DNA of 59,722 nt from Bacteroidota bacterium (GTDB lineage Bacteria; Bacteroidota; Ignavibacteria; Kapaibacteriales; NICIL-2), in contig JAIBAE010000020.1 in the NCBI GenBank assembly GCA_019695345.1, positions 1 to 59,722 of the forward strand, given 5' to 3'. Of the stretch, positions 1-59,722 are shown piece after piece. Every line of letters begins with the position of its first letter. The first letter of the stretch is position 1. The position numbers and the translations under genes were made by a program. Below the pieces are notes generated by a model. The model did no database searches and had not been told where the DNA came from. It worked only from the letters and a program-made list of their open reading frames with translations.

Positions 1-710
<710 letters not shown>

Positions 711-714
711 CTAG

Positions 715-776
715 TTTGCTATCGCAGGACGGCACCGAACGTTATTTTCTAAAGACCGTTCATTTTGCCGATGAGA
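715..776 (+). repeat. F1 repeat copy 1
   Basis: Left end TTTGCTATCGC, stem arms CGGCA (730-734) and TGCCG (766-770). A second inner stem GAACG/CGTTC strengthens the hairpin. It lies just upstream of purA and opens a head-to-head pair with copy 2. Confidence 0.75.
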
Positions 777-800
777 GCGATAAATTCATTCCCAACTGTA

Positions 801-828
801 GAGACGCGATGCCTCGCATCTTGTACAG
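801..828. repeat. F3 palindromic repeat copy 1 (GACGCGATGCCTCGCATC)
   Basis: An imperfect palindrome centred on GACGCGATGC/CTCGCATC, inside the space between F1 copies 1 and 2. The same core returns at 908, 39137 and 57409. Similar GACGCGAT-ATCGCGTC palindromes are common in many bacterial genomes. Confidence 0.6.
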
Positions 829-907
829 AAATGGTCGGCTCAAGCCATCTTTGTTTCAAAAGCATTCCGTCAGCTAAAGCAGACGGCAATTTATATCTCG
901 ATGGTTT

Positions 908-929
908 GGACGCGAAGCATCGCGTCTAA
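908..929. repeat. F3 palindromic repeat copy 2
   Basis: GGACGCGAAGCATCGCGTC, a near-perfect palindrome and the inverted partner of the copy at 801. Nothing coding is visible between the two. Confidence 0.6.
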
Positions 930-985
930 ACGAATTGAGAATCGTAATCCGTAACTCGTAATGCTATTCTTAACTACACCGCCGT

Positions 986-1046
986 TCCTTCCCGCAAGCA
1001 CTGTGTTTTTTGAAACTGAACGCCGGGTGCGGTCAGGCGATAGCAA
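986..1046 (-). repeat. F1 repeat copy 2
   Basis: Right end TTCCCGCA (stem arm 992-996) and left end TGCGGTCAGGCGATAGCAA (arm 1028-1032), inverted relative to copy 1. The two copies enclose the F3 pair. Confidence 0.75.
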
Positions 1047-1065
1047 CAACACCTACGCTTAAACA

Positions 1066-1106
1066 TACAAAAGCCCCGATTACATTTCTGTTATCGGAGC
1101 TTTTTC
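1066..1106. terminator. Bidirectional intrinsic terminator after the STAS gene
   Basis: GCCCCGAT (1073-1080) pairs with ATCGGAGC (1093-1100). On the minus strand the hairpin is followed by TTTTGT, on the plus strand by TTTTTC. It lies 23 bp past the STAS stop codon and closes the secDF-STAS operon before purA. Confidence 0.75.
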
Positions 1107-1128
1107 TATCGTTGTACGTTGATTCATG

Positions 1129-1461
1129 TTATTGTGAATCTAAAGCTTCTTGAGTTGTTGGATACATTTGGAATACTGAATTGAGATGCGTCATAGTTAA
1201 CAAGGTTTGTACTTTTTCGGGTACGGCTGCAAACTTAACGGTTCCGCCAAACTTACGCATTGTACTTAACGATGCAACTAACATTCCCAACCCTGAACTG
1301 TTCATTATCTGCACATTGCTCATATCTATTACCAATGTTGTCACACCTTTATCGCCAAGTTCCCGTACTAATGTTGAGAACTCAACCGCATCTGCTCCGC
1401 CTAGTACATTTGTACCAAGTTGTATTGATGCTGCCTTTGCGTTTTGGTGTGATACCATCAT
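1129..1461 (-). CDS. STAS-domain anti-anti-sigma factor (SpoIIAA/RsbV-like)
   Basis: A 110-residue single STAS domain. The core VIDMSNVQIMNSSGLG (about residues 44-59) is the conserved strand-loop-helix, with Ser55/Ser56 at the position phosphorylated in SpoIIAA/RsbV proteins. These proteins bind an anti-sigma kinase when dephosphorylated and release the sigma factor or another partner. The gene starts 12 bp after secF in the same direction, so it should be the last gene of a secD-secF-STAS operon. That is an unusual partner for a translocase gene. No anti-sigma kinase or sigma factor is encoded nearby. A SpoIIE-type phosphatase that could act on such a protein lies at 29007-31625, but a link between the two is only inference. 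Confidence 0.85.
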   Translation of the reverse strand: MMVSHQNAKAASIQLGTNVLGGADAVEFSTLVRELGDKGVTTLVIDMSNVQIMNSSGLGMLVASLSTMRKFGGTVKFAAVPEKVQTLLTMTHLNSVFQMYPTTQEALDSQ

Positions 1462-1473
1462 GGTGTTTTGATA

Positions 1474-2427
1474 TTAAGCTTTTGCAATTTCTTTTGCGTG
1501 TGGTGTTTCTAAGTCAACTTTTTTAACAGTTTCAATATACCATACCACAAACGCACTTGCCACGTAAATTGATGAATATGTACCTGTTATAATACCAACT
1601 AACATGGTGAATGCAAATCCGTGAAGTGCCTCGCCTGCTAATGCAAGAATGGTGATTAACACCAACACAACTGTTAGTACGGTATTGATTGTACGGCTAA
1701 GTGTTTCGTTGATGGATAAATCCATTAACGTAATTAACGACATTCCTCTGTGTTTTTCTCGGTTCTCGCGGATACGGTCGAAAATGATAACGGTATCGTT
1801 GATAGAGAAACCAACTACCGTTAATAACGCTGCAAGAACACCCTGGTTAAATTCCAAATTCAATACATTTAATTGCTGGAATATTACCACAAATGTAAAT
1901 GCCACACACACATCGTGAATAAGCGATACCACTGCACCCAAACCATATACAAACTCAAACCTGAAAGCAATGTACAATAGAATACAAACGATTGCTACAA
2001 AAACTGCTAACGCAGCTTTAGTTCGCAATTCACTTCCTATCTTTGGTCCAATAACATTGGTTTGTGGCAGTTCGATAAAGTCGTTGGGGAATTTTGTTGT
2101 TAATGCAACTCTAATTTTATTAGCCGGAGATTGTTCACCTGTACCTGTAACTTCTTTTACACGAATAAGAAACTCTGTAGGCTTACCATATTGTTTAATC
2201 TCAGTATTCTGAAAACCGCCTTTATCCATTGCATTACGTACATTCTCGATTTGTTGCGGGTTTTTAAAACGTGCGGTTACTTCAGTACCGCCTTCAAAAT
2301 CAATCCCATATCGTACACCAAGAAAAACGGCTATCAAAATTCCTGCTATATTTATTGCCGTTGACAAATAGAAAAAGAATTTACGTTTATCAAGAAACTG
2401 AATATTTGTTTTGCCGAAAAATTCCAT
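1474..2427 (-). CDS. secF: Protein translocase subunit SecF
   Basis: 317 residues. SecF forms an inner-membrane complex with SecD that uses the proton gradient to help pull exported proteins through SecYEG. Features are an N-terminal membrane segment (about 18-38), the family motif GIDFEGGTEV at residues 41-50, a periplasmic P4-type domain (about 50-145), and five more membrane segments. The GFSINDTVIIFDRIRE segment, typical of the RND-fold transmembrane helix 4, is present. It follows secD after a 34 bp gap on the same strand and precedes the STAS gene by 12 bp. Length and motifs are normal for the family. Confidence 0.97.
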   Translation of the reverse strand: MEFFGKTNIQFLDKRKFFFYLSTAINIAGILIAVFLGVRYGIDFEGGTEVTARFKNPQQIENVRNAMDKGGFQNTEIKQYGKPTEFLIRVKEVTGTGEQSPANKIRVALTTKFPNDFIELPQTNVIGPKIGSELRTKAALAVFVAIVCILLYIAFRFEFVYGLGAVVSLIHDVCVAFTFVVIFQQLNVLNLEFNQGVLAALLTVVGFSINDTVIIFDRIRENREKHRGMSLITLMDLSINETLSRTINTVLTVVLVLITILALAGEALHGFAFTMLVGIITGTYSSIYVASAFVVWYIETVKKVDLETPHAKEIAKA

Positions 2428-2461
2428 GATTTTCCTCGTTATATCTTCTGTTTATTTTTTA

Positions 2462-4519
2462 TCAAATTTTGTGCTGACCGAAATTCAACGTTGCGTTTGG
2501 GCTACGAGATACGATTAAATCAATAACCGCACGCGATACTAAGATTCCGGTAAATAAGGTAGTGATAATACCAATCATAAGAGTAGTAGCAAAACCCTGA
2601 ATCGGCCCATATCCTAAGAAATACAGCACCGCACCGGAAATAAATGTTGTAACGTGAGAGTCGAGAATTGGAGGCAATGCATGGTGAAAACCTTCATCAA
2701 TCGCAGCCCGCATAGTACGCCCTTTATATAACTCCTCGCGAACACGTTCAAAAATAATGATATTGGCATCTACTGCCAGGCCGATGGTAAGGATAATACC
2801 ACCTATACCCGGTAGTGACAATGTACCGCCAAAAGCAGATAGTACTGCGATGTTTAATAGTACGTTTATCATCATGGCAATATTAGCTACCATACCAGCA
2901 CCAGAATAATATACAGTCATGAATAACACAACAAGTATAAATGCAATCATGGCGGCGTACAAACCATTGCGTATTGAATCGGCACCAAGTGATGGACCTA
3001 CAACGCGTTTCTCAATAATTTTTACCGGTGCTTTTAAGGCACCTGCTTTAAGAACTGTACGCAGTAATGATGCTTCCTCTACATCCGCCATTCCTTCAAT
3101 CACTGAACCGCCACCCGATATTCTAGTTTTAACAACAGGTGCACTATACACTTCACCGTCCAGTACCACAGCAATACGTTTGTTAACATTAGCACCGGTA
3201 ATGGTAGCCCATTTTTCAGCACCATCATCGTTCATTTGCATATTAACAACATATCCGGGGCCTCCTGAATTTCTATCTTCACGTGCATCGGTAATAACGT
3301 CACCTGTTAATTCAGGTTCACGTTTTACTATGTACATATCAAAGGCAGGATTATTCCCTTTTTCTGTACCTCTGATTGCCTTAGCAGACAATACAACATC
3401 TAAATCGTTTGGTAGTAATCGTGCAATCGCAGGATCTTTAAGATATTCTTTGATTTTATTTTTATTTTCCAATGAAGGTATGATGAATGAGAACTCAACA
3501 TTCGGGTTATTCGAAAATTGCTGAACAACTTCATCAGACAACAAATATGGATCTTTACCTGGATTACCACCTTTTTGGTATGGGAACGTTAAGAAGAGTG
3601 TTGTAAATGGATACTCTTCTCGTTGTTTTTGACCTTTTTGTTCATCGGTTAAGCCCGCATACGGGTCTTTTGGTTTGCCTGAGTCGCCTTTAGTAGCAGT
3701 TGCAGTACTATCTTTTTTGGTTGTATCTGCTTTTGTGGAATCTGCTTTAGCAACAGCAGGTGCTACTACTGTATCTGTTGTGGTTAAACCTTTGTTTTTA
3801 CGAACAAGGTATTGGTCAATGTTATGGAACGCGCGTAAAATATCATTGCCGCCACGTAACAACTTAAACTCTAAGCGAGCAACAGTTGTTATCAACTCCT
3901 CAATATATTTTTCATCCATTTCACCGGGAAGCTCCATTAATAAACGGCGCGTACCTGATTTCTGGATATTCAATTCTTTGGTACCGGTGGGGTCCAAACG
4001 GCGGTGCAAAACGTGCATCGCTTGGTCAATTGCCTCATCAACATCACGTTTCAACCGGTCGTAAATTTTTTCTTCTGTAGCATCTTTTAAATCCACAATG
4101 CTATAGTAGTTAATAACCGATTTACCCTTGGGTTTGATGGTTTTATCAAAATTGCGTTTGAATACATCAACAACGCCTTCGTCGCTTGTTTCAATTTCCT
4201 TAGCAGTAGCTTTTAACACATTTTGGAAATCCTCACTTGAGCGTTCAGTAGCATCAGCTGCTTCTTCAAGCAACTTTACTCCGTCAATTTCCATGGTTAC
4301 ATACATACCACCTTGCAAATCCAAACCAAGTTTTAGTGCCTGGCGTTTGTTACGCTTGTATTCTTCTCCATTCTGCTGATTCCATTTTACAAGACCTGCA
4401 GAATCCAGCCCGGACTTTTCCTTTTCCAAAGAACTTGTTCGCCAGGTTGGGTACATTAATACTCCCGCAAAAATCAGCGGCACTATTATCAACAAATATT
4501 TACTTACTTTACCTTTCAA
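2462..4519 (-). CDS. secD: Protein translocase subunit SecD
   Basis: 685 residues. Residues 8-24 form the first membrane helix and GLDLQGG (65-71) is the SecD signature. A large periplasmic region follows, then five C-terminal membrane helices with GLAVDANIIIFERVREE, the conserved transmembrane helix 4. SecD works with SecF in proton-driven late export. Roughly residues 255-300 are a low-complexity linker rich in Lys, Asp, Thr and Ala that is not part of the usual fold and lengthens the protein. The start used is TTG, with a GGAG ribosome site 8-9 nt upstream; no ATG gives a better N-terminus. The upstream region (4520-4953) holds repeats but no clear promoter. Confidence 0.96.
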   Translation of the reverse strand: MKGKVSKYLLIIVPLIFAGVLMYPTWRTSSLEKEKSGLDSAGLVKWNQQNGEEYKRNKRQALKLGLDLQGGMYVTMEIDGVKLLEEAADATERSSEDFQNVLKATAKEIETSDEGVVDVFKRNFDKTIKPKGKSVINYYSIVDLKDATEEKIYDRLKRDVDEAIDQAMHVLHRRLDPTGTKELNIQKSGTRRLLMELPGEMDEKYIEELITTVARLEFKLLRGGNDILRAFHNIDQYLVRKNKGLTTTDTVVAPAVAKADSTKADTTKKDSTATATKGDSGKPKDPYAGLTDEQKGQKQREEYPFTTLFLTFPYQKGGNPGKDPYLLSDEVVQQFSNNPNVEFSFIIPSLENKNKIKEYLKDPAIARLLPNDLDVVLSAKAIRGTEKGNNPAFDMYIVKREPELTGDVITDAREDRNSGGPGYVVNMQMNDDGAEKWATITGANVNKRIAVVLDGEVYSAPVVKTRISGGGSVIEGMADVEEASLLRTVLKAGALKAPVKIIEKRVVGPSLGADSIRNGLYAAMIAFILVVLFMTVYYSGAGMVANIAMMINVLLNIAVLSAFGGTLSLPGIGGIILTIGLAVDANIIIFERVREELYKGRTMRAAIDEGFHHALPPILDSHVTTFISGAVLYFLGYGPIQGFATTLMIGIITTLFTGILVSRAVIDLIVSRSPNATLNFGQHKI

Positions 4520-4682
4520 GGAAGTACTCCTGAAATACTAATTATACATGACTCTTCTTAAAAAACGACGCGCAATTTACGGCTATGCACCGTAATAGCA
4601 AAGGAGAATATCAACTATTAACGAAAGAAACTTTTATTTAAAGCTAATTTTTGCAAGCTATCATGTTTCAATATGTTGTGTT

Positions 4683-4735
4683 TACCGCCTCTGCCGAAGC
4701 ATTCCCGCCTGCGCGGCAACGTGTCCGCTCCTACC
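4683..4735 (+). repeat. F2 repeat copy 1
   Basis: Begins CCGCCTCTGCCGAAGC and contains a GCGCGGCAAC block, matching the left half of the F2 family (see 42917 and 52013). It lies in the 434 bp gene-free region between atpC and secD. That region otherwise holds only F2 copy 2, the atpC terminator and a short TTACGG/CCGTAA hairpin near 4570-4592. Confidence 0.5.
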
Positions 4736-4810
4736 CTTGCGCATCGCAACTACCTTTATTTACGCTTCGGTACCAAACAACACGTACAACATACTATCCA
4801 AGTGATGCTG

Positions 4811-4866
4811 TACCGGTTGGCTCCGCCCGAGTGACGGCGCACCGTGGGTTGCTACGTTGCTGTAGG
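4811..4866 (-). repeat. F2 repeat copy 2
   Basis: GGCTCCGCCCGAGTGACGGC is the inverted right half of F2 and is almost identical to the copy at 7959. The downstream half is degenerate. Confidence 0.5.
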
Positions 4867-4901
4867 ATACCCAAAATGTTCTAATACTATTGGGTATACT
4901 C

Positions 4902-4930
4902 ACAAAAAAGGCGAAGCTAACGCTTCGCCT
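4902..4930 (-). terminator. Intrinsic terminator of atpDC
   Basis: AGGCGAAGC (4909-4917) and GCTTCGCCT (4922-4930) form a perfect 9 bp stem with a short loop. On the minus strand it is followed by six T residues. It sits 24 bp past the atpC stop codon. Confidence 0.9.
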
Positions 4931-4953
4931 GAATTAACAGTTACGTTGATGCT

Positions 4954-5355
4954 TTATTCCATAGCAGCAACTTTGATGCGGTTTGCAGCACGGGCAATTG
5001 CTTGCTTTTCTGCTGCGCGTTCCGCCAGATTTGTAAGGTGTTCTAAACGTTGCTGTGCCTTTTCCATAGAACGTTCTGCACGCGCTACATCTATTAAAGA
5101 AGCTTCTTCGGCAGTTTCTACAACTATCGAAACAACGTTTTTCTTTACTTCGGCAAAGCCACCGTTTGTTGCAAAATGGTGTTCGTGTCCGTCGGCATCA
5201 ATAATTTTAATAGCACCAATTTCTAAGGCAGAAATAATTGGAGCGTGATTTATTAACACCTGAAACGGACCTACTGCACCGGGCAATGTAACCGATTGTG
5301 CCTCGGCTTGGTATGCCAGATGTTGCGGAGTTACTATGTCAACTTGTAATAACAT
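4954..5355 (-). CDS. atpC: ATP synthase F1 subunit epsilon
   Basis: 133 residues. The N-terminal beta-sandwich begins MLLQVDIVTPQHLAYQAEAQ and includes LPGAVGPFQVLINHAPIISAL, the conserved segment that contacts the rotor. The C-terminal part (from about residue 85) is the two-helix regulatory region, rich in Ala, Glu and Arg. The subunit is part of the central stalk of F1 and modulates ATP hydrolysis. It follows atpD by 56 bp on the same strand and ends at a strong terminator, so atpD-atpC is a two-gene unit. Separation of atpDC from the other atp genes is typical of Chlorobiota-related genomes. Confidence 0.95.
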   Translation of the reverse strand: MLLQVDIVTPQHLAYQAEAQSVTLPGAVGPFQVLINHAPIISALEIGAIKIIDADGHEHHFATNGGFAEVKKNVVSIVVETAEEASLIDVARAERSMEKAQQRLEHLTNLAERAAEKQAIARAANRIKVAAME

Positions 5356-5411
5356 GCTAAGCGTTTGATGTTTCGTTTATAATCTGCGTATTACTTGAAT
5401 TACACGGTTAT

Positions 5412-6916
<1,505 letters not shown>

Positions 6917-6957
6917 GAACACAACCAAAAACGTGGATAAAAACTGGTGATTTCGTG

Positions 6958-7019
6958 TTTTTGCTACCGCAGACCGCCCCTAACGGCAATAAACTAAGCA
7001 ATATTCAGCTGCGGGAGAG
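6958..7019 (+). repeat. F1 repeat copy 3
   Basis: Left end TTTTTGCTACCGCAGACCGC (arm 6974-6977), right end GCGGGAGAG (arm 7011-7014). It lies between the permease stop codon and the atpD promoter. Confidence 0.75.
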
Positions 7020-7043
7020 TATGTCCCAGTTAGTATACCTTGT

Positions 7044-7919
7044 TTACCCCCGTTGTGTAATCACAACACCTACAAGAGCTACAACACCGCCAATAACAAA
7101 TAATAACGACGGTTGCTGATGGAGAAAAATAACAGCAAGAATTGTAGTTAGCACTGGTTGTAAGTTATTAAAGACTGCTACTTTACTAGATTCCAACTTG
7201 GTGAGCAATACATACCACAACGCAAATCCTAACCCCGATGTTATTACACCCAAGTAAAACAGCCCAAACCATTGTTCGCCGTTTATGAACAACGGCGAGC
7301 CATTAACCTCCGGTAACGTTGTGTTGGTAAGAGTAAAAAACAACGGTACATATAATGCAAACCCAATAAGCATAGATATTGCCGTTGAATACACTGCACC
7401 ATATCGCAAAGCTATGCGCCTACCTAATACTGTATAAAATGCCCAGGTTAAACTTGCGCATAACTCAATCACATTCCCAAACATGTTTTCGCCACTAAAA
7501 GAGAACCCACGTTCAAACAAAACAACAACAGTTCCTATAATTGCAACAGAGATACCAACAACTTTATACACCGAAAGGCGCTCACCGTGCATAACACTGG
7601 AAATAATCAATACAAACGCAGGCGATAGCGCATACGCCAACGATGCATTTGGTGCCGATGTATATTTTAATCCCCACACAAACATCAGTTGGTTCATGGG
7701 CATGTTCAACAGCCCTAACAACAGAAGCATTAGCCAATCTTGTTTTTCTATGCGTTCTATTTTATTGCGTCGTATAAACAGCCATATCCCGTACGCTATA
7801 ATCGAGAACATACCGCGGTAGAGCACCACAACTGTTGGATGCATGGTTGTAGTTACAACCTTTGCAAATAAATGAGTGCTTGATGCTATCAGTTGTTGAA
7901 AAACGAGGAGATAATACAT
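7044..7919 (-). CDS. EamA/DMT-family permease
   Basis: 291 residues of strongly hydrophobic sequence forming about ten membrane helices in two similar halves (a 2 x EamA layout). Helix-end patterns of the drug/metabolite transporter family are visible, such as MFVWGLKYTSAPNASLAYAL in the first half and LEPVLTTILA-like (here LQPVLTTILAVIFL) in the second. Such proteins export or import small metabolites across the inner membrane; the substrate cannot be read from the sequence. The gene stands alone, flanked by F1 on one side and F2 on the other. Confidence 0.85.
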   Translation of the reverse strand: MYYLLVFQQLIASSTHLFAKVVTTTMHPTVVVLYRGMFSIIAYGIWLFIRRNKIERIEKQDWLMLLLLGLLNMPMNQLMFVWGLKYTSAPNASLAYALSPAFVLIISSVMHGERLSVYKVVGISVAIIGTVVVLFERGFSFSGENMFGNVIELCASLTWAFYTVLGRRIALRYGAVYSTAISMLIGFALYVPLFFTLTNTTLPEVNGSPLFINGEQWFGLFYLGVITSGLGFALWYVLLTKLESSKVAVFNNLQPVLTTILAVIFLHQQPSLLFVIGGVVALVGVVITQRG

Positions 7920-7958
7920 TCGATACCGTGTGTGTAAATGATTTTCTGCGATGCTGAA

Positions 7959-8018
7959 TTGGCCGGCTCCGCCCGTGTGACGGCGCAGTACGGCTGGCTT
8001 CGGCAGATGAGGGAACCA
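7959..8018 (-). repeat. F2 repeat copy 3
   Basis: GGCCGGCTCCGCCCGTGTGA, then ACGGCGCAGTACGG and a CTTCGGCAGATGAGGGAACC end. This is an inverted full-length F2 copy filling the gap between the permease start and the nhaD stop. Confidence 0.6.
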
Positions 8019-8021
8019 TAA

Positions 8022-9293
8022 TTATCCGAATACTGCCTGTTGCAAAATAAATACACAAACCCCAAGCGCAAACCCTAAAGCTGCAAGCCATCCTATTTTG
8101 CGTACATACCAACCAAATTGAATGTGTTCAATTCCCATTACGGCTACACCTGCCGCCGAACCAATGATAATCATACTTCCGCCGGTGCCGGTGGTAAGTG
8201 CAAGAAACTGCCAAAAGGCGTGGTCGGTTGCGAATTGCGAAGAGCTAAACATACCTTGTGCCGCGGCAACTAACGGAACATTATCTACAAGCGCAGAGAG
8301 TACACCTATTGATACTCCAATAATGTAATCGTTCTGTAAGGTTGTTTGTAACCATAGTGCAGATGATTGCAACACTCCAACTACTTCTAACGCAGATACC
8401 GCTAACAATATCCCCAGAAAAAAAAGAATGCTTGGTGTGTCAATCTTTTGCAGTGCATTAGAAACTGAAAAACGAATTTTCTCTTCGGGCTCTTTACCGG
8501 CGTGGATTACAGCCGTAACCGCCCAGATAATTCCCAAAGCAAGGAGCATCCCCATAAACGGAGGCATGTGTGTTATGGTTTTAAACAACGGAACAAACAA
8601 CAACAATCCAATACCGGTAAATAATATAACACTTCCCTCTTTGGTGTTCTCAGTTCCTTCTGTATCCTTTTTATAAAATGGTAACTTCTTATACCTTCTG
8701 GCAATAATGTACGTTGGCACCAAACAAACAACTAACGATGGAGCAATTGTAGCAGTTATTATGTTAATCGCGGTTATTTGTCCACCAATCCATAACATGG
8801 TTGTAGTTACATCGCCCAAAGGCGACCACGCACCACCGGCGTTAGCGGCAATTACAATAAGTCCGGCAAACCATAGGCGGTGTTCCTTATCGGCAAGTAT
8901 TTTACTACACAACGAGGTCATTACAATTGCCGTTGTAAGGTTATCTAAAAAAGCGGAAAGGAAAAACGTAATAGTAGAAATCAGCCATACTAATGTACTC
9001 AACTTTTTAGGTGCTATGTTTTTGGTAAGAATATCAAAGCCGCCATGCGAATCAATCAATTCTACAATGGTCATGGCACCAAGCAGAAAAAATAATATTG
9101 AAGCAATGCTACCAACATGATGTAACAGTGCATCGGCGGAGGCATCCGGGCTGGCAGACTGCACAAAGTACACAAGCCAACACAGCACACCGGTTATTAA
9201 CGCCGTAGCAGCTTTATCCAACCTGAAGCGGTGCTCAAACGCAATAGCAATGTACCCCGCAACAAACACCAATACAACAATTACTGTAGCCAT
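8022..9293 (-). CDS. nhaD: NhaD-type sodium/proton antiporter
   Basis: 423 residues with about 11-12 membrane helices. Typical NhaD/ArsB-like segments are present: LLGAMTIVELIDSHGGFDIL, AFLDNLTTAIVMTSL (conserved FLDNLT signature), NAGGAWSPLGDVTTTMLWI and SALVDNVPLVAA with the second D-N motif. NhaD proteins extrude sodium or lithium in exchange for protons and are frequent in marine or alkali-tolerant bacteria. The product is somewhat shorter at the N-terminus than some NhaD proteins, which carry a cleaved leader. A TATATTTG (-7-like) box lies at 9328-9321 upstream of the start, and F1 copies 4 and 5 lie beyond it. Confidence 0.9.
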   Translation of the reverse strand: MATVIVVLVFVAGYIAIAFEHRFRLDKAATALITGVLCWLVYFVQSASPDASADALLHHVGSIASILFFLLGAMTIVELIDSHGGFDILTKNIAPKKLSTLVWLISTITFFLSAFLDNLTTAIVMTSLCSKILADKEHRLWFAGLIVIAANAGGAWSPLGDVTTTMLWIGGQITAINIITATIAPSLVVCLVPTYIIARRYKKLPFYKKDTEGTENTKEGSVILFTGIGLLLFVPLFKTITHMPPFMGMLLALGIIWAVTAVIHAGKEPEEKIRFSVSNALQKIDTPSILFFLGILLAVSALEVVGVLQSSALWLQTTLQNDYIIGVSIGVLSALVDNVPLVAAAQGMFSSSQFATDHAFWQFLALTTGTGGSMIIIGSAAGVAVMGIEHIQFGWYVRKIGWLAALGFALGVCVFILQQAVFG

Positions 9294-9320
9294 ACCTAAA
9301 ACTGTATTTGAATACTACAT

Positions 9321-9328
9321 CAAATATA
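9321..9328 (-). promoter_or_regulatory. Candidate -7 box (TAnnTTTG) of nhaD
   Basis: TATATTTG on the minus strand, 28 nt upstream of the start codon. No matching TTG is seen 19 nt further up, so support is partial. Confidence 0.4.
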
Positions 9329-9345
9329 ACAGGGGATGGTGAATA

Positions 9346-9406
9346 TGCTACCGCAATCCGCACCGTGCCTTGCAGCAACTTATGGCATTTGTTTATGCGG
9401 GAAAGA
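9346..9406 (+). repeat. F1 repeat copy 4
   Basis: Left end TGCTACCGC with arm CCGCA (9358-9362), right arm TGCGG (9396-9400) then GAAAG. An internal TGCCTTGCAGC...GGCA hairpin resembles the ones in copies 6 and 14. Confidence 0.75.
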
Positions 9407-9446
9407 CTGTAAGTGCAATTAAAAAACGTTTATCGTGATTGGAGTG

Positions 9447-9509
9447 TACTTCCCGCATTGCGTGGTTGTACTATGTGCCGATGCATGGCGCGGCATTGGC
9501 GATAGCCAA
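9447..9509 (-). repeat. F1 repeat copy 5
   Basis: Right end CTTCCCGCA, left end GCGGCATTGGCGATAGCCAA. It starts 3 bp after the stop codon of the 9512 gene and forms a head-to-head pair with copy 4, only 41 bp apart. Confidence 0.7.
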
Positions 9510-9511
9510 TC

Positions 9512-10879
9512 CTATAGATTCCTTACAACGTCCTGTAACTCACTAATTGCCCACCTGGTCCAGCGGATGATATGTTTTTTGGGAGAGCGTACCTTTGGTA
9601 TTTTACCATAACACAATGCTTGTACGGCTGTTATATATGGTGCCACAATAACCGCAAAAAACTGATAACTTTTATGCATAGTTCTCTCGGAGAATTTTCG
9701 CAACGATTCACATTTGGCAAGTGCAGTTTCAAACTCGCGTTGATGAACAAGAAAAAGTATCTCATTAACACGTACCATAAAGTCTAGCTCGCGGTACACT
9801 CTTCTGCCGGGGAGTTTGTAAAACGCCTGTACATACTTTGTAAATTCTTTGGCAGACATCTCGTTGTTTTTATATGTGTACCAAGCTAATGAAACATCAA
9901 GTTTTGCAACTGCTGCTATTTCTTTCTCAATTCCAATGTTTTCCATGGAAATTCCTTGCCTTAGCAGTTTTGCCTTTTCTATTTGATTGGTACTGACATA
10001 ATAACCTGCTGTTCCTATTTTCCCTAAGTTTTGCCATTCTTTTGGGAAGCCTTGCTCAACAAGTACTATATACTCATCGGGGGTTTGCTCTACTTCGTGT
10101 AACATTGCAAACTGTGCAATGTTATTTGCAAGAATGGCTTTACCATATGGCGTAAGTGAGGTTGAGTATCTTCTCAAGGCTTTAATCATCTCCTGCGTTA
10201 CCCAATCCGCTTTTAACAACGAAAAATCATGGCGCGTGTAATACACAAACAAACAGTACAACGTATTAGAAACCAAATTATGATGGTCTGCACGGTGGGC
10301 TTGTTTATACAACGAACGTAGTTTACGCTCGTACACAACTGTAGGTTGCAATGTTGCATCTTCTAAACGTGCAATCTCTACGCTATACGCACTTTGTATA
10401 GAGGTATATTCCATTAAACGAATACTGTTGCTGTAAGCATGGTCTCGAAGTTCTTCCATTGCATGGAGATTACCGATATAAATCTGTAAGCGCATTCCTT
10501 CTGTATATAAAGCATTCAACATGTGATAGTTTTTTGCATGTTGTAGTTTCTTTTCTGCATGAAGAAAATACTCCCATCCTTCTTTATACAAACCTTTAGA
10601 TGTAAACCACCACAATACATCCGCGGGTGCGTGTAAGTTACTTGCAACGTTTTCAGCTATCCATGTTACAAGCATATCGTAAGCAAGTGATTTTGATTTA
10701 TTAAATGTTGCTTGAGTAATCTTTTCTTTAGCCACAAACTGTTTAGGCAAAAGTCCCGGATTACCCAATAGCGAGTTGATATACGAACTCTGCACAGTTT
10801 GTTTTGTTACAAGATAGTCTCGTAGATTTTGCTGTTCTTCTTCGGATAGTTTATCCAGCAGTGTGCCAAGGTTTTTCAT
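9512..10879 (-). CDS. Unknown alpha-helical protein, TPR-like
   Basis: 455 residues with no signal peptide and no membrane segment. I do not recognise a named family. The sequence is a run of amphipathic helices with recurring hydrophobic/aromatic spacing (for example GWEYFLHAEKKLQHAKNYHM, AYSNSIRLMEYTSIQSAYSV), which suggests a tetratricopeptide-like solenoid. The first 25 residues, LLDKLSEEEQQNLRDYL, look like a short acidic helical pair. It is a cytoplasmic protein in an apparently single-gene transcript with a TAGTTTTG box upstream and an F1 pair right after the stop. A scaffold or protein-interaction role is only a guess. Confidence 0.8.
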   Translation of the reverse strand: MKNLGTLLDKLSEEEQQNLRDYLVTKQTVQSSYINSLLGNPGLLPKQFVAKEKITQATFNKSKSLAYDMLVTWIAENVASNLHAPADVLWWFTSKGLYKEGWEYFLHAEKKLQHAKNYHMLNALYTEGMRLQIYIGNLHAMEELRDHAYSNSIRLMEYTSIQSAYSVEIARLEDATLQPTVVYERKLRSLYKQAHRADHHNLVSNTLYCLFVYYTRHDFSLLKADWVTQEMIKALRRYSTSLTPYGKAILANNIAQFAMLHEVEQTPDEYIVLVEQGFPKEWQNLGKIGTAGYYVSTNQIEKAKLLRQGISMENIGIEKEIAAVAKLDVSLAWYTYKNNEMSAKEFTKYVQAFYKLPGRRVYRELDFMVRVNEILFLVHQREFETALAKCESLRKFSERTMHKSYQFFAVIVAPYITAVQALCYGKIPKVRSPKKHIIRWTRWAISELQDVVRNL

Positions 10880-10918
10880 ACTTCAAGTGTTATAGTACAA
10901 TACTTCATGTATTCACCA

Positions 10919-10926
10919 CAAAACTA
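10919..10926 (-). promoter_or_regulatory. Candidate -7 box (TAnnTTTG) of the helical-protein gene
   Basis: TAGTTTTG on the minus strand, 40 nt upstream of the start codon and identical to the atpD -7 box, including the preceding CCG. The -33 element is not evident. Confidence 0.4.
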
Positions 10927-10990
10927 CGGCAATACATATCCATAGCTTCGTAAAAGTAAAGAATCAGAAAAAGTGTCCTGAAACTTCACC

Positions 10991-11221
10991 ATGCTAAACA
11001 CCTATGTTCGCAACCGAACAACGGAAACACATGCAATGAAACAACGAAACACCAAGCTCCTAAGCAAAGAAAATTTAGGATCGCTATACGATGACGAACA
11101 AATTTTACAGACTCCGGAACTCGACCGGGCAATACAGCACTTAGATGATATAAATCTGCTTGGCACTCCAACTATAAACAAGACGATACAATCATTCTTG
11201 GAATCACAAGACTCACAGTAA
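10991..11221 (+). CDS. Small protein of unknown function
   Basis: 76 codons from ATG 10991, or 61 from ATG 11036, which begins MKQRNTKLLSKENLG. It is hydrophilic, with no signal peptide and no cysteine. The central LYDDEQILQTPELDRAIQHL is acidic and probably helical. It ends 29 bp before a lipoprotein gene in the same direction and may be cotranscribed with it. I recognise no family. It could be a real small regulator-like protein or a chance reading frame; the operon-like spacing favours a gene. Confidence 0.5.
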   Translation: MLNTYVRNRTTETHAMKQRNTKLLSKENLGSLYDDEQILQTPELDRAIQHLDDINLLGTPTINKTIQSFLESQDSQ

Positions 11222-11249
11222 CTTTTACAAATTATTCAGGAGAGTATCT

Positions 11250-11759
11250 ATGAACCACATTACCCGAACCCTGTTTTTTTTAGCAGTAAGTTTTATACTA
11301 ATTCCATTCAGCGGATGCTCGGACGACGATGCGGTTGTTACACCTACACCAACTAACAATACAGAGGTAACATTTACCGTAAATGGCGGTGCATACTCTA
11401 ACAAATCGTTTACAATCCAAGGAAATAGTGCTGCGGTATACGACCCCAACGAAAAACTTACGGGAATCACCTTTGCTGGGAAAGAAGGAACAAAAAACAT
11501 CTCATGTACAATTGGCTGGGGCGGTACATCCACAGGAACACGCTCTTGGGGAACAAACAACCCACACGACTCTGCAAGTGTAGAATTTATGGACGACACA
11601 TATATCTACAGTTCGGAACAAGGAACATTAACAATTACCGAGTTTGGCTCCGTAGGCGGATATGTAAAAGGAACATTCTCAGGTTCATTCTCACTATTTC
11701 TCTCCGGGCAAACAGTTACAGTAACCAACGGAAAGTTTACGGCTAAAAGAATCATGTAG
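11250..11759 (+). CDS. Small secreted lipoprotein of unknown function
   Basis: 169 residues. Residues 1-22 form a lipoprotein signal peptide ending in FSGC, so Cys23 would be lipidated. A Thr/Pro/Asn linker follows (VVTPTPTNN), then a Gly/Ser/Thr-rich beta-strand domain from about residue 40. It should be anchored in the cell envelope. The AGGAG ribosome site 5-8 nt before the ATG fixes the start. Similar 'small beta lipoprotein' genes are common in Bacteroidota, but I cannot name this one. Its stop is followed after 18 bp by F1 copy 6. Confidence 0.8.
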   Translation: MNHITRTLFFLAVSFILIPFSGCSDDDAVVTPTPTNNTEVTFTVNGGAYSNKSFTIQGNSAAVYDPNEKLTGITFAGKEGTKNISCTIGWGGTSTGTRSWGTNNPHDSASVEFMDDTYIYSSEQGTLTITEFGSVGGYVKGTFSGSFSLFLSGQTVTVTNGKFTAKRIM

Positions 11760-11777
11760 TTACCATAAAATTAATAT

Positions 11778-11840
11778 GTTGCTATCGCAATCCGCACCGT
11801 GCCTTGCAGTAATGCAGGGCATTTGTTTATGCGTGAGAGA
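11778..11840 (+). repeat. F1 repeat copy 6
   Basis: TTGCTATCGCAATCCGCACC with arm CCGCA (11792-11796) and right arm TGCGT (one mismatch). An internal GCCTTGCAGTAATGCAGGGC hairpin sits at 11801-11820. The rest of 11841-12082 shows nothing recognisable. Confidence 0.7.
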
Positions 11841-12082
11841 ATAGTGACTAAGTAATACCGATTATCGCAATATAACTGGAAGAAGAAAAAACAATATAAC
11901 ACGAACAATAGAATATTTGGAGTTAAAGGCGTGGCAGTACAAGCTGTTTTATACCACTAATCTATTCCTTTTACCATATATCTACCATTAAACCACAAAC
12001 TATAGTTCATGGTAAAATTCAGTTAACCTTTTTCAGGGGTAGTTTATAGATCAACTTAAAACACATTGAATGTTCTTTTGCA

Positions 12083-12920
12083 GTGCTTGGCACTGTACAA
12101 CTTGCATCCCCAGCCGATGGGAAGAAATACTTACAAGTGTATGTACCTCTTACGTGGAGTGCCGTTGCCAATGCAGCAAAGTATCAAGTTCAACGTTCCA
12201 ACACAACTACCTTTGCAGTATTAACCGATAACCTTTTTGTAACAGCAACCAATACAACAATCAATGCACTATTCCCAAAAAACTACGCACTATTGGCGCG
12301 TACGTGCAATAAACAATACCGATACCGGCGCGTGGAGTGCAACGTGGAAGTTTACGATAGCACCAGAACTACTAACAAGCACAGCACTAATATCACCGCC
12401 AAACAAATCGCAGAATGTTGTTCCGGCAACAACGTTGCTATGGAGCGAAAAAGCCGACGCTGAATCATATCACGTAGAAGTAACTTCTAACGGTAAACCT
12501 GTTGCCGATACAGTAACAACATTAACATCGTGGAGCAGAGTATTTACAACCAACACATCGTATAACTGGCGTGTGCGTGCAATGAACCCCGCCGATAGCG
12601 GCGTATGGAGTGAAACATGGGAGTTCAATACCAACATTCCTGCATCGGTTACCGATGAACCCACAACCGATGCCAAGCTCTATCCTGTTCCCGCAGGCGA
12701 GCACTGCACCATAGAGTGGAATCAGCAACAAGCAGGCAACTGTAAAATTACTGTTACCGATATCCGCGGACGCGAAGTACTAAAAGTATTTGATGGTGCT
12801 ATCGCCGACGGCACCCAACGCAAAGATATTTCTACTACCGCGCTTCCTGCCGGAGAGTACGTTGTTCGTATCAACACCGCAAATCGTATAATACGATTAA
12901 AGATGATGATTGAACGATAG
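12083..12920 (+). pseudogene. Broken fibronectin-III / T9SS-cargo gene (5' truncated, frameshifted)
   Basis: Two reading frames together encode a fibronectin-III pair and a T9SS sorting tail. The first frame (GTG at 12083) reads VQLASPADGKKY...TINALFPK. The second takes over as THYWRVRAINNTDTGAWS, the natural continuation of the same domain. Removing one A from the AAAAAA run at 12277-12282 joins them. A second similar domain has SYNWRVRAMNPADSGVWSE. The tail has LYPVPAGE, DIRGREV and AGEYVVRI, typical of a type IX sorting domain. The upstream frame has no ATG and a stop 36 bp before the GTG, and no signal peptide, so the 5' end is lost. It is probably a decayed gene; a sequencing error could explain the frameshift but not the missing start. 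Confidence 0.7.
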
Positions 12921-12944
12921 CGTATCTATTATAACTTTAACACA

Positions 12945-12976
12945 AAGGGACGTGAGTTTTTCACGTCCCTTTTTTA
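12945..12976 (+). terminator. Intrinsic terminator
   Basis: AAGGGACGTGA (12945-12955) and TCACGTCCCTT (12961-12971) form an 11 bp perfect stem with a 5 nt loop, followed by a T run. It lies 25 bp past the stop of the broken fibronectin-III gene. Confidence 0.92.
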
Positions 12977-13079
12977 TTTTATCCTCCAATTATGTATTAC
13001 TTTCAACCCTGCAAGTGTGGACAGACGTGGTAAGAGTATACACTACGTTCAACTCTTACTGAGAATCAAGAGTCGGAAA

Positions 13080-14636
13080 CTACTTCTCATTTATTTTAAA
13101 CTTAAATAATTTAAAGCATCCATTCTCAGAACCAATACCCCAAACTATGTTGTTGCGGATATAGAAGGGTTGACAATCGTTTGGAAGTTGAATAGTTTGC
13201 TGAAAACCATTACTATATATCTGATGAATAAAAAACATAAGGAGTTTCTTATTTTGATTATCATTGATCAACCTCACCAGAGGAATATTAACTGTAGAAG
13301 TAACACTGTCAACCAAAATTCTATTCGTATTGGCCATGGTAACTTTAGTTTGCATATCCATAAACTCCTCCACGGGTGTGTCCTTATTATAACTCTTTGC
13401 TCTTTCTATCCACTTATAACTCCACATAGCTGAATCATATTTTATTTGTGTTGTGTTAAGTAAACTCCCACTGGAATTGTATGTAAATAAATTACGACCC
13501 AATGCGTACACAGCATAAATGTTGTTTCGATCATCATTTCCAAACAATATCCAATTATATGAACGTAGATTGGTGCTTTTGTAAAAAGGATCATTAACAC
13601 CAAAAGATTTTGTTATCTCACCATTTTGATTTATTAATAAAAACTGATCTTTATCCTTTGTTGTATCAAACATAAATTCTGGTCTCCAAATTTGCCTTGT
13701 CACAAATTGTGTGCTTTTAGATTGAAGAGGTACAGTATTAATTGAAGAAATAATTCTTGAGGTATCAACAACATAACTACGTTTATAAACAAGCGAGACA
13801 GTATCGTGGACATAATCAACCGCAAGTACGATTGGGTCGTTACTAGAAAAATCGTCGTCATTAATAAACAATACAGAAGTATTATTAAAAAAACCTTTTC
13901 CGCCAAGAGTTGGTGTAAAAAGCCGCACTCCTTTTACCTTTTCCTGTAAATTAATTGTTTTGATAAACGTGCCTAATGTGTCATAAAAATACAGTGCTTT
14001 ATTATTTAACAGAATACAAAACATTTTTTCTGTTGGTAAATATTCCATATATCGGGCGAACTCATTTTCAAGACATTCTTGACTTTGTTTTGTAAGTACT
14101 GAGCTATATATCAGTTGAGTTCTTCCTTTGGTACTGTTATTATGATTAGAATCATTCTTTGTAAGCAAATCTTGCCGAACCATAGAATCCAAAGTATTTA
14201 TTTTGAAGCTAGATTTACCAAGTACACCAATGTACCGAACTACCGCATCTTTATTTAAATAAAATAGTAGTCCTTCATTTTTTACACCATATAGTTTTTT
14301 ATAAGCACCAACCCTATCTTCTACTACTAATAAATCTTTATTTGATGTATCAATCATTGTACTCATTGACAAAGAGGAACTCATCTGTAAGAACATAACA
14401 GATTTAACGCCACTTGTAGCATATTTCTTAATAATACTATTAGCAGACATCATACATGTAAAACATGACTGTTCGCTTGCAAAGATTAGAATTTGTGGGG
14501 TGTTTGTGAAATATGGTGTTAGCGTATCTCCAACATGAATTGTTGTGTAGAAATCGTATTTATTTTGAGAATATGTATTAAAAACGATAATCGGAATTAT
14601 CATACAGCAAAGGTAAAATTTATTCAACATAGCCAT
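13080..14636 (-). CDS. Exported thioredoxin-like and beta-propeller protein
   Basis: 518 residues. An N-terminal signal/anchor segment spans residues 4-24 (ending NTYSQ). Next comes a thioredoxin-like domain: QILIFASEQSCFTCMMSAN places a CxxC pair at Cys58/Cys61 after a central strand, followed by the expected helix and VMFLQMS, LLVVEDRVGAYKKLYGV segments. From about residue 170 the chain is repetitive beta sequence with blade-like units (FYKSTNLRSYNWILFGNDDRNNIYAVYALG), consistent with a six-bladed propeller. This domain order occurs in Bacteroidota exported proteins of unknown role. The ATG at 14630 is an alternative start. The gene is AT-rich compared with its neighbours and is the third gene after two cysteine-patterned secreted proteins. 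Confidence 0.75.
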   Translation of the reverse strand: MAMLNKFYLCCMIIPIIVFNTYSQNKYDFYTTIHVGDTLTPYFTNTPQILIFASEQSCFTCMMSANSIIKKYATSGVKSVMFLQMSSSLSMSTMIDTSNKDLLVVEDRVGAYKKLYGVKNEGLLFYLNKDAVVRYIGVLGKSSFKINTLDSMVRQDLLTKNDSNHNNSTKGRTQLIYSSVLTKQSQECLENEFARYMEYLPTEKMFCILLNNKALYFYDTLGTFIKTINLQEKVKGVRLFTPTLGGKGFFNNTSVLFINDDDFSSNDPIVLAVDYVHDTVSLVYKRSYVVDTSRIISSINTVPLQSKSTQFVTRQIWRPEFMFDTTKDKDQFLLINQNGEITKSFGVNDPFYKSTNLRSYNWILFGNDDRNNIYAVYALGRNLFTYNSSGSLLNTTQIKYDSAMWSYKWIERAKSYNKDTPVEEFMDMQTKVTMANTNRILVDSVTSTVNIPLVRLINDNQNKKLLMFFIHQIYSNGFQQTIQLPNDCQPFYIRNNIVWGIGSENGCFKLFKFKINEK

Positions 14637-14658
14637 TCAACTAATGTGACATAATAAC

Positions 14659-14688
14659 GGAGGTAAGCAATTACAACAACTTACCCCC
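14659..14688 (-). other. Intercistronic hairpin between secreted-protein and propeller genes
   Basis: GGAGGTAAG (14659-14667) pairs with CTTACCCCC (14680-14688) through one wobble pair. No T run follows on the minus strand, so it could be a processing or attenuation site rather than a full terminator. Confidence 0.5.
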
Positions 14689-14704
14689 GAATTGATTAAG
14701 TGGA

Positions 14705-15163
14705 TTATTGTACAGGCGGTACATAAATTGTAAATGAACCGTCAGAATTAACCGTAGCATTTGCCATATCAAGTGTAACACTTATGTATTCGGTATTTGA
14801 TTCAGCAGATAGTATTTCAAGTGAATATTCGTGCTGTAAAAATGCAAACCCAGTAACACTACCTGTAGCAGTATTAAGTGTATTTGTGTTAAGAAAAGAA
14901 ACAGCTTGTATTGCATCAGCACCAGATGTTAGAATCCACCCACCATTTGGAGCTGATGTAGCAACCAAGTGACAAGGTTCTTCATCTTTCCATGTAATTT
15001 CTGACCTACAGTCATATCCACCAGGTGGACATGGGTTATAGGGATTGCCAGTCCATGCTCGATAACCTTGCCCTGGACACTCTTTTGTAAACTTAACTTC
15101 CCAGTAAGAAAATGCTGGCGATGTAATTAGTAATGTTAAAAATAAAACAGCAAAGTATTTCAT
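14705..15163 (-). CDS. Secreted cysteine-patterned protein B (paralog of 15207-15647)
   Basis: 152 residues. The signal peptide is residues 1-19 (MKYFAVLFLTLL...PAFS). The mature N-terminus has Cys29, Cys45, Cys52 and Cys64 in the pattern C-PGQG-R-W-G-P-NP-C-G-C-EIT. This aligns with Cys28, Cys45 and Cys53 of the upstream gene. The C-terminal halves are also related: GGWILTSG / GGWVLTGT, ISVTLDMANATVNSDGSFTIYVPP / LIGVTLDMAGVSVNSNGSFSIYIPP (fragments). It lacks a T9SS tail, so it is probably periplasmic or released by another route. No named family recognised. It is the second gene of a three-gene unit ending with the thioredoxin-like propeller gene. Confidence 0.8.
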   Translation of the reverse strand: MKYFAVLFLTLLITSPAFSYWEVKFTKECPGQGYRAWTGNPYNPCPPGGYDCRSEITWKDEEPCHLVATSAPNGGWILTSGADAIQAVSFLNTNTLNTATGSVTGFAFLQHEYSLEILSAESNTEYISVTLDMANATVNSDGSFTIYVPPVQ

Positions 15164-15206
15164 ATTATTCTCCTAAGTTTAATAAAATCGTTAATCAAAT
15201 TGGGAC

Positions 15207-15647
15207 TCAGTTTATTGGTGGTATATATATACTAAAGGAACCATTACTATTTACACTAACCCCAGCCATATCTAGCGTGACTCCTATCAATTCCGGATAG
15301 TTTATAGAACCATCTATAGTTAGGTTATACTCACCTTGAGTAAAGGTAAATCCTTGTGAATAATCAAATGTGTAAGTTTGATTATTATGCGACAATCCAA
15401 TCCCTGTAATTGTACCTGTAAGCACCCAGCCACCTCCTGTAAATGGTGTTACTGTGGATGTACTTGAATAAGATGTTATTTCAGCAAGGCAATCCTTGAT
15501 TACACCAACGTCACATTTTGGATTCTGAGGAGATCCAACCCAATCTCTTTCTCCTGTACCTGCACAAACTTGTTTTAGTGTTATTGTTTCAGCATTAGCT
15601 ATACAAATACTAAACAAACATGCTAATATCAACAAAGTAGCTTTCAT
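15207..15647 (-). CDS. Secreted cysteine-patterned protein A
   Basis: 146 residues with a signal peptide (residues 1-19, ending IANA). Mature Cys28, Cys45 and Cys53 match the pattern of the next gene, and the last 25 residues end SFSIYIPPIN where the paralog ends SFTIYVPPVQ. The two are therefore a tandem duplication that has diverged. The gap to the paralog is 43 bp on the same strand, and a ribosome-site-like AAGT/GGAGAA stretch precedes each. The function is unknown. The conserved cysteines next to a CxxC protein suggest disulfide handling or a substrate relationship, which is inference. Confidence 0.8.
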   Translation of the reverse strand: MKATLLILACLFSICIANAETITLKQVCAGTGERDWVGSPQNPKCDVGVIKDCLAEITSYSSTSTVTPFTGGGWVLTGTITGIGLSHNNQTYTFDYSQGFTFTQGEYNLTIDGSINYPELIGVTLDMAGVSVNSNGSFSIYIPPIN

Positions 15648-15882
15648 ATTTTCAAGTATTAGTTATAAAACATAAATAGTTATTTCACATGATTCTCTCA
15701 TGCGGGAGCGAGAAAAGTTTTGTAATTTCCGAGACATCCTCCGTCATAGTATAACATGCAGTATCAGGGCGTATCGCTTTGTACCGTGCAAAGTGTAAGG
15801 CGGTACGCCTGCTGTGTGTTTGTATTGCAATACAACTACGCCAAACTTAAATGCAAATTTTATAGTACGCAATAACCAAAAA

Positions 15883-15914
15883 TCGTACTCATTCTCGTAC
15901 TTATTCTCGTACTA
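15883..15914. repeat. Short tandem repeat, 12-nt unit, about 2.5 copies
   Basis: TCGTACTCATTC, TCGTACTTATTC and TCGTACT in direct succession, ending at the stop codon of the AraC-like gene. The rest of 15648-15911 holds only a GTACCG/CGGTAC inverted repeat near 15780-15810. Confidence 0.6.
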
Positions 15915-16223
15915 CAACAGGACAATATCGTTGCAGTGTTCCTGTAATGCCTTTTTGTATGTGCGGATATTAACATAGCCAACCATGCGGCATGTAAATT
16001 TTTTTTCGCCAAGTGTTGCGCGTAATTCAACTGCTTTTTTGATACGAAAGCAATGTATCAACTTGGCGGTTGTTTTGCCATAGTTTGCCACACAAACCCT
16101 GCATAAATGGCTTTCGGATATACCAAGTATTTCTGCAAGCTGCGTGGCAGTTAGTTGTATATATGCATAATGTTCTTCCAAAGCATTCATAATATCATTG
16201 TGCTCATGTCTGGGTGGTTTCAT
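15912..16223 (-). CDS. Small AraC-like HTH protein
   Basis: 103 residues forming essentially one AraC-type DNA-binding domain. ATQLAEILGISESHLCRVC is the first helix-turn-helix (about 27-46), followed by FRIKKAVELRATLGEK, the linker helix typical of AraC/XylS proteins. The second helix-turn-helix is degenerate: MVGYVNIRTYKKALQEH replaces the usual GFxSxSYFxRxFKK. No ligand-binding or dimerisation domain is present. It may be a stand-alone regulator or a trimmed derivative of a larger one. It is divergent from the DUF2127-like gene and might regulate itself; targets are unknown. Confidence 0.75.
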   Translation of the reverse strand: MKPPRHEHNDIMNALEEHYAYIQLTATQLAEILGISESHLCRVCVANYGKTTAKLIHCFRIKKAVELRATLGEKKFTCRMVGYVNIRTYKKALQEHCNDIVLL

Positions 16224-16356
16224 GGGAAATCCTTTATCAGAAATACTGTAATTCGTTAAAGAGTACCAAACTGTTTTAGCCGTATAAAATTTACTACCCG
16301 CTTAACAGGTGGCGAAGTATCGGAAGAATATCGGAGTATTTTGTGTGATAAGGGTT

Positions 16357-16376
16357 GAGAGAGAGAGAGAGAGAGA
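16357..16376. repeat. (GA)10 microsatellite
   Basis: Ten GA units upstream of the AraC-like gene, in a 426 bp gene-free region. That region also contains the direct repeat TGTGGTATAA (16404-16428) and F1 copy 7. Confidence 0.9.
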
Positions 16377-16556
16377 CCCGCGCCGACGCTGTACCCGCCC
16401 GCCTTGTGGTATAATTATGTGGTATAAGGGATTCAAGTGATTCATGGGATGCAAAGAATAGTTGTTAAAGGCAACTGATTGCTATTTACGAAGAAATAAA
16501 TTCATGAGCAAAGATAAAATCTTTCACGATAACCATTGTTTACTTGCAGGACTCTT

Positions 16557-16617
16557 CTTTCCGGCAGTTGGTTGGTTATTTTAGTACGCAACAATTGGTG
16601 CCGCTTTGCGTTAGCAG
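16557..16617 (-). repeat. F1 repeat copy 7
   Basis: Right end CTTTCCGGCAG (arm 16562-16566), left end TGCCGCTTTGCGTTAGCAG (arm 16599-16603). An upstream in-frame start would translate this repeat; the true start of the next gene is at 16650. Confidence 0.75.
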
Positions 16618-16649
16618 AAAAAAACCTTTGTTGTATAACTTACACCTGT

Positions 16650-17132
16650 ATGAAAAAATTTACCGAACGCCAATACTTACATTTTATAGCATTAACCAAA
16701 GTTGCAAAAGGCACATTGCTGTTGTTTATTGGTGTCTCGCTGTTGTTTTTAGATTGGCGAGAAGAAGTGCTGAATGCAATTATTATGTGGACTGATGAAG
16801 AAGTTATGCTTGTGCATAGTAAGATTGTATTGTGGTTACTTGCGAAGCTACAGGTAATGCTGGAAGAAACGCATTTCCGCACAACGGGCTATGCAGCATT
16901 AGCGTATTCGGTGTTGCTATTTACCGAAGGCATTGGTGTTTGGAAACAACAACGATGGGCTGAATGGCTGATGGTTATTGGCACCGGCTCGCTTATTCCG
17001 TTTGAGTTGTATCACTTTTGGCATAAACCGAGCATTTTTAAAGTGTGTATTATAGTTCTGAATTCCTTTATTGTGTGGTATTTGATTCAAACACTTCGCC
17101 GCAAACACAACAATGCCGAAGAACATAACTAA
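16650..17132 (+). CDS. DUF2127-like membrane protein
   Basis: 160 residues from ATG 16650 (MKKFTERQYLHFIALTKVAKG). There are four probable membrane segments: residues about 13-31, 73-92 (weak), 98-118 and 130-150. The KVAKGTLLLFIGVSLL opening, the ERWAEWL-like segment (QQRWAEWLMVIGTGSLIPFELY) and the final helix fit the DUF2127 family of small integral membrane proteins, whose role is not established. An earlier in-frame start at 16536 would translate F1 copy 7 and is rejected. The gene ends 84 bp before a T9SS cargo gene and may be independent of it. Confidence 0.75.
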   Translation: MKKFTERQYLHFIALTKVAKGTLLLFIGVSLLFLDWREEVLNAIIMWTDEEVMLVHSKIVLWLLAKLQVMLEETHFRTTGYAALAYSVLLFTEGIGVWKQQRWAEWLMVIGTGSLIPFELYHFWHKPSIFKVCIIVLNSFIVWYLIQTLRRKHNNAEEHN

Positions 17133-17216
17133 ATCACAGTATATGTAATTGTCCTTTGCTTCTCCGGTCTTTTTGTGGAAATTGCTTGTGTACAAAACAC
17201 TTTAATGGAGTTACAC

Positions 17217-20138
17217 ATGTATTTCCGCATACTTCTTTGCTTGTTATTTGCAAGCATTGCCGCACACCCGCAAGACCGTTCTACATACCGTTGGTATTTT
17301 CATATTGGACTTGGTATAAACTTTAATACCGCCCCACCCTCGATTCTAAGTGGCGGACAGACCGTAAATACAGGTCACGGCGAAGGAACTTCAGTAGCGT
17401 GTGATTCTGCAACAGGCAATTTACTATTCTATTCTGATGGCAATACAATATGGAATAGAAATCATGCGGTAATGGCAAGTAATATTCATCCTCAAAGTGT
17501 TTCAAGCACACAGGCTGTACTGATAATACGCCAGCCCGGTTCTCAAACATTATATCATCTGTTTACTACTGCGGGTTTAGGGAGAACACCCGGTGCGCGA
17601 CATATAGTAGTTGACATGGCTCTTAACGGTGGATTAGGTGATGTTGTATCAAACACTCAAATTATCCTAAACACAGTTTGCGAGAAACTAACTGCAGTCC
17701 GTGCCTGTAACGGTATAGATTACTGGGTGATATTCCGTAGATACGATGTTGCAGAATTTCATGCATTTGGGTTAACACAATCCGGCTTTAATACTACTCC
17801 TGTTGTTTCTAACAGTGGTAAATCATTTAGCGTTACGGCATTATCACGTGGCGAAATGAAATTTTCGCCAAATGGACGTTTACTTGGATGCGTTAATGAA
17901 AACGACGATGTTGAACTCTATGATTTCAATAATGCAACTGGTACTATTACAAACAGACGAGTTCTTGGTACAGGACAGTTCCGTTACGGATTAACATTCT
18001 CGCCCAACAGCCGTTGGTTATATGTTGATGATGGCTGGTCTGTTGGGAACAACATTTTCCGTTACGATGTAACTGCACCAAACATAGCTGCTACAATGCA
18101 AACGTTATTTACTACAAGTGGCGGTTGTTGTTTTATGGAGTTAGCTCCCGATGGTAACATCTACATTGCCCGAAACGGACGTAACTTCATTTCAACCATT
18201 TCAAATCCGGATGCTGTTACTCCAACATTTACAGACCAAGCGATAACCTTCAGCGCAAACATGCAATGGGGTTTGCCAAACTTTCCGCAAGATTTATTCA
18301 TCCCCGATTTTGCCGGACCTGATGTATTAGCATGCCCTAATCAACCTGTCCAGATTGGCATTGCTCCGGTTGCAGGATACACCTATTTATGGACTCCGGC
18401 AAATGCACTGAACAACGCAACCTTGCCACAGCCACTTGCAACAGTTACACAAAAAACTACATTTACCGTTACAGCAACCGATGCCAACGGATGTAGTATA
18501 ATACGAGACATGGTAGTTGATGTTCGCCCACGGCCAACTATAACGGCAGCAGCTTCAAAGCAAACAATCTGCCCCGGGGAATCTACAACGTTATCGGCTA
18601 CACTTCCCGGTGCCACATCGTTTACATGGCGGCCCGGAAACATAAACGGTAGTTCTGCAATTGTTACGCCATTGGGCACAACAACATACCGCGTTACAAT
18701 AGTAGATGCCAACGGATGTACGTGGCAGGATAGCACTACAATTACCGTACGTAACCGACCTAATGTTTCTGTGCAAACATCTCCGCCAATAATAAACGGT
18801 TTTGCAACTATCTGCGCCGGACAAAGTGTTTTAATGTCTGCAATTCCGGGGTTAAGTAGTTACCAATGGAGTTCTGGAGAGACCACATCTTCCATCTCTG
18901 TAACAACCGCAGGAAGATATATTGTACAAGGTACCGATGCTAACGGGTGTATTAACTGGGATACCGTTAATGTAGCGGTAAATCCACTGCCAAATGCTAA
19001 TGCAGGAAACGATACAAGTGTCTGCGCACTAACAACACTTCAACTACGTGCTACAGGCGGAACATCATACCTTTGGACTGCACTTAACAGTGCCCCGCAA
19101 CTCAACCGTAACGGTAGTGCATCGCCAACACTCAACACTCCGCAAAGTGGAACCTTTACATACGTTGTAGATGTTACCGACGCTAACGGATGCAGCAAGA
19201 AAGATTCTATTGCTATAACAGTACATGCGTTACCAAGTGCTGTCATCTCGCCTGTATTTTCCGATACAACTATTTGTAGTTGTTCTATGCTAACGCTGTC
19301 GGCACCAAGCGCACAGAGTTACCAATGGTACCGCAACGTGCCGAACAACATCATCAGCACAAACCAAACGGTTACCGTGAGTGATAGTGGAACATACTAT
19401 GTACGTGTTACCGATAACAACGGTTGTTCAAATCTCTCATTTGGTTCAACAGTACACCTTCGCATACCGCAAGCGCAGTTTATCATTCAAATCCCCGACT
19501 CGGCGGTAGTAGGCGAAACCGTAACAATCAACATAAACAACACAGGAACAGATTTAACTGCCTGCGGTGTGGACTCCGCAATAGTTCACCTAACAATGAA
19601 CAGACATCCATTGGCACCATTTAACTCATCGCCCGGCGGTACCGTTACCGGCGACATTCGGAAACTATCGCTACCTATTAAAGTAACATCCAGCGGTACT
19701 ACTGCATCGCTCACATACATAACAACGCTTGGTGCAACCGATGTAACACCAATTATTATCGACTCTATAGAATGGAAGAATTGTGCAGCAATGTACACCG
19801 TAACTCAGGATACGTTCCGTGTTGCCGGAATCTGCTATGCCCGTGGAGTAAAACGCTTATACAACGAAGGTGCAGTTGTAACTATGCTTGTGCAACCTAA
19901 CCCTGTAGGTACAACCTCTACGGTACAAATAGAATCCAATGCCGTAGTTGAACAATGTACCGTAAAAATTGTAGATGTACTTGGCAGAACTCTCGATGTC
20001 CTTTACAAAGGTGATATACTCCAAGGTGTCAATCAAGTAACACTACAACCCAATCAACTACCCGATGGCATCTACGCAATTGTGTTACAAACTCCAACAA
20101 ACGAAACACTCACAACAATAATAGAGGTGCGTAAATGA
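17217..20138 (+). CDS. Large T9SS-secreted adhesin-like protein with propeller and Ig/PKD-like repeats
   Basis: 973 residues from ATG 17217 (GGAG 6 nt upstream; in-frame ATGs at 17175 and 17205 give no signal peptide). Signal peptide is residues 1-18. Residues about 20-370 form a propeller-like domain seen in Bacteroidota surface proteins (GEGTSVACDSATGNLLFYSD, GLTFSPNSRWLYV). Four or five Ig/PKD-like modules follow, each with a TDANGC motif (TVTATDANGCS, TIVDANGCTW, GTDANGCINW, VTDANGCSKK, VTDNNGCS). The tail (VQPNPVG, DVLGRTL, LPDGIYAIVL) is a type IX sorting domain. It should be exported across the outer membrane and anchored to the surface. Its stop overlaps the start of the OmpA-like gene by 4 bp, so the two are translationally coupled. 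Confidence 0.9.
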   Translation: MYFRILLCLLFASIAAHPQDRSTYRWYFHIGLGINFNTAPPSILSGGQTVNTGHGEGTSVACDSATGNLLFYSDGNTIWNRNHAVMASNIHPQSVSSTQAVLIIRQPGSQTLYHLFTTAGLGRTPGARHIVVDMALNGGLGDVVSNTQIILNTVCEKLTAVRACNGIDYWVIFRRYDVAEFHAFGLTQSGFNTTPVVSNSGKSFSVTALSRGEMKFSPNGRLLGCVNENDDVELYDFNNATGTITNRRVLGTGQFRYGLTFSPNSRWLYVDDGWSVGNNIFRYDVTAPNIAATMQTLFTTSGGCCFMELAPDGNIYIARNGRNFISTISNPDAVTPTFTDQAITFSANMQWGLPNFPQDLFIPDFAGPDVLACPNQPVQIGIAPVAGYTYLWTPANALNNATLPQPLATVTQKTTFTVTATDANGCSIIRDMVVDVRPRPTITAAASKQTICPGESTTLSATLPGATSFTWRPGNINGSSAIVTPLGTTTYRVTIVDANGCTWQDSTTITVRNRPNVSVQTSPPIINGFATICAGQSVLMSAIPGLSSYQWSSGETTSSISVTTAGRYIVQGTDANGCINWDTVNVAVNPLPNANAGNDTSVCALTTLQLRATGGTSYLWTALNSAPQLNRNGSASPTLNTPQSGTFTYVVDVTDANGCSKKDSIAITVHALPSAVISPVFSDTTICSCSMLTLSAPSAQSYQWYRNVPNNIISTNQTVTVSDSGTYYVRVTDNNGCSNLSFGSTVHLRIPQAQFIIQIPDSAVVGETVTININNTGTDLTACGVDSAIVHLTMNRHPLAPFNSSPGGTVTGDIRKLSLPIKVTSSGTTASLTYITTLGATDVTPIIIDSIEWKNCAAMYTVTQDTFRVAGICYARGVKRLYNEGAVVTMLVQPNPVGTTSTVQIESNAVVEQCTVKIVDVLGRTLDVLYKGDILQGVNQVTLQPNQLPDGIYAIVLQTPTNETLTTIIEVRK

Positions 20139-22075
20139 GATACTTTATAATCCTCTTTGCAATACTTTGCACAATATCGGTACAAGCTCAGTTGCATCGC
20201 TCTGCGTATGGCATCTACACGCATTTTAACTATGCAATGCACGATGCAGACTTCCAATCGTTACCAAACTTACCTTGTTGCTCGCAGCATTTTACCGATG
20301 GAACCGGCAACGGGATAGCACTTGGCATTCTCTATCAAACTCCACATGCCCCAACCTGGACATTAAGCGGAAGATTGGGATACATCAGCTATCCGGGTAC
20401 TCTTATCAACAACGAATCCAAGGTAGTTAATGTGGGGGGGAATCCGGTATTGGCTAACATTCAACATCAAATAGATGCCTCCTTATCCTCCATCAATCTT
20501 GAACCGCTTATCGGGTACAGAATAACCGATAGATTTACTCTTCATGGCGGGTTAAGCATTGGCGCGGTAATGAAAAAAACATTCGTGCAAACCGAAGAAC
20601 TCACACAACCTACACAAGGCGCACTTACTGTACCTACACTTGTTGGTAGCGGAGATATTCAAAATGCAAGCAGTCTTTACGCAGGTGTTATGGCAGGTGC
20701 AAGCTTTGATATTCCATTATTCCATGGCAGCAGATGGTTTCTTGCACCCGAAGTGTTTTATGTGTATTCCATCGCCAATGTTGCAAGTGATATTCATTGG
20801 AAAGTAAACATGCTGCGTGCCGGCTTTGCGTTAAAGTACTCACCATCGCCTGTGGATTTACCGCCGCAACCCGATACACAAAAAGTAAAACTTATAGCCG
20901 CTGTTCAGGCATTTGGGCTGAACTCACCACAAGCATCCCCCGAGCCCGTTGTCCGGATTAAGATAGAAGAGTTTCTTTCTCGCACTCATAAACCTTTGTT
21001 GCCATATATATTCTTTGGTAATGGTTCTGCGGAATTTCCCTTACAGTATAACCAACTTCAGCCGCAAGAAACGCAAGCATTCACCCCGGAACGCTTTAAC
21101 GACTCCTCGTTAATTGGTGTGTATTACGATATGCTTAATATCATTGGCAAGCGGATGAAAGAAAAACCGTCCGCTTCTATTACATTAACCGGATGCAACT
21201 CGAACGAAGGAGTAGAAAAAGGAAACTCGGCACTATCGCAAAAACGAGCAGAAACCGTTAAAAACTATTTAACATCGGTGTGGGGTATAGAACCGCAACG
21301 CATAACTGTAAAGTCTCGCAATCTACCGGCAAATCCATCCAACATTGCAAAGGAAGAAGGTCTGGCAGAAAACCGACGTGTTGAAATATCGACCAACACA
21401 CCGGAGATTATTGCGCCTCTCATTACCCGCGATACAACTCGCGTATCAACACCACCAATTGTCCGTTTTGAAACAGCAACCGAATCGCAAGCGGGCGAAC
21501 AAGTGTATTCGCTGGCAACATCGCAAAACCATACATTACTACAAGCATTTAACGGAAATGGTAAACCACCCGAACATATCGACTGGCACATTGAGGATAA
21601 TCCCGTAACCATCCCGCGTGCAGAAACACCGCTGCAATACAACCTGCGTGTTACCGATAAAATAGGACAAGACTACACTACTACGACTGCCGACATTCCG
21701 GTTGAGCAGTTAACTATTGCAAAAAAACGACGCGAGAAATTAGGCGATAAAGAAATTGTTCGTTATACGTTGATGTCCTTTGGATACAACCAAGCCGATG
21801 TAGAACCCGATAACATGCGCTACCTCAACGAAATCAAACAGGAAATAACTCCTGCATCAACTGTTCGCATTTCGGGTTCAACCGATACCATGGGCGATGA
21901 AGACTTCAACCAAACGCTTTCCGAACAACGTGCTAAATCAACAGCCAAAGTTCTTAAAGCTAACAATGCACAAGTGTATGGCGTTGGCGAGCAAGTCTAT
22001 TTTGATAATTCACTTCCCGAAGGACGTTTTTACAACCGTACAGTTAGAATCGTAATCGAAAATCCTGTAAAGTAA
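20135..22075 (+). CDS. Outer-membrane protein with two OmpA-like domains
   Basis: 646 residues, signal peptide about 1-18 (SVQA). Residues about 20-235 look like an outer-membrane beta-barrel or porin-type domain ending in the YSPSPVDLPPQPDT linker. Two OmpA-type peptidoglycan-binding modules follow. The first (about 285-425) has ASITLTGCNSNEGVEKGN, SQKRAETVKNYL and AENRRVEI. The second (about 540-646) has ASTVRISGSTDTMGDEDFNQ, SEQRAKSTAKVLK and RFYNRTVRIVI. Two OmpA modules in one chain are unusual. The gene is coupled to the upstream T9SS cargo gene (ATGA overlap), which suggests that the pair forms a surface complex. F1 copy 8 and a terminator follow directly. Confidence 0.85.
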   Translation: MRYFIILFAILCTISVQAQLHRSAYGIYTHFNYAMHDADFQSLPNLPCCSQHFTDGTGNGIALGILYQTPHAPTWTLSGRLGYISYPGTLINNESKVVNVGGNPVLANIQHQIDASLSSINLEPLIGYRITDRFTLHGGLSIGAVMKKTFVQTEELTQPTQGALTVPTLVGSGDIQNASSLYAGVMAGASFDIPLFHGSRWFLAPEVFYVYSIANVASDIHWKVNMLRAGFALKYSPSPVDLPPQPDTQKVKLIAAVQAFGLNSPQASPEPVVRIKIEEFLSRTHKPLLPYIFFGNGSAEFPLQYNQLQPQETQAFTPERFNDSSLIGVYYDMLNIIGKRMKEKPSASITLTGCNSNEGVEKGNSALSQKRAETVKNYLTSVWGIEPQRITVKSRNLPANPSNIAKEEGLAENRRVEISTNTPEIIAPLITRDTTRVSTPPIVRFETATESQAGEQVYSLATSQNHTLLQAFNGNGKPPEHIDWHIEDNPVTIPRAETPLQYNLRVTDKIGQDYTTTTADIPVEQLTIAKKRREKLGDKEIVRYTLMSFGYNQADVEPDNMRYLNEIKQEITPASTVRISGSTDTMGDEDFNQTLSEQRAKSTAKVLKANNAQVYGVGEQVYFDNSLPEGRFYNRTVRIVIENPVK

Positions 22076-22076
22076 T

Positions 22077-22143
22077 TTCTGCTATCGCAGGACGGCACCG
22101 CTCCAATAACCAAACAACAATCTCAACATGCCGGAGAGAACCT
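22077..22143 (+). repeat. F1 repeat copy 8
   Basis: Starts 2 bp after the stop codon. Left arm CGGCA (22093-22097), right arm TGCCG (22129-22133), then GAGAGAACC. Its right end is shared with the terminator hairpin that follows. Confidence 0.75.
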
Positions 22144-22156
22144 CCGGCTTTTTTTT
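22130..22156 (+). terminator. Intrinsic terminator of the adhesin/OmpA operon
   Basis: GCCGGAG (22130-22136), loop AGAAC, CTCCGGC (22142-22148), then eight T residues. It uses the right end of F1 copy 8 as its 5' arm. Confidence 0.92.
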
Positions 22157-22227
22157 GCGCCGCTGTAACGCTCGGCTCCGACCGGGTTGCGGCGCAGTTT
22201 TGTGCGTTTCGGCAGAGGCGGGAAACA
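22157..22227 (-). repeat. F2 repeat copy 4
   Basis: An inverted F2 copy directly after the terminator: GCTCGGCTCCGACCGGGTTG, then TTTCGGCAGAGGCGGGAAAC. Within it GCGCCGC and GCGGCGC form an 8 bp inverted repeat. Confidence 0.65.
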
Positions 22228-22353
22228 AAAAAGTAAAGTATTTTGGATAATAACCGATAAACGTATTAAATACTACATACTGTTTACGGAACGAACAGAA
22301 AATAGCAACGAATTGCCAACGTAGTTAGCAGTACTATTTTTTGGGAGTACACC

Positions 22354-23190
22354 ATGAACTTTTCCCTCGTTCTTAGAACTATTGTATTTCTATCGCTCAT
22401 TCTTTTGCTTCCTGATACTTTGTTAGCAAGTAAGCAATCTAAAAAAGCAAAGGCTAAAAAAACTGAGACAAGAACTACTACATCAAAACACAGTTCACAT
22501 TCTACCGAAGTAAAACACGATACCCACGCAACCGAAGCTAAACATGATTCTCATAGTCAGGCTGTAGGCACAACGCCTTCTACACAAAGCGTTATTGCAA
22601 CGCTTAGCCAAGGCAACCAACACTTTGTAGCAGGCGAAATGCACACACAAGACTTTGCCAAAGAGCGCAAGATTCTTTCAAGCGGTCAGAAGCCTTACGC
22701 CATTGTTTTAACCTGTGCCGATAGCCGTGTTCCACCCGAAATGATTTTTGATGAAGAGTTGGGTCACTTATTTGTTGTGCGCGTAGCCGGCAATGTGGTT
22801 GATTCCTCGATATTGGCAAGTATTGAATATGCGGCCGAACACCTTGGGGCTAAAACAATGATTGTTATGGGACACGAAAAGTGCGGTGCCGTAAAAGCAG
22901 CATGCGACCATGCCCACCTAACACCAAATTTAAACTGCTTGTTGCGCGGCATAGCACCGGCAGTAGCAAAAGCAGAATTAACAACCACCGATAAAAAAGA
23001 ACTCCTGCACACAGCCATTCAAGAGAATGTTCGGTTACAAATGCACAATGCAGTATTACAAAGTCCACTGCTTTTGGAAATGGTTGAACACCACAACTTA
23101 GAAATAGTTGGCGCGGTGTATGATTTGGAAACAGGATTAGTAAACTGGCTAATGCCGGAAAACCACGAACTTGCCGAACATCAGGAATAA
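22354..23190 (+). CDS. Exported beta-carbonic anhydrase with His-rich linker
   Basis: 278 residues. The signal peptide is residues 1-26 (MNFSLVLRTIVFLSLILLLP, ending LLAS). A Lys/Thr-rich then His-rich linker follows (about 27-70, with repeated KHDTH/KHDSH units). The catalytic beta-type domain starts near 76. The zinc ligands are Cys121, His174 and Cys177 (CADSR and GHEKCGA), and Asp123/Arg125 form the conserved dyad. The enzyme interconverts carbon dioxide and bicarbonate; the signal peptide places it in the periplasm. Related beta-class enzymes are usually cytoplasmic, so export plus a metal-binding-like linker is notable. A terminator follows, so it is a single-gene unit. Confidence 0.93.
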   Translation: MNFSLVLRTIVFLSLILLLPDTLLASKQSKKAKAKKTETRTTTSKHSSHSTEVKHDTHATEAKHDSHSQAVGTTPSTQSVIATLSQGNQHFVAGEMHTQDFAKERKILSSGQKPYAIVLTCADSRVPPEMIFDEELGHLFVVRVAGNVVDSSILASIEYAAEHLGAKTMIVMGHEKCGAVKAACDHAHLTPNLNCLLRGIAPAVAKAELTTTDKKELLHTAIQENVRLQMHNAVLQSPLLLEMVEHHNLEIVGAVYDLETGLVNWLMPENHELAEHQE

Positions 23191-23216
23191 GATAATTTAG
23201 GTATAACAAACATCGA

Positions 23217-23249
23217 ACGTCACTCCGTTTACCAGAGTGGCGTTTTTTT
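23217..23249 (+). terminator. Intrinsic terminator of the carbonic anhydrase gene
   Basis: ACGTCACTC (23217-23225) pairs with GAGTGGCGT (23235-23243) through one wobble, followed by seven T residues. Confidence 0.9.
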
Positions 23250-23330
23250 ATGATGTAAAGCTATGCAAACAACATAAAACACAATTCGCCGTTATCGTTA
23301 CAAGAGAACAATACAACACGGCAACTAACT

Positions 23331-23798
23331 ATGCTTGAACTTAATCATCTGAAAGACTTTGCTATTGTACTGGGTACCATGATTGCGGTATTCAGTTTTA
23401 TAAATGGTATTCTGGAATACTCGCGGCAAGGACGGCAAAAACGCGCCGACCAGTTTGTGTTACTTCGCAGACGACTTAAAGAAAACGACGTGTTTAAACA
23501 CCTAACCGACATGGCACTCCGTAACGACCCAGCCCTTGCCGATTGGCCTGCCGCCGATAAACGCGACCTTTTAGGATTGTTTGAAGAAGTTGCGCTGATG
23601 ATGAACTCTAAGCTTATCCGTAACGAAGTTGCACATTATATGTTTGGCAGTTATGTAATTGCGTGTTATCAATGCGATTACTTTTGGGTGAACTTAGACA
23701 GAAGCGATATGTATTGGAAATTGTTCAACGACTTTGCCGTACAAATGAAATACGTAGAGCAACACTTTGGATACAGCCGTAAAAAGATGAGATTCTAA
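23331..23798 (+). CDS. Membrane-anchored protein of unknown function
   Basis: 155 residues. One membrane segment at residues 9-28 (FAIVLGTMIAVFSFINGIL) is followed by YSRQGRQKRADQFVLLRRRLKEN, a basic helix, and then a cytoplasmic helical domain with several Trp/Tyr residues (YQCDYFWVNLDRSDMYWKLF). The layout resembles DUF4760-like single-pass proteins, but the match is not firm. It stands alone, followed by the gene-free structured region. No function can be assigned. Confidence 0.75.
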   Translation: MLELNHLKDFAIVLGTMIAVFSFINGILEYSRQGRQKRADQFVLLRRRLKENDVFKHLTDMALRNDPALADWPAADKRDLLGLFEEVALMMNSKLIRNEVAHYMFGSYVIACYQCDYFWVNLDRSDMYWKLFNDFAVQMKYVEQHFGYSRKKMRF

Positions 23799-23820
23799 CA
23801 GTTCATTGCCCGATAAAAAA

Positions 23821-23898
23821 AATCCACAGTTGTCACGCTCGTGTAGTGTTGGGTGGCAACACATGCTTAAAAAGCTATGAGCGTGAAAACCGTGGATT
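23821..23898. other. Candidate structured element: 20-bp stem enclosing two hairpins
   Basis: Arms 23821-23840 and 23879-23898 pair at 18 of 20 positions (AATCCACAGT... with ...GTGGATT). They enclose GTGTTG/CAACAC (23846-23862) and GCTT/AAGC (23865-23875) hairpins, giving a three-way junction. It may extend to 23940 through a CCGA/TCGG stem. No coding frame explains it. It could be a small RNA or a mobile-element end. Confidence 0.55.
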
Positions 23899-23982
23899 GA
23901 CCGAAGGGGAGTCCAAATCTCTTATGCTGAATGCCTCGGGTTTTCTCTGGTTGTATTGGTGAAAGGTGAGAAGTGAATATTT

Positions 23983-24017
23983 GTATCTTCCGTGATACGT
24001 AGTACCATCCGTGATAC
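23983..24017 (+). repeat. Direct repeat pair GTATCTTCCGTGATAC / GTACCATCCGTGATAC
   Basis: Two 16-nt units separated by 3 nt and differing at two positions. The first is itself a GTATC/GATAC hairpin. It lies within the 23799-24321 gene-free region. Confidence 0.6.
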
Positions 24018-24061
24018 TGTTCATTTTTCAATTCGGACTCCGCCTGACACTTCTGGAATAA

Positions 24062-24108
24062 TATCAACCATCTTGCCAATTTCCCGCAACTACGCTTTTT
24101 GGTTGATA
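24062..24108. repeat. Inverted repeat TATCAACCA / TGGTTGATA
   Basis: Perfect 9 bp arms (24062-24070 and 24100-24108) around a 29 nt loop. It is the third inverted structure in the same non-coding stretch. Confidence 0.6.
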
Positions 24109-24228
24109 ACTTGCTGCAAACCTTCATAAAACAACGAATTCAGCTTGTGCTGGGGTGTCTCATACTTATTACATTGTCAGGTTTACCTTACAGTTTACTA
24201 TGGAACTTACGGTAGGTTTCCACACTTT

Positions 24229-24294
24229 TTTTTGCTAACGCAAGACCGCACCGAATGGCAGAGTTATAACATACTCACAGCTTGCGGATAAGAA
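24229..24294 (+). repeat. F1 repeat copy 9
   Basis: TTTGCTAACGCAAGACCGCA with left arm 24246-24250, right arm TGCGG (24283-24287). It closes the non-coding region next to the convergent gene at 24322. Confidence 0.75.
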
Positions 24295-24321
24295 TGTCAG
24301 GTTACACTCATACTCATTGAA

Positions 24322-24927
24322 CTAATCACAGGCACCAATATCAATCAAACTTACAGGATTGAAACAGGATCCGTATACAACAAATCCTTTGTGTAACATT
24401 AATCGGATGAAAGCGGTATACACATCGGTATATTTACTTTTGCTATTCGTTTTTACAAATTCGCGCATGATATAGACTCTAAATGAATCTATGTTATACT
24501 TATAGGTGAGGCATTGTTGAATGATTCTTTCTCTATGTAATTGCATTAATTGTTCAACCTTTGACACTTTAGGAAAAGTACGAATTGCATTCAACAACCA
24601 AGTTGTGTTGTTTCCTGTTTGTTCTAGTGAATCTATATTAATGGTATCTTTATGCAATGCATAACTGAATAGATTGTGTTTTGCATCTTCCGGTTTAAGG
24701 TTTAACTTAAACTTTAGATACACCCAAAGTTGAGCAGTAGTTAAATATCCTTCGCTAATAAGACCGCTTTGTTTATAATAAACCAAAACGTATGCAGCAG
24801 ATGTGCCGGCTAAGTGTTTGTTCCATAATTTAATTTTTACTGAATCGCATGGTGTAAATTCGGTCTGCGCCAATACACATTCACAAGATAGTAGTAACAA
24901 GAAGAGTATTATAGAACAGATTCTCAT
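24322..24927 (-). CDS. Exported protein of unknown function
   Basis: 201 residues. The signal peptide is residues 1-20 (MRICSIILFLLLLSCECVLA). The context LLLLSCEC could also be read as a lipobox, so a lipoprotein is possible. The mature part is helical with paired Cys residues (TPCDSVKIK near the start; GSCFNPVSLIDIGAC at the end). No family recognised. It lies in an AT-rich accessory stretch together with the DUF1493-like gene 37 bp upstream on the same strand. Confidence 0.7.
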   Translation of the reverse strand: MRICSIILFLLLLSCECVLAQTEFTPCDSVKIKLWNKHLAGTSAAYVLVYYKQSGLISEGYLTTAQLWVYLKFKLNLKPEDAKHNLFSYALHKDTINIDSLEQTGNNTTWLLNAIRTFPKVSKVEQLMQLHRERIIQQCLTYKYNIDSFRVYIMREFVKTNSKSKYTDVYTAFIRLMLHKGFVVYGSCFNPVSLIDIGACD

Positions 24928-24964
24928 TGTGAGGTATAGTTATTTAGGAAATAAACTAGCATTA

Positions 24965-25384
24965 TCACAAGCATTTATACAACAGGAACACTATAAACAC
25001 ACACATAATTATCAAAGCAATTATTTGGTTAACAAGAATATCGTAGCGCTTGGGTGGTATTGTGTGTTCAGGATAACGAACATTCCACTTTCCCGACTGA
25101 GCGAACTCCAATAACATTGTTGGCGTAATCGGAATGTGAGTAACTCTTTGATCGGGTGTTTTGAAAAATATATTCCCTACACTCATCAATCCCTCTTCGC
25201 TATGATGAAAGTACCAAAGGTATAAACTCATATCCACATTGAACTGCTCGGCGTATTTTTCTATCAAATCGTTAAAGTCATCTCCTGTGCATCCCAAATC
25301 AAGTTCTATATCAGAATCTTTGGCTACCTTACTGCTTTCTGTTTGTTGTGTTATAAAATCAATAATATTGGTAAGGGTGTACAT
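24965..25384 (-). CDS. DUF1493-like protein with C-terminal membrane anchor
   Basis: 139 residues. Residues about 22-60, DSDIELDLGCTGDDFNDLIEKY and FNVDMSLYLWYFHHSEEG, match the pattern of DUF1493 proteins (LGITGDDA...EFLEKYAEEFNVDLS). DUF1493 has no settled function. A single membrane helix at residues 116-136 (NQIIALIIMCVFIVFLLY) would anchor it at the C-terminus. It is probably cotranscribed with the downstream exported protein. Confidence 0.7.
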   Translation of the reverse strand: MYTLTNIIDFITQQTESSKVAKDSDIELDLGCTGDDFNDLIEKYAEQFNVDMSLYLWYFHHSEEGLMSVGNIFFKTPDQRVTHIPITPTMLLEFAQSGKWNVRYPEHTIPPKRYDILVNQIIALIIMCVFIVFLLYKCL

Positions 25385-25450
25385 AAAGGGGAGAGGTTAT
25401 ATAATGTTTTATTCTTGATACTGGTACAATATGTTACACAAAATCAAATT

Positions 25451-25852
25451 TTACAGAACAGTCCAATCTTCTAACGTTATTCCCTTTATTCGTTTAAAAT
25501 GCTCGGTGTTATTGGTAACCATGGTTATGTTATGGCTTACAGCTGTAACGCCAATAAGTAAGTCGAAGTCATCAATCGGTGTCCCGGATTTTCTTAACCT
25601 TGCTTTCTCTTTTGCATATAATCCAAGAGAGTGGAAAATCGGAATAACTTTTACCCCTGATAAAAAATTATCAAGCACAATTTGATTTTTTTCTTTCTGC
25701 TCACTATTCTCAACACCAAACATTAATTCAGCTAATGTAATCTCCGAAATAAAACAATTCTCGGGGTTTACCTGCTCGAATTTTTCTTTAAGCTTAAATT
25801 TGCCCTTAATGTAATAAACACAAATGTTTGTGTCGATGAGATATTTCTTCAA
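25451..25852 (-). CDS. vapC: PIN-domain toxin of a VapBC-type system
   Basis: 133 residues spanning a complete PIN domain. Acidic active-site residues are Asp7 (YLIDTNICVY), Glu42 (ITLAELMFG) and Asp94/Asp97 (GTPIDDFDLLIGVTA), followed by MVTNNTEHF, the typical VapC C-terminal motif. VapC toxins are metal-dependent ribonucleases, often cutting initiator tRNA or rRNA. The gene overlaps the upstream small gene by 4 bp (ATGA), the usual antitoxin-toxin order. Cutting specificity cannot be inferred. Confidence 0.9.
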   Translation of the reverse strand: MKKYLIDTNICVYYIKGKFKLKEKFEQVNPENCFISEITLAELMFGVENSEQKEKNQIVLDNFLSGVKVIPIFHSLGLYAKEKARLRKSGTPIDDFDLLIGVTAVSHNITMVTNNTEHFKRIKGITLEDWTVL

Positions 25853-26094
25853 AGTTCTTCAATGTGTCGGTTAAAAGTTCTGCTATTTCGAATATCGGTA
25901 ATAAGTTGGTCCGCAGACTGCTCAGAATCCCAAGCTCCATATGCTTTATAAAATGAATTCTTTTTTTCCGAAATATCTGTTTTAACAGAGAGTGTTAACT
26001 TGGAGATGAGATCGAGTTTATTACTTGGACTTAAATTATCAAGTAACCGCAAATACCCATCAACCAGAGTGGTGTTGATATCAATGGCTTTCAT
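25849..26094 (-). CDS. Putative antitoxin paired with the PIN toxin
   Basis: 81 residues from ATG 26094, chosen because AGGAG lies just upstream (an earlier frame start at 26121 lies inside the operator). The sequence is helical: DGYLRLLDNLSPSNKLDLISKLTLSVK, then an acidic tail ending NRHIEEL. It does not show an obvious AbrB-, ribbon-helix-helix or Phd fold, so the antitoxin family is not recognised. Position, size and the 4 bp overlap with the toxin support the role. It would bind and neutralise the toxin. Confidence 0.7.
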   Translation of the reverse strand: MKAIDINTTLVDGYLRLLDNLSPSNKLDLISKLTLSVKTDISEKKNSFYKAYGAWDSEQSADQLITDIRNSRTFNRHIEEL

Positions 26095-26112
26095 AGTTCT
26101 CCTGTTATTATC

Positions 26113-26152
26113 ACTACACAAATGTAGTAAAAAGTACGGTTATTACAAGTTG
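26113..26152 (-). promoter_or_regulatory. Promoter with overlapping operator of the PIN toxin-antitoxin operon
   Basis: On the minus strand TTG is followed by 19 nt and TACATTTG (26126-26119), a good Bacteroidota-type promoter. The inverted repeat ACTAC (26113-26117) / GTAGT (26124-26128) surrounds the -7 box, as expected for autorepression. Confidence 0.55.
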
Positions 26153-26232
26153 TACAATACACTATAGTAAGTTTGTAATAATGAATTTTTTGTGCAGCAT
26201 TCTTATGATTGGTGAGTGCAACGTGATTAAGA

Positions 26233-26294
26233 TTCTCTCCGGCAGATAGAGAGTACTTAAAGGTGACGAGGTTTGGTGCCGTCACGCGATAGCA
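26233..26294 (-). repeat. F1 repeat copy 10
   Basis: Right end TTCTCTCCGGCAG (arm 26240-26244), left end TGCCGTCACGCGATAGCA (arm 26277-26281). It starts 6 bp after the stop of the gene at 26300. Confidence 0.75.
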
Positions 26295-26299
26295 TATAT

Positions 26300-26596
26300 C
26301 TATGTTGTTTCTACAGCTCCGTCGGTACTTTTCAGGAAGAATATCTTAAAGAAAATAACCTCGGGGATAAAGAGTAATACTAAGCTTAATGTATCCTTGC
26401 GGAACCACACACTTTCCCACGATGCAGGAAATATGATATTGGCTATAGCACCGGTTATTGACCACCCTATTACAAACACCAACCCGATGAGCGCAACTGC
26501 TAACAATCCTTCTTTTATTCCGGCTTCCTGCCAACGTTTTGTGTATGCATATAATGCCCCAACAATATGGAAATGGAATATGAGAAGTTCAATCAT
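26300..26596 (-). CDS. Small integral membrane protein of unknown function
   Basis: 98 residues with two to three hydrophobic segments: residues 1-17 (weak), about 30-55 (LLAVALIGLVFVIGWSITGAIANIIF) and about 68-88 (TLSLVLLFIPEVIFFKIFFL). The short N-terminal FHFHIVGALYAYTKRWQ is distinctive, but I recognise no family. It is divergently transcribed from cutA, with 61 bp between the start codons. Confidence 0.7.
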   Translation of the reverse strand: MIELLIFHFHIVGALYAYTKRWQEAGIKEGLLAVALIGLVFVIGWSITGAIANIIFPASWESVWFRKDTLSLVLLFIPEVIFFKIFFLKSTDGAVETT

Positions 26597-26607
26597 GGTG
26601 CGAGCCG

Positions 26608-26615
26608 TAAATTTG
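26608..26615 (+). promoter_or_regulatory. Candidate -7 box (TAnnTTTG) of cutA
   Basis: TAAATTTG, 43 nt upstream of the cutA start codon. The -33 element is weak. Confidence 0.35.
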
Positions 26616-26657
26616 TTGTACTTACAAATGACGTAGAATTACGATTGAGTGCAAACT

Positions 26658-26984
26658 ATGGAAAATACCGAGAACTTCCGCGTAGTGTATGTTACAACTA
26701 CTTCGCAAGAACACGCCGAACAAATGGCGCAAACGTTGGTGCAAGAACGTGTTGCTGCTTGTTGCTCTATTATTCCGCAGGTTGTGTCGGTGTACAGATG
26801 GAACAATGCCATTGAACAAAGCAACGAAGTTTTACTAATGATTAAAACCTCGGTAGAACACCTTGTAACATTGCAAAATCTGGTAACACAAATGCATCCA
26901 TACCAAGTACCGGAAATTCTTGCGGTACCAATTACCCACGTTTCCGAAAGTTATGCGGCATGGCTACGAAGTTCGTTGGAGTAA
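26658..26984 (+). CDS. cutA: CutA1-family divalent-cation tolerance protein
   Basis: 108 residues from ATG 26658; the GTG nine bases upstream is also possible. Diagnostic segments are VVYVTTTSQEHAEQMAQTLVQERVAACC, SVYRWNNAIEQSNEVLLMIKT and HPYQVPEILAVPI (cited as fragments). CutA proteins are very stable cytoplasmic trimers with a PII-like fold, linked historically to copper tolerance; their exact function is unsettled. It is convergent with the T9SS gene that ends at 26987, only 2 bp away. Confidence 0.95.
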   Translation: MENTENFRVVYVTTTSQEHAEQMAQTLVQERVAACCSIIPQVVSVYRWNNAIEQSNEVLLMIKTSVEHLVTLQNLVTQMHPYQVPEILAVPITHVSESYAAWLRSSLE

Positions 26985-26986
26985 TG

Positions 26987-28909
26987 CTACTGTGCTTTTA
27001 CAATTTTCCGAACTGCGTACCCAAACTTTGTATTGATACGAATAAAGTAACTACCCGATGCAACTTGCTGTAATGGTACGGTGATAGTATGAGTTCCTTC
27101 GGTTTGTACACCAAGTGTGTTACGTTGTATAACATTACCCTGTACATCGGTAAGGATATATTCTACATCCGATGGCGCAGCTAAAGCAAATGAAATCTGA
27201 GTATTTCCAACTGCCGGATTTGGTTGCGCTTCTTGTACACTAAGTTCATCGCTTACCGGAGTAATCTCTTCTGCCCCTAACGGAAATAATTCAGGATTGC
27301 TACTAATAGAAACCTTAGCCATATATATTCTCATAGCTTGGCTTCTGCCATCGCCCCAAAATGGTACAGCAAAATTTTCCGTCATGAGTAGTTGATTATA
27401 CTCACCCATACCAAATTCATTTTGACCTGTAAATGTACTATACACTGTTGGTGCATTAGTAACAGCAAAGTTTTTTATGAATGTTTTCCCTCCATCAAAC
27501 GAATACGTCATGTAGTAATCTGCATTAATGTCCGATGGATCTTCTCTGCGGTCGTGCCATGCAATGCCAATAACACCGTTTTTATTAACGGCTATGGTGG
27601 GATATGCCTGAGTTGCTGTCTGGTTTGAAGTTTTATCGTCGTTTACAACAACCGCAGGCAACCACGTTTCACCACCGTTTGTAGAACGGGAAAAGTAAAT
27701 ATCTAACCCTTTCCCTTCATCTTTAGATACACCAACGGCGGTCCATACGCAATACACATTACCTTTATAGGGGCTATCGGTAAATTTATCACACGCAATT
27801 TGTGGTAATGTCTGCACTCGGGCAATTCCGGTTGGGGCTGTTGGAGGTTTAACACCGCCTGCTGGGTCTTGTGCAAGAAAATACGCATTACTTACTTTCA
27901 CCTCGGGCAAAAACGATGCCCCGCCATCTTTTGAAACCATTTGCCATACTTCCATTTGCTTAAACTCTTTATCAGTTTCATGCGAGCCAACAAAGCTTGC
28001 GTGAACCCACCCCTTATCATCCACATCAATACTTGTAAACTGATTAAACGTGTAATCTTTGTTTTTGGGACGTAAGGTTTGGTCGGTAAATCCTGTTGCA
28101 TTTGCAGGTTTTATACGTACACCAATTCTTTCTTCACCGGGGGCAGTGTGTAGTAACGAACAATATAAATTGTTTTTGTAAGGTGAGTCTGATATATCAC
28201 ACATCATCCATTGTTTATCGGCAACAACAGAATTCAATTGGTCTTGTACCAATATATTTCCCATTAACACAGCATCATCGGTTGTATTTCTGTTCCATGT
28301 TGCCCCACCATCGGAAGAATGTATCCAATACATTGCCATCGGCAGCTCGGTAAATCCGCCTTCGCTGTACAGGTTAATCCACGAAAAATACAACTTGCCA
28401 TTTGCATCGTAAGCAAACATCGGGTCACCACCTCCTAAAACAAATGCACCTGTGTTTTTAGGTCCGGGTTTGTAGGTGGACTTTCTCCATGTTGTTCCAA
28501 AGTCTTTGGTATAATATAACGGCATATACATTCCTGTACTTGTATTAATGCCATTAGCAGAACACACCATATTATTATTATCAATTGGATTTAATGCCGC
28601 ATGAATTTCCGATTCCTGATTATTTCCAACAGTCACCTTTTTATTAACATCGGTGGCAGCCAGTATTACTTCATCTTCCTCACGAATAACTGGTTCTATT
28701 GTACTGCCACTTGCTCTACGAGCCTGTTCATCAGCAATTCTTTTACGAAGAACTTCCTCAGCTTGTTTCGGGTTACACCGTAGCTTTTCTTCAAAGATGT
28801 TATTCAGCACACGGCGTTTATTTATTGCCTTAGCAGAATCAACTGCACTTTGACTAAATGTATTGGTAGTAGCTATTGTTAACAGCAAGAGTATTGCAGA
28901 GTATTTCAT
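26987..28909 (-). CDS. T9SS-secreted sialidase-fold (BNR repeat) protein
   Basis: 640 residues from ATG 28909, where the signal peptide MKYSAILLLLTIATTNTFSQ begins. A longer frame starting at 29014 would translate F1 copy 24 and has no signal peptide. After a charged helical segment (about 25-75), a six-bladed sialidase-like propeller shows Asp-box motifs: SSDGGATWNR, SKDGGASFLP, STNGGETWLP and SFDGGKTFIK. The tail (AQPNPAVGNTQISF, DVQGNVIQ, GSYFIRI) is a type IX sorting domain. The fold fits exo-sialidases but also many non-enzymatic surface proteins. The catalytic Arg triad cannot be confirmed by eye, so activity is uncertain. Confidence 0.88.
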   Translation of the reverse strand: MKYSAILLLLTIATTNTFSQSAVDSAKAINKRRVLNNIFEEKLRCNPKQAEEVLRKRIADEQARRASGSTIEPVIREEDEVILAATDVNKKVTVGNNQESEIHAALNPIDNNNMVCSANGINTSTGMYMPLYYTKDFGTTWRKSTYKPGPKNTGAFVLGGGDPMFAYDANGKLYFSWINLYSEGGFTELPMAMYWIHSSDGGATWNRNTTDDAVLMGNILVQDQLNSVVADKQWMMCDISDSPYKNNLYCSLLHTAPGEERIGVRIKPANATGFTDQTLRPKNKDYTFNQFTSIDVDDKGWVHASFVGSHETDKEFKQMEVWQMVSKDGGASFLPEVKVSNAYFLAQDPAGGVKPPTAPTGIARVQTLPQIACDKFTDSPYKGNVYCVWTAVGVSKDEGKGLDIYFSRSTNGGETWLPAVVVNDDKTSNQTATQAYPTIAVNKNGVIGIAWHDRREDPSDINADYYMTYSFDGGKTFIKNFAVTNAPTVYSTFTGQNEFGMGEYNQLLMTENFAVPFWGDGRSQAMRIYMAKVSISSNPELFPLGAEEITPVSDELSVQEAQPNPAVGNTQISFALAAPSDVEYILTDVQGNVIQRNTLGVQTEGTHTITVPLQQVASGSYFIRINTKFGYAVRKIVKAQ

Positions 28910-28940
28910 ATATACCTTATTACATGAATAAATTATTTTC

Positions 28941-28996
28941 TTTGTTTCGCCGCACCAAACAACAGTTGCACTAACGTACCTTGTGCTGCGCGGAAA
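28941..28996 (-). repeat. F1 repeat copy 24 (degenerate)
   Basis: On the plus strand a TTTGTTTCGCCGCACC left end and a GCGCGGAAAGAACC right end; CCGC pairs with GCGG. It lies between the true start of the sialidase-like gene and the phosphatase stop. Confidence 0.55.
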
Positions 28997-29006
28997 GAAC
29001 CGTAGC

Positions 29007-31625
29007 TTATACACCGTCGTTTACCGTGACGATTTCGGGTTCATCCGATTGAACATTTGTTTCCGTACCCGTTACTTTCACTACAACAATCGTTAAATCA
29101 TCAAACAACGCCGAATCTCCTCTGAACTCACTAACTGCCTGAACTAAATTATCCTGAATAGTTTGCGAAGGGAAAGCCCTGAACACATTTACAACATTAC
29201 ACAATACTTCGGTTCCAAACTCTTCGCGTTTACTATTAATGGCTTCATTCAACCCATCCGAGAAAAACACAAAACTGCTGGATTCCTGTAAAGGTATGGT
29301 AACTTCATCAATACATTTTTCAAATGTAGTACTGTGCGTTAACCCTATTCCCAATCCTTTCGATGAAATAAACGAGGTGCTTGCCGCAGTAACCATAAGC
29401 GGTTTTGTATGTCCGGCACGGCATATATGCACTACTCTCTCCTCGGTATCAAACAAAGCCAGAACCATAGTAACATACGTATTGCGTTCCATGCCTTCAA
29501 AAATATGCCTGTTAACATGAATCAACATTTCTTTTGGTGTTGTAAAGCTATGTGCAGCAAGCTGCATCATACCCTGAATCTTACTCATATATAAAGCCGC
29601 GCTCATTCCCTTACCCGATACATCGCCTACCACAACCAACAACCGTGTTGGCGAAAGCCGTATCAAATCGTAAAAATCACCACCTACAATCTCGGCAGGT
29701 AACGATACCCCGCTCACATCCAGACCATGCACCACCGGCGGACTCTTTGGCAATAACCCTTGCTGTATTCTCCGCGCAAGTGCAAGTGAGTCTTCCATCT
29801 TTTGTTTTTGCACTTCAGATTCATGCAATCGTGCATTTTCAAATGCAATTGCTGCCTGGCTTGCCACCGTCATCAACAGGTCAATATCTTCCTGGCTAAA
29901 TCCTTTCCCCGAACGTTTCTTACCAACAGCAATTACGCCAATCACTTCTTCCTTAACTAACATTGGCACAGCAAGCACAATATGTTTTTCGTGCATAATG
30001 TTTTCATCGCGTTGTTTTTTGCTAACGGGGTTAGGATGATGCTCTATGTATAATGGTGATTTCTGTTGTTGTAACTCATCAAACAAACTACCGCTTTCAT
30101 CGCCAAGTGCTGGTAAGGCATTTTCATGTAACTCAGGTGGTTCAAACTCGGTAAAGCGCTCTTCGTTTAACATAATTGCCAAACGCTCCAAGTGCATGGT
30201 ACCGCGTAACCGTACCGATAGCGCATCAACAATCTGGGTAAAGTTTATCAGTCCCGGTAATTCTCTGCTTAACTCCAGTAATGCTTTTTGGTAGTTAATA
30301 CGTTCCTGATAAAACAGTTTAGCAACCCAATCTTCGGTTTTGCGTTTAATTGGCTCAATCATTAATGCCAGTATTACAAAGGCAACAATAGTTACCCCAA
30401 GGTTATTGCTAAAACCACCTTCCAATCCAAACAATCCGGCTATTACACCACCAATAAATGTACTGAAAATTGACACAATCAATAAATAACTTGCCGCAAC
30501 TACCGTAGTTACAACAGCAAAGATGATACTTCGCTCTACAATTATACTTATATCCATCAACCCGTAACGGAAGATTGCATACCCCAAGGTAATAGGCGGT
30601 GCTGCAAACAAAATCACCGGCAGCAGTAACTCTTGTTTGGTATATAACGCAAACGGAACACTAACCTGAATAACAATAAAATAGATAATGGCAAGTATTG
30701 CAATAGAGAAACCTATCAGTATTGGTCGTAGCGGACGTCGCTCGTTTTTTTTAATCTCGTTAAAATAGCTCTCGGTAAACGTAAACAAACCGGCAGGATA
30801 AAATGAAATAACCAATATCTGGCTTAAGCCACCCATAATAGCAAACACTATTCTGGCAACCTCAACCTGATGCGAACCAAACCTGATATTCGTAACAAAC
30901 GTGCCTATAATGGTAAAAATAGAAAGCACATAAAGCCCTCTGCGTAGCCACACATTATCGGCGGCTTTACGCCGTACAGGAAAATGAAAAAAGAACTGTA
31001 TCTGTTGTGGAAGTGCGTATATCAGAAGCGTAATGGCTGATATAAATATCAATGTTTGTACTAAAGGGATGTTACCTGCAATCAAGCGGACACTACCGTT
31101 AAACGCAAACGTAAACACAAAGCCCGTAGCAAAGCAGTAATTAGCAAACCGTTGCTGTAACTCACCTTTGGGTTTAGATCGTATAGCCACAACTCCAATA
31201 ATCAGGTAAGCCATACTCATAATAAACAATGCAATCCATAATGGATTCACAACCTTTATTATTCTAACATTTAAATCAAGTTCTGTACTCCCACGCTTTA
31301 CATGATACACCGCAGAGCTACCGGAACGTACTTGATTAATCAGCGACATGGCCTGCCCAAATACAAACCGTTTCTTGTTAATGCTAATTAATGTATCACC
31401 ATCCTGAACACCTGCCATTGCCGTTACACCACCGGGCTTTACACGGGTTATATATATAAGCGAATCGTTTGTTTTTACCGGAAGCCATGCACATTCGTCA
31501 TTATGCTCGGAGTTGATATTTATCTTCACAAAAATCACAACACAACAAATACCAATGGCAAATGCAGCCGCTGTATAAAGCAACGTAATTGTACGCCCGG
31601 AAAACCGTTCTAAAAATCGAATCAT
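29007..31625 (-). CDS. Membrane PDZ-GAF-SpoIIE serine phosphatase (PP2C type)
   Basis: 872 residues. One membrane helix (about 13-33) comes first, then a PDZ-like domain (about 45-115: ITRVKPGGVTAMAGVQDGDTL). Seven or eight membrane helices follow (about 130-420), then a GAF domain (about 440-600) and a C-terminal SpoIIE/RsbU phosphatase (about 625-850). Metal-binding motifs GGDFYD, GDVSGKG, SDGLNEA and DDLT are intact. Such enzymes dephosphorylate STAS antagonists in partner-switching pathways in response to signals; the PDZ and membrane part would sense envelope conditions. A STAS protein is encoded at 1129-1461. A sensor-propeller gene lies 179 bp upstream in the same direction. Confidence 0.92.
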   Translation of the reverse strand: MIRFLERFSGRTITLLYTAAAFAIGICCVVIFVKININSEHNDECAWLPVKTNDSLIYITRVKPGGVTAMAGVQDGDTLISINKKRFVFGQAMSLINQVRSGSSAVYHVKRGSTELDLNVRIIKVVNPLWIALFIMSMAYLIIGVVAIRSKPKGELQQRFANYCFATGFVFTFAFNGSVRLIAGNIPLVQTLIFISAITLLIYALPQQIQFFFHFPVRRKAADNVWLRRGLYVLSIFTIIGTFVTNIRFGSHQVEVARIVFAIMGGLSQILVISFYPAGLFTFTESYFNEIKKNERRPLRPILIGFSIAILAIIYFIVIQVSVPFALYTKQELLLPVILFAAPPITLGYAIFRYGLMDISIIVERSIIFAVVTTVVAASYLLIVSIFSTFIGGVIAGLFGLEGGFSNNLGVTIVAFVILALMIEPIKRKTEDWVAKLFYQERINYQKALLELSRELPGLINFTQIVDALSVRLRGTMHLERLAIMLNEERFTEFEPPELHENALPALGDESGSLFDELQQQKSPLYIEHHPNPVSKKQRDENIMHEKHIVLAVPMLVKEEVIGVIAVGKKRSGKGFSQEDIDLLMTVASQAAIAFENARLHESEVQKQKMEDSLALARRIQQGLLPKSPPVVHGLDVSGVSLPAEIVGGDFYDLIRLSPTRLLVVVGDVSGKGMSAALYMSKIQGMMQLAAHSFTTPKEMLIHVNRHIFEGMERNTYVTMVLALFDTEERVVHICRAGHTKPLMVTAASTSFISSKGLGIGLTHSTTFEKCIDEVTIPLQESSSFVFFSDGLNEAINSKREEFGTEVLCNVVNVFRAFPSQTIQDNLVQAVSEFRGDSALFDDLTIVVVKVTGTETNVQSDEPEIVTVNDGV

Positions 31626-31702
31626 AAGCCTGCAATAAAATGGTACCGCAAACTACATAAGCTAACGTTAAACGGCAACCTACATTATCCACACTTCATT
31701 TT

Positions 31703-31767
31703 TTTGCTATCGCCGGACGGCTCCGAGTGTTACACATACAACAAACCGTATCCTGCCGGAAAGAACC
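31703..31767 (+). repeat. F1 repeat copy 11
   Basis: TTTTTGCTATCGCCGGACGG with left arm CGGC (31718-31721), right end TGCCGGAAAGAACC (arm 31754-31758). It lies between the phosphatase start and the propeller gene. Confidence 0.75.
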
Positions 31768-31803
31768 ATGCTTTATAACATAACCCAAACAGAAAATTCA
31801 TTA

Positions 31804-32865
31804 TTAAAATGTAACCTTTGTAAAAGACATTCCATTACATGTATAAACGGTATCGCTGCCATCAACAAACCAGAGCTCGCCTTTTTTATCTTTGTAAATT
31901 GCTCGGATTGAATTTGCACCAAGTCCATCTTTTGTGGTATAATTGGTGAGTGTTGTACCGTCGTATTTCCAGACTCCGGCATCAATCGTTCCAATCCACA
32001 GATTTCCGTTCTTATCTTCATTAATGGCAAAAACGCGCGCCATTGTTCCTAATTTGTCGGCAAACTTACCCTTAGCCAAAAACTCCGGGTTACCCAAACC
32101 TTTTTCGACGGTGATATTAGTAAGTGTTGTTCCATCGTATCTAAACAATCCTGCGCCATTGTTTCCAAACCACCAAACACCGGCTTTATCCTGAAACACA
32201 GCCCGCACTGCCGGACCCGTTAATCCTTTTTCGTTGATGTATGTTCGTGTTTTACCATCGTATATACAAATCCCTTTTTCCTGCATTCCAAACCAAGCTT
32301 TGCCATCTGTATCAATCATACTGGAGTACATTCCGTACGGACGGTATAAGGTATAGGTTTCCGGTTTGTATGAATCCGGATGTATCACAAAATTTGTGAA
32401 GGTATTACCATCGTAATAACAAATGCTATTCAGATTGTTAAAGAACAATCCGCCCCTTTTGAACTGCACAGAACCCATTGGTGCATTTTTTATGGTTTTG
32501 GTTTGATTAGTAAACATGAGTCCGTTGTAACTACAAACTCCATCGCGGGTTGAAAACCATAACGTACCATGTATATCTTCCTGAATTGTAAACACAAAAT
32601 TGCAGCACAGTCCATCTTGTTCAGTAAACTGTACTATCTCTTTTCCATCGTATCGGAATACACCCTCGCTATTGCTCGCAAACCAGTAGTTGTTATTTCT
32701 ATCCTGAAAAATGCAATCAAGCTCTTTCCCAAGCTTTGGAACAACTTTACCAGAATGCATTGGTGTTTTTAGGTTGTGCGCAGTAGTTGGCTGTGGTGTG
32801 CGTAATACACCAAGCATTGTATACGTAACAACAGTAATAGCAATAAATACTGTAATGAATTTCAT
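31804..32865 (-). CDS. Exported two-component-regulator-type propeller protein
   Basis: 353 residues from ATG 32865 (ATG 32874 also possible). A signal peptide or anchor covers residues 1-20. The body is a run of Reg_prop-type units with consensus NGxLWFGTxxxGVxxYDGxxxTxYTxxDGL: WFASNSEGVFRYDGK, WFSTRDGVCSYNG, WFGMQEKGICIYDGK, WFGNNGAGLFRYDGT and WIGTIDAGVWKYDGT. In Bacteroidota such units form the periplasmic sensor of hybrid histidine kinases. Here the kinase part is absent, so it is a stand-alone propeller. Being next to the PDZ-GAF-SpoIIE phosphatase, it might act as its periplasmic partner, which is inference. Confidence 0.85.
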   Translation of the reverse strand: MKFITVFIAITVVTYTMLGVLRTPQPTTAHNLKTPMHSGKVVPKLGKELDCIFQDRNNNYWFASNSEGVFRYDGKEIVQFTEQDGLCCNFVFTIQEDIHGTLWFSTRDGVCSYNGLMFTNQTKTIKNAPMGSVQFKRGGLFFNNLNSICYYDGNTFTNFVIHPDSYKPETYTLYRPYGMYSSMIDTDGKAWFGMQEKGICIYDGKTRTYINEKGLTGPAVRAVFQDKAGVWWFGNNGAGLFRYDGTTLTNITVEKGLGNPEFLAKGKFADKLGTMARVFAINEDKNGNLWIGTIDAGVWKYDGTTLTNYTTKDGLGANSIRAIYKDKKGELWFVDGSDTVYTCNGMSFTKVTF

Positions 32866-32997
32866 GGTAAACACCTCCCCCGAATGGTATGTAGTTAACT
32901 ATATTGCTGTACAACTTACAACTATTTACAGTTATGTATTTCTGTATGGTTTGTGGTTTAACATTGCATTTGGAAGGTTTAAGAGAAAACAACTACT

Positions 32998-33059
32998 CCT
33001 TCCCGCAACACAAGGGTTGTTGCAGGAAGGAGGTTGGGTGCGGTCAGGCGATAGCAAAA
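32998..33059 (-). repeat. F1 repeat copy 12
   Basis: CCTTCCCGCA (arm 33003-33007) to TGCGGTCAGGCGATAGCAA (arm 33039-33043). It starts 6 bp after the stop of the VIT-VWA gene. An internal CAAGGG..GTTGTTGC segment gives a further hairpin. Confidence 0.75.
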
Positions 33060-33064
33060 AAAAT

Positions 33065-35083
33065 CTATTGTTTTACCAGTACACTTCTGCGTGTATGGTT
33101 GCCAATGGTGATTTCGGCAAAGTAGATTCCGTTTGCCACTGGTGCGCCGCGTAAGTCAGTACCATTCCATTCTATGGTATTGTTGCCTTGTTGTAATGTT
33201 CCATCTATTACAATGCAAACAAGGTTGCCAAGTTCGTCGTAGATTTTGATTACAACATGTTGTGTGGTTTGGAGTGAGAGTGATAATGCTGTTGTTGTTG
33301 TAAAGGGATTGGGATATGCCTGAACGTTGAGTTGTTCGTTTTTGATTTTTTCTTCTACATCCGATACAGTTCCGCCGCCACTGTTGTTTCCGGGGTCGGA
33401 GAAGTTGGTAAATGGTGTTACTATGCCGTATTTAAGACCAAGGCGAATTACTTCTTCCTTCCACTCTTTCCAGCGGTTTGTCTGCCCGCCTTCGCGAGTC
33501 ATGAGTACAAGCAATACGTCAATTTTTTTCTTAGCCCATACTTTAGGTACAAAACGGTTAACAAGGGAATCGCCTGTAAAGGTTACATTGTAGTTGTACG
33601 TTACATCTTTGCCTTCCGTCCCTTTACCTGTTAGAGTTACTGTTGCGTTGCCGGCAGTTTTGTATCTGCCGCATACTACTAACTGTTCGCCCACAAATAT
33701 ATCGGGTAGTTGTTGCGGGTAAATTTCAAACACCTCGGTTGGAGCAAATGCAATTGCAATGTTTTGAAGCAAGGGATTTTTGATTTTGTTAAAGAACCCT
33801 GAGATTTTACTTCCGGTGTTTTCAGTTTGTGTAATAAAATCGGCAAAGCCATTGTTGCCCAGTGCTATATCGGTAAGCAGTTGCTTGTTTACATCGTTAC
33901 CAATACCAAATACAAAAATGCGTACGTTTTGTTTGTTCTGTGCTTTCACAACATCGGTTTTAACGTCGGCAATTCCATCGGTAAGAAATATGATGATGTT
34001 TGATGTTTCTTGGTTGATATATTGAGAAAGACCGTTTGTAAGTGCGTCTTGTATATTAGTTCCACCCCTAACGGTTAGTGACTGTATATAACTCACAGCC
34101 AGAGCAATCTCGGTTGAAGTTGCAGATACCGGTGTTTGTTTATAACGCATTGGCATATCGCTAAATGGGATGATATTAAATTCATCGGCTGCATTGAGAT
34201 GTTGTATGCAATAGATTGCTGCTTCTTTTGCTTGCTGTAGTTTAACGCCATCCATACTTCCGGATACATCAATAATAAACGTGAATACCTTTTTCAGGAT
34301 TTTATCGGATTGCGTTTTTGGGTCGGGTTCAATTAACAACGTAAAATAACCATCTTCGCCTGCCGGTTTGGATGATAGCAATGTTGCACCAAGGTCTGTT
34401 TGGCTAACAGCGTAATGAATTACAATGTTTGTGGTCATGGCAGACTTTAACAGTTCAACTCCACCACGAGATGAATTCTGTGTTGTGGTAAAAGTGAGTT
34501 TAGAGAGATTACCTGTAACAGCATTTATACCTTTTTGCGATGTAATAGAACATGTAAAACCAAGAGTAGCCTGTGCAGTTACATACCCTTTATACGAAAA
34601 CGGATATTCATAGATCATCTCTGCATTTTCGTACGGAAGTAACTCGATGTAGGTGAGTTCGGCAATTAGCGTATCTGTTACAGAAAGTGTATCCTTTACC
34701 GTTAACACAAATGGTGTATTACCAATGATATTAGTGAAGAATACATCTTGCGCACCACCCGAATTCCCTTTAATTGTATCCTGTGCTTTACCTTCTAAGG
34801 TTGCGGTACGCCATGTACCTGCTTGCTTAAAACGTATCTGCGTAACAACAGCACTTGCATTTAACGGAAACGCATATTGCAGTACTGCTCTTTTTCCTGT
34901 AGTATTAAGAAAAACCTGTGTACTAACGGTAGTAGCAATCTGGTTATTGATGTCCGTTTGTACCAACACACTTTGTGGGTAGAGGTACGTATTTGTTGCA
35001 TTCAACACTTTACAAACGCCATCGGCAAGTAGTGCAGTGGTGGTGAATGCAAACACAAGAATTATACTATAGATTGTTTTCAT
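33065..35083 (-). CDS. T9SS-secreted VIT-VWA protein (paralog 1)
   Basis: 672 residues, signal peptide about 1-20. A VIT domain (about 25-150) is followed by a von Willebrand A domain with an intact MIDAS (FTFIIDVSGSMDGVKLQ; later FLTDGIADV), then beta-rich sequence. The type IX sorting tail reads AYPNPFTTTTALSLSL, YDELGNLV and ANGIYFAEI. VIT-VWA proteins bind metal and are adhesive or matrix-associated, as in eukaryotic inter-alpha-inhibitor heavy chains; no catalytic role is implied. It follows its paralog on the same strand after 91 bp that contain a hairpin. Confidence 0.9.
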   Translation of the reverse strand: MKTIYSIILVFAFTTTALLADGVCKVLNATNTYLYPQSVLVQTDINNQIATTVSTQVFLNTTGKRAVLQYAFPLNASAVVTQIRFKQAGTWRTATLEGKAQDTIKGNSGGAQDVFFTNIIGNTPFVLTVKDTLSVTDTLIAELTYIELLPYENAEMIYEYPFSYKGYVTAQATLGFTCSITSQKGINAVTGNLSKLTFTTTQNSSRGGVELLKSAMTTNIVIHYAVSQTDLGATLLSSKPAGEDGYFTLLIEPDPKTQSDKILKKVFTFIIDVSGSMDGVKLQQAKEAAIYCIQHLNAADEFNIIPFSDMPMRYKQTPVSATSTEIALAVSYIQSLTVRGGTNIQDALTNGLSQYINQETSNIIIFLTDGIADVKTDVVKAQNKQNVRIFVFGIGNDVNKQLLTDIALGNNGFADFITQTENTGSKISGFFNKIKNPLLQNIAIAFAPTEVFEIYPQQLPDIFVGEQLVVCGRYKTAGNATVTLTGKGTEGKDVTYNYNVTFTGDSLVNRFVPKVWAKKKIDVLLVLMTREGGQTNRWKEWKEEVIRLGLKYGIVTPFTNFSDPGNNSGGGTVSDVEEKIKNEQLNVQAYPNPFTTTTALSLSLQTTQHVVIKIYDELGNLVCIVIDGTLQQGNNTIEWNGTDLRGAPVANGIYFAEITIGNHTRRSVLVKQ

Positions 35084-35114
35084 GATAGTGTTCCTTTATA
35101 TTAATTCAAGCCCG

Positions 35115-35158
35115 GGCGGAGAACATGGGATATGGGGAGAGCAAGTTTGTTCTCCGCC
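35115..35158. repeat. Intercistronic inverted repeat between the VIT-VWA genes
   Basis: GGCGGAGAAC (35115-35124) and GTTCTCCGCC (35149-35158) are perfect 10 bp arms around a 24 nt loop. No T run follows, so it may be a processing or attenuation site. Confidence 0.6.
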
Positions 35159-35174
35159 TGACCTGAAAGTGTTG

Positions 35175-37259
35175 TTAGTGTATAATGATAATCTTTTGTA
35201 TAAGTGTTGCGCCATTGCTTTCGATATGAATGAAGTACACGCCGCTTTGCAAGTATTCTCCATTTGCATTAACTTCGTTCCATTGCAAGGTATGCGTGCC
35301 CGATTCGAAATATGCATTAGCAATTGTTGCTATATTGTTTCCAAATGCATCATACACCGAAACCTTAACTATACTACCTGCAACATTGGTTTTCACAGTA
35401 AACTGAATTGATACTGTTCCTGAACTTGGGTTTGGCGCGGGGGCAGAAAGTTGAATGGTTGCGTTTTCTACTGTGGTTGTTTCTTCAATAACATCTGTGC
35501 TCTTATCATCGGGGTCGGCATACAGTGCTGTGTACTTAGTTAGTATTCCAAACTTTATACTTAAAGCAATTATCTGGTCAACAAGTTCTTTGCGTTCGCC
35601 AAATTTTGTTATCTGGTCTAACAGTTCGTTAATCTTTAACTGAGCCCACAAGCGCGATACCGATTTATTACCACCTACTATAGTTGGGAACACAACATCC
35701 TGTTGTTGGTTAATATCATTACCACGAATTTTTCCGGTAAGGGTGACAGGATATGTGCCACCGTTTTTATATCTGCCAAGTTGCAACACCTGCGATCCAA
35801 AGAATAAATCGGGAAGAATAATTGGATAGACATCGTACGTTTGTAAACCGCCATAGGTAATTGCCGGTGTTTGCAATGCGGGTAGCGTAATCTTCTTAAA
35901 GTGGTTTGCTATTACAACTGCAATACTGTCTTCCTGTTGTATATATGCCGTATAACCATTATTCTGTGCGGCAAGATTAGTTAACAAATATTTGTTTACA
36001 TCCTCACCAATACCAAACGAGAATATTCTAATCTTCTTTGTATTCATTGCTTTTACGTTGGCAAGAATCTTCAAGCTATCCATCTCGCCCCACGATGGCA
36101 TTCCATCCGTCATGAACACAATGCTATTGGTAGTGCTATCGGAGAAGGTCATTCCAAGCGATGTGTTTAACGCATCGTTGATGTTTGTTAACCCAAGCGC
36201 AACAAGTTTATCAACAAACTGACGTGCCTCAATTAAGTTTGCTTCCGTCGCATCCACCACATCAGGCTTCATACGCACTACACCTGTACTAAACACAACA
36301 ATGTTAAACTTATCAGTAGGTTTAAGTTCGTTAATAAACACATTCAATGCTTCCTTTAATGCCACAATACGTTTCCCGTCCATACTGGATGAAACATCAG
36401 CCGTAAACACAATACTACGTGGCAGTGCGTATTGATTATTCATATTATCGGGCGGGGTAATCCACGCTGCAAAGAATCCATCACCAAGCGAATCCTGTGG
36501 CGCACCAATGTATGTTAGCACATTCATATCCACACCATCGCGCGCTGTTTCAAACTGCATTACATAATCCGATGTTGGCAAATAATGTTCATCGCCAAAG
36601 GCAAGTTTGTAATACTTATCATTCACTTTGGTAATACTATGTGCGGTAAAGTTTCCGTGACTTGGCGATGTAACACTCAAGAAGTTTCTTTGAGAATACG
36701 CATCAATAGTTAATGATACACGCTCAAGCGGTTTAGGCGACATACTGGTAGCATTTAGCAAAAACTTATAGTTCACTTTACCAAACTCGTACTTTAGCAA
36801 CTCTGTATAGGTTATCTGGAAACGAACGTCGGTATTGGGGTTAATTGGGGCAATGTTCAACTTAAACACATTATCACCTGCATATTGCAACAATGCAGGG
36901 TCCAGCAATCTTCTGATTTTATCGTTATACGCTTGCTGTGCAGCTTTCTTCTCTTTCACCGAGCCGATATACTTCACGCCATTCATCCAATATGCCAGCT
37001 CTGTAATCACTGCACCCTCGGGTAATGGAAAGATGTACGTGGCTTCGGCTGTAACCGATAACGTATTTGTAAATGTTTCATCAATAGATGTTGTGGCAAC
37101 CTGGTCGTCAATAATTGCTTTGGCATCGTAAAAGCGAATTGGTGCCGCCTGATAATTGGTACTTCTGATATCTTTTACAAACAATGCACCTGTTGCAAAA
37201 GCCTCTGTACCTACAAGTATCGTTAGCGTAAGCACCAAGAGTGTACATACTGTTTTCAT
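35175..37259 (-). CDS. T9SS-secreted VIT-VWA protein (paralog 2)
   Basis: 694 residues, signal peptide about 1-21 (TEAFA). The VIT domain (about 25-155) contains IDETFTNTLSVTAEATYIFPLPEGA (fragment of a conserved segment). The von Willebrand A domain starts near residue 275 with SIVFTADVSSSMDGKR (MIDAS) and later SIVFMTDGMPSWGEMD. The C-terminus (APNPSSGTVSIQF, DAFGNNI, SGVYFIHI) is a type IX sorting domain. It is clearly paralogous to the next gene, so the pair arose by tandem duplication and has diverged. Both probably act at the cell surface in adhesion. The upstream region has a TATAGTTG near-match to a -7 box. Confidence 0.9.
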   Translation of the reverse strand: MKTVCTLLVLTLTILVGTEAFATGALFVKDIRSTNYQAAPIRFYDAKAIIDDQVATTSIDETFTNTLSVTAEATYIFPLPEGAVITELAYWMNGVKYIGSVKEKKAAQQAYNDKIRRLLDPALLQYAGDNVFKLNIAPINPNTDVRFQITYTELLKYEFGKVNYKFLLNATSMSPKPLERVSLTIDAYSQRNFLSVTSPSHGNFTAHSITKVNDKYYKLAFGDEHYLPTSDYVMQFETARDGVDMNVLTYIGAPQDSLGDGFFAAWITPPDNMNNQYALPRSIVFTADVSSSMDGKRIVALKEALNVFINELKPTDKFNIVVFSTGVVRMKPDVVDATEANLIEARQFVDKLVALGLTNINDALNTSLGMTFSDSTTNSIVFMTDGMPSWGEMDSLKILANVKAMNTKKIRIFSFGIGEDVNKYLLTNLAAQNNGYTAYIQQEDSIAVVIANHFKKITLPALQTPAITYGGLQTYDVYPIILPDLFFGSQVLQLGRYKNGGTYPVTLTGKIRGNDINQQQDVVFPTIVGGNKSVSRLWAQLKINELLDQITKFGERKELVDQIIALSIKFGILTKYTALYADPDDKSTDVIEETTTVENATIQLSAPAPNPSSGTVSIQFTVKTNVAGSIVKVSVYDAFGNNIATIANAYFESGTHTLQWNEVNANGEYLQSGVYFIHIESNGATLIQKIIIIH

Positions 37260-37330
37260 ATCATTTCTCCTTAATGGTAAATAGTGTTGTGTTGATTTCC
37301 TGATGCAACTATAACGCTATCGAACACACT

Positions 37331-37352
37331 AAAATCTTAGCAAAATCTTAGC
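37331..37352. repeat. Tandem repeat of AAAATCTTAGC
   Basis: Two identical 11-nt units followed by a further AAAA, upstream of the VIT-VWA pair. The 470 bp gene-free region here otherwise contains two F1 copies only. Confidence 0.6.
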
Positions 37353-37430
37353 AAAATGGAATTGAGATAAAACGAAAGGACGGAGGCAATAAAGCACTAC
37401 AATCACGTATTGATGCGGGTTAGGGGGAAT

Positions 37431-37500
37431 TTCTGCGCTGCTGCGCGGGACTGCACCAAGCCGCCAGCAATTCTTAGCAAACCACCGGCAGGAAGAATCC
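37431..37500 (+). repeat. Degenerate F1-like copy 25
   Basis: ACTGCACCAAGCC left part and CCGGCAGGAAGAATCC right part. CTGC (37451-37454) is complementary to GCAG (37488-37491), a third base combination that keeps the stem. The TTTGCTATCGC end is not recognisable. Confidence 0.35.
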
Positions 37501-37574
37501 ACGGTAAAAGTAAAACGCCTTTACCGAGTAAATTCTATCTATTCACGATACACCTTCTTTTGTAATGAATGGAA

Positions 37575-37635
37575 AAATCCGCAGGTGATGGCACGTTGAT
37601 TTGTATGCCGTGCGGTGCGGTCGCGCGATAGCAAA
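37575..37635 (-). repeat. F1 repeat copy 13
   Basis: Right arm CCGCA (37579-37583), left arm TGCGG (37616-37620), then TCGCGCGATAGCAAAAA. It lies 95 bp before the next plus-strand gene. Confidence 0.7.
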
Positions 37636-37730
37636 AACACTATTTAACAAAAAAGTTGTTTTTATTGTTTACAGCTTTCTGTATGTTCGTGCAAATTGGT
37701 ATGTGTCAATTGTTTAGCGGAGAATAACCT

Positions 37731-39047
37731 ATGCAGATTCGCACGTTTGTAGTAACGATTGGTTTAATGGTTGCCGGCTTTGCCCCACGCGCAGAAGCCC
37801 AAACAAAATGGGAACGAGTTCCCCTTCCCCCACCGTACGATAACACTCGGTATCTTGATATATTTTTCTTGCCTTCCAACGCGCAATATGGTTGGATTAG
37901 CGGTCACAACGGACTTGTTCTGCGTACTACCGATGGCGGCATGACGTGGCGCGGCTCTACAACTCCGGTTACAGCACAATTAGAAGACATTGTGTTTGTT
38001 TCGGAGCAAGTAGGTTTCTGTTCCGGTATGGCAAAACAAGAAGAGCCATATTCTACCGGTGGCGTATTTAAAACAACCGATGGCGGTGCAACGTGGGCAG
38101 ATATAACTCCCACCACTATTAACAATGGGCAGACAATGCGGTTCCCCGTATTTGGTTGCCATTTTACAACCGAGCGCGAAGGTGTTGCTGTTGGTGGCGG
38201 ATGTGGCGCACCACAGTTATTCTACCGCACGCACGATGGCGGTAAATCGTGGATTATTGCATGGGCACAAGAACCCATGAGCGGTGTATCGCATGCAATT
38301 CCATCGGCCGATGGTAACTGGTATGCATCCAGTAGCGGATATGTATGGAAATCGGTTGATGGAGTTCAGTGGAGCAAGTTTGCAACCACCGGCGAAAAAT
38401 ACTGGCAAGAAGGATTTGCCCAACAAGGCAATACATTCTTAACAGCTACATCGGGTATGGAATGTCATGGCGGCGCAGTAGAGCGCGGTGATATCCGTAT
38501 CTCTAACGATGGCGGCAAAACATGGAATACAACACCGGTACCACAACAAATGTTTGGTACATTCTTACTAAACGAACAAGAAGGTTGGTCGTGCGGACGT
38601 AATGCAGCATTGTATTACACCCCCGATGCAGGCGCAACATGGGTTACCCGCAACAGTGGCATCCCTGCAACAGCGCATTTAGATAATGTATTCTTTGTAG
38701 ATAAACAACACGGCTTTGTTGTAGGCGATGGCATTTACCGCACCGGCTACGCTACAATTTCCCAATACGATAACGAAACATTTGCACACATAGCAGGTTT
38801 GCAAGTAACACCACAACCGGTAACCAAACAAGCCGATGTGCGCTTTACTTTACCCGATGCACAATTCTGTACGGTAACCGTTACCGATATGATTGGCAGA
38901 ACAATCAGTACATTGCACAATGGCGAATTACAAGCAGGCGCACATACACTGCAATTAGATGGCGCATCAATCCCCGATGGTAGTTACTTTGTAACATTAA
39001 AAGCGGGTGACAACATTATTACCTATAAAATCACGGTAATAAAATAA
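37731..39047 (+). CDS. T9SS-secreted BNR/Ycf48-like propeller protein
   Basis: 438 residues, signal peptide about 1-23 (RAEA). The body contains repeated units with a (T/S)xDGGxTW core: LRTTDGGMTW, FKTTDGGATW, YRTHDGGKSW, ISNDGGKTW and YTPDAGATW. This is the pattern of sortilin/Ycf48-like propellers. The type IX tail has VTPQPVTKQADVRF, DMIGRTIS and PDGSYFVTL. It is a surface or secreted protein, binding partner unknown. F1 copy 14 starts 5 bp after its stop, and a related protein with the same type of repeats follows on the same strand. Confidence 0.88.
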   Translation: MQIRTFVVTIGLMVAGFAPRAEAQTKWERVPLPPPYDNTRYLDIFFLPSNAQYGWISGHNGLVLRTTDGGMTWRGSTTPVTAQLEDIVFVSEQVGFCSGMAKQEEPYSTGGVFKTTDGGATWADITPTTINNGQTMRFPVFGCHFTTEREGVAVGGGCGAPQLFYRTHDGGKSWIIAWAQEPMSGVSHAIPSADGNWYASSSGYVWKSVDGVQWSKFATTGEKYWQEGFAQQGNTFLTATSGMECHGGAVERGDIRISNDGGKTWNTTPVPQQMFGTFLLNEQEGWSCGRNAALYYTPDAGATWVTRNSGIPATAHLDNVFFVDKQHGFVVGDGIYRTGYATISQYDNETFAHIAGLQVTPQPVTKQADVRFTLPDAQFCTVTVTDMIGRTISTLHNGELQAGAHTLQLDGASIPDGSYFVTLKAGDNIITYKITVIK

Positions 39048-39051
39048 GATA

Positions 39052-39118
39052 TTTGCTAACGCAAACCGCACCAAGCCTTGCAGCAATGCAGGGCTTTTTT
39101 GCTTGCGGGAAGGAACCA
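39052..39118 (+). repeat. F1 repeat copy 14 (with internal terminator-like hairpin)
   Basis: Left arm CCGCA (39066-39070), right arm TGCGG (39104-39108). Inside, GCCTTGCAGCAATGCAGGGC is followed by TTTTTT, so this copy can act as an intrinsic terminator for the gene ending 5 bp upstream. Confidence 0.75.
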
Positions 39119-39136
39119 CCACTACACAACACCATT

Positions 39137-39163
39137 CGTAGCGACGCGATGCCTCGTGTCGGA
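39137..39163. repeat. F3 palindromic repeat copy 3
   Basis: CGTAGCGACGCGATGCCTCG followed by TGTCGG, matching the F3 core at 801. Confidence 0.55.
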
Positions 39164-39299
39164 ACACGTAAAAAGATACCTCCACAGAATGATAACAGAT
39201 CTTATGCCTACAAAGTTGATATGTAATTCCATCTTGGTTATTAAACCCAAAATGTGTAATTAGCGCACAACAGAACTCTTGCACTACACAGGCAATACC

Positions 39300-41336
39300 A
39301 TGAATATCCTTACTAAACTATTTGTTGTTAGCATATTTATTACACTCTCTACTTATGCCTACGCTCAGTGGCAACAATGTAATGGGCCGTACGGGGGATG
39401 GATAACTGCGTTAGCGAAAAATGGGAATACAGTTTATGCAGGAATGGATGAAGATGGTTTGTACAGGAGTATCGATAGTGGAAACACATGGAAGTATATT
39501 GGTTTAAAAGGGAACAGTATCAAACTAGTTTACAGCCTTGATTCTGTTATTATAACAGGCAACTCAAGTTCACTGTACAGAAGTTCTGACTTGGGAAAAT
39601 CGTGGCAAAAATTACAGGTTGCTCAAAAATATAACGGGGCTTCTCAGTTACTTGGTTTTGGCAGTATTATATATGCCTCTGTAAATGGCTACATTTACAA
39701 AAGTAAAGATGCAGGGCTGACATGGAATTCTATTAACGTTGATAGGCGGTCACTTACTTATTTGACTTTGATTGATAGCACTATATTTTCCTGTCAGGAT
39801 TCAATTCTATATCGGTTATCAAATGATGAAACAATATGGATTGAATTAGGACTAAAACAATATGCTATTAATTCCGTAGCTAAACATAACAATAACTTGA
39901 TAGCAATTACATACAATAGTGATGTTTATAAAAGTAGTGATAACGGTACAACATGGAACAAGATAAGTACAATACCAACACCTTGGCCCGTTAGAAAGTC
40001 ATTGGTGGCTATTGATACAATACTTGTTGCTTCTACAACAGGTAATACTAGAACAGGGGTCTATAGAAGTAGTGACGGTGGTTATACATGGATAAAATCA
40101 AATAATGGTTTGTCCTGTTATAATGCTTACTGCCATGTTCAGGTAGCCAATAGCCTCTATATTGGTACATCAGGTGGTGGAGTTTTCAGAAGTGATAACA
40201 AAGGTCTGAACTGGACACACTGTAGTGTTGGTTTAAAGCCAATTGGTATCAGCTGTTTCACAGCATCTAATAACATATTGTTTGCAGGGACAGGCGTAGC
40301 TGGAATATTCAGAAGTAGTAATAGTGGAGAAACTTGGGGTACCGTTAGTAATGGGCTAAATGATGAAAATATATGGTCTCTAATTTCAAACAAATCAACA
40401 ATTATAGCTGGTGGATACGGTGGGTACTATGGCGGTATTTATAGTAGCGAAAATCTTGGAGATTCTTGGGATACACTTGGACTCACTAGACATACAATAA
40501 TGTCTATAGCAAATAAAGGAGACACCATATTTGCTGGTACCGATTCACAAAAGGGTATATACCGTTCATTAAATGGTGGAAGAACTTGGGAAAAAGTATA
40601 CGATATGTTGTATGACTGTTACTCGCTTTTTATAGATGATTCGGTTGTATATGCAGGTAAAGGCGGTACTGTAAATAGTACCATCAAAAGCACAGACTGG
40701 GGATTGACTTGGGATATAGTAGATTTTGGTACACAAACGGGGTACATGAAATCGTTTGCAAAGTTAGACAGTTTAATATTTTTTGCTAACATTGAGGTAT
40801 TTAGAAGCTCAGACAAAGGTATTTCATGGAAGAAAATGCTCTTCGTAAACTACTCAATTAATGATATAGTTACCTACAATAAAGCTGTGTACTTAGGAAC
40901 TGAAAATGGTATATATCAAAGTACGGATTTAGGTGATACATGGAAATCAATGAATGATGGACTTAGAGATAGGAACATTAGAGTACTATCAATAGTTGGT
41001 AACACTCTTTACGCCGGTACTCAAGATTCAGGTCTTTACAAATACAATCTCCTTTCTACCAATATTACCGAACAACCAAGCATCAGCGGAACACACGTGC
41101 GATGTTACCCCAACCCCGCAAACGATGAACTTACAATTTCGCTTACAACAACTACTGAGTTACAACAACCACTACAGTACAGCATAACCAATATCCTTGG
41201 CACATCTGTTCTGCAATGGCAGCAGATGGAAAGAGAGTGTACAATACCTATACATACATTACCCAGTGGTGTGTATTATGTTACGGTAAAGAACAATCGG
41301 ATTAGTACTGCTTGTATGGTACAGGTAATCCGATAA
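39300..41336 (+). CDS. T9SS-secreted BNR/sortilin-like propeller protein
   Basis: 678 residues from ATG 39300, where MNILTKLFVVSIFITLSTYA begins the signal peptide. More than ten short repeats run through the body with the pattern YRSxDxGxTW (LYRSIDSGNTW, LYRSSDLGKSW, VYKSSDNGTTW, VYRSSDGGYTW, IFRSSNSGETW, IYRSLNGGRTW), consistent with one or two large beta-propellers. The type IX tail has CYPNPANDELTISL, ITNILGTSV and PSGVYYVTV. The codon usage is more AT-rich than in the gene before it, so recent acquisition or expansion is possible. It probably acts on the surface as a binding protein. Confidence 0.88.
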   Translation: MNILTKLFVVSIFITLSTYAYAQWQQCNGPYGGWITALAKNGNTVYAGMDEDGLYRSIDSGNTWKYIGLKGNSIKLVYSLDSVIITGNSSSLYRSSDLGKSWQKLQVAQKYNGASQLLGFGSIIYASVNGYIYKSKDAGLTWNSINVDRRSLTYLTLIDSTIFSCQDSILYRLSNDETIWIELGLKQYAINSVAKHNNNLIAITYNSDVYKSSDNGTTWNKISTIPTPWPVRKSLVAIDTILVASTTGNTRTGVYRSSDGGYTWIKSNNGLSCYNAYCHVQVANSLYIGTSGGGVFRSDNKGLNWTHCSVGLKPIGISCFTASNNILFAGTGVAGIFRSSNSGETWGTVSNGLNDENIWSLISNKSTIIAGGYGGYYGGIYSSENLGDSWDTLGLTRHTIMSIANKGDTIFAGTDSQKGIYRSLNGGRTWEKVYDMLYDCYSLFIDDSVVYAGKGGTVNSTIKSTDWGLTWDIVDFGTQTGYMKSFAKLDSLIFFANIEVFRSSDKGISWKKMLFVNYSINDIVTYNKAVYLGTENGIYQSTDLGDTWKSMNDGLRDRNIRVLSIVGNTLYAGTQDSGLYKYNLLSTNITEQPSISGTHVRCYPNPANDELTISLTTTTELQQPLQYSITNILGTSVLQWQQMERECTIPIHTLPSGVYYVTVKNNRISTACMVQVIR

Positions 41337-41348
41337 GCAAATTAACTG

Positions 41349-41356
41349 TACTTTTG
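41349..41356 (+). promoter_or_regulatory. Candidate -7 box (TAnnTTTG) of the MazF-like locus
   Basis: TACTTTTG, 30 nt before the antitoxin ATG. The -33 element is not clear. Confidence 0.4.
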
Positions 41357-41385
41357 TATAGAAGTTTTAATTGGGTAAAAATAAC

Positions 41386-41580
41386 ATGGCACGAGAAGAG
41401 TTAATTAAAGTAATAGAACACCTAACGGTTGAACACCGTTTAGAAGTTGAGAAGTTTGTAATGCAACTTGCCGAGCAAGAACAATCCGAACATATTGTTA
41501 ATAAGGCATTGCAAAAAATGTCTGAACAGAGTTTTCAAGAGTGGGATAACGAAGAGGATTCGGTGTATGATTCAATGTGA
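41386..41580 (+). CDS. Putative antitoxin of the MazF-like pair
   Basis: 64 residues from ATG 41386 (a TTG at 41371 would add five). It is helical and acidic: ELIKVIEHLTVEHRLEVEKFVMQLAEQEQ, then an acidic tail WDNEEDSVYDSM. No DNA-binding fold is recognisable by eye. It overlaps the toxin gene by 14 bp, the normal layout for type II systems. It would neutralise the toxin; the family is not identified. Confidence 0.65.
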   Translation: MAREELIKVIEHLTVEHRLEVEKFVMQLAEQEQSEHIVNKALQKMSEQSFQEWDNEEDSVYDSM

Positions 41581-41908
41581 TAAATTTGACATAATACTTG
41601 TTCCATTTCCATTTACTGATTTAACTTCATCTAAAAAACGTCCAGCCATTGTTGTGTCTCCAACTGCATACAATTCGAGTTTGGATGTTGTTATTGCATT
41701 TGTCACCAGTAATATTTATAGCACTCCTACCGTGGGCGACTATCATTTACTTGATTGGCAACAAAGCGGTTTACCTAAGCCATCGCTTGTTCGTATGAAA
41801 TTTGCAACTATAGACCGTAATATTGTTATACGAACTTTAGGTAAATGCACTATAACAGATGCCCAAAACATAACAGCTACACTCGTTGACTTTTTTGCAA
41901 AAATCTAA
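41567..41908 (+). CDS. MazF/PemK-family toxin
   Basis: 113 residues from ATG 41567, which lies inside the end of the antitoxin gene. A longer frame from 41468 would overlap the antitoxin entirely and is rejected. MazF hallmarks are FDIILVPFPFTDLTSSKKRPAIVVSP (N-terminal beta strands and loop) and the middle IAFVTSNIYS, with SGLPKPSLVRMKFATIDR late in the chain. MazF enzymes are sequence-specific RNases acting on mRNA or other RNAs. Specificity is unknown. F1 copy 15 follows 3 bp after the stop codon. Confidence 0.85.
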   Translation: MIQCDKFDIILVPFPFTDLTSSKKRPAIVVSPTAYNSSLDVVIAFVTSNIYSTPTVGDYHLLDWQQSGLPKPSLVRMKFATIDRNIVIRTLGKCTITDAQNITATLVDFFAKI

Positions 41909-41910
41909 TA

Positions 41911-41972
41911 TTCTCTCCGGCAGATGACGGATGTGGTGTGCCCGCGGCTTGGTGCCGTCCGGCGTTAGCAAA
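41911..41972 (-). repeat. F1 repeat copy 15
   Basis: Right end CTCTCCGGCAG (arm 41918-41922), left end TGCCGTCCGGCGTTAGCAAA (arm 41953-41957). It fills the gap between the toxin and moaCB. Confidence 0.75.
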
Positions 41973-41995
41973 TACCTTTTACTATTACAATTATT

Positions 41996-42907
41996 ATGGT
42001 TGATATTACCGGTAAAATTAAAACGCACAGAATTGCCATTGCACAAGCGGTGGTGCAGGTTAGTTCGCAGGATACCATTGATGCAATTATCAATAAAACT
42101 GTTCCCAAAGGCGATGTGTTTGAGGCAAGCCGCATTGCGGGATTGTTTGGCGTTAAACGTACAAGCGATATCATTCCCGATTGCCATCCGTTGCCCGTTG
42201 AGTTCACGCAGATTACCCACAGCATAGATGGCTTACACATCATTGCCCAGGTAGAAGTCCATACCATTTACCGAACAGGTGTGGAAGTAGAAGCAATGCA
42301 CGGGGCTTCGGTTGTTGCGCTTACTATGTACGATATGCTAAAACCTATTGATAAAGAAATAGAAATAACAAGCATCAAACTTGTGAAAAAGAAAGGCGGA
42401 AAATCGGCGTTTACCGATAGACCAAAACGCGATATTACTGCCGCTGTTGTTGTGTGTTCCGATAGTATTTCGGCAGGCAAAAAACAAGACTTTGCCGGTA
42501 AAGCAATTGTTGCCAAGTTAGAGAACCTAAAAGTTACCGTAAGCGAGTACACTATCATCCCCGACGAAGTAACCGATATCCAACAAACGCTGCAACGGTT
42601 GTGTGCCGCACAAACCGACCTTGTTATTTACACCGGTGGTACGGGTCTTTCGCCACGTGATGTAACCCCCGAAGCAATACGTCCGCTTCTGCACCGCGAG
42701 ATTCCCGGCATAGCCGAAGCCATGCGCAGTTACGGACAAGAACACATGCCGTATGCAATGCTTTCGCGTAGTGTTGCAGGTCTCATTGATAACACGCTTG
42801 TGCTTGCACTTCCGGGTTCAACACGCGGCGCGCAGGAAAGCATGGATGCGCTGTTTCCGTACCTTCTGCATTTGTTCAGGGTAATGGAACAAACACCGCA
42901 CGAGTAG
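41996..42907 (+). CDS. moaCB: Bifunctional MoaC-MoaB molybdenum cofactor biosynthesis fusion
   Basis: 303 residues. Residues 1-145 are MoaC (cyclic pyranopterin monophosphate synthase): MVDITGK, IPDCHPLPVEF and YRTGVEVEAMHGASVVALTMYD. After a short linker (KKGGKSAFTDRPKR), residues 150-303 are MoaB/MogA-like (molybdopterin adenylyltransferase type): AVVVCSDSISAGKKQD, VIYTGGTGLSPRDVTPEA and LVLALPGSTRGAQESM. The fusion would join an early and a late or auxiliary step of Moco synthesis in one cytoplasmic polypeptide. MoaCB fusions are known in Bacteroidota-related and some other bacteria. No other moa or moe genes are close by. Confidence 0.93.
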   Translation: MVDITGKIKTHRIAIAQAVVQVSSQDTIDAIINKTVPKGDVFEASRIAGLFGVKRTSDIIPDCHPLPVEFTQITHSIDGLHIIAQVEVHTIYRTGVEVEAMHGASVVALTMYDMLKPIDKEIEITSIKLVKKKGGKSAFTDRPKRDITAAVVVCSDSISAGKKQDFAGKAIVAKLENLKVTVSEYTIIPDEVTDIQQTLQRLCAAQTDLVIYTGGTGLSPRDVTPEAIRPLLHREIPGIAEAMRSYGQEHMPYAMLSRSVAGLIDNTLVLALPGSTRGAQESMDALFPYLLHLFRVMEQTPHE

Positions 42908-42916
42908 TATTATTAT

Positions 42917-42984
42917 GTTCCCCGCCTCTGCCGAAGCAACGCTTTAGCGCGCCAACCCGGTGCGAGCCAAACGTTCTGCGTCGC
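42917..42984 (+). repeat. F2 repeat copy 5
   Basis: TTCCCCGCCTCTGCCGAAGC, then CGCCAACCCGGTGCGAGCC and AACGTTCTGCGTCGC. It is a near-complete family member, 10 bp after the moaCB stop. Confidence 0.7.
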
Positions 42985-43007
42985 ATTAAATACTTAGGAA
43001 TACCCAA

Positions 43008-43043
43008 TAAAAAAGCCGACCTGTTTTCACAAGCCGGCTTTAG
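43008..43043 (-). terminator. Intrinsic terminator of the ompA-like gene
   Basis: On the minus strand AAAGCCG is paired with CGGCTTT across a 15 nt loop and followed by TTTTTT. It lies 20 bp past the stop codon. Confidence 0.85.
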
Positions 43044-43062
43044 TGTTATATCTACTAAACAA

Positions 43063-44268
43063 TTACTTTGTACGGCGGAATTCTACGCGGCGATTGCGGC
43101 GGCGTCCGTCCGGAGTATCGTTTGTTGCAATTGGTTTATCGGGTCCTAATCCGCCTGTTGATAAGCGAGATTCAGCAATACCTTTTGCTACTAACCAATC
43201 TTTAACAGACTTAGCACGGTCAACCGAAAGTTGCATATTGAAATCGCGTGAACCTGTTGCATCGGTGTGACCTGTAACATCAAGTTCCATTTCCGGTTTC
43301 TTATTCAAGATAGTAAGTACTTGATTTAAGATTTTTTCGGATTTGCCGGTGATGGTTGATTTGGCTGTTTCAAATTCGATGTTACGGATTTGAATAGTTT
43401 CGCCAATACCGATTGATGCAATATCGTCGGACATTTCGAGTGGATCTGTTCCGGCTTTTATTTCGATATTATCATCAACACCACCATCGTCGGTATCTTT
43501 GTTTAACGGGTCGGTATGATAAACATTTACTTCGTCGCCATCTTTTAATGTATCACCATCGGTATCTGGGTTTCGTGGGTCAGTGCCAAGAGCTTTTTCT
43601 TGTTTATCACTTAATCCGTCCCCGTCACTATCTGCTTCAATCGGACCGAAGCTATACATAAAACCAAGTTTAGCCGAGAAGTTACCATCGTTAGTGCCAT
43701 CGTGAGAAGGATGAATGTCGTCGGTTAATGAGAGCATCCAACCAAGGTTAAGATCTACTGCGATATCATCACTGAGATTATTTGTCAGACCAAAGGTTAT
43801 TGGAAACGCGATGGAAGCATTATTCTCTTTATAGGTAGAATCGGGATTTAATGTTATACCTGCATTGTTGCTTGGTAATATTAATCCGGCTCCGGCCGAA
43901 AGGTACGGCGACCATTTTGTATCTTGCATCATAGGATACCAACGTAAACGAACATCGGTAGTGATGTAGGTTGTTTTGTAACTCCAAAAAGCAGGATCGG
44001 TTTTGGATGTGCTGTTAGACGTATAGCCAATATTCAGTTCCGGAGAAAGCCCTGCGCCTAAACCATTGCGGAATAATCCAAACAATCCACCGGTAAATCC
44101 CCATGCTTGCGGAAGATTATCCGGAGACTCTGGATGTGCTTCGCTTGCACCGCGTGATAATCCACCTTGCAAGCCAATTGCTACTCGTTTAGCGGCATCA
44201 TCTTGTTGGCTGTAGCCGGTTTGCACCGCTAAGGCTACAAACGCCATCAGAAGAAGTATTCGTTTCAT
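43063..44268 (-). CDS. OmpA-family protein with calcium-binding thrombospondin-type repeats
   Basis: 401 residues from ATG 44268 (ATG 44292 gives no better signal peptide). Signal peptide about 1-20. A beta-barrel-like region (about 25-195) is followed by two or three thrombospondin type-3 repeats (about 200-275: DSDGDGLSDKQEKALGTDP, DTDGDTLKDGDE, DTDDGGVDDN). The OmpA C-domain is about 285-400 (LDVTGHTDATGSRDFNMQLS, SVDRAKSVKDWL, GRRRNRRVEF). It should span the outer membrane and hold peptidoglycan, with calcium stiffening the linker. It is divergent from the PAP2 gene. A TAAGTTTG box at 44321-44328 is its likely -7 element. Confidence 0.92.
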   Translation of the reverse strand: MKRILLLMAFVALAVQTGYSQQDDAAKRVAIGLQGGLSRGASEAHPESPDNLPQAWGFTGGLFGLFRNGLGAGLSPELNIGYTSNSTSKTDPAFWSYKTTYITTDVRLRWYPMMQDTKWSPYLSAGAGLILPSNNAGITLNPDSTYKENNASIAFPITFGLTNNLSDDIAVDLNLGWMLSLTDDIHPSHDGTNDGNFSAKLGFMYSFGPIEADSDGDGLSDKQEKALGTDPRNPDTDGDTLKDGDEVNVYHTDPLNKDTDDGGVDDNIEIKAGTDPLEMSDDIASIGIGETIQIRNIEFETAKSTITGKSEKILNQVLTILNKKPEMELDVTGHTDATGSRDFNMQLSVDRAKSVKDWLVAKGIAESRLSTGGLGPDKPIATNDTPDGRRRNRRVEFRRTK

Positions 44269-44320
44269 GATATCCTGTGTGAAGTGTAACAATAGTTAAA
44301 TTATGCTAAATATAATAGCG

Positions 44321-44328
44321 CAAACTTA
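44321..44328 (-). promoter_or_regulatory. Candidate -7 box (TAnnTTTG) of the ompA-like gene
   Basis: TAAGTTTG on the minus strand, 53 nt upstream of the start. It lies in the short divergent region shared with the PAP2 gene. Confidence 0.4.
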
Positions 44329-44337
44329 CCGAAAAAT

Positions 44338-45231
44338 ATGGCTCAGATTAAGGGTTTTTTCACCGGAACTGTTTGGAACTTATTACTGCTCCTTTTCGCC
44401 TTTGTTGGAGATTTAGGAAGTTTTAGTACGGTTGTTTATGCACAAACGCCCGATTCTGTTAAAAATTCAACGCATGGATTTGTGATTTGGCGTGATTTGG
44501 AATGTACCTATTGCGACGGAAAACAGCTGATTTCGGGAATTTCCGGTATTTCTGCTACTCAAGGTTATGTAACAGCCGGGGTGGTTGTAGGTATTACCGC
44601 ACTTGTTGCTACCGATAACTTTTCTGAGATAGATCAATATTTCAGGGATGTTGCTTTGCGCAGCCAAAGCGCAACAAATCATGATGTTTTTAGTATTGCC
44701 AACGAATACGGAAATACTGCCACCGGAGTTATTATTGGCGGAGGCATTTACACGGGCGGTTTAGTATTTGGTGATGAATCTGTACGTACAACGGGGCGTT
44801 TAGTATTTGAGTCGTTGATAGTTGCAGGTATTTCTACAACAGTATTAAAGGGTGTAATTGGCAGAGCACGACCGTATACAAATACTACAGACCATACCTA
44901 TAAACCATTTGCTTTTAATAATGATTATTATTCGTTGCCATCGGGACATGCTACAGTTGCGTTTGCGGTAAGCACCGTGCTTTCGGAACGGATTGGGAAT
45001 GTATATGCAAGTATTGGCTTATACGCTTTAGCGGGTTCGGCCGCAATGGGGCGCATGTACTTTGATAAACATTGGCTTACCGATGTACTGTTAGGCGGTT
45101 TTATTGGTACTGTTTCCGGTATTGCCGTTGTTCGCGCCAACGAACGCTGTACTCAGTCCAAGAGTAAAACGTCCTCGCAGTTGTTTCTATATCCTACAAC
45201 ACATGGCATAGGGTTAACGTATTCTTGGTAA
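44338..45231 (+). CDS. Exported PAP2-family lipid phosphatase
   Basis: 297 residues, N-terminal signal or anchor about 1-35 (ending VVYAQ). The three phosphatase motifs are present: KGVIGRARP (KxxxxxxRP), LPSGHA (PSGH) and GRMYFDKHWLTDVLLGG (a G-for-S variant of SRxxxxxHxxxD). The family hydrolyses phosphatidic acid, undecaprenyl diphosphate or lipid A phosphate in the envelope; which one is not clear. Four or five membrane helices surround the motifs, fewer than in typical six-helix PAP2 proteins. It is a single gene ending 37 bp before F1 copy 16. Confidence 0.88.
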   Translation: MAQIKGFFTGTVWNLLLLLFAFVGDLGSFSTVVYAQTPDSVKNSTHGFVIWRDLECTYCDGKQLISGISGISATQGYVTAGVVVGITALVATDNFSEIDQYFRDVALRSQSATNHDVFSIANEYGNTATGVIIGGGIYTGGLVFGDESVRTTGRLVFESLIVAGISTTVLKGVIGRARPYTNTTDHTYKPFAFNNDYYSLPSGHATVAFAVSTVLSERIGNVYASIGLYALAGSAAMGRMYFDKHWLTDVLLGGFIGTVSGIAVVRANERCTQSKSKTSSQLFLYPTTHGIGLTYSW

Positions 45232-45268
45232 ATCATACTATACGATAGCCGTTTGAAAACAAACACAC

Positions 45269-45334
45269 GTTCTCATCCGCAGAGTAAGGATGTGATTTGC
45301 TTGAGTTTTGGTGCGGTCAGGCGATAGCAAAAAA
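45269..45334 (-). repeat. F1 repeat copy 16
   Basis: Right arm CCGCA (45277-45281), left arm TGCGG (45312-45316), then TCAGGCGATAGCAAAAAA. The left end lies 2 bp after the der stop codon. Confidence 0.75.
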
Positions 45335-45336
45335 TA

Positions 45337-46659
45337 TTAATCGTCGTCGGTTCTTCTGCGGTTCTTTTTGCGGAAGATAAAACTAACCGGGACACCTTCT
45401 AAATCAACATGGCGGCGTAATGCGCGCTCTAAAAATCGTTTGTACGAGTCGGGCATTAAGTCCGGGTGGTTTGTAAAGAATGCAAACACAGGCGGCTCGG
45501 TTTTTACTTGTGTAATGTAGTTAATGCGTAAGTCTTGCGCCTTAACCGCCGGAGGTGGCGTGCGACTGATTTCATCCAAAAGAATATCGTTTAATAGCGA
45601 GGTACCTGTGCGACTTGTGCGGCGTATCTGAATTTGTTCTGCCATTTCCACAAGTTTGGTGATGCGCTGTTTGGTTAATGCCGAAACATACACTACGGGA
45701 ATAAAATCGAACATGGCAAGTTGCTCGCGCAGGTTTTTAGTAAAGTTGTCTGCCGTCTTCTCGTCTTTTTCTATTAAGTCCCATTTATTAACCGCTATAA
45801 TAACACCTTTGCGTTGCTCTACAACATCGTGAATAATCTGTTTATCCTGATGCTCTAAACCAAGCGTTGCATCAAGCATTACAATGGCAACGTCGCAACG
45901 TTCTATTGCCCGCATGGTACGCAGAACGCTGTACATTTCTATGTTTTCTTTAACGGCACTTTTACGGCGGAGTCCGGCAGTATCAATTAAGATAAATTCT
46001 TTGCCGTAGTATTTTAATACACTGTCAATGGCATCGCGGGTTGTTCCGGCAACGGGGGTAACTATCATGCGGTCTTTACCAAGTAACGCATTGGTGATTG
46101 ATGATTTCCCAACGTTAGGACGGCCAACAACGGCAATCTTTAAACGCGAATCTTCTTCGGGTTTTTCTTTAGAAAATGCCTCAACGGCTGCGTCTAAAAA
46201 GTCGCCCGTGTTGCGCCCGTTTAATGCCGAAATCGGGAATACCTCTCCCAAACCAAGCGAATAAAATTCCATCGAATCAGCATCGCGGCTTGCGTTGTCC
46301 GATTTATTAGCGCACAGAATAACAGGTTTATCCGAGCCACGCAAAATCTTAGCAATTTCTTCATCTGTAGGCATAATACCATCTACAGCATCCACAACAA
46401 ACAAAATACTGTCTGCCTCGTGGATTGCCAAAATCGCCTGTTCGCGTATAGCTTTATCAAACAATTCATTGCTATCGGGTACAATACCGCCGGTATCAAT
46501 CAGGGTAAACTGAATCCCATTCCACTCTGCCTGGGCATAAAGCCGGTCTCGTGTAACGCCGGGTTCAGATTCCACAATCGCTTCCCTCCGCTCAATAATA
46601 CGGTTAAACAGCGTAGATTTCCCAACATTCGGACGCCCAACAATAGCAATTACATTCAT
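45337..46659 (-). CDS. der: Ribosome-associated GTPase Der (EngA)
   Basis: 440 residues with two tandem GTPase domains and a C-terminal KH-like domain. The first domain starts MNVIAIVGRPNVGKSTLFN and has DTGG and NKSD. The second starts near residue 175 with VVGRPNVGKSSITNALLG and has DTAG and NKWD. Der helps assemble the large ribosomal subunit and is essential in most bacteria. Length and motifs are standard. It starts 211 bp after pfkA ends on the same strand, with the pfkA terminator between, so it is probably an independent unit. Confidence 0.97.
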   Translation of the reverse strand: MNVIAIVGRPNVGKSTLFNRIIERREAIVESEPGVTRDRLYAQAEWNGIQFTLIDTGGIVPDSNELFDKAIREQAILAIHEADSILFVVDAVDGIMPTDEEIAKILRGSDKPVILCANKSDNASRDADSMEFYSLGLGEVFPISALNGRNTGDFLDAAVEAFSKEKPEEDSRLKIAVVGRPNVGKSSITNALLGKDRMIVTPVAGTTRDAIDSVLKYYGKEFILIDTAGLRRKSAVKENIEMYSVLRTMRAIERCDVAIVMLDATLGLEHQDKQIIHDVVEQRKGVIIAVNKWDLIEKDEKTADNFTKNLREQLAMFDFIPVVYVSALTKQRITKLVEMAEQIQIRRTSRTGTSLLNDILLDEISRTPPPAVKAQDLRINYITQVKTEPPVFAFFTNHPDLMPDSYKRFLERALRRHVDLEGVPVSFIFRKKNRRRTDDD

Positions 46660-46740
46660 AATATCTCAGTCGTAAAAATAAATCGTCTGCAAAATTCCGA
46701 AGAAAAAACTACTTGGCAGTATATCGAACGGTAAGTTTAT

Positions 46741-46770
46741 TCTGCTATCGCAAAAGCACCAGACCTATTA
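46741..46770 (+). repeat. Degenerate F1-like left end (copy 17)
   Basis: TCTGCTATCGCAAAAGCACC resembles the F1 left end, but the stem arms are lost. It lies directly beyond the pfkA terminator. Confidence 0.35.
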
Positions 46771-46772
46771 CA

Positions 46773-46809
46773 CAAAAAAAACAGTACATCTGCATTGCAG
46801 AATGTACTG
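46773..46809 (-). terminator. Intrinsic terminator of pfkA
   Basis: CAGTACAT-CTGCA (46782-46794) pairs with TGCAG-ATGTACTG (46796-46809, one bulged A). On the minus strand it is followed by eight T residues. Confidence 0.92.
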
Positions 46810-46869
46810 CTATAATAATCCCACATCCTGCAAACTCCGCACGGTGCGGATTTACCAAAAACGTAGTTT

Positions 46870-47826
46870 TTACGCTAATAACGTGGATAATTCCACCAAG
46901 TATGGCGGTAACTGTTTGCGTTTTTCCCACGTTTCGTTTAATGGCGTGTAGCTTACATGATGATTGCTTTCACCCACCATAACATCGGTTTTTCCGGCTA
47001 ATAAAGCATTTACAGCTACAGAGCCAAGGCGTGTTGCCAACACTCTATCGCGCACTGTTGGCGAACCACCCCGCTGAATGTGTCCCAAAATGGTTACGTG
47101 CGAATCAATATCATATCCTTCTTTTAACATGCGCGATACATCACCGGCTCCGCCAAGTTCATCACCTTCGCCAACAACAATAATTGTCCGACGGTTAGAA
47201 TGTTCCTTAATGCGTCCGGCTAAGTCTGCTAAATCGGTATGTGTTTCCGGGACTGCGATTGCTTTAGCACCACAGGCAACACCAACATCCATAGCAATAA
47301 AACCTGCATGGCGTCCCATAACTTCAATAATAAACACCCTCCCGTGCGATTCCGCTGTATCGCGGATGCGGTCTATCGCCTCGGCTGCGGTATTAATTGC
47401 CGTATCATATCCAATAGTATAATCCGTACCATATAAGTCATTATCAATAGTTCCCGGCGTACCGACAATGGGGATATGATGCTCGTGATACAAATAATGC
47501 GCCCCGTGAAACGTGCCATCACCGCCGCAAGCAATTACACCTTCAATCATTGCATCTTTCAGGTTTTTAGCAGCTTGTGCCCTACCTTCTTCCGTCATAA
47601 ATCGTTTAGAGCGCGCCGTTTTTAAAATCGTTCCGCCGCGCGAAATAATATTGGCACTATCCTTTGCTGTAAGGTGTACAAAATCACCATACATCATACC
47701 CTCATATCCATTCATAATACCAATTGGCTCAACACCAATAGATAAACACGTACGTATAACAGCACGCACATGTGCATTCATGCCCGGCGCATCGCCACCG
47801 CTTGTAAAAACTCCTATTTTCCGCAT
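46870..47826 (-). CDS. pfkA: ATP-dependent 6-phosphofructokinase
   Basis: 318 residues from ATG 47826 (MRKIGVFTSGGDAPGMN). An upstream frame start at 47859 adds 11 residues that are not part of the family. Motifs seen are FTSGGDAPGMNA, CGGDGTFHGA (Gly where PPi-type enzymes have Asp) and GTPGTIDND (Gly where PPi-type enzymes have Lys). These point to the ATP-dependent glycolytic enzyme. Substrate-binding regions VIEVMGRHAGFIA and GHIQRGGSPTVRDR are present. It phosphorylates fructose 6-phosphate in the cytoplasm. A single gene with its own terminator. Confidence 0.95.
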   Translation of the reverse strand: MRKIGVFTSGGDAPGMNAHVRAVIRTCLSIGVEPIGIMNGYEGMMYGDFVHLTAKDSANIISRGGTILKTARSKRFMTEEGRAQAAKNLKDAMIEGVIACGGDGTFHGAHYLYHEHHIPIVGTPGTIDNDLYGTDYTIGYDTAINTAAEAIDRIRDTAESHGRVFIIEVMGRHAGFIAMDVGVACGAKAIAVPETHTDLADLAGRIKEHSNRRTIIVVGEGDELGGAGDVSRMLKEGYDIDSHVTILGHIQRGGSPTVRDRVLATRLGSVAVNALLAGKTDVMVGESNHHVSYTPLNETWEKRKQLPPYLVELSTLLA

Positions 47827-47943
47827 AACGTATATTCTCCCTGGGATTAACTTTCTCAAAACTAATGAATACTTTACCGTATGTACACGCTAATTATTGC
47901 AAACACAAAACATTGCCAAACCTTAACACTCGGCTATCTTTTG

Positions 47944-47951
47944 TAAATTTG
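47944..47951 (+). promoter_or_regulatory. Candidate -7 box (TAnnTTTG) of trhO
   Basis: TAAATTTG, 103 nt upstream of the start. The long leader contains no hairpin that I can recognise. Confidence 0.35.
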
Positions 47952-48053
47952 CATGCGCTGTAATGCGGATATACCGATTGAAGCCGTCAGGTCTTTACTA
48001 CCTGACTTTATTATATATACACATCCGTTAACTTTTTACAAGAGTATAGCAGT

Positions 48054-48797
48054 ATGAGTTCACCAACAATACTAAACATATCCACCTACAAATTTGTAGA
48101 GCTTACACAGGAACAAATTACCGAATGGCGTCCTGTTTGGAAAGCAGAGTGCATAGCACGCGAGTTACGCGGTACAATCCTGCTTAGCCCCGAAGGTATA
48201 AATGTATTCCTTGCCGGAACCCCAGATCAAGTAAATAGCTTCTGGGCATACCTAACGGCAATCGAACAATTTGCCGATATGGAATACAAACCAAGTTATA
48301 GCCATACCGTTCCCTTTAAAAGAATGAAGGTGAAGCTGAAAAAAGAGATTATACCAATGGGGCATAATATCAACCCAACATTATTTACCGCACCACGTGT
48401 AAAACCACAAGAGCTAAAACAATGGCTTGATAACAACAATGATGTTATAATGCTTGATACCCGTAACCTCTACGAAGTAGAATTCGGAACATTCGATAAG
48501 GCACTTACGTTCGATATCAAACACTTCCGTACCTTCCCCGAATATGTGGCAAAACTCGACCCCGCACTTAAGAACAAGACCATTGTTACGTTTTGTACAG
48601 GCGGTATCCGTTGCGAAAAGGCAGGCGCGTACATGATTGAACAAGGGTTTAACAACGTGTATCAATTAGATGGCGGTATACTAAAGTATTTCGAAGACAC
48701 CAACGGCGCACACTACAACGGTGGATGCTTTGTATTCGACGACCGCGTATCGCTTGACCCCGCACTTCAGCCCGATATGGATGAAGTATCAATATAA
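48054..48797 (+). CDS. trhO: tRNA uridine 34 hydroxylase TrhO (rhodanese family)
   Basis: 247 residues. The N-terminal acylphosphatase-like half includes LRGTILLSPEGINVFLAGT, and the C-terminal rhodanese domain has MLDTRNLYEVEFGTF and the active-site loop TFCTGGIRCEKAGAYM (Cys at the catalytic position). TrhO (formerly YceA) makes 5-hydroxyuridine at the wobble position of certain tRNAs in an oxygen-dependent reaction. The C-terminal zinc-binding extension of some homologs is shortened here (YNGGCFVFDDRVSLDP remains). The ribosome site is weak. A hairpin ends the transcript unit. Confidence 0.92.
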   Translation: MSSPTILNISTYKFVELTQEQITEWRPVWKAECIARELRGTILLSPEGINVFLAGTPDQVNSFWAYLTAIEQFADMEYKPSYSHTVPFKRMKVKLKKEIIPMGHNINPTLFTAPRVKPQELKQWLDNNNDVIMLDTRNLYEVEFGTFDKALTFDIKHFRTFPEYVAKLDPALKNKTIVTFCTGGIRCEKAGAYMIEQGFNNVYQLDGGILKYFEDTNGAHYNGGCFVFDDRVSLDPALQPDMDEVSI

Positions 48798-48820
48798 CAA
48801 TTCAACATTGTCATCTTCAC

Positions 48821-48862
48821 TCAACGAAGCACGGTCAGTAGCCGTGTTTCGTTGAATTCTTT
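48821..48862 (+). terminator. Terminator-like hairpin after trhO
   Basis: TCAACGAAGCACGG (48821-48834) and CCGTGTTTCGTTGA (48842-48855) form a 14 bp stem with one wobble, followed by ATTCTTT. It covers a possible TTG start at 48852 of the next gene, supporting the ATG at 48873. Confidence 0.8.
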
Positions 48863-48872
48863 AAATCATATC

Positions 48873-49304
48873 ATGAAATTATTTCTCGTTGCAATTCTTT
48901 GTGTAGTAGTACCATGTTTGGCTTGGATGCCACAGGCAGAAAATGTACAAACTACATCTCTTACTCAGGCAGATTCCACCGCGCCGCCAACAATAGAATT
49001 CTCGCCAAAGTATCTCACTCTCACCAAAGACACCTCGCGCTTTTTGGTAACGGAAATTAAAGTATTAAATCGTGGTGGTGCACCATTACACATCAGTAAA
49101 GTAACGCCATCGTGCGGATGCGCAGCCGCAACCGTCATCAAAAATCCTATCTACCCGCTTGATATAGGTAAAATCCGTTTACAAATCAATACCGATACCA
49201 TCAAAGATACTCTAATGCGCGTTGAATATGTTATAGAAAGCGATGCCGAAACATCACCAAATGTGTACAGTGTTTGGGTACGCAATCCCTCTGCAAAGAA
49301 ATAA
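48873..49304 (+). CDS. Exported DUF1573-family protein
   Basis: 143 residues from ATG 48873. Signal peptide about 1-22 (MKLFLVAILCVVVPCLAWM). The mature domain has VTEIKVLNRGGAPLHISKVTPSCGCAAATV, the hallmark of DUF1573, with the PSCGC motif and a beta-sandwich of the abnormal spindle-like type. These Bacteroidota proteins are exported and of unknown role; PSCGC cysteines may be linked or bind metal. It is a single gene after the trhO hairpin. Confidence 0.9.
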   Translation: MKLFLVAILCVVVPCLAWMPQAENVQTTSLTQADSTAPPTIEFSPKYLTLTKDTSRFLVTEIKVLNRGGAPLHISKVTPSCGCAAATVIKNPIYPLDIGKIRLQINTDTIKDTLMRVEYVIESDAETSPNVYSVWVRNPSAKK

Positions 49305-49316
49305 GATTATATTGTT

Positions 49317-49381
49317 TTCTGCTATCGCCGGACCGCGCCGAATGCTACCTACAAATATATCCCGCCAAATGCGGGAAAGTA
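49317..49381 (+). repeat. F1 repeat copy 18
   Basis: TTCTGCTATCGCCGGACCGC with left arm 49333-49336, right arm GCGG (49371-49374). An alternative local hairpin CCCGC/GCGGG sits at 49361-49375. It starts 12 bp after the stop codon. Confidence 0.75.
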
Positions 49382-49492
49382 TCGTACCTATCATACTACA
49401 CGGTGTAACATACCTTCCTTATAACAGAAATCTAAGAAACTTTGTTTGATTTTTCTTTACGTCCGGCAAGGTGATTGTTTTATGATGTAACG

Positions 49493-49557
49493 TTCTTTCC
49501 GGCAAGAGGTTGGTTATTGCAAGATTTGAGGCATGGTGCCGACCTGCGATAGCAAAA
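49493..49557 (-). repeat. F1 repeat copy 19
   Basis: Right end TTCTTTCCGGCA (arm 49500-49504), left end TGCCGACCTGCGATAGCAAA (arm 49537-49541). With copy 18 it makes a head-to-head pair. Apart from these, 49305-49784 shows nothing. Confidence 0.75.
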
Positions 49558-49784
49558 AATGAAATTCTATTTGCAATGTTCGCCTACATTAATTACGTTG
49601 CATGTGGGAATGCAATACGATGTATCGTGGAATGCGTGCCCAGTACATACATCCTTCGCGATACACCTACTCTCTACCCCTCTCCGCCTTACGTTGGGTA
49701 CATCACAACTGATGGAAACATGACTGCACAAACCTTATATATAGCAATAGATTTCCTCACACTTATTATGGGAGTAAAAAGAGT

Positions 49785-51923
49785 ATGAAAACGTACGACG
49801 TGCAACACATCAAGAATGTGGCACTGCTCGGGCATAGCGGCTCGGGCAAGACAACGCTTGCGGAATCCATGCTGTTTGAAAGCGGTACTATTAGCCGCCG
49901 CGGAACAGTGGAAGAACGCAATACGGTATCGGATTACACGGATATTGAACACGAACGCGGTTCTTCGGTTTTTTCTACAATGTTAAACTTAGAATGGCGC
50001 GATTACAAAATCAACATTATTGATACACCCGGGTACGATGATTTTATTGGCGAGGTAGTGGCAGCTTTACGCGTGGCAGACACAGGCGTTATTGTGTTAA
50101 GCTCGGTTAACGGTGTAGAAGTTGGAACAGAACTTATATGGCGATATACGGAACAGTATAAAACACCTACGCTCTTCGCTGTCAACAAGCTCGATATGGA
50201 GCAATCCAAATTCGAGCGAACGGTGGAACAAGCCAAGGAACGATTTGGCAGAGCGGTTACAGTAGTACAATATCCAATCAATGAAGGCACAGGGTTCGAT
50301 AGCATTGTGGATGTTTTGAAAATGACAATGTACAAGTTCCCACCCCAAGGCGGCAAACCAGAAAAACTTCCTATCCCGGATTCCGAACGAGAAAAAGCCA
50401 ACCGATTACACAACGAACTCATTGAAGCAATTGCCGAAAACGACGAAACACTTATGGACAAATATTTTGCCCAAGGTGAACTTGATGAAGATGAAATGCG
50501 TAACGGCTTAAAGAAAGCTATGATTCGCCATCAACTCTTCCCGTTGTTCTGTGTATCGGCTAAAGCTAATATGGGTGCGGGGCGTATTATGGGCTTTATT
50601 GATAATGTTGCCCCAAGTAGTAACGAGCTTGCCACACCAATTATGGATACAAACGGAAATCCAATTCCGTGCGACCCCAACGGACCTCCGGTAATGTTTA
50701 TCTTTAAGGCAATTAGCGAACCTAATGTGGGAGACATGACGTTCTTTAAAGTGCAATCGGGAACTATTAAACACGGCATGGATTTAATGAACGCCCAAAC
50801 AGGTGTTCACGAACACATTGGTCACTTATACATTGTGGATGGTAAAAAACGCGAAGAGGTTCACGAGCTTGTGGCAGGTGATATTGGTGCGGTAGTTAAA
50901 CTCAAAAACACGCACGTAAACAATACACTGCACGAGAAAAACAGCTCGGTGGTTGTTCCATCCATCGAATTCCCGCGGCCTAAAATCAGAATAGGTGTAG
51001 AAGCAACAAAAAAAGGCGAAGAAGAAAAAGTTGGTACGGCTCTGCATCAATTACACGAGGAAGACCCAACGTTGGTGGTAGAACATTCCCACGAATTACA
51101 CCAAACCATTTTATACGCACAAGGCGAAATGCACTTGGGAGTTGCAAAGTGGCGTTTACATAACCGCTTTAAAGTTGATGTAAACTTTGTTGACCCAAAA
51201 ATTCCGTACCGCGAAACAATTCAACGTCAATCGCGCGGGATGTACCGCCATAAAAAACAATCGGGCGGTGCCGGACAATTTGCCGAAGTTCACATGATAG
51301 TAGAGCCATATCATGCAGGAATGCCACCGCCGGCAGGTATAACCGTTCGCGGTACCGAAGAACACGATTTACCGTGGGGCGGCAAACTTGTATTCCTTAA
51401 CTGTATTGTTGGTGGTGTAATAGATGCACGCTTTATGCCGGCAATACTAAAAGGAGTTATGGATAAGATGACCAACGGTCCGCTAACGGGTTGCCACGCA
51501 CGCGATATCCGTGTGGCAGTATTTGATGGCAAGATGCACCCTGTGGACTCCAACGAAGCAGCATTTAAAACGGCGGGTATTCATGCGTTCAAAGATTGCT
51601 TTATGCAAGCCGACCCAAAACTACTCGAACCAATTTACGATATAACCGTAACAGTACCCGATGAATTTATGGGCGATGTATTAAGCGATTTACCATCGCG
51701 CCGTGGTGTAATTATTGGTATGGACACCGACGGGCACTATCAAAAAATCAACGCACGAATGCCACTTGCAGAATTAGATAAATATTCATCGGGGTTACGC
51801 GCCATGACTCAAGCCCGCGCTACATACACAGCCGAGTTTGCAGAGTATCAGCCTGTTCCGCCAATGGTACAACAAAAACTTGTACAAGAATACGCTGCAC
51901 ACGGCGCACATGCTGAGGAATAA
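49785..51923 (+). CDS. Elongation factor G paralog (EF-G2-like), atypical GTPase
   Basis: 712 residues with full EF-G architecture: G domain (1-280), domains II-V, including the domain IV region PYRETIQRQSRGMYRHKKQSGGAGQFAEVHM. The G1 loop is GHSGSGKT (16-23), not AHVDHGKT. The switch I RGITI motif is replaced by RGSSV (58-62), and switch II reads DTPGYDDF (80-87) with Tyr84 where canonical EF-G has the catalytic histidine. NKLD (G4) is intact. From memory, a similar Bacteroides EF-G2 has been reported to work without GTP hydrolysis. This protein is therefore not the housekeeping FusA. It may support translocation under particular conditions. Confidence 0.9.
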   Translation: MKTYDVQHIKNVALLGHSGSGKTTLAESMLFESGTISRRGTVEERNTVSDYTDIEHERGSSVFSTMLNLEWRDYKINIIDTPGYDDFIGEVVAALRVADTGVIVLSSVNGVEVGTELIWRYTEQYKTPTLFAVNKLDMEQSKFERTVEQAKERFGRAVTVVQYPINEGTGFDSIVDVLKMTMYKFPPQGGKPEKLPIPDSEREKANRLHNELIEAIAENDETLMDKYFAQGELDEDEMRNGLKKAMIRHQLFPLFCVSAKANMGAGRIMGFIDNVAPSSNELATPIMDTNGNPIPCDPNGPPVMFIFKAISEPNVGDMTFFKVQSGTIKHGMDLMNAQTGVHEHIGHLYIVDGKKREEVHELVAGDIGAVVKLKNTHVNNTLHEKNSSVVVPSIEFPRPKIRIGVEATKKGEEEKVGTALHQLHEEDPTLVVEHSHELHQTILYAQGEMHLGVAKWRLHNRFKVDVNFVDPKIPYRETIQRQSRGMYRHKKQSGGAGQFAEVHMIVEPYHAGMPPPAGITVRGTEEHDLPWGGKLVFLNCIVGGVIDARFMPAILKGVMDKMTNGPLTGCHARDIRVAVFDGKMHPVDSNEAAFKTAGIHAFKDCFMQADPKLLEPIYDITVTVPDEFMGDVLSDLPSRRGVIIGMDTDGHYQKINARMPLAELDKYSSGLRAMTQARATYTAEFAEYQPVPPMVQQKLVQEYAAHGAHAEE

Positions 51924-52012
51924 TATTACTGTATATTTACACGTATGTGTGGTATAACGCATACGCAGGGAAATAGGGTGGCAGAAATGCTACCCTATAT
52001 TTTTTGTAGACA

Positions 52013-52085
52013 TGTTTCCCTCCTCTGCCGAAGCAACCCAAACTGCGCGCCAACCCTGTGCGAACCGAACGTTCTACTTCGCGGA
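52013..52085 (+). repeat. F2 repeat copy 6
   Basis: GTTTCCCTCCTCTGCCGAAGC, then GCGCCAACCCTGTGCGAACC and GAACGTTCTACTTCGCGG. It has the same block order as copy 5. Confidence 0.65.
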
Positions 52086-52227
52086 GTTCATTACGTAATC
52101 TGATTTCCCACAGAGTTACACAATGTTGTTCACAGAGTTCACTAACAGTCTAACAATTTGATTTGTGTTTATTTGTGTTATTCGTGGTTACCACACACAC
52201 GATAACCATTGTTTTGATGTAATGGCG

Positions 52228-52288
52228 CTTTCCCGCAATTGATTGTTTTGTTTTGGGTAAGGCGCGGCGCGGTCTGGCGTTAGCAACA
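52228..52288 (-). repeat. F1 repeat copy 20
   Basis: Right end CTTTCCCGCA (arm 52233-52237), left end GCGGTCTGGCGTTAGCAA (arm 52269-52272). Upstream it shares CACGATAACCATTGTTT with the flank of copy 7, hinting at a longer original element. The rest of 51924-52367 is non-coding. Confidence 0.75.
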
Positions 52289-52331
52289 ACATATTTCTAT
52301 AATTCTGCCTGCGTGCACGCAAAACAGATTG

Positions 52332-52339
52332 TAGTTTTG
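52332..52339 (+). promoter_or_regulatory. Candidate -7 box (TAnnTTTG) of the asparaginase gene
   Basis: TAGTTTTG, identical to the atpD -7 box, 29 nt before the start codon. No clear -33 element. Confidence 0.4.
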
Positions 52340-52367
52340 CAAAGTTTTTATCACTACAGCAAAACCC

Positions 52368-53354
52368 ATGAGTACCAAACCTCGTGTTGCAATCATTTTT
52401 ACCGGCGGAACTATTGCATCCAAGCTTGATGAAGCGTTTGGTGGTATAGTGCCATCGCTCTCGGCAAACGAAATTTTAGATGCTATCCCGGATATTCAGG
52501 AATATGCCGATGTTGAAGCTATTGAATATGGTAAATTTCCGGGACCGCATATCACGCCCGAACGGATGTTTGAGATTTCTCGTATAGCACAACAATACGT
52601 ACAACGTGCAGATATAAACGGCGTTGTTGTTACGCACGGAACCGATACGTTAGAGGAAACTGCATTCTTTTTAGACTGTACAATTAACAGCCCTAAACCT
52701 ATTGTTGTTGTTGGCGCAATGCGCAACTCCAGCGAACCCGATTGGGATGGCCCGCGCAACCTGCGTGATGCAATCCTGATAGCAGCCAACCCAAAGTTCT
52801 GCAACATGGGAACAATGGTCTGTTTGGCGGGAACCATTAACGCGGCTTCGGAGGTTTCCAAAACAGACACCGAAGAAATCAACACATTCCGTTCGTTCGA
52901 TTTTGGACCCATTGCCCGCATTGCCAACGGCGAGATTCTGCTATACCGCACACCGCTTCACCGCGAAGTATTTGCCGTGCAACGCGTACCGGCAAAGGTT
53001 CCGCTATTCAAGTGTTACAGCGGCATGTCGGGCGATATCATTCACTTTGCCGCAACCAATGGCGCCGAAGGAATTGTAGTAGAAGCAATGGGTGTTGGCA
53101 ATGTTCCGCCGGCGGTGTATTACGAGCTTGTCAACATTGTGCAAAAGAATATTCCCGTTGTGCTTGTATCGCGCTGTCCGGTTGGTCGCACCGAACACAT
53201 TTACGCCTACGAGGGCGCAGGCAAACAACTCTACGATGCCGGGGTAATCTTTGCCGATTTCCTTAACGGACAAAAAGCACGCATCAAGTTATTATGTGCG
53301 CTTGGTGCCGGATACACGCTACAACAAATACGTAGTTCGTTTGAGTGGGTATAA
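52368..53354 (+). CDS. ansA: Type I (cytoplasmic) L-asparaginase
   Basis: 328 residues without a signal peptide. The first active-site motif is FTGGTIAS with Thr15 as the nucleophile. The second, VVTHGTDTLEETAFFL, carries the Thr-Asp pair. A third conserved block, GEILLYRTPLHREV, and MGVGNVPP near the C-terminal half are also visible. The enzyme hydrolyses asparagine to aspartate and ammonia. Lack of export suggests a low-affinity, cytoplasmic catabolic role. It is a single gene with a candidate promoter and F1 copy 21 starting 4 bp after its stop. Confidence 0.93.
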   Translation: MSTKPRVAIIFTGGTIASKLDEAFGGIVPSLSANEILDAIPDIQEYADVEAIEYGKFPGPHITPERMFEISRIAQQYVQRADINGVVVTHGTDTLEETAFFLDCTINSPKPIVVVGAMRNSSEPDWDGPRNLRDAILIAANPKFCNMGTMVCLAGTINAASEVSKTDTEEINTFRSFDFGPIARIANGEILLYRTPLHREVFAVQRVPAKVPLFKCYSGMSGDIIHFAATNGAEGIVVEAMGVGNVPPAVYYELVNIVQKNIPVVLVSRCPVGRTEHIYAYEGAGKQLYDAGVIFADFLNGQKARIKLLCALGAGYTLQQIRSSFEWV

Positions 53355-53357
53355 TGT

Positions 53358-53420
53358 ATTTTGCTATCGCATTGCCGCACCATGTTATTACTACTAAACA
53401 GCCACCAACTGCGGGACAGA
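53358..53420 (+). repeat. F1 repeat copy 21
   Basis: TTTTGCTATCGCATTGCCGCA with left arm 53375-53379, right arm TGCGG (53410-53414) then GACAG. Starts 4 bp after the asparaginase stop. Confidence 0.75.
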
Positions 53421-53532
53421 ATGCATTATTAAGAAAAATCCATTCTTAGTATTCGGTTGTTTACAATCAACAATTATTTGTACATTGCACAGAGTACAAC
53501 TCAGCATTGAAAACAAACCGTTAATTACAGCC

Positions 53533-54201
53533 ATGAATTACAAACAAATATCAAATTCAATAGAAGACAAGATTTCGGAATTATTTGACGAGATTCGTTC
53601 AGGTATATCGGAACGCGAGGATTCAAGAGCGTTCGGAGCAATGGTTGAAAAAAAGATAACACTAAACTGGAACACATTATGCACAGAACTTGGCTATTAC
53701 AGTTTAGATATACCCGGTAGGCGTACCATATTCGACTTTGCCTGTACTATAGATACTAAGTTGTTTGGCTTTGATGTAAAAACAAAAGATCTGGATTCAA
53801 CACGATATTCTGACGGTGGAGTGTGTGCAATAGGTAATCTTCTTAAGTTTATGGCAAATGATAAAGGTGTATTTATGATAGTTGAGTTTGGGCACAATAA
53901 ATCAGGTATTAAAAGTAACTCACGTGATATTGAGTATATCCGTATTGCACCTTTCCATACTTTACCCAAAGATATGTATCGAATTGAAAATCTTGGAACA
54001 GGCCAGGTCAGAATGAATTATACAATTAATCAGGTATGGGATGAAATAGTTTGGGAGCGTTCTTATTCAGAGTTCTTTGATATATTCTGCGAACTTGCCT
54101 TAACACACTACAAACGCGTTAAATCAGATGCCGATAAGAGAATTAAATCTATAGAGAGTTTTAAAAACAACAACTATGAGTATTTTAAATTTGGAAGATA
54201 G
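53533..54201 (+). CDS. Type II restriction endonuclease (PD-(D/E)XK type)
   Basis: 222 residues from ATG 53533; a frame start at 53485 adds 16 weak residues. The catalytic core is visible as RRTIFDFACTIDTKLFGFDVKTKDLD: Asp68 on one strand, then Asp81-Val-Lys83 (D-x-K) on the next, the PD-(D/E)XK arrangement. A basic/helical N-terminal part and a C-terminal domain with several aromatic residues follow. The stop overlaps the methyltransferase start by 26 bp. The recognition sequence is not predictable. AT-rich composition suggests horizontal acquisition of the R-M pair. Confidence 0.75.
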   Translation: MNYKQISNSIEDKISELFDEIRSGISEREDSRAFGAMVEKKITLNWNTLCTELGYYSLDIPGRRTIFDFACTIDTKLFGFDVKTKDLDSTRYSDGGVCAIGNLLKFMANDKGVFMIVEFGHNKSGIKSNSRDIEYIRIAPFHTLPKDMYRIENLGTGQVRMNYTINQVWDEIVWERSYSEFFDIFCELALTHYKRVKSDADKRIKSIESFKNNNYEYFKFGR

Positions 54202-55714
54202 TTATAATAAAAGATTTGGGGCTGTGTTTACCCCCTTAAACTGGGCAAAGAAAATTGTAGATAAACACTATTTTGAGAAATGGCTGAATGGGGCAACAAT
54301 ATTAGATCCAACAGCCGGAAACGGGGTATTTATAGAGGCATTTATTTCCTTAGCTCAAGAAAAAGGAATTGTTATTTCGAATGCCTTGCTCAATCAGTTG
54401 TTTGGTGTTGAGTTAAACCAACTCTACGTTGATGAATTCTATAAAAGGATGGTTACGAAGTATAATGTGTATTTTCCAAAGAATAACTTTGTTCAGGGTG
54501 ACATACTATTTCAAAAAAATGAAATAAAAGCTGACTACCTTGTGGGTAATCCACCGTGGGTAAATTTCACTGATTTAGAGGAAAAATATAAGGAGAAAAT
54601 CAAACATTTATTTATTGAATACGGCTTAGTTGCCAATCAAAAAGATTTACTTCTTGGAAATGCGCGTACAGATATAGCCGCATTAATACTTCTCAAGGTA
54701 TTACATAGCAATTTGCATGAGAATGGCACAGCAATTTTCTTCTTGCCTTTGTCTATTTTTCAGAACGACGGAGCGAATCAAGAGTTTAGGAACTATAGCG
54801 TTAAAGGTGTTGAGTTTTGTGTTGAAGATATTATGGATTTTAATGGTACTAAAGTTTTTGACGACATATTCGGACGGTATGGTATCGCACATTTTCAAAG
54901 AAATAAAAAACAAAAATTCCCTATCAAATATCATATTCTTAAAAACTCAAAATGGGCGACACATTCGGCAAAACCCCTATTTAATCCCAAAGACCCTCTT
55001 ACTGTATTTAATGACTCTGATACTGAGGAACGATTAAACGGTTTTCAAAAAATAGTGCTACCAAAACATTTACAACCACGGCAGGGTGTAAATACTTGTG
55101 GTGCTAACGACATCTTCTTTTTTAATAATTACAAAATAATTGATGAACATAGGATAGAGTTAACTAACAAATTTGGAAAATCACTTACTACAGAAGTAAG
55201 ATTTGTTTTTCCCTTAACTGTTACAAATACACTAACCTCACCAATGCCACAGCCCGAAAAGCTAATACTAATTCCTCACGATATCAACGGCAAGCCAATA
55301 AGTCTTGAAACACTAAATGAACATAAGAGTTTGTTAGAGTATCTTCTTTTATATAGACACCTCCTAGAAAACAGAAAGGGAGTACTAATAAATACTTGGA
55401 TAAAAAAAGGGTATTGGTGGTCTTTGCTCGGTGTTGGTGAATATAGCTTTGCCCCATATAAGATAATGTGGAAGGCATTTGGTGAAAGTACATTTAACCC
55501 AAAAATCCTTTTACCAGATCAGAAATTTGGTTCCTGGCAAGGTAATCAATCATTAAACGCATATATTGGTTCATCGTCTCTGCACGAAGCAGAAGAAATA
55601 TACTCTAAGTTGAAAAATCCGCTTATTCAGGATTATCTTAGTTCGTTGCGAATGCAGGGTACATGCAATTGGGCTCAACCCGGCAGAATGAAAAAGCTCA
55701 TGGAGTTCATTTGA
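54176..55714 (+). CDS. Type II N6-adenine DNA methyltransferase
   Basis: 512 residues. FGAVFTPLNWAKKIVD is motif X, ILDPTAGNGVFIEAF (about 43-57) motif I for AdoMet binding, and VGNPPWVNF (around 123-131) the NPPW catalytic motif IV of N6-adenine methyltransferases. The order X-I-IV is the gamma class, and the large C-terminal half should hold the target-recognition domain. It protects host DNA against the upstream nuclease. Overlap with both neighbours (26 bp upstream; a TTG start downstream) suggests one mRNA. Low GC again suggests acquisition as a unit. Confidence 0.9.
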   Translation: MSILNLEDSYNKRFGAVFTPLNWAKKIVDKHYFEKWLNGATILDPTAGNGVFIEAFISLAQEKGIVISNALLNQLFGVELNQLYVDEFYKRMVTKYNVYFPKNNFVQGDILFQKNEIKADYLVGNPPWVNFTDLEEKYKEKIKHLFIEYGLVANQKDLLLGNARTDIAALILLKVLHSNLHENGTAIFFLPLSIFQNDGANQEFRNYSVKGVEFCVEDIMDFNGTKVFDDIFGRYGIAHFQRNKKQKFPIKYHILKNSKWATHSAKPLFNPKDPLTVFNDSDTEERLNGFQKIVLPKHLQPRQGVNTCGANDIFFFNNYKIIDEHRIELTNKFGKSLTTEVRFVFPLTVTNTLTSPMPQPEKLILIPHDINGKPISLETLNEHKSLLEYLLLYRHLLENRKGVLINTWIKKGYWWSLLGVGEYSFAPYKIMWKAFGESTFNPKILLPDQKFGSWQGNQSLNAYIGSSSLHEAEEIYSKLKNPLIQDYLSSLRMQGTCNWAQPGRMKKLMEFI

Positions 55715-57339
55715 ACGTATTTAAGAACAATGCTCCGCTTCTTATTGCAAGCGTACTTGCTGCATTGTGTATTGTGTACTATCATGTACGGATAACACAC
55801 GCCAACAACGGCATGTTTGTGTATACAATTGATGACCCGTATATCCACGCAAGCATGGCGCGTAATCTGGCGCAACATGGCACGTGGGGTATTTCACCAA
55901 ATGTAATCAGCTCTGCATCATCATCGCCAATGTGGGTGTTGTTACTTTCTGTTATTTACCTAGTAACCGATAGTCAACTTATTCCTTATGCTGTTAACAT
56001 TGTCCTTGCGTTTGTGCTGCTGTTTGTTGTGCATAGATATTTTCTGCAACACGGACTAACACCAATAGCAAGAACACTTGGCTTAGTATTACTTTGGTTT
56101 ACCACGCCACTCCCCGGACTCATCTTTACCGGCATGGAGCATATACTTCATATCATTCTTACGGTACTGTTATTACATACGGTTGTTACTACTATAACAA
56201 CAAACAACTTCTCGCGGAATAGCATTATTCAAGTTGTAATACTGTGCATACTCAATAGTGCAATCCGCCCGGAAGGGATATTGTTATCGGGTATTGTTGC
56301 CGGAGTTGTTTTGTTATCGCGACGGTGGAGTACTTCTATCCTACTCCTACTTGCCTCAGTTGCACCAATGGTCATCTTTGGTTTGTGGAGTATAACACAC
56401 GACGAATTGTTTTTTCCAAATTCGGTAATTGTGAAATCGTTGGATAATATGCACGCACAGCAAAACATTTCAGGACTGCGTGCGTTGTTCCCACGGCTTG
56501 GTGCGGCTATTACATTACTCCGCCGCTACGAAGAAGTACTTTGGTGTTTACAGCTTACCACAGTGATTTTTAGTATTTCACTTTGGAAACAGTTTCAACT
56601 AACGCGTACTATACACTTCAAAACGTTTTTATCAAATGCACAGGTGCTCACCTTTGGATTCGTGCTGAGTTCTGTTCTTGCACATATTACAGTTTCCGAT
56701 GCGGGCTGGTTTTTCCGGTATGAGGCATATCTAATTGCGTTATGTATTATATCCGGTTTTACGTTTGTTGAACAATGGCTATCAACCATCAAACTACCAA
56801 TCAAACCGGTTGTTGCGTATAGTATTACATCTGCGTCATGTATTATACTATGCTTCCCAATTGCATCGCGGTCGTTACAAGCAGCACGGCAACTTGTGCC
56901 GTATTCGCAAATGGTGTATCAAAAGCAAATACAAACTGCACGTTTTTTATCTACGTATTACAACAACAAACCGGTAGGTGTTACCGATATTGGAGCAGTC
57001 AGTTACTTTACAACAGCACAACTTACAGATTTCTATGGATTAGGCTCGGCGGTTGTTGCCCGGCATAAAAAGAACCATACGTGGTCGGCAGATGTTGTGC
57101 AACAAATGGCAATTCAACAGCAATGGCAATGTGCTTTTACGTACGAAGAACTACAACGCGAGTTTATCCCAACGTCGTGGCTTCCTGTTGCAACGCTTAC
57201 AATAGATGCAGGTTTATTTGCCGACCAAAGTACACTTACCTTTTATGCTCCGCAACCACAGTACGAACAACAATTACGTAATAATTTGCAAGCATTTTCT
57301 GCAACAGTACCACATGGTGTTACCATTACGTTAAAATGA
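55711..57339 (+). CDS. GT-C-like polytopic membrane protein (glycosyltransferase fold)
   Basis: 542 residues if the TTG at 55711 is used, which overlaps the methyltransferase stop (ATTTGA) and has GGAG 6 nt upstream. An ATG at 55663 inside the methyltransferase would add 16 hydrophilic residues. About ten to eleven membrane helices are seen. After the first helix comes FVYTIDDPYIHASMARNL, an Asp-Asp motif in the first extracytoplasmic loop, as in ArnT/PMT-type GT-C transferases that use lipid-linked sugars. The C-terminal soluble part has FYGLGSAVVARHKKN. Its donor and acceptor are unknown. Composition is less AT-rich than the R-M pair, so it may be an older resident gene reached by read-through. 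Confidence 0.75.
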   Translation: MNVFKNNAPLLIASVLAALCIVYYHVRITHANNGMFVYTIDDPYIHASMARNLAQHGTWGISPNVISSASSSPMWVLLLSVIYLVTDSQLIPYAVNIVLAFVLLFVVHRYFLQHGLTPIARTLGLVLLWFTTPLPGLIFTGMEHILHIILTVLLLHTVVTTITTNNFSRNSIIQVVILCILNSAIRPEGILLSGIVAGVVLLSRRWSTSILLLLASVAPMVIFGLWSITHDELFFPNSVIVKSLDNMHAQQNISGLRALFPRLGAAITLLRRYEEVLWCLQLTTVIFSISLWKQFQLTRTIHFKTFLSNAQVLTFGFVLSSVLAHITVSDAGWFFRYEAYLIALCIISGFTFVEQWLSTIKLPIKPVVAYSITSASCIILCFPIASRSLQAARQLVPYSQMVYQKQIQTARFLSTYYNNKPVGVTDIGAVSYFTTAQLTDFYGLGSAVVARHKKNHTWSADVVQQMAIQQQWQCAFTYEELQREFIPTSWLPVATLTIDAGLFADQSTLTFYAPQPQYEQQLRNNLQAFSATVPHGVTITLK

Positions 57340-57408
57340 TAAAAGATTGCTCAGCATTTTAGAGGTAACTTCTTTTTTGATTCTGCAAACTTTGCTTATT
57401 TACCTGTT

Positions 57409-57434
57409 TCGACGCGAGGCATCGCGTCGCTACG
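57409..57434. repeat. F3 palindromic repeat copy 4
   Basis: TTTCGACGCGAGGCATCGCG followed by TCGCTACGAAA, near-palindromic with the F3 core. The 57340-57659 gene-free region holds only this, F1 copy 22 and the icd terminator. Confidence 0.6.
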
Positions 57435-57540
57435 AAAAAATTAAACTTCTACAATTGATTGTCTCTACATCATTACCATATTACATTTCAGAGTAGTAAG
57501 TAAGTTCCTTCACGATACACGTAATTACCTTTGGCATACC

Positions 57541-57607
57541 TTCTTTCCCGCAGGTGGTGGGTTTGATTACATTGTACGCCCGGTGCGGTCACGCGATAGC
57601 AAAAAAA
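57541..57607 (-). repeat. F1 repeat copy 22
   Basis: Right end CTTTCCCGCA (arm 57548-57552), left end TGCGGTCACGCGATAGCAAA (arm 57584-57588). Its A-rich end merges with the terminator of icd. Confidence 0.75.
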
Positions 57608-57636
57608 ACGGCACATACTTTTTGTACGTGCCGTTG
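57602..57636 (-). terminator. Intrinsic terminator of icd
   Basis: CGGCAC-A-TAC and GTA-C-GTGCCG form a stem with one mismatch. On the minus strand it is followed by a run of T residues that belongs to F1 copy 22. Confidence 0.88.
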
Positions 57637-57659
57637 TTGTTTACAAACTGTGCGGTTTG

Positions 57660-58892
57660 TTACGCGCTGAGTTTTGCTTTTAAGTTGGTGTCGAGTACAT
57701 CTAAAAATTCCTCGGTGTAGAGGTAGTGCTCGCCGTGGTTAACCTTGTTGCCGTGAATACACACAGCAAGGTCTTTGGTCATTTTACCGCTTTCTACGGT
57801 TTCAACACACACTTGCTCTAATGCATGGCAGAAGTTAATGAGTTCTTGGTTGCCATCTAACTTACCACGGAATTCCAAACCACGTGTCCACGCAAAGATG
57901 GAAGCAATTGGGTTGGTAGATGTTGGCTTACCTTGTTGGTGGTCGCGGTAGTGGCGTGTAACGGTGCCGTGTGCCGCTTCTGCTTCCATTGTTTTGCCGT
58001 CGGGGGTTACTAAGGTACTTGTCATTAATCCAAGCGAGCCGAATCCTTGTGCTACGGTATCGCTCTGTACGTCGCCGTCGTAGTTTTTACAAGCCCATAC
58101 AAAGTTACCATTCCACTTTAACGCGCTTGCAACCATGTCGTCAATCAGGCGGTGTTCGTACACAATACCTTTTGCATCCATTTGTGCTTTGTATTCGGTT
58201 TGGTATAAGTCTTCAAAGATGTCTTTAAAGCGACCGTCGTATTTTTTAAGAATGGTGTTTTTTGTAGATAAGTACAAGCTCCAACCTTTCATTAGTGCCT
58301 GGTTAAAACAAGCACGGGCAAAACCGGTAATAGATTCATCGGTGTTATACATACCAAGCGCAACGCCATCGCCTTTAAAGTTGAACACTTCAAATGTTTG
58401 TGCATCGCCGCCACCCTCGGGAGTAAACGTCATGGTAAGTTTACCTTTGCCTTTTACCACAAAATCGGTTGCACGGTATTGGTCGCCAAATGCGTGACGG
58501 CCAATGCAAATTGGTGCAGTCCAGTTTGGCACCAAGCGTGGGATATTCTGGCAAACAATCGGCTCGCGGAACACAGTGCCATCCAAAATATTACGGATAG
58601 TACCATTTGGCGATTTCCACATTTGTTTTAGGTTAAACTCTTTTACGCGGGCTTCATCGGGCGTGATGGTTGCGCATTTAATACCAACGCTATGCTCTTT
58701 AATTGCATTTGCGGCATCAATGGTAACTTGGTCGTTGGTTTCGTCGCGGTATTCAATACCCAAATCATAATACTTAATATCAACATCCAAATACGGCAGG
58801 ATAAGTTTATCCTTAATAAATTTCCAGATAATGCGAGTCATTTCATCGCCATCCAACTCCACAACGGGATTAGCAACCTTAATCTTATTCAT
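57660..58892 (-). CDS. icd: NADP-dependent isocitrate dehydrogenase (homodimeric, eukaryote-like type)
   Basis: 410 residues. [39 protein letters not shown] and [23 protein letters not shown] are typical of the roughly 400-residue type II NADP-IDH found in mitochondria and many Bacteroidota. Further blocks are [20 protein letters not shown] (metal site) and [17 protein letters not shown], with the NADP-binding Arg after HGTVT. It oxidises isocitrate to 2-oxoglutarate in the TCA cycle and supplies NADPH. A TATCTTTG box lies at 58943-58950 upstream. Length and motifs are complete. Confidence 0.97.
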
Positions 58893-58942
58893 GATATGAT
58901 TGATAAAGTGAATAAATGAATTCCGTAGGAACTTTGCAGTTG

Positions 58943-58950
58943 CAAAGATA
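58943..58950 (-). promoter_or_regulatory. Candidate -7 box (TAnnTTTG) of icd
   Basis: TATCTTTG on the minus strand, 51 nt upstream of the start. The -33 element is weak. Confidence 0.35.
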
Positions 58951-58985
58951 CAAAACGGAACTTGCAGAGATTACGTTAGATGTTT

Positions 58986-59051
58986 TTTTGCTATCGCCCG
59001 ACCGCCCCAAACGACATTTGTACAAAAAAACCGTCGGTTTGCGGGAAAGAG
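58986..59051 (+). repeat. F1 repeat copy 23
   Basis: TTTTTGCTATCGCCCGACCGC (left arm 59002-59005), right end GCGGGAAAGAGC (arm 59041-59044). Between icd and the last gene. Confidence 0.75.
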
Positions 59052-59100
59052 CAATACTACAAGCAACATCCAAAATCGGTATTACTGTAATTGCAATAAC

Positions 59101-59136
59101 AAAAAAGGACTAAGGTAATGCAACCTTAATCCTTTA
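59101..59136 (-). terminator. Intrinsic terminator of the last T9SS-cargo gene
   Basis: AAAGGA-C-TAAGGT pairs with ACCTTA-A-TCCTTT (one mismatch), 6 nt loop. On the minus strand it is followed by six T residues, 21 bp after the stop codon. Confidence 0.88.
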
Positions 59137-59156
59137 TAATTTCCAAGAAGTGTGTG

Positions 59157-59722
59157 CTAACGTGAATATACAACTACAGGGATAATCATTTTTGCATTGC
59201 CGTGCCGTACCTGTATATAATACGCACCTGCACCTACCTGGGCGCAATTCCACGTAAGAACTCCGTGGTATGTATCCAATGGGTCTATTGTTATGTTTTC
59301 ATTTCTTTCAACTATCTCACCAAGTGTGTTATATACCACGCATTCTTTTGCAGAAAACTCCTTGCTTAAATCCCAATATATGTGCGCGTGTACTACTCTG
59401 TTTGCAGGATTTGGGTAAGGGGGGAACGAGGATAAAGCATTATGATACTCTTCAGTATTTTCAATAGCACTAGTTATCGATGATGTATCTATACTCATTT
59501 TGTATAGGTGATAAAGTTTAGATTGAAAAAATGTCCAATAGACTACATTTTCAAAGCTATCTTGTAAACTATTTAGTCCAACGGGTAATAAGGTGTCTAT
59601 TTCCCATTGAGCTAAGTTTGTTAACGACTCTCCACCAATAAAAAATCTTGTAGTATCCTTATAAGGAGAACATTGTATATAATGTCTGTTGTTAATTTTA
59701 AAATAAGAATACGCTGCATAAT
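59157..59722 (-). CDS. T9SS-secreted protein, C-terminal part (cut by window edge)
   Basis: The frame stays open from the stop at 59157 to the window end, so only the last 188 codons are seen. An internal ATG at 59498 is not the start. The visible tail has FPPYPNPANRVVHAHIYW (PNP motif), VVYNTLGEIVE (DxxGR-like strand) and GAGAYYIQVRHG, which together form a type IX sorting domain. Upstream residues (such as FFIGGESLTNLAQWEIDTLL) are beta-rich but not assignable. The protein should be surface-attached or released through T9SS; the rest of its domains are outside the window. Confidence 0.8.
   Translation of the reverse strand, partial: YAAYSYFKINNRHYIQCSPYKDTTRFFIGGESLTNLAQWEIDTLLPVGLNSLQDSFENVVYWTFFQSKLYHLYKMSIDTSSITSAIENTEEYHNALSSFPPYPNPANRVVHAHIYWDLSKEFSAKECVVYNTLGEIVERNENITIDPLDTYHGVLTWNCAQVGAGAYYIQVRHGNAKMIIPVVVYSR

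Follow-up and report, generated by a model that had tools for sequence, protein, structure and literature searches.

A long branched hairpin, probably a Rho-independent terminator, between convergent genes of a Kapaibacteriales genome

A long convergent spacer downstream of vapBC

We analysed a window of 59,722 nt (contig JAIBAE010000020.1) from the genome of a bacterium of the order Kapaibacteriales, and within it a non-coding spacer of 523 nt between convergent genes. The spacer starts directly after the stop codon of a DUF4760-like gene on the left and its last base abuts the stop codon of an orphan gene on the right. Genome-wide statistics, here and below, were computed on an 854-kb sample that makes up 19% of the 4.56-Mb, 163-contig genome. 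Convergent spacers in this sample have a median length of 147 nt and 9 of 93 reach 520 nt or more, making this one long, not extreme. The spacer and the genes on its two sides are as follows.

23331 to 23798, plus strand: DUF4760-like gene, open reading frame of 155 aa, left convergent neighbour (Pfam DUF4760, E 0.0021, below the cut-off)
23799 to 24321: non-coding spacer
24322 to 24927, minus strand: orphan gene, open reading frame of 201 aa, right convergent neighbour
24965 to 25384, minus strand: DUF1493 gene (Pfam PF07377, E 1.6e-9), part of a minus-strand run with the orphan gene
25451 to 25852, minus strand: VapC gene with a PIN domain (NCBIfam VapC NF047863, E 4.4e-44)
25849 to 26121, minus strand: presumed VapB gene, assigned from its position and its overlap with vapC only; vapBC opens the minus-strand run

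The DUF4760-like gene has orthologs at 73% and 54% identity in two compared genomes of the order, the former a Candidatus Kapaibacterium MAG. Genomes G002 and G023 retain the DUF4760 gene, but with a different sequence downstream of it and no shared spacer. For the 201-aa orphan gene, Pfam, PADLOC and NCBIfam searches returned no match, and 122 other genomes of the order yielded no ortholog and just two marginal partial matches. Lying beside vapBC, the orphan gene and the DUF1493 gene (24322-25384) look like an accessory cluster. PADLOC gave no match in eight neighbouring genes, on which ground the idea of a retron or defence system was dropped, and the scanned genes around the hairpin described below include no transposase or integrase.

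By codon log-odds, none of the frames of 23799-24321 looks coding, as the earlier note, which had called the region gene-free, had judged from the reading frames; a lone 120-nt minus-strand window (24060-24179) reaches 0.23 in a frame that is not open. A pseudogene was rejected on the same statistic.

One exceptional structure in the spacer

The earlier note had described the region as packed with inverted repeats. We find that the spacer holds one significant structure, a branched hairpin at 23821-23898, and not many; the structures and repeats concerned are listed below.

23815 to 23822, minus strand: T8 (A8 on the plus strand), seen in the sequence and in a terminator-type scan, giving a U-tract directly after the stem, with two of its eight bases inside the stem and six unpaired
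23821 to 23898, minus strand: branched hairpin of 78 nt with arms 23821-23840 and 23879-23898, a proposed Rho-independent terminator
About 23846 to 23862: inner hairpin 1 of the fold, 6 bp with a 5-nt loop
About 23865 to 23875: inner hairpin 2 of the fold, 4 bp
23983 to 23998 and 24002 to 24017: direct repeat, two copies of GTAYCWTCCGTGATAC
24062 to 24070 and 24100 to 24108: perfect 9-bp inverted repeat
24226 to 24294, minus strand: a copy of the dispersed repeat F1, made up of TTCTTATCCGCA (24294-24283), a variable spacer, and GGTGCGGTCTTGCGTTAGCA (from 24252 downward) with an A-run

The outer stem (23821-23840/23879-23898) has 20 positions, 18 of them Watson-Crick pairs, exactly as described earlier, and the three-way junction that it forms with the two enclosed hairpins, likewise part of that description, appears in the MFE and centroid folds alike. 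In minus-strand RNA 19 of the 20 positions can pair, one A.C mismatch becoming a G.U pair on that strand only. The apex is branched and 38 nt in size, and the foot, AATCCAC, is A/U-rich. The minus-strand RNA of 23815-23900 folds at -36.4 kcal/mol (z -8.1), the plus-strand RNA of the hairpin at -37.0 kcal/mol (z -7.2), and the hairpin folded as single-stranded DNA has a z of -6.5. An ungapped scan of the 854 kb found seven inverted repeats this strong, six of them intergenic, versus zero to two in each of eight shuffles, and a comparable inverted repeat arose in 1 of 2,000 shuffles of the 523-nt region. The hairpin is the one exceptional feature of the spacer, far beyond chance.

The lesser repeats fare differently. 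The direct repeat pair is real, and we propose no function for it; its equal occurs in 5 of 2,000 shuffles and in 6 of 114 real spacers of at least 300 nt, which makes it mildly unusual only. The perfect 9-bp inverted repeat is present as reported, and within chance (193 of 2,000 shuffles; 27 of the same 114 spacers), while the CCGA/TCGG closure, previously read as a possible further hairpin, comprises 4 bp and does not rise above chance. With the main hairpin removed, the remaining 422 nt fold at chance level (z -1.76), so that the proposal of a structured RNA holds for the 78-nt hairpin and not for the rest of the region.

Searches for known RNAs and for homologs were negative throughout. 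Rfam gave no match in the whole window at the gathering threshold, consistent with the earlier judgement that the region does not fit tmRNA, RNase P, SRP or 6S RNA; at permissive settings the best sub-threshold matches were two miRNA models (E 0.36 and 2.4), nothing meaningful, and a tRNA/tmRNA search found none. BLASTN of the spacer against its own genome returned, besides itself, F1 matches only; against the 40 closest genomes it gave short chance-level matches and no homolog, and against plasmid and phage collections nothing. A covariance model of the hairpin, run on its own genome and 20 relatives, found itself only. Of the checks proposed in the earlier note, the Rfam search thus gave no family and the search for the same sequence elsewhere in the genome no second copy of the hairpin, while for covariance no relative, among the 20, carries it.

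The dispersed repeat F1

The F1 copy reported in the spacer is genuine, and belongs to a bipartite family with the consensus TTCTTTCC[C/G]GCA, followed in most copies by 28-31 variable bases and then by GGTGC[G/C]GTCNNGCG[A/T]TAGCAAAA. The genome contains at least 509 copies with no more than one mismatch to the core, shared almost equally between the strands (257 and 252), and those in the window lie at 716-736, 1026-1046, 22079-22099, 24232-24252 and 12 further places. Outside this genome F1 is all but absent: 40 relatives and IMG/VR have no copy, and among 293 other genomes of the class there is a single stray match. Classified copies in the 854-kb sample are mostly intergenic (152/173), and where an antisense gene lies past the A-run, 58 of 98 copies are separated from its stop codon by no more than 12 nt, in most cases by 5-8 nt. 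The variable bases of the left and right halves form a Watson-Crick or G.U pair in 97% of cases (C-G 82, G-C 66 and T-A 9 of 162), with a mutual information of 1.09 bits and 0.20 for the next best pair of positions. Gene ends with F1 within 20 nt have an intrinsic, hairpin-plus-T terminator in 3 of 50 cases, versus 55 of 243 other ends in the same sample; because F1-bearing ends so rarely have such a terminator, F1 may itself serve to end transcripts or to protect them.

F1 resembles REP elements in its high copy number, its intergenic location, often downstream of genes, and its base-paired, hairpin-forming arms. REP elements fall into GTAG and CGTC superfamilies and bear an unpaired tag at one end, with loops listed at 2-20 nt (PMC3733652). 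In contrast, neither tag is a constant part of the F1 consensus, the F1 loop of 28-33 nt is longer than the 2-20 nt listed there, and around the RAYT-type gene that we examined lies a different repeat. F1 copies do lie on both sides of this Y1 gene, on contig C123, one of them at the stop codon of a neighbour, which made a RAYT look promising as the mobiliser of F1; the gene carries different repeat arrays of its own, however, and we set the candidate aside.

Several other repeats were observed alongside F1. The RAYT/IS200-type Y1 transposase gene of contig C123 has GCTACGGAGTAGC / GCTCCGATGGAGC hairpin arrays on two sides (L071 1250-1400 and 1950-2230) and is a candidate REPtron. A dispersed inverted repeat of GACGCGAGGCATCGCGTCGCTACG type occurs in the window at 39135-39172 and 57399-57436 and in L036 at 15882-15981, where a close inverted pair of this type forms the strongest inverted repeat of the 854-kb sample. 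A further dispersed family, around CCGCCTCTGCCGAAGC, has copies about 75-92% similar at 4676-4720, 7983-8021, 22186-22230, 42898-42940 and 52012-52082 of the window.

Transcription termination and competing readings

On both strands of the 854-kb sample we looked for T-runs with a hairpin in front of them, whatever the size of its apex. The genome uses hairpin-plus-T terminators: among sites whose hairpins are no longer than 50 nt, 86 have a stop codon at most 300 nt upstream, and for 51 of these the distance is 40-59 nt, a peak that is absent before start codons. Near the spacer, the plus-strand carbonic anhydrase and OmpA genes have textbook terminators at 23243 and 22149. The hairpin at 23821-23898 ranks second in stability among 324 intergenic hairpin-plus-T sites, and first, by a margin of 9 kcal/mol, among the 159 with at least seven T in eight. 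A run of at least six T in eight lies within 0-2 nt of 3.4% of intergenic positions per strand, and the chance of a T-run no more than 2 nt from the stem on either strand is roughly 7%. Between 22000 and 27000 the hairpin is the sole minus-strand site of the scan outside open reading frames, so the four-gene minus-strand run has no other candidate terminator behind it. On the plus strand, the T8 at 24226 follows a weak fold (z -0.74), and we claim no terminator there.

Given its stability, its T-run, the convergent layout, a scan that shows no minus-strand terminator closer to the genes, and the genome's use of hairpin-plus-T terminators, we consider that the hairpin is most likely a Rho-independent terminator, unusually long, which would act on minus-strand transcription. 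Nothing more elaborate is favoured, because the spacer has no coding signal, Rfam match or homolog. As in known Rho-independent terminators, a stable stem is followed immediately by a U-tract, and the element lies past the last gene of a minus-strand run, with a convergent gene facing it. Several features nevertheless count against this assignment. At 78 nt and -36 kcal/mol, as against 19-29 nt and about -12.7 kcal/mol, the hairpin exceeds its textbook neighbours three- to fourfold in length and about threefold in stability; four minus-strand genes precede it, but the last of their stop codons is about 500 nt away, against a mode of 40-59 nt in the genome; and it has a branched apex and an A/U-rich foot in place of the short 3-8-nt loop and G+C-rich foot that are usual, although not obligatory, so that a standard pattern scan limited to 3-8-nt loops does not detect it. 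The hairpin is absent from the relatives, which leaves no covariation to draw on.

Termination at the hairpin might proceed as follows. The vapBC, DUF1493 and 201-aa genes would be transcribed as one unit, and RNA polymerase would read through about 500 nt of 3' UTR, including the F1 copy, to reach the hairpin. In the nascent RNA the two inner hairpins would fold first, and the 20-bp outer stem would then close while the eight U are made. The complex would fall apart before antisense transcription could enter the DUF4760 gene and, beyond it, the carbonic anhydrase gene.

The same hairpin and U-tract could also form the 3' end, both terminator and stability element, of an independent minus-strand sRNA of up to about 500 nt, or of one released by processing of the 201-aa gene's 3' UTR, and we regard this as rather unlikely. 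The structure far exceeds the stability that an ordinary terminator requires, 500 non-coding nt precede it on the same strand, and, as in bacterial sRNAs of either origin, a non-coding stretch ends in a strong hairpin and a U-tract. TAnnTTTG promoter boxes are more frequent upstream of genes in this genome than in the control (110 versus 49), and TAAGTTTG on the minus strand at 24353 conforms to this pattern, yet the control leads us to expect about 0.8 such boxes by chance in the stretch scanned, and the one at 24353 has no TTTG upstream at the usual spacing and is no convincing promoter. The 422 nt upstream of the hairpin fold at the chance level given above (folded as the plus strand), and, unlike bacterial sRNAs, the stretch has no Rfam family, convincing promoter or conservation, relatives included. 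A particular form of the idea, in which minus-strand 24339-23815 would be an unknown, lineage-specific sRNA from the region downstream of the vapBC-DUF1493-orphan run, with the branched hairpin as its 3' half and the F1 repeat inside, seems to us quite unlikely; the earlier note's suggestion of an unknown ncRNA found no positive support in the form of an Rfam match, a homolog, a second copy or a promoter.

Two other readings concern the origin of the hairpin and a possible function as DNA. F1 copies normally keep to 5-8 nt from the stop codon of the neighbouring gene on their A-run side; here 430 bp separate the A-run from the DUF4760 stop codon, and this segment, hairpin included, may therefore have arrived later as an insertion, or may be a decayed gene or element of which the hairpin is a relic. 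The copy at 24226-24294 is indeed an outlier, at 435 nt from that stop codon and one of 9 in 98 beyond 300 nt, and the segment is flanked by A8 at 23815 and T8 at 24226. We nonetheless judge a late arrival or decay improbable, as the segment is non-coding in every frame, occurs once in the genome, matches no plasmid or phage, and shows neither a terminal inverted repeat beyond poly-A/T nor an obvious target-site duplication, and no syntenic empty site was found in a relative. That the hairpin acts as DNA, whether as a cruciform or as a single-stranded recombination or transposition site (REP, IS200/IS605 end or attC site), is highly improbable, although it folds well as DNA and the genome has Y1 (IS200/RAYT-type) transposase genes: it is single copy, its foot lacks GTTRRRY/RYYYAAC, the scanned genes around it are free of transposases and integrases, and the intact RAYT-type gene of contig C123 has GCTCCGATGGAGC-type arrays of its own on its flanks, not this hairpin. 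An integron attC site was specifically rejected (GTTGGGT occurs apically only and the core sites are absent at the foot), as was a mobile element or MITE (one copy by BLAST and covariance model, no target-site duplication seen at the stem ends). The earlier idea of a mobile-element remnant accordingly finds no support for the hairpin, which also has no transposase or coding remnant, but is partly right for the right end of the spacer, where F1 is a high-copy dispersed repeat.

If the hairpin is a terminator, as we think most likely, terminators in this genome can be long and branched, and scanners with a limited loop size miss them. Taken alone the hairpin matters little: it is a probable stop signal that would explain a striking intergenic sequence between convergent genes. 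F1 is the more interesting element, being structured and present in high copy number, confined to this genome among those searched, strictly covarying, and fixed in its place beside stop codons.
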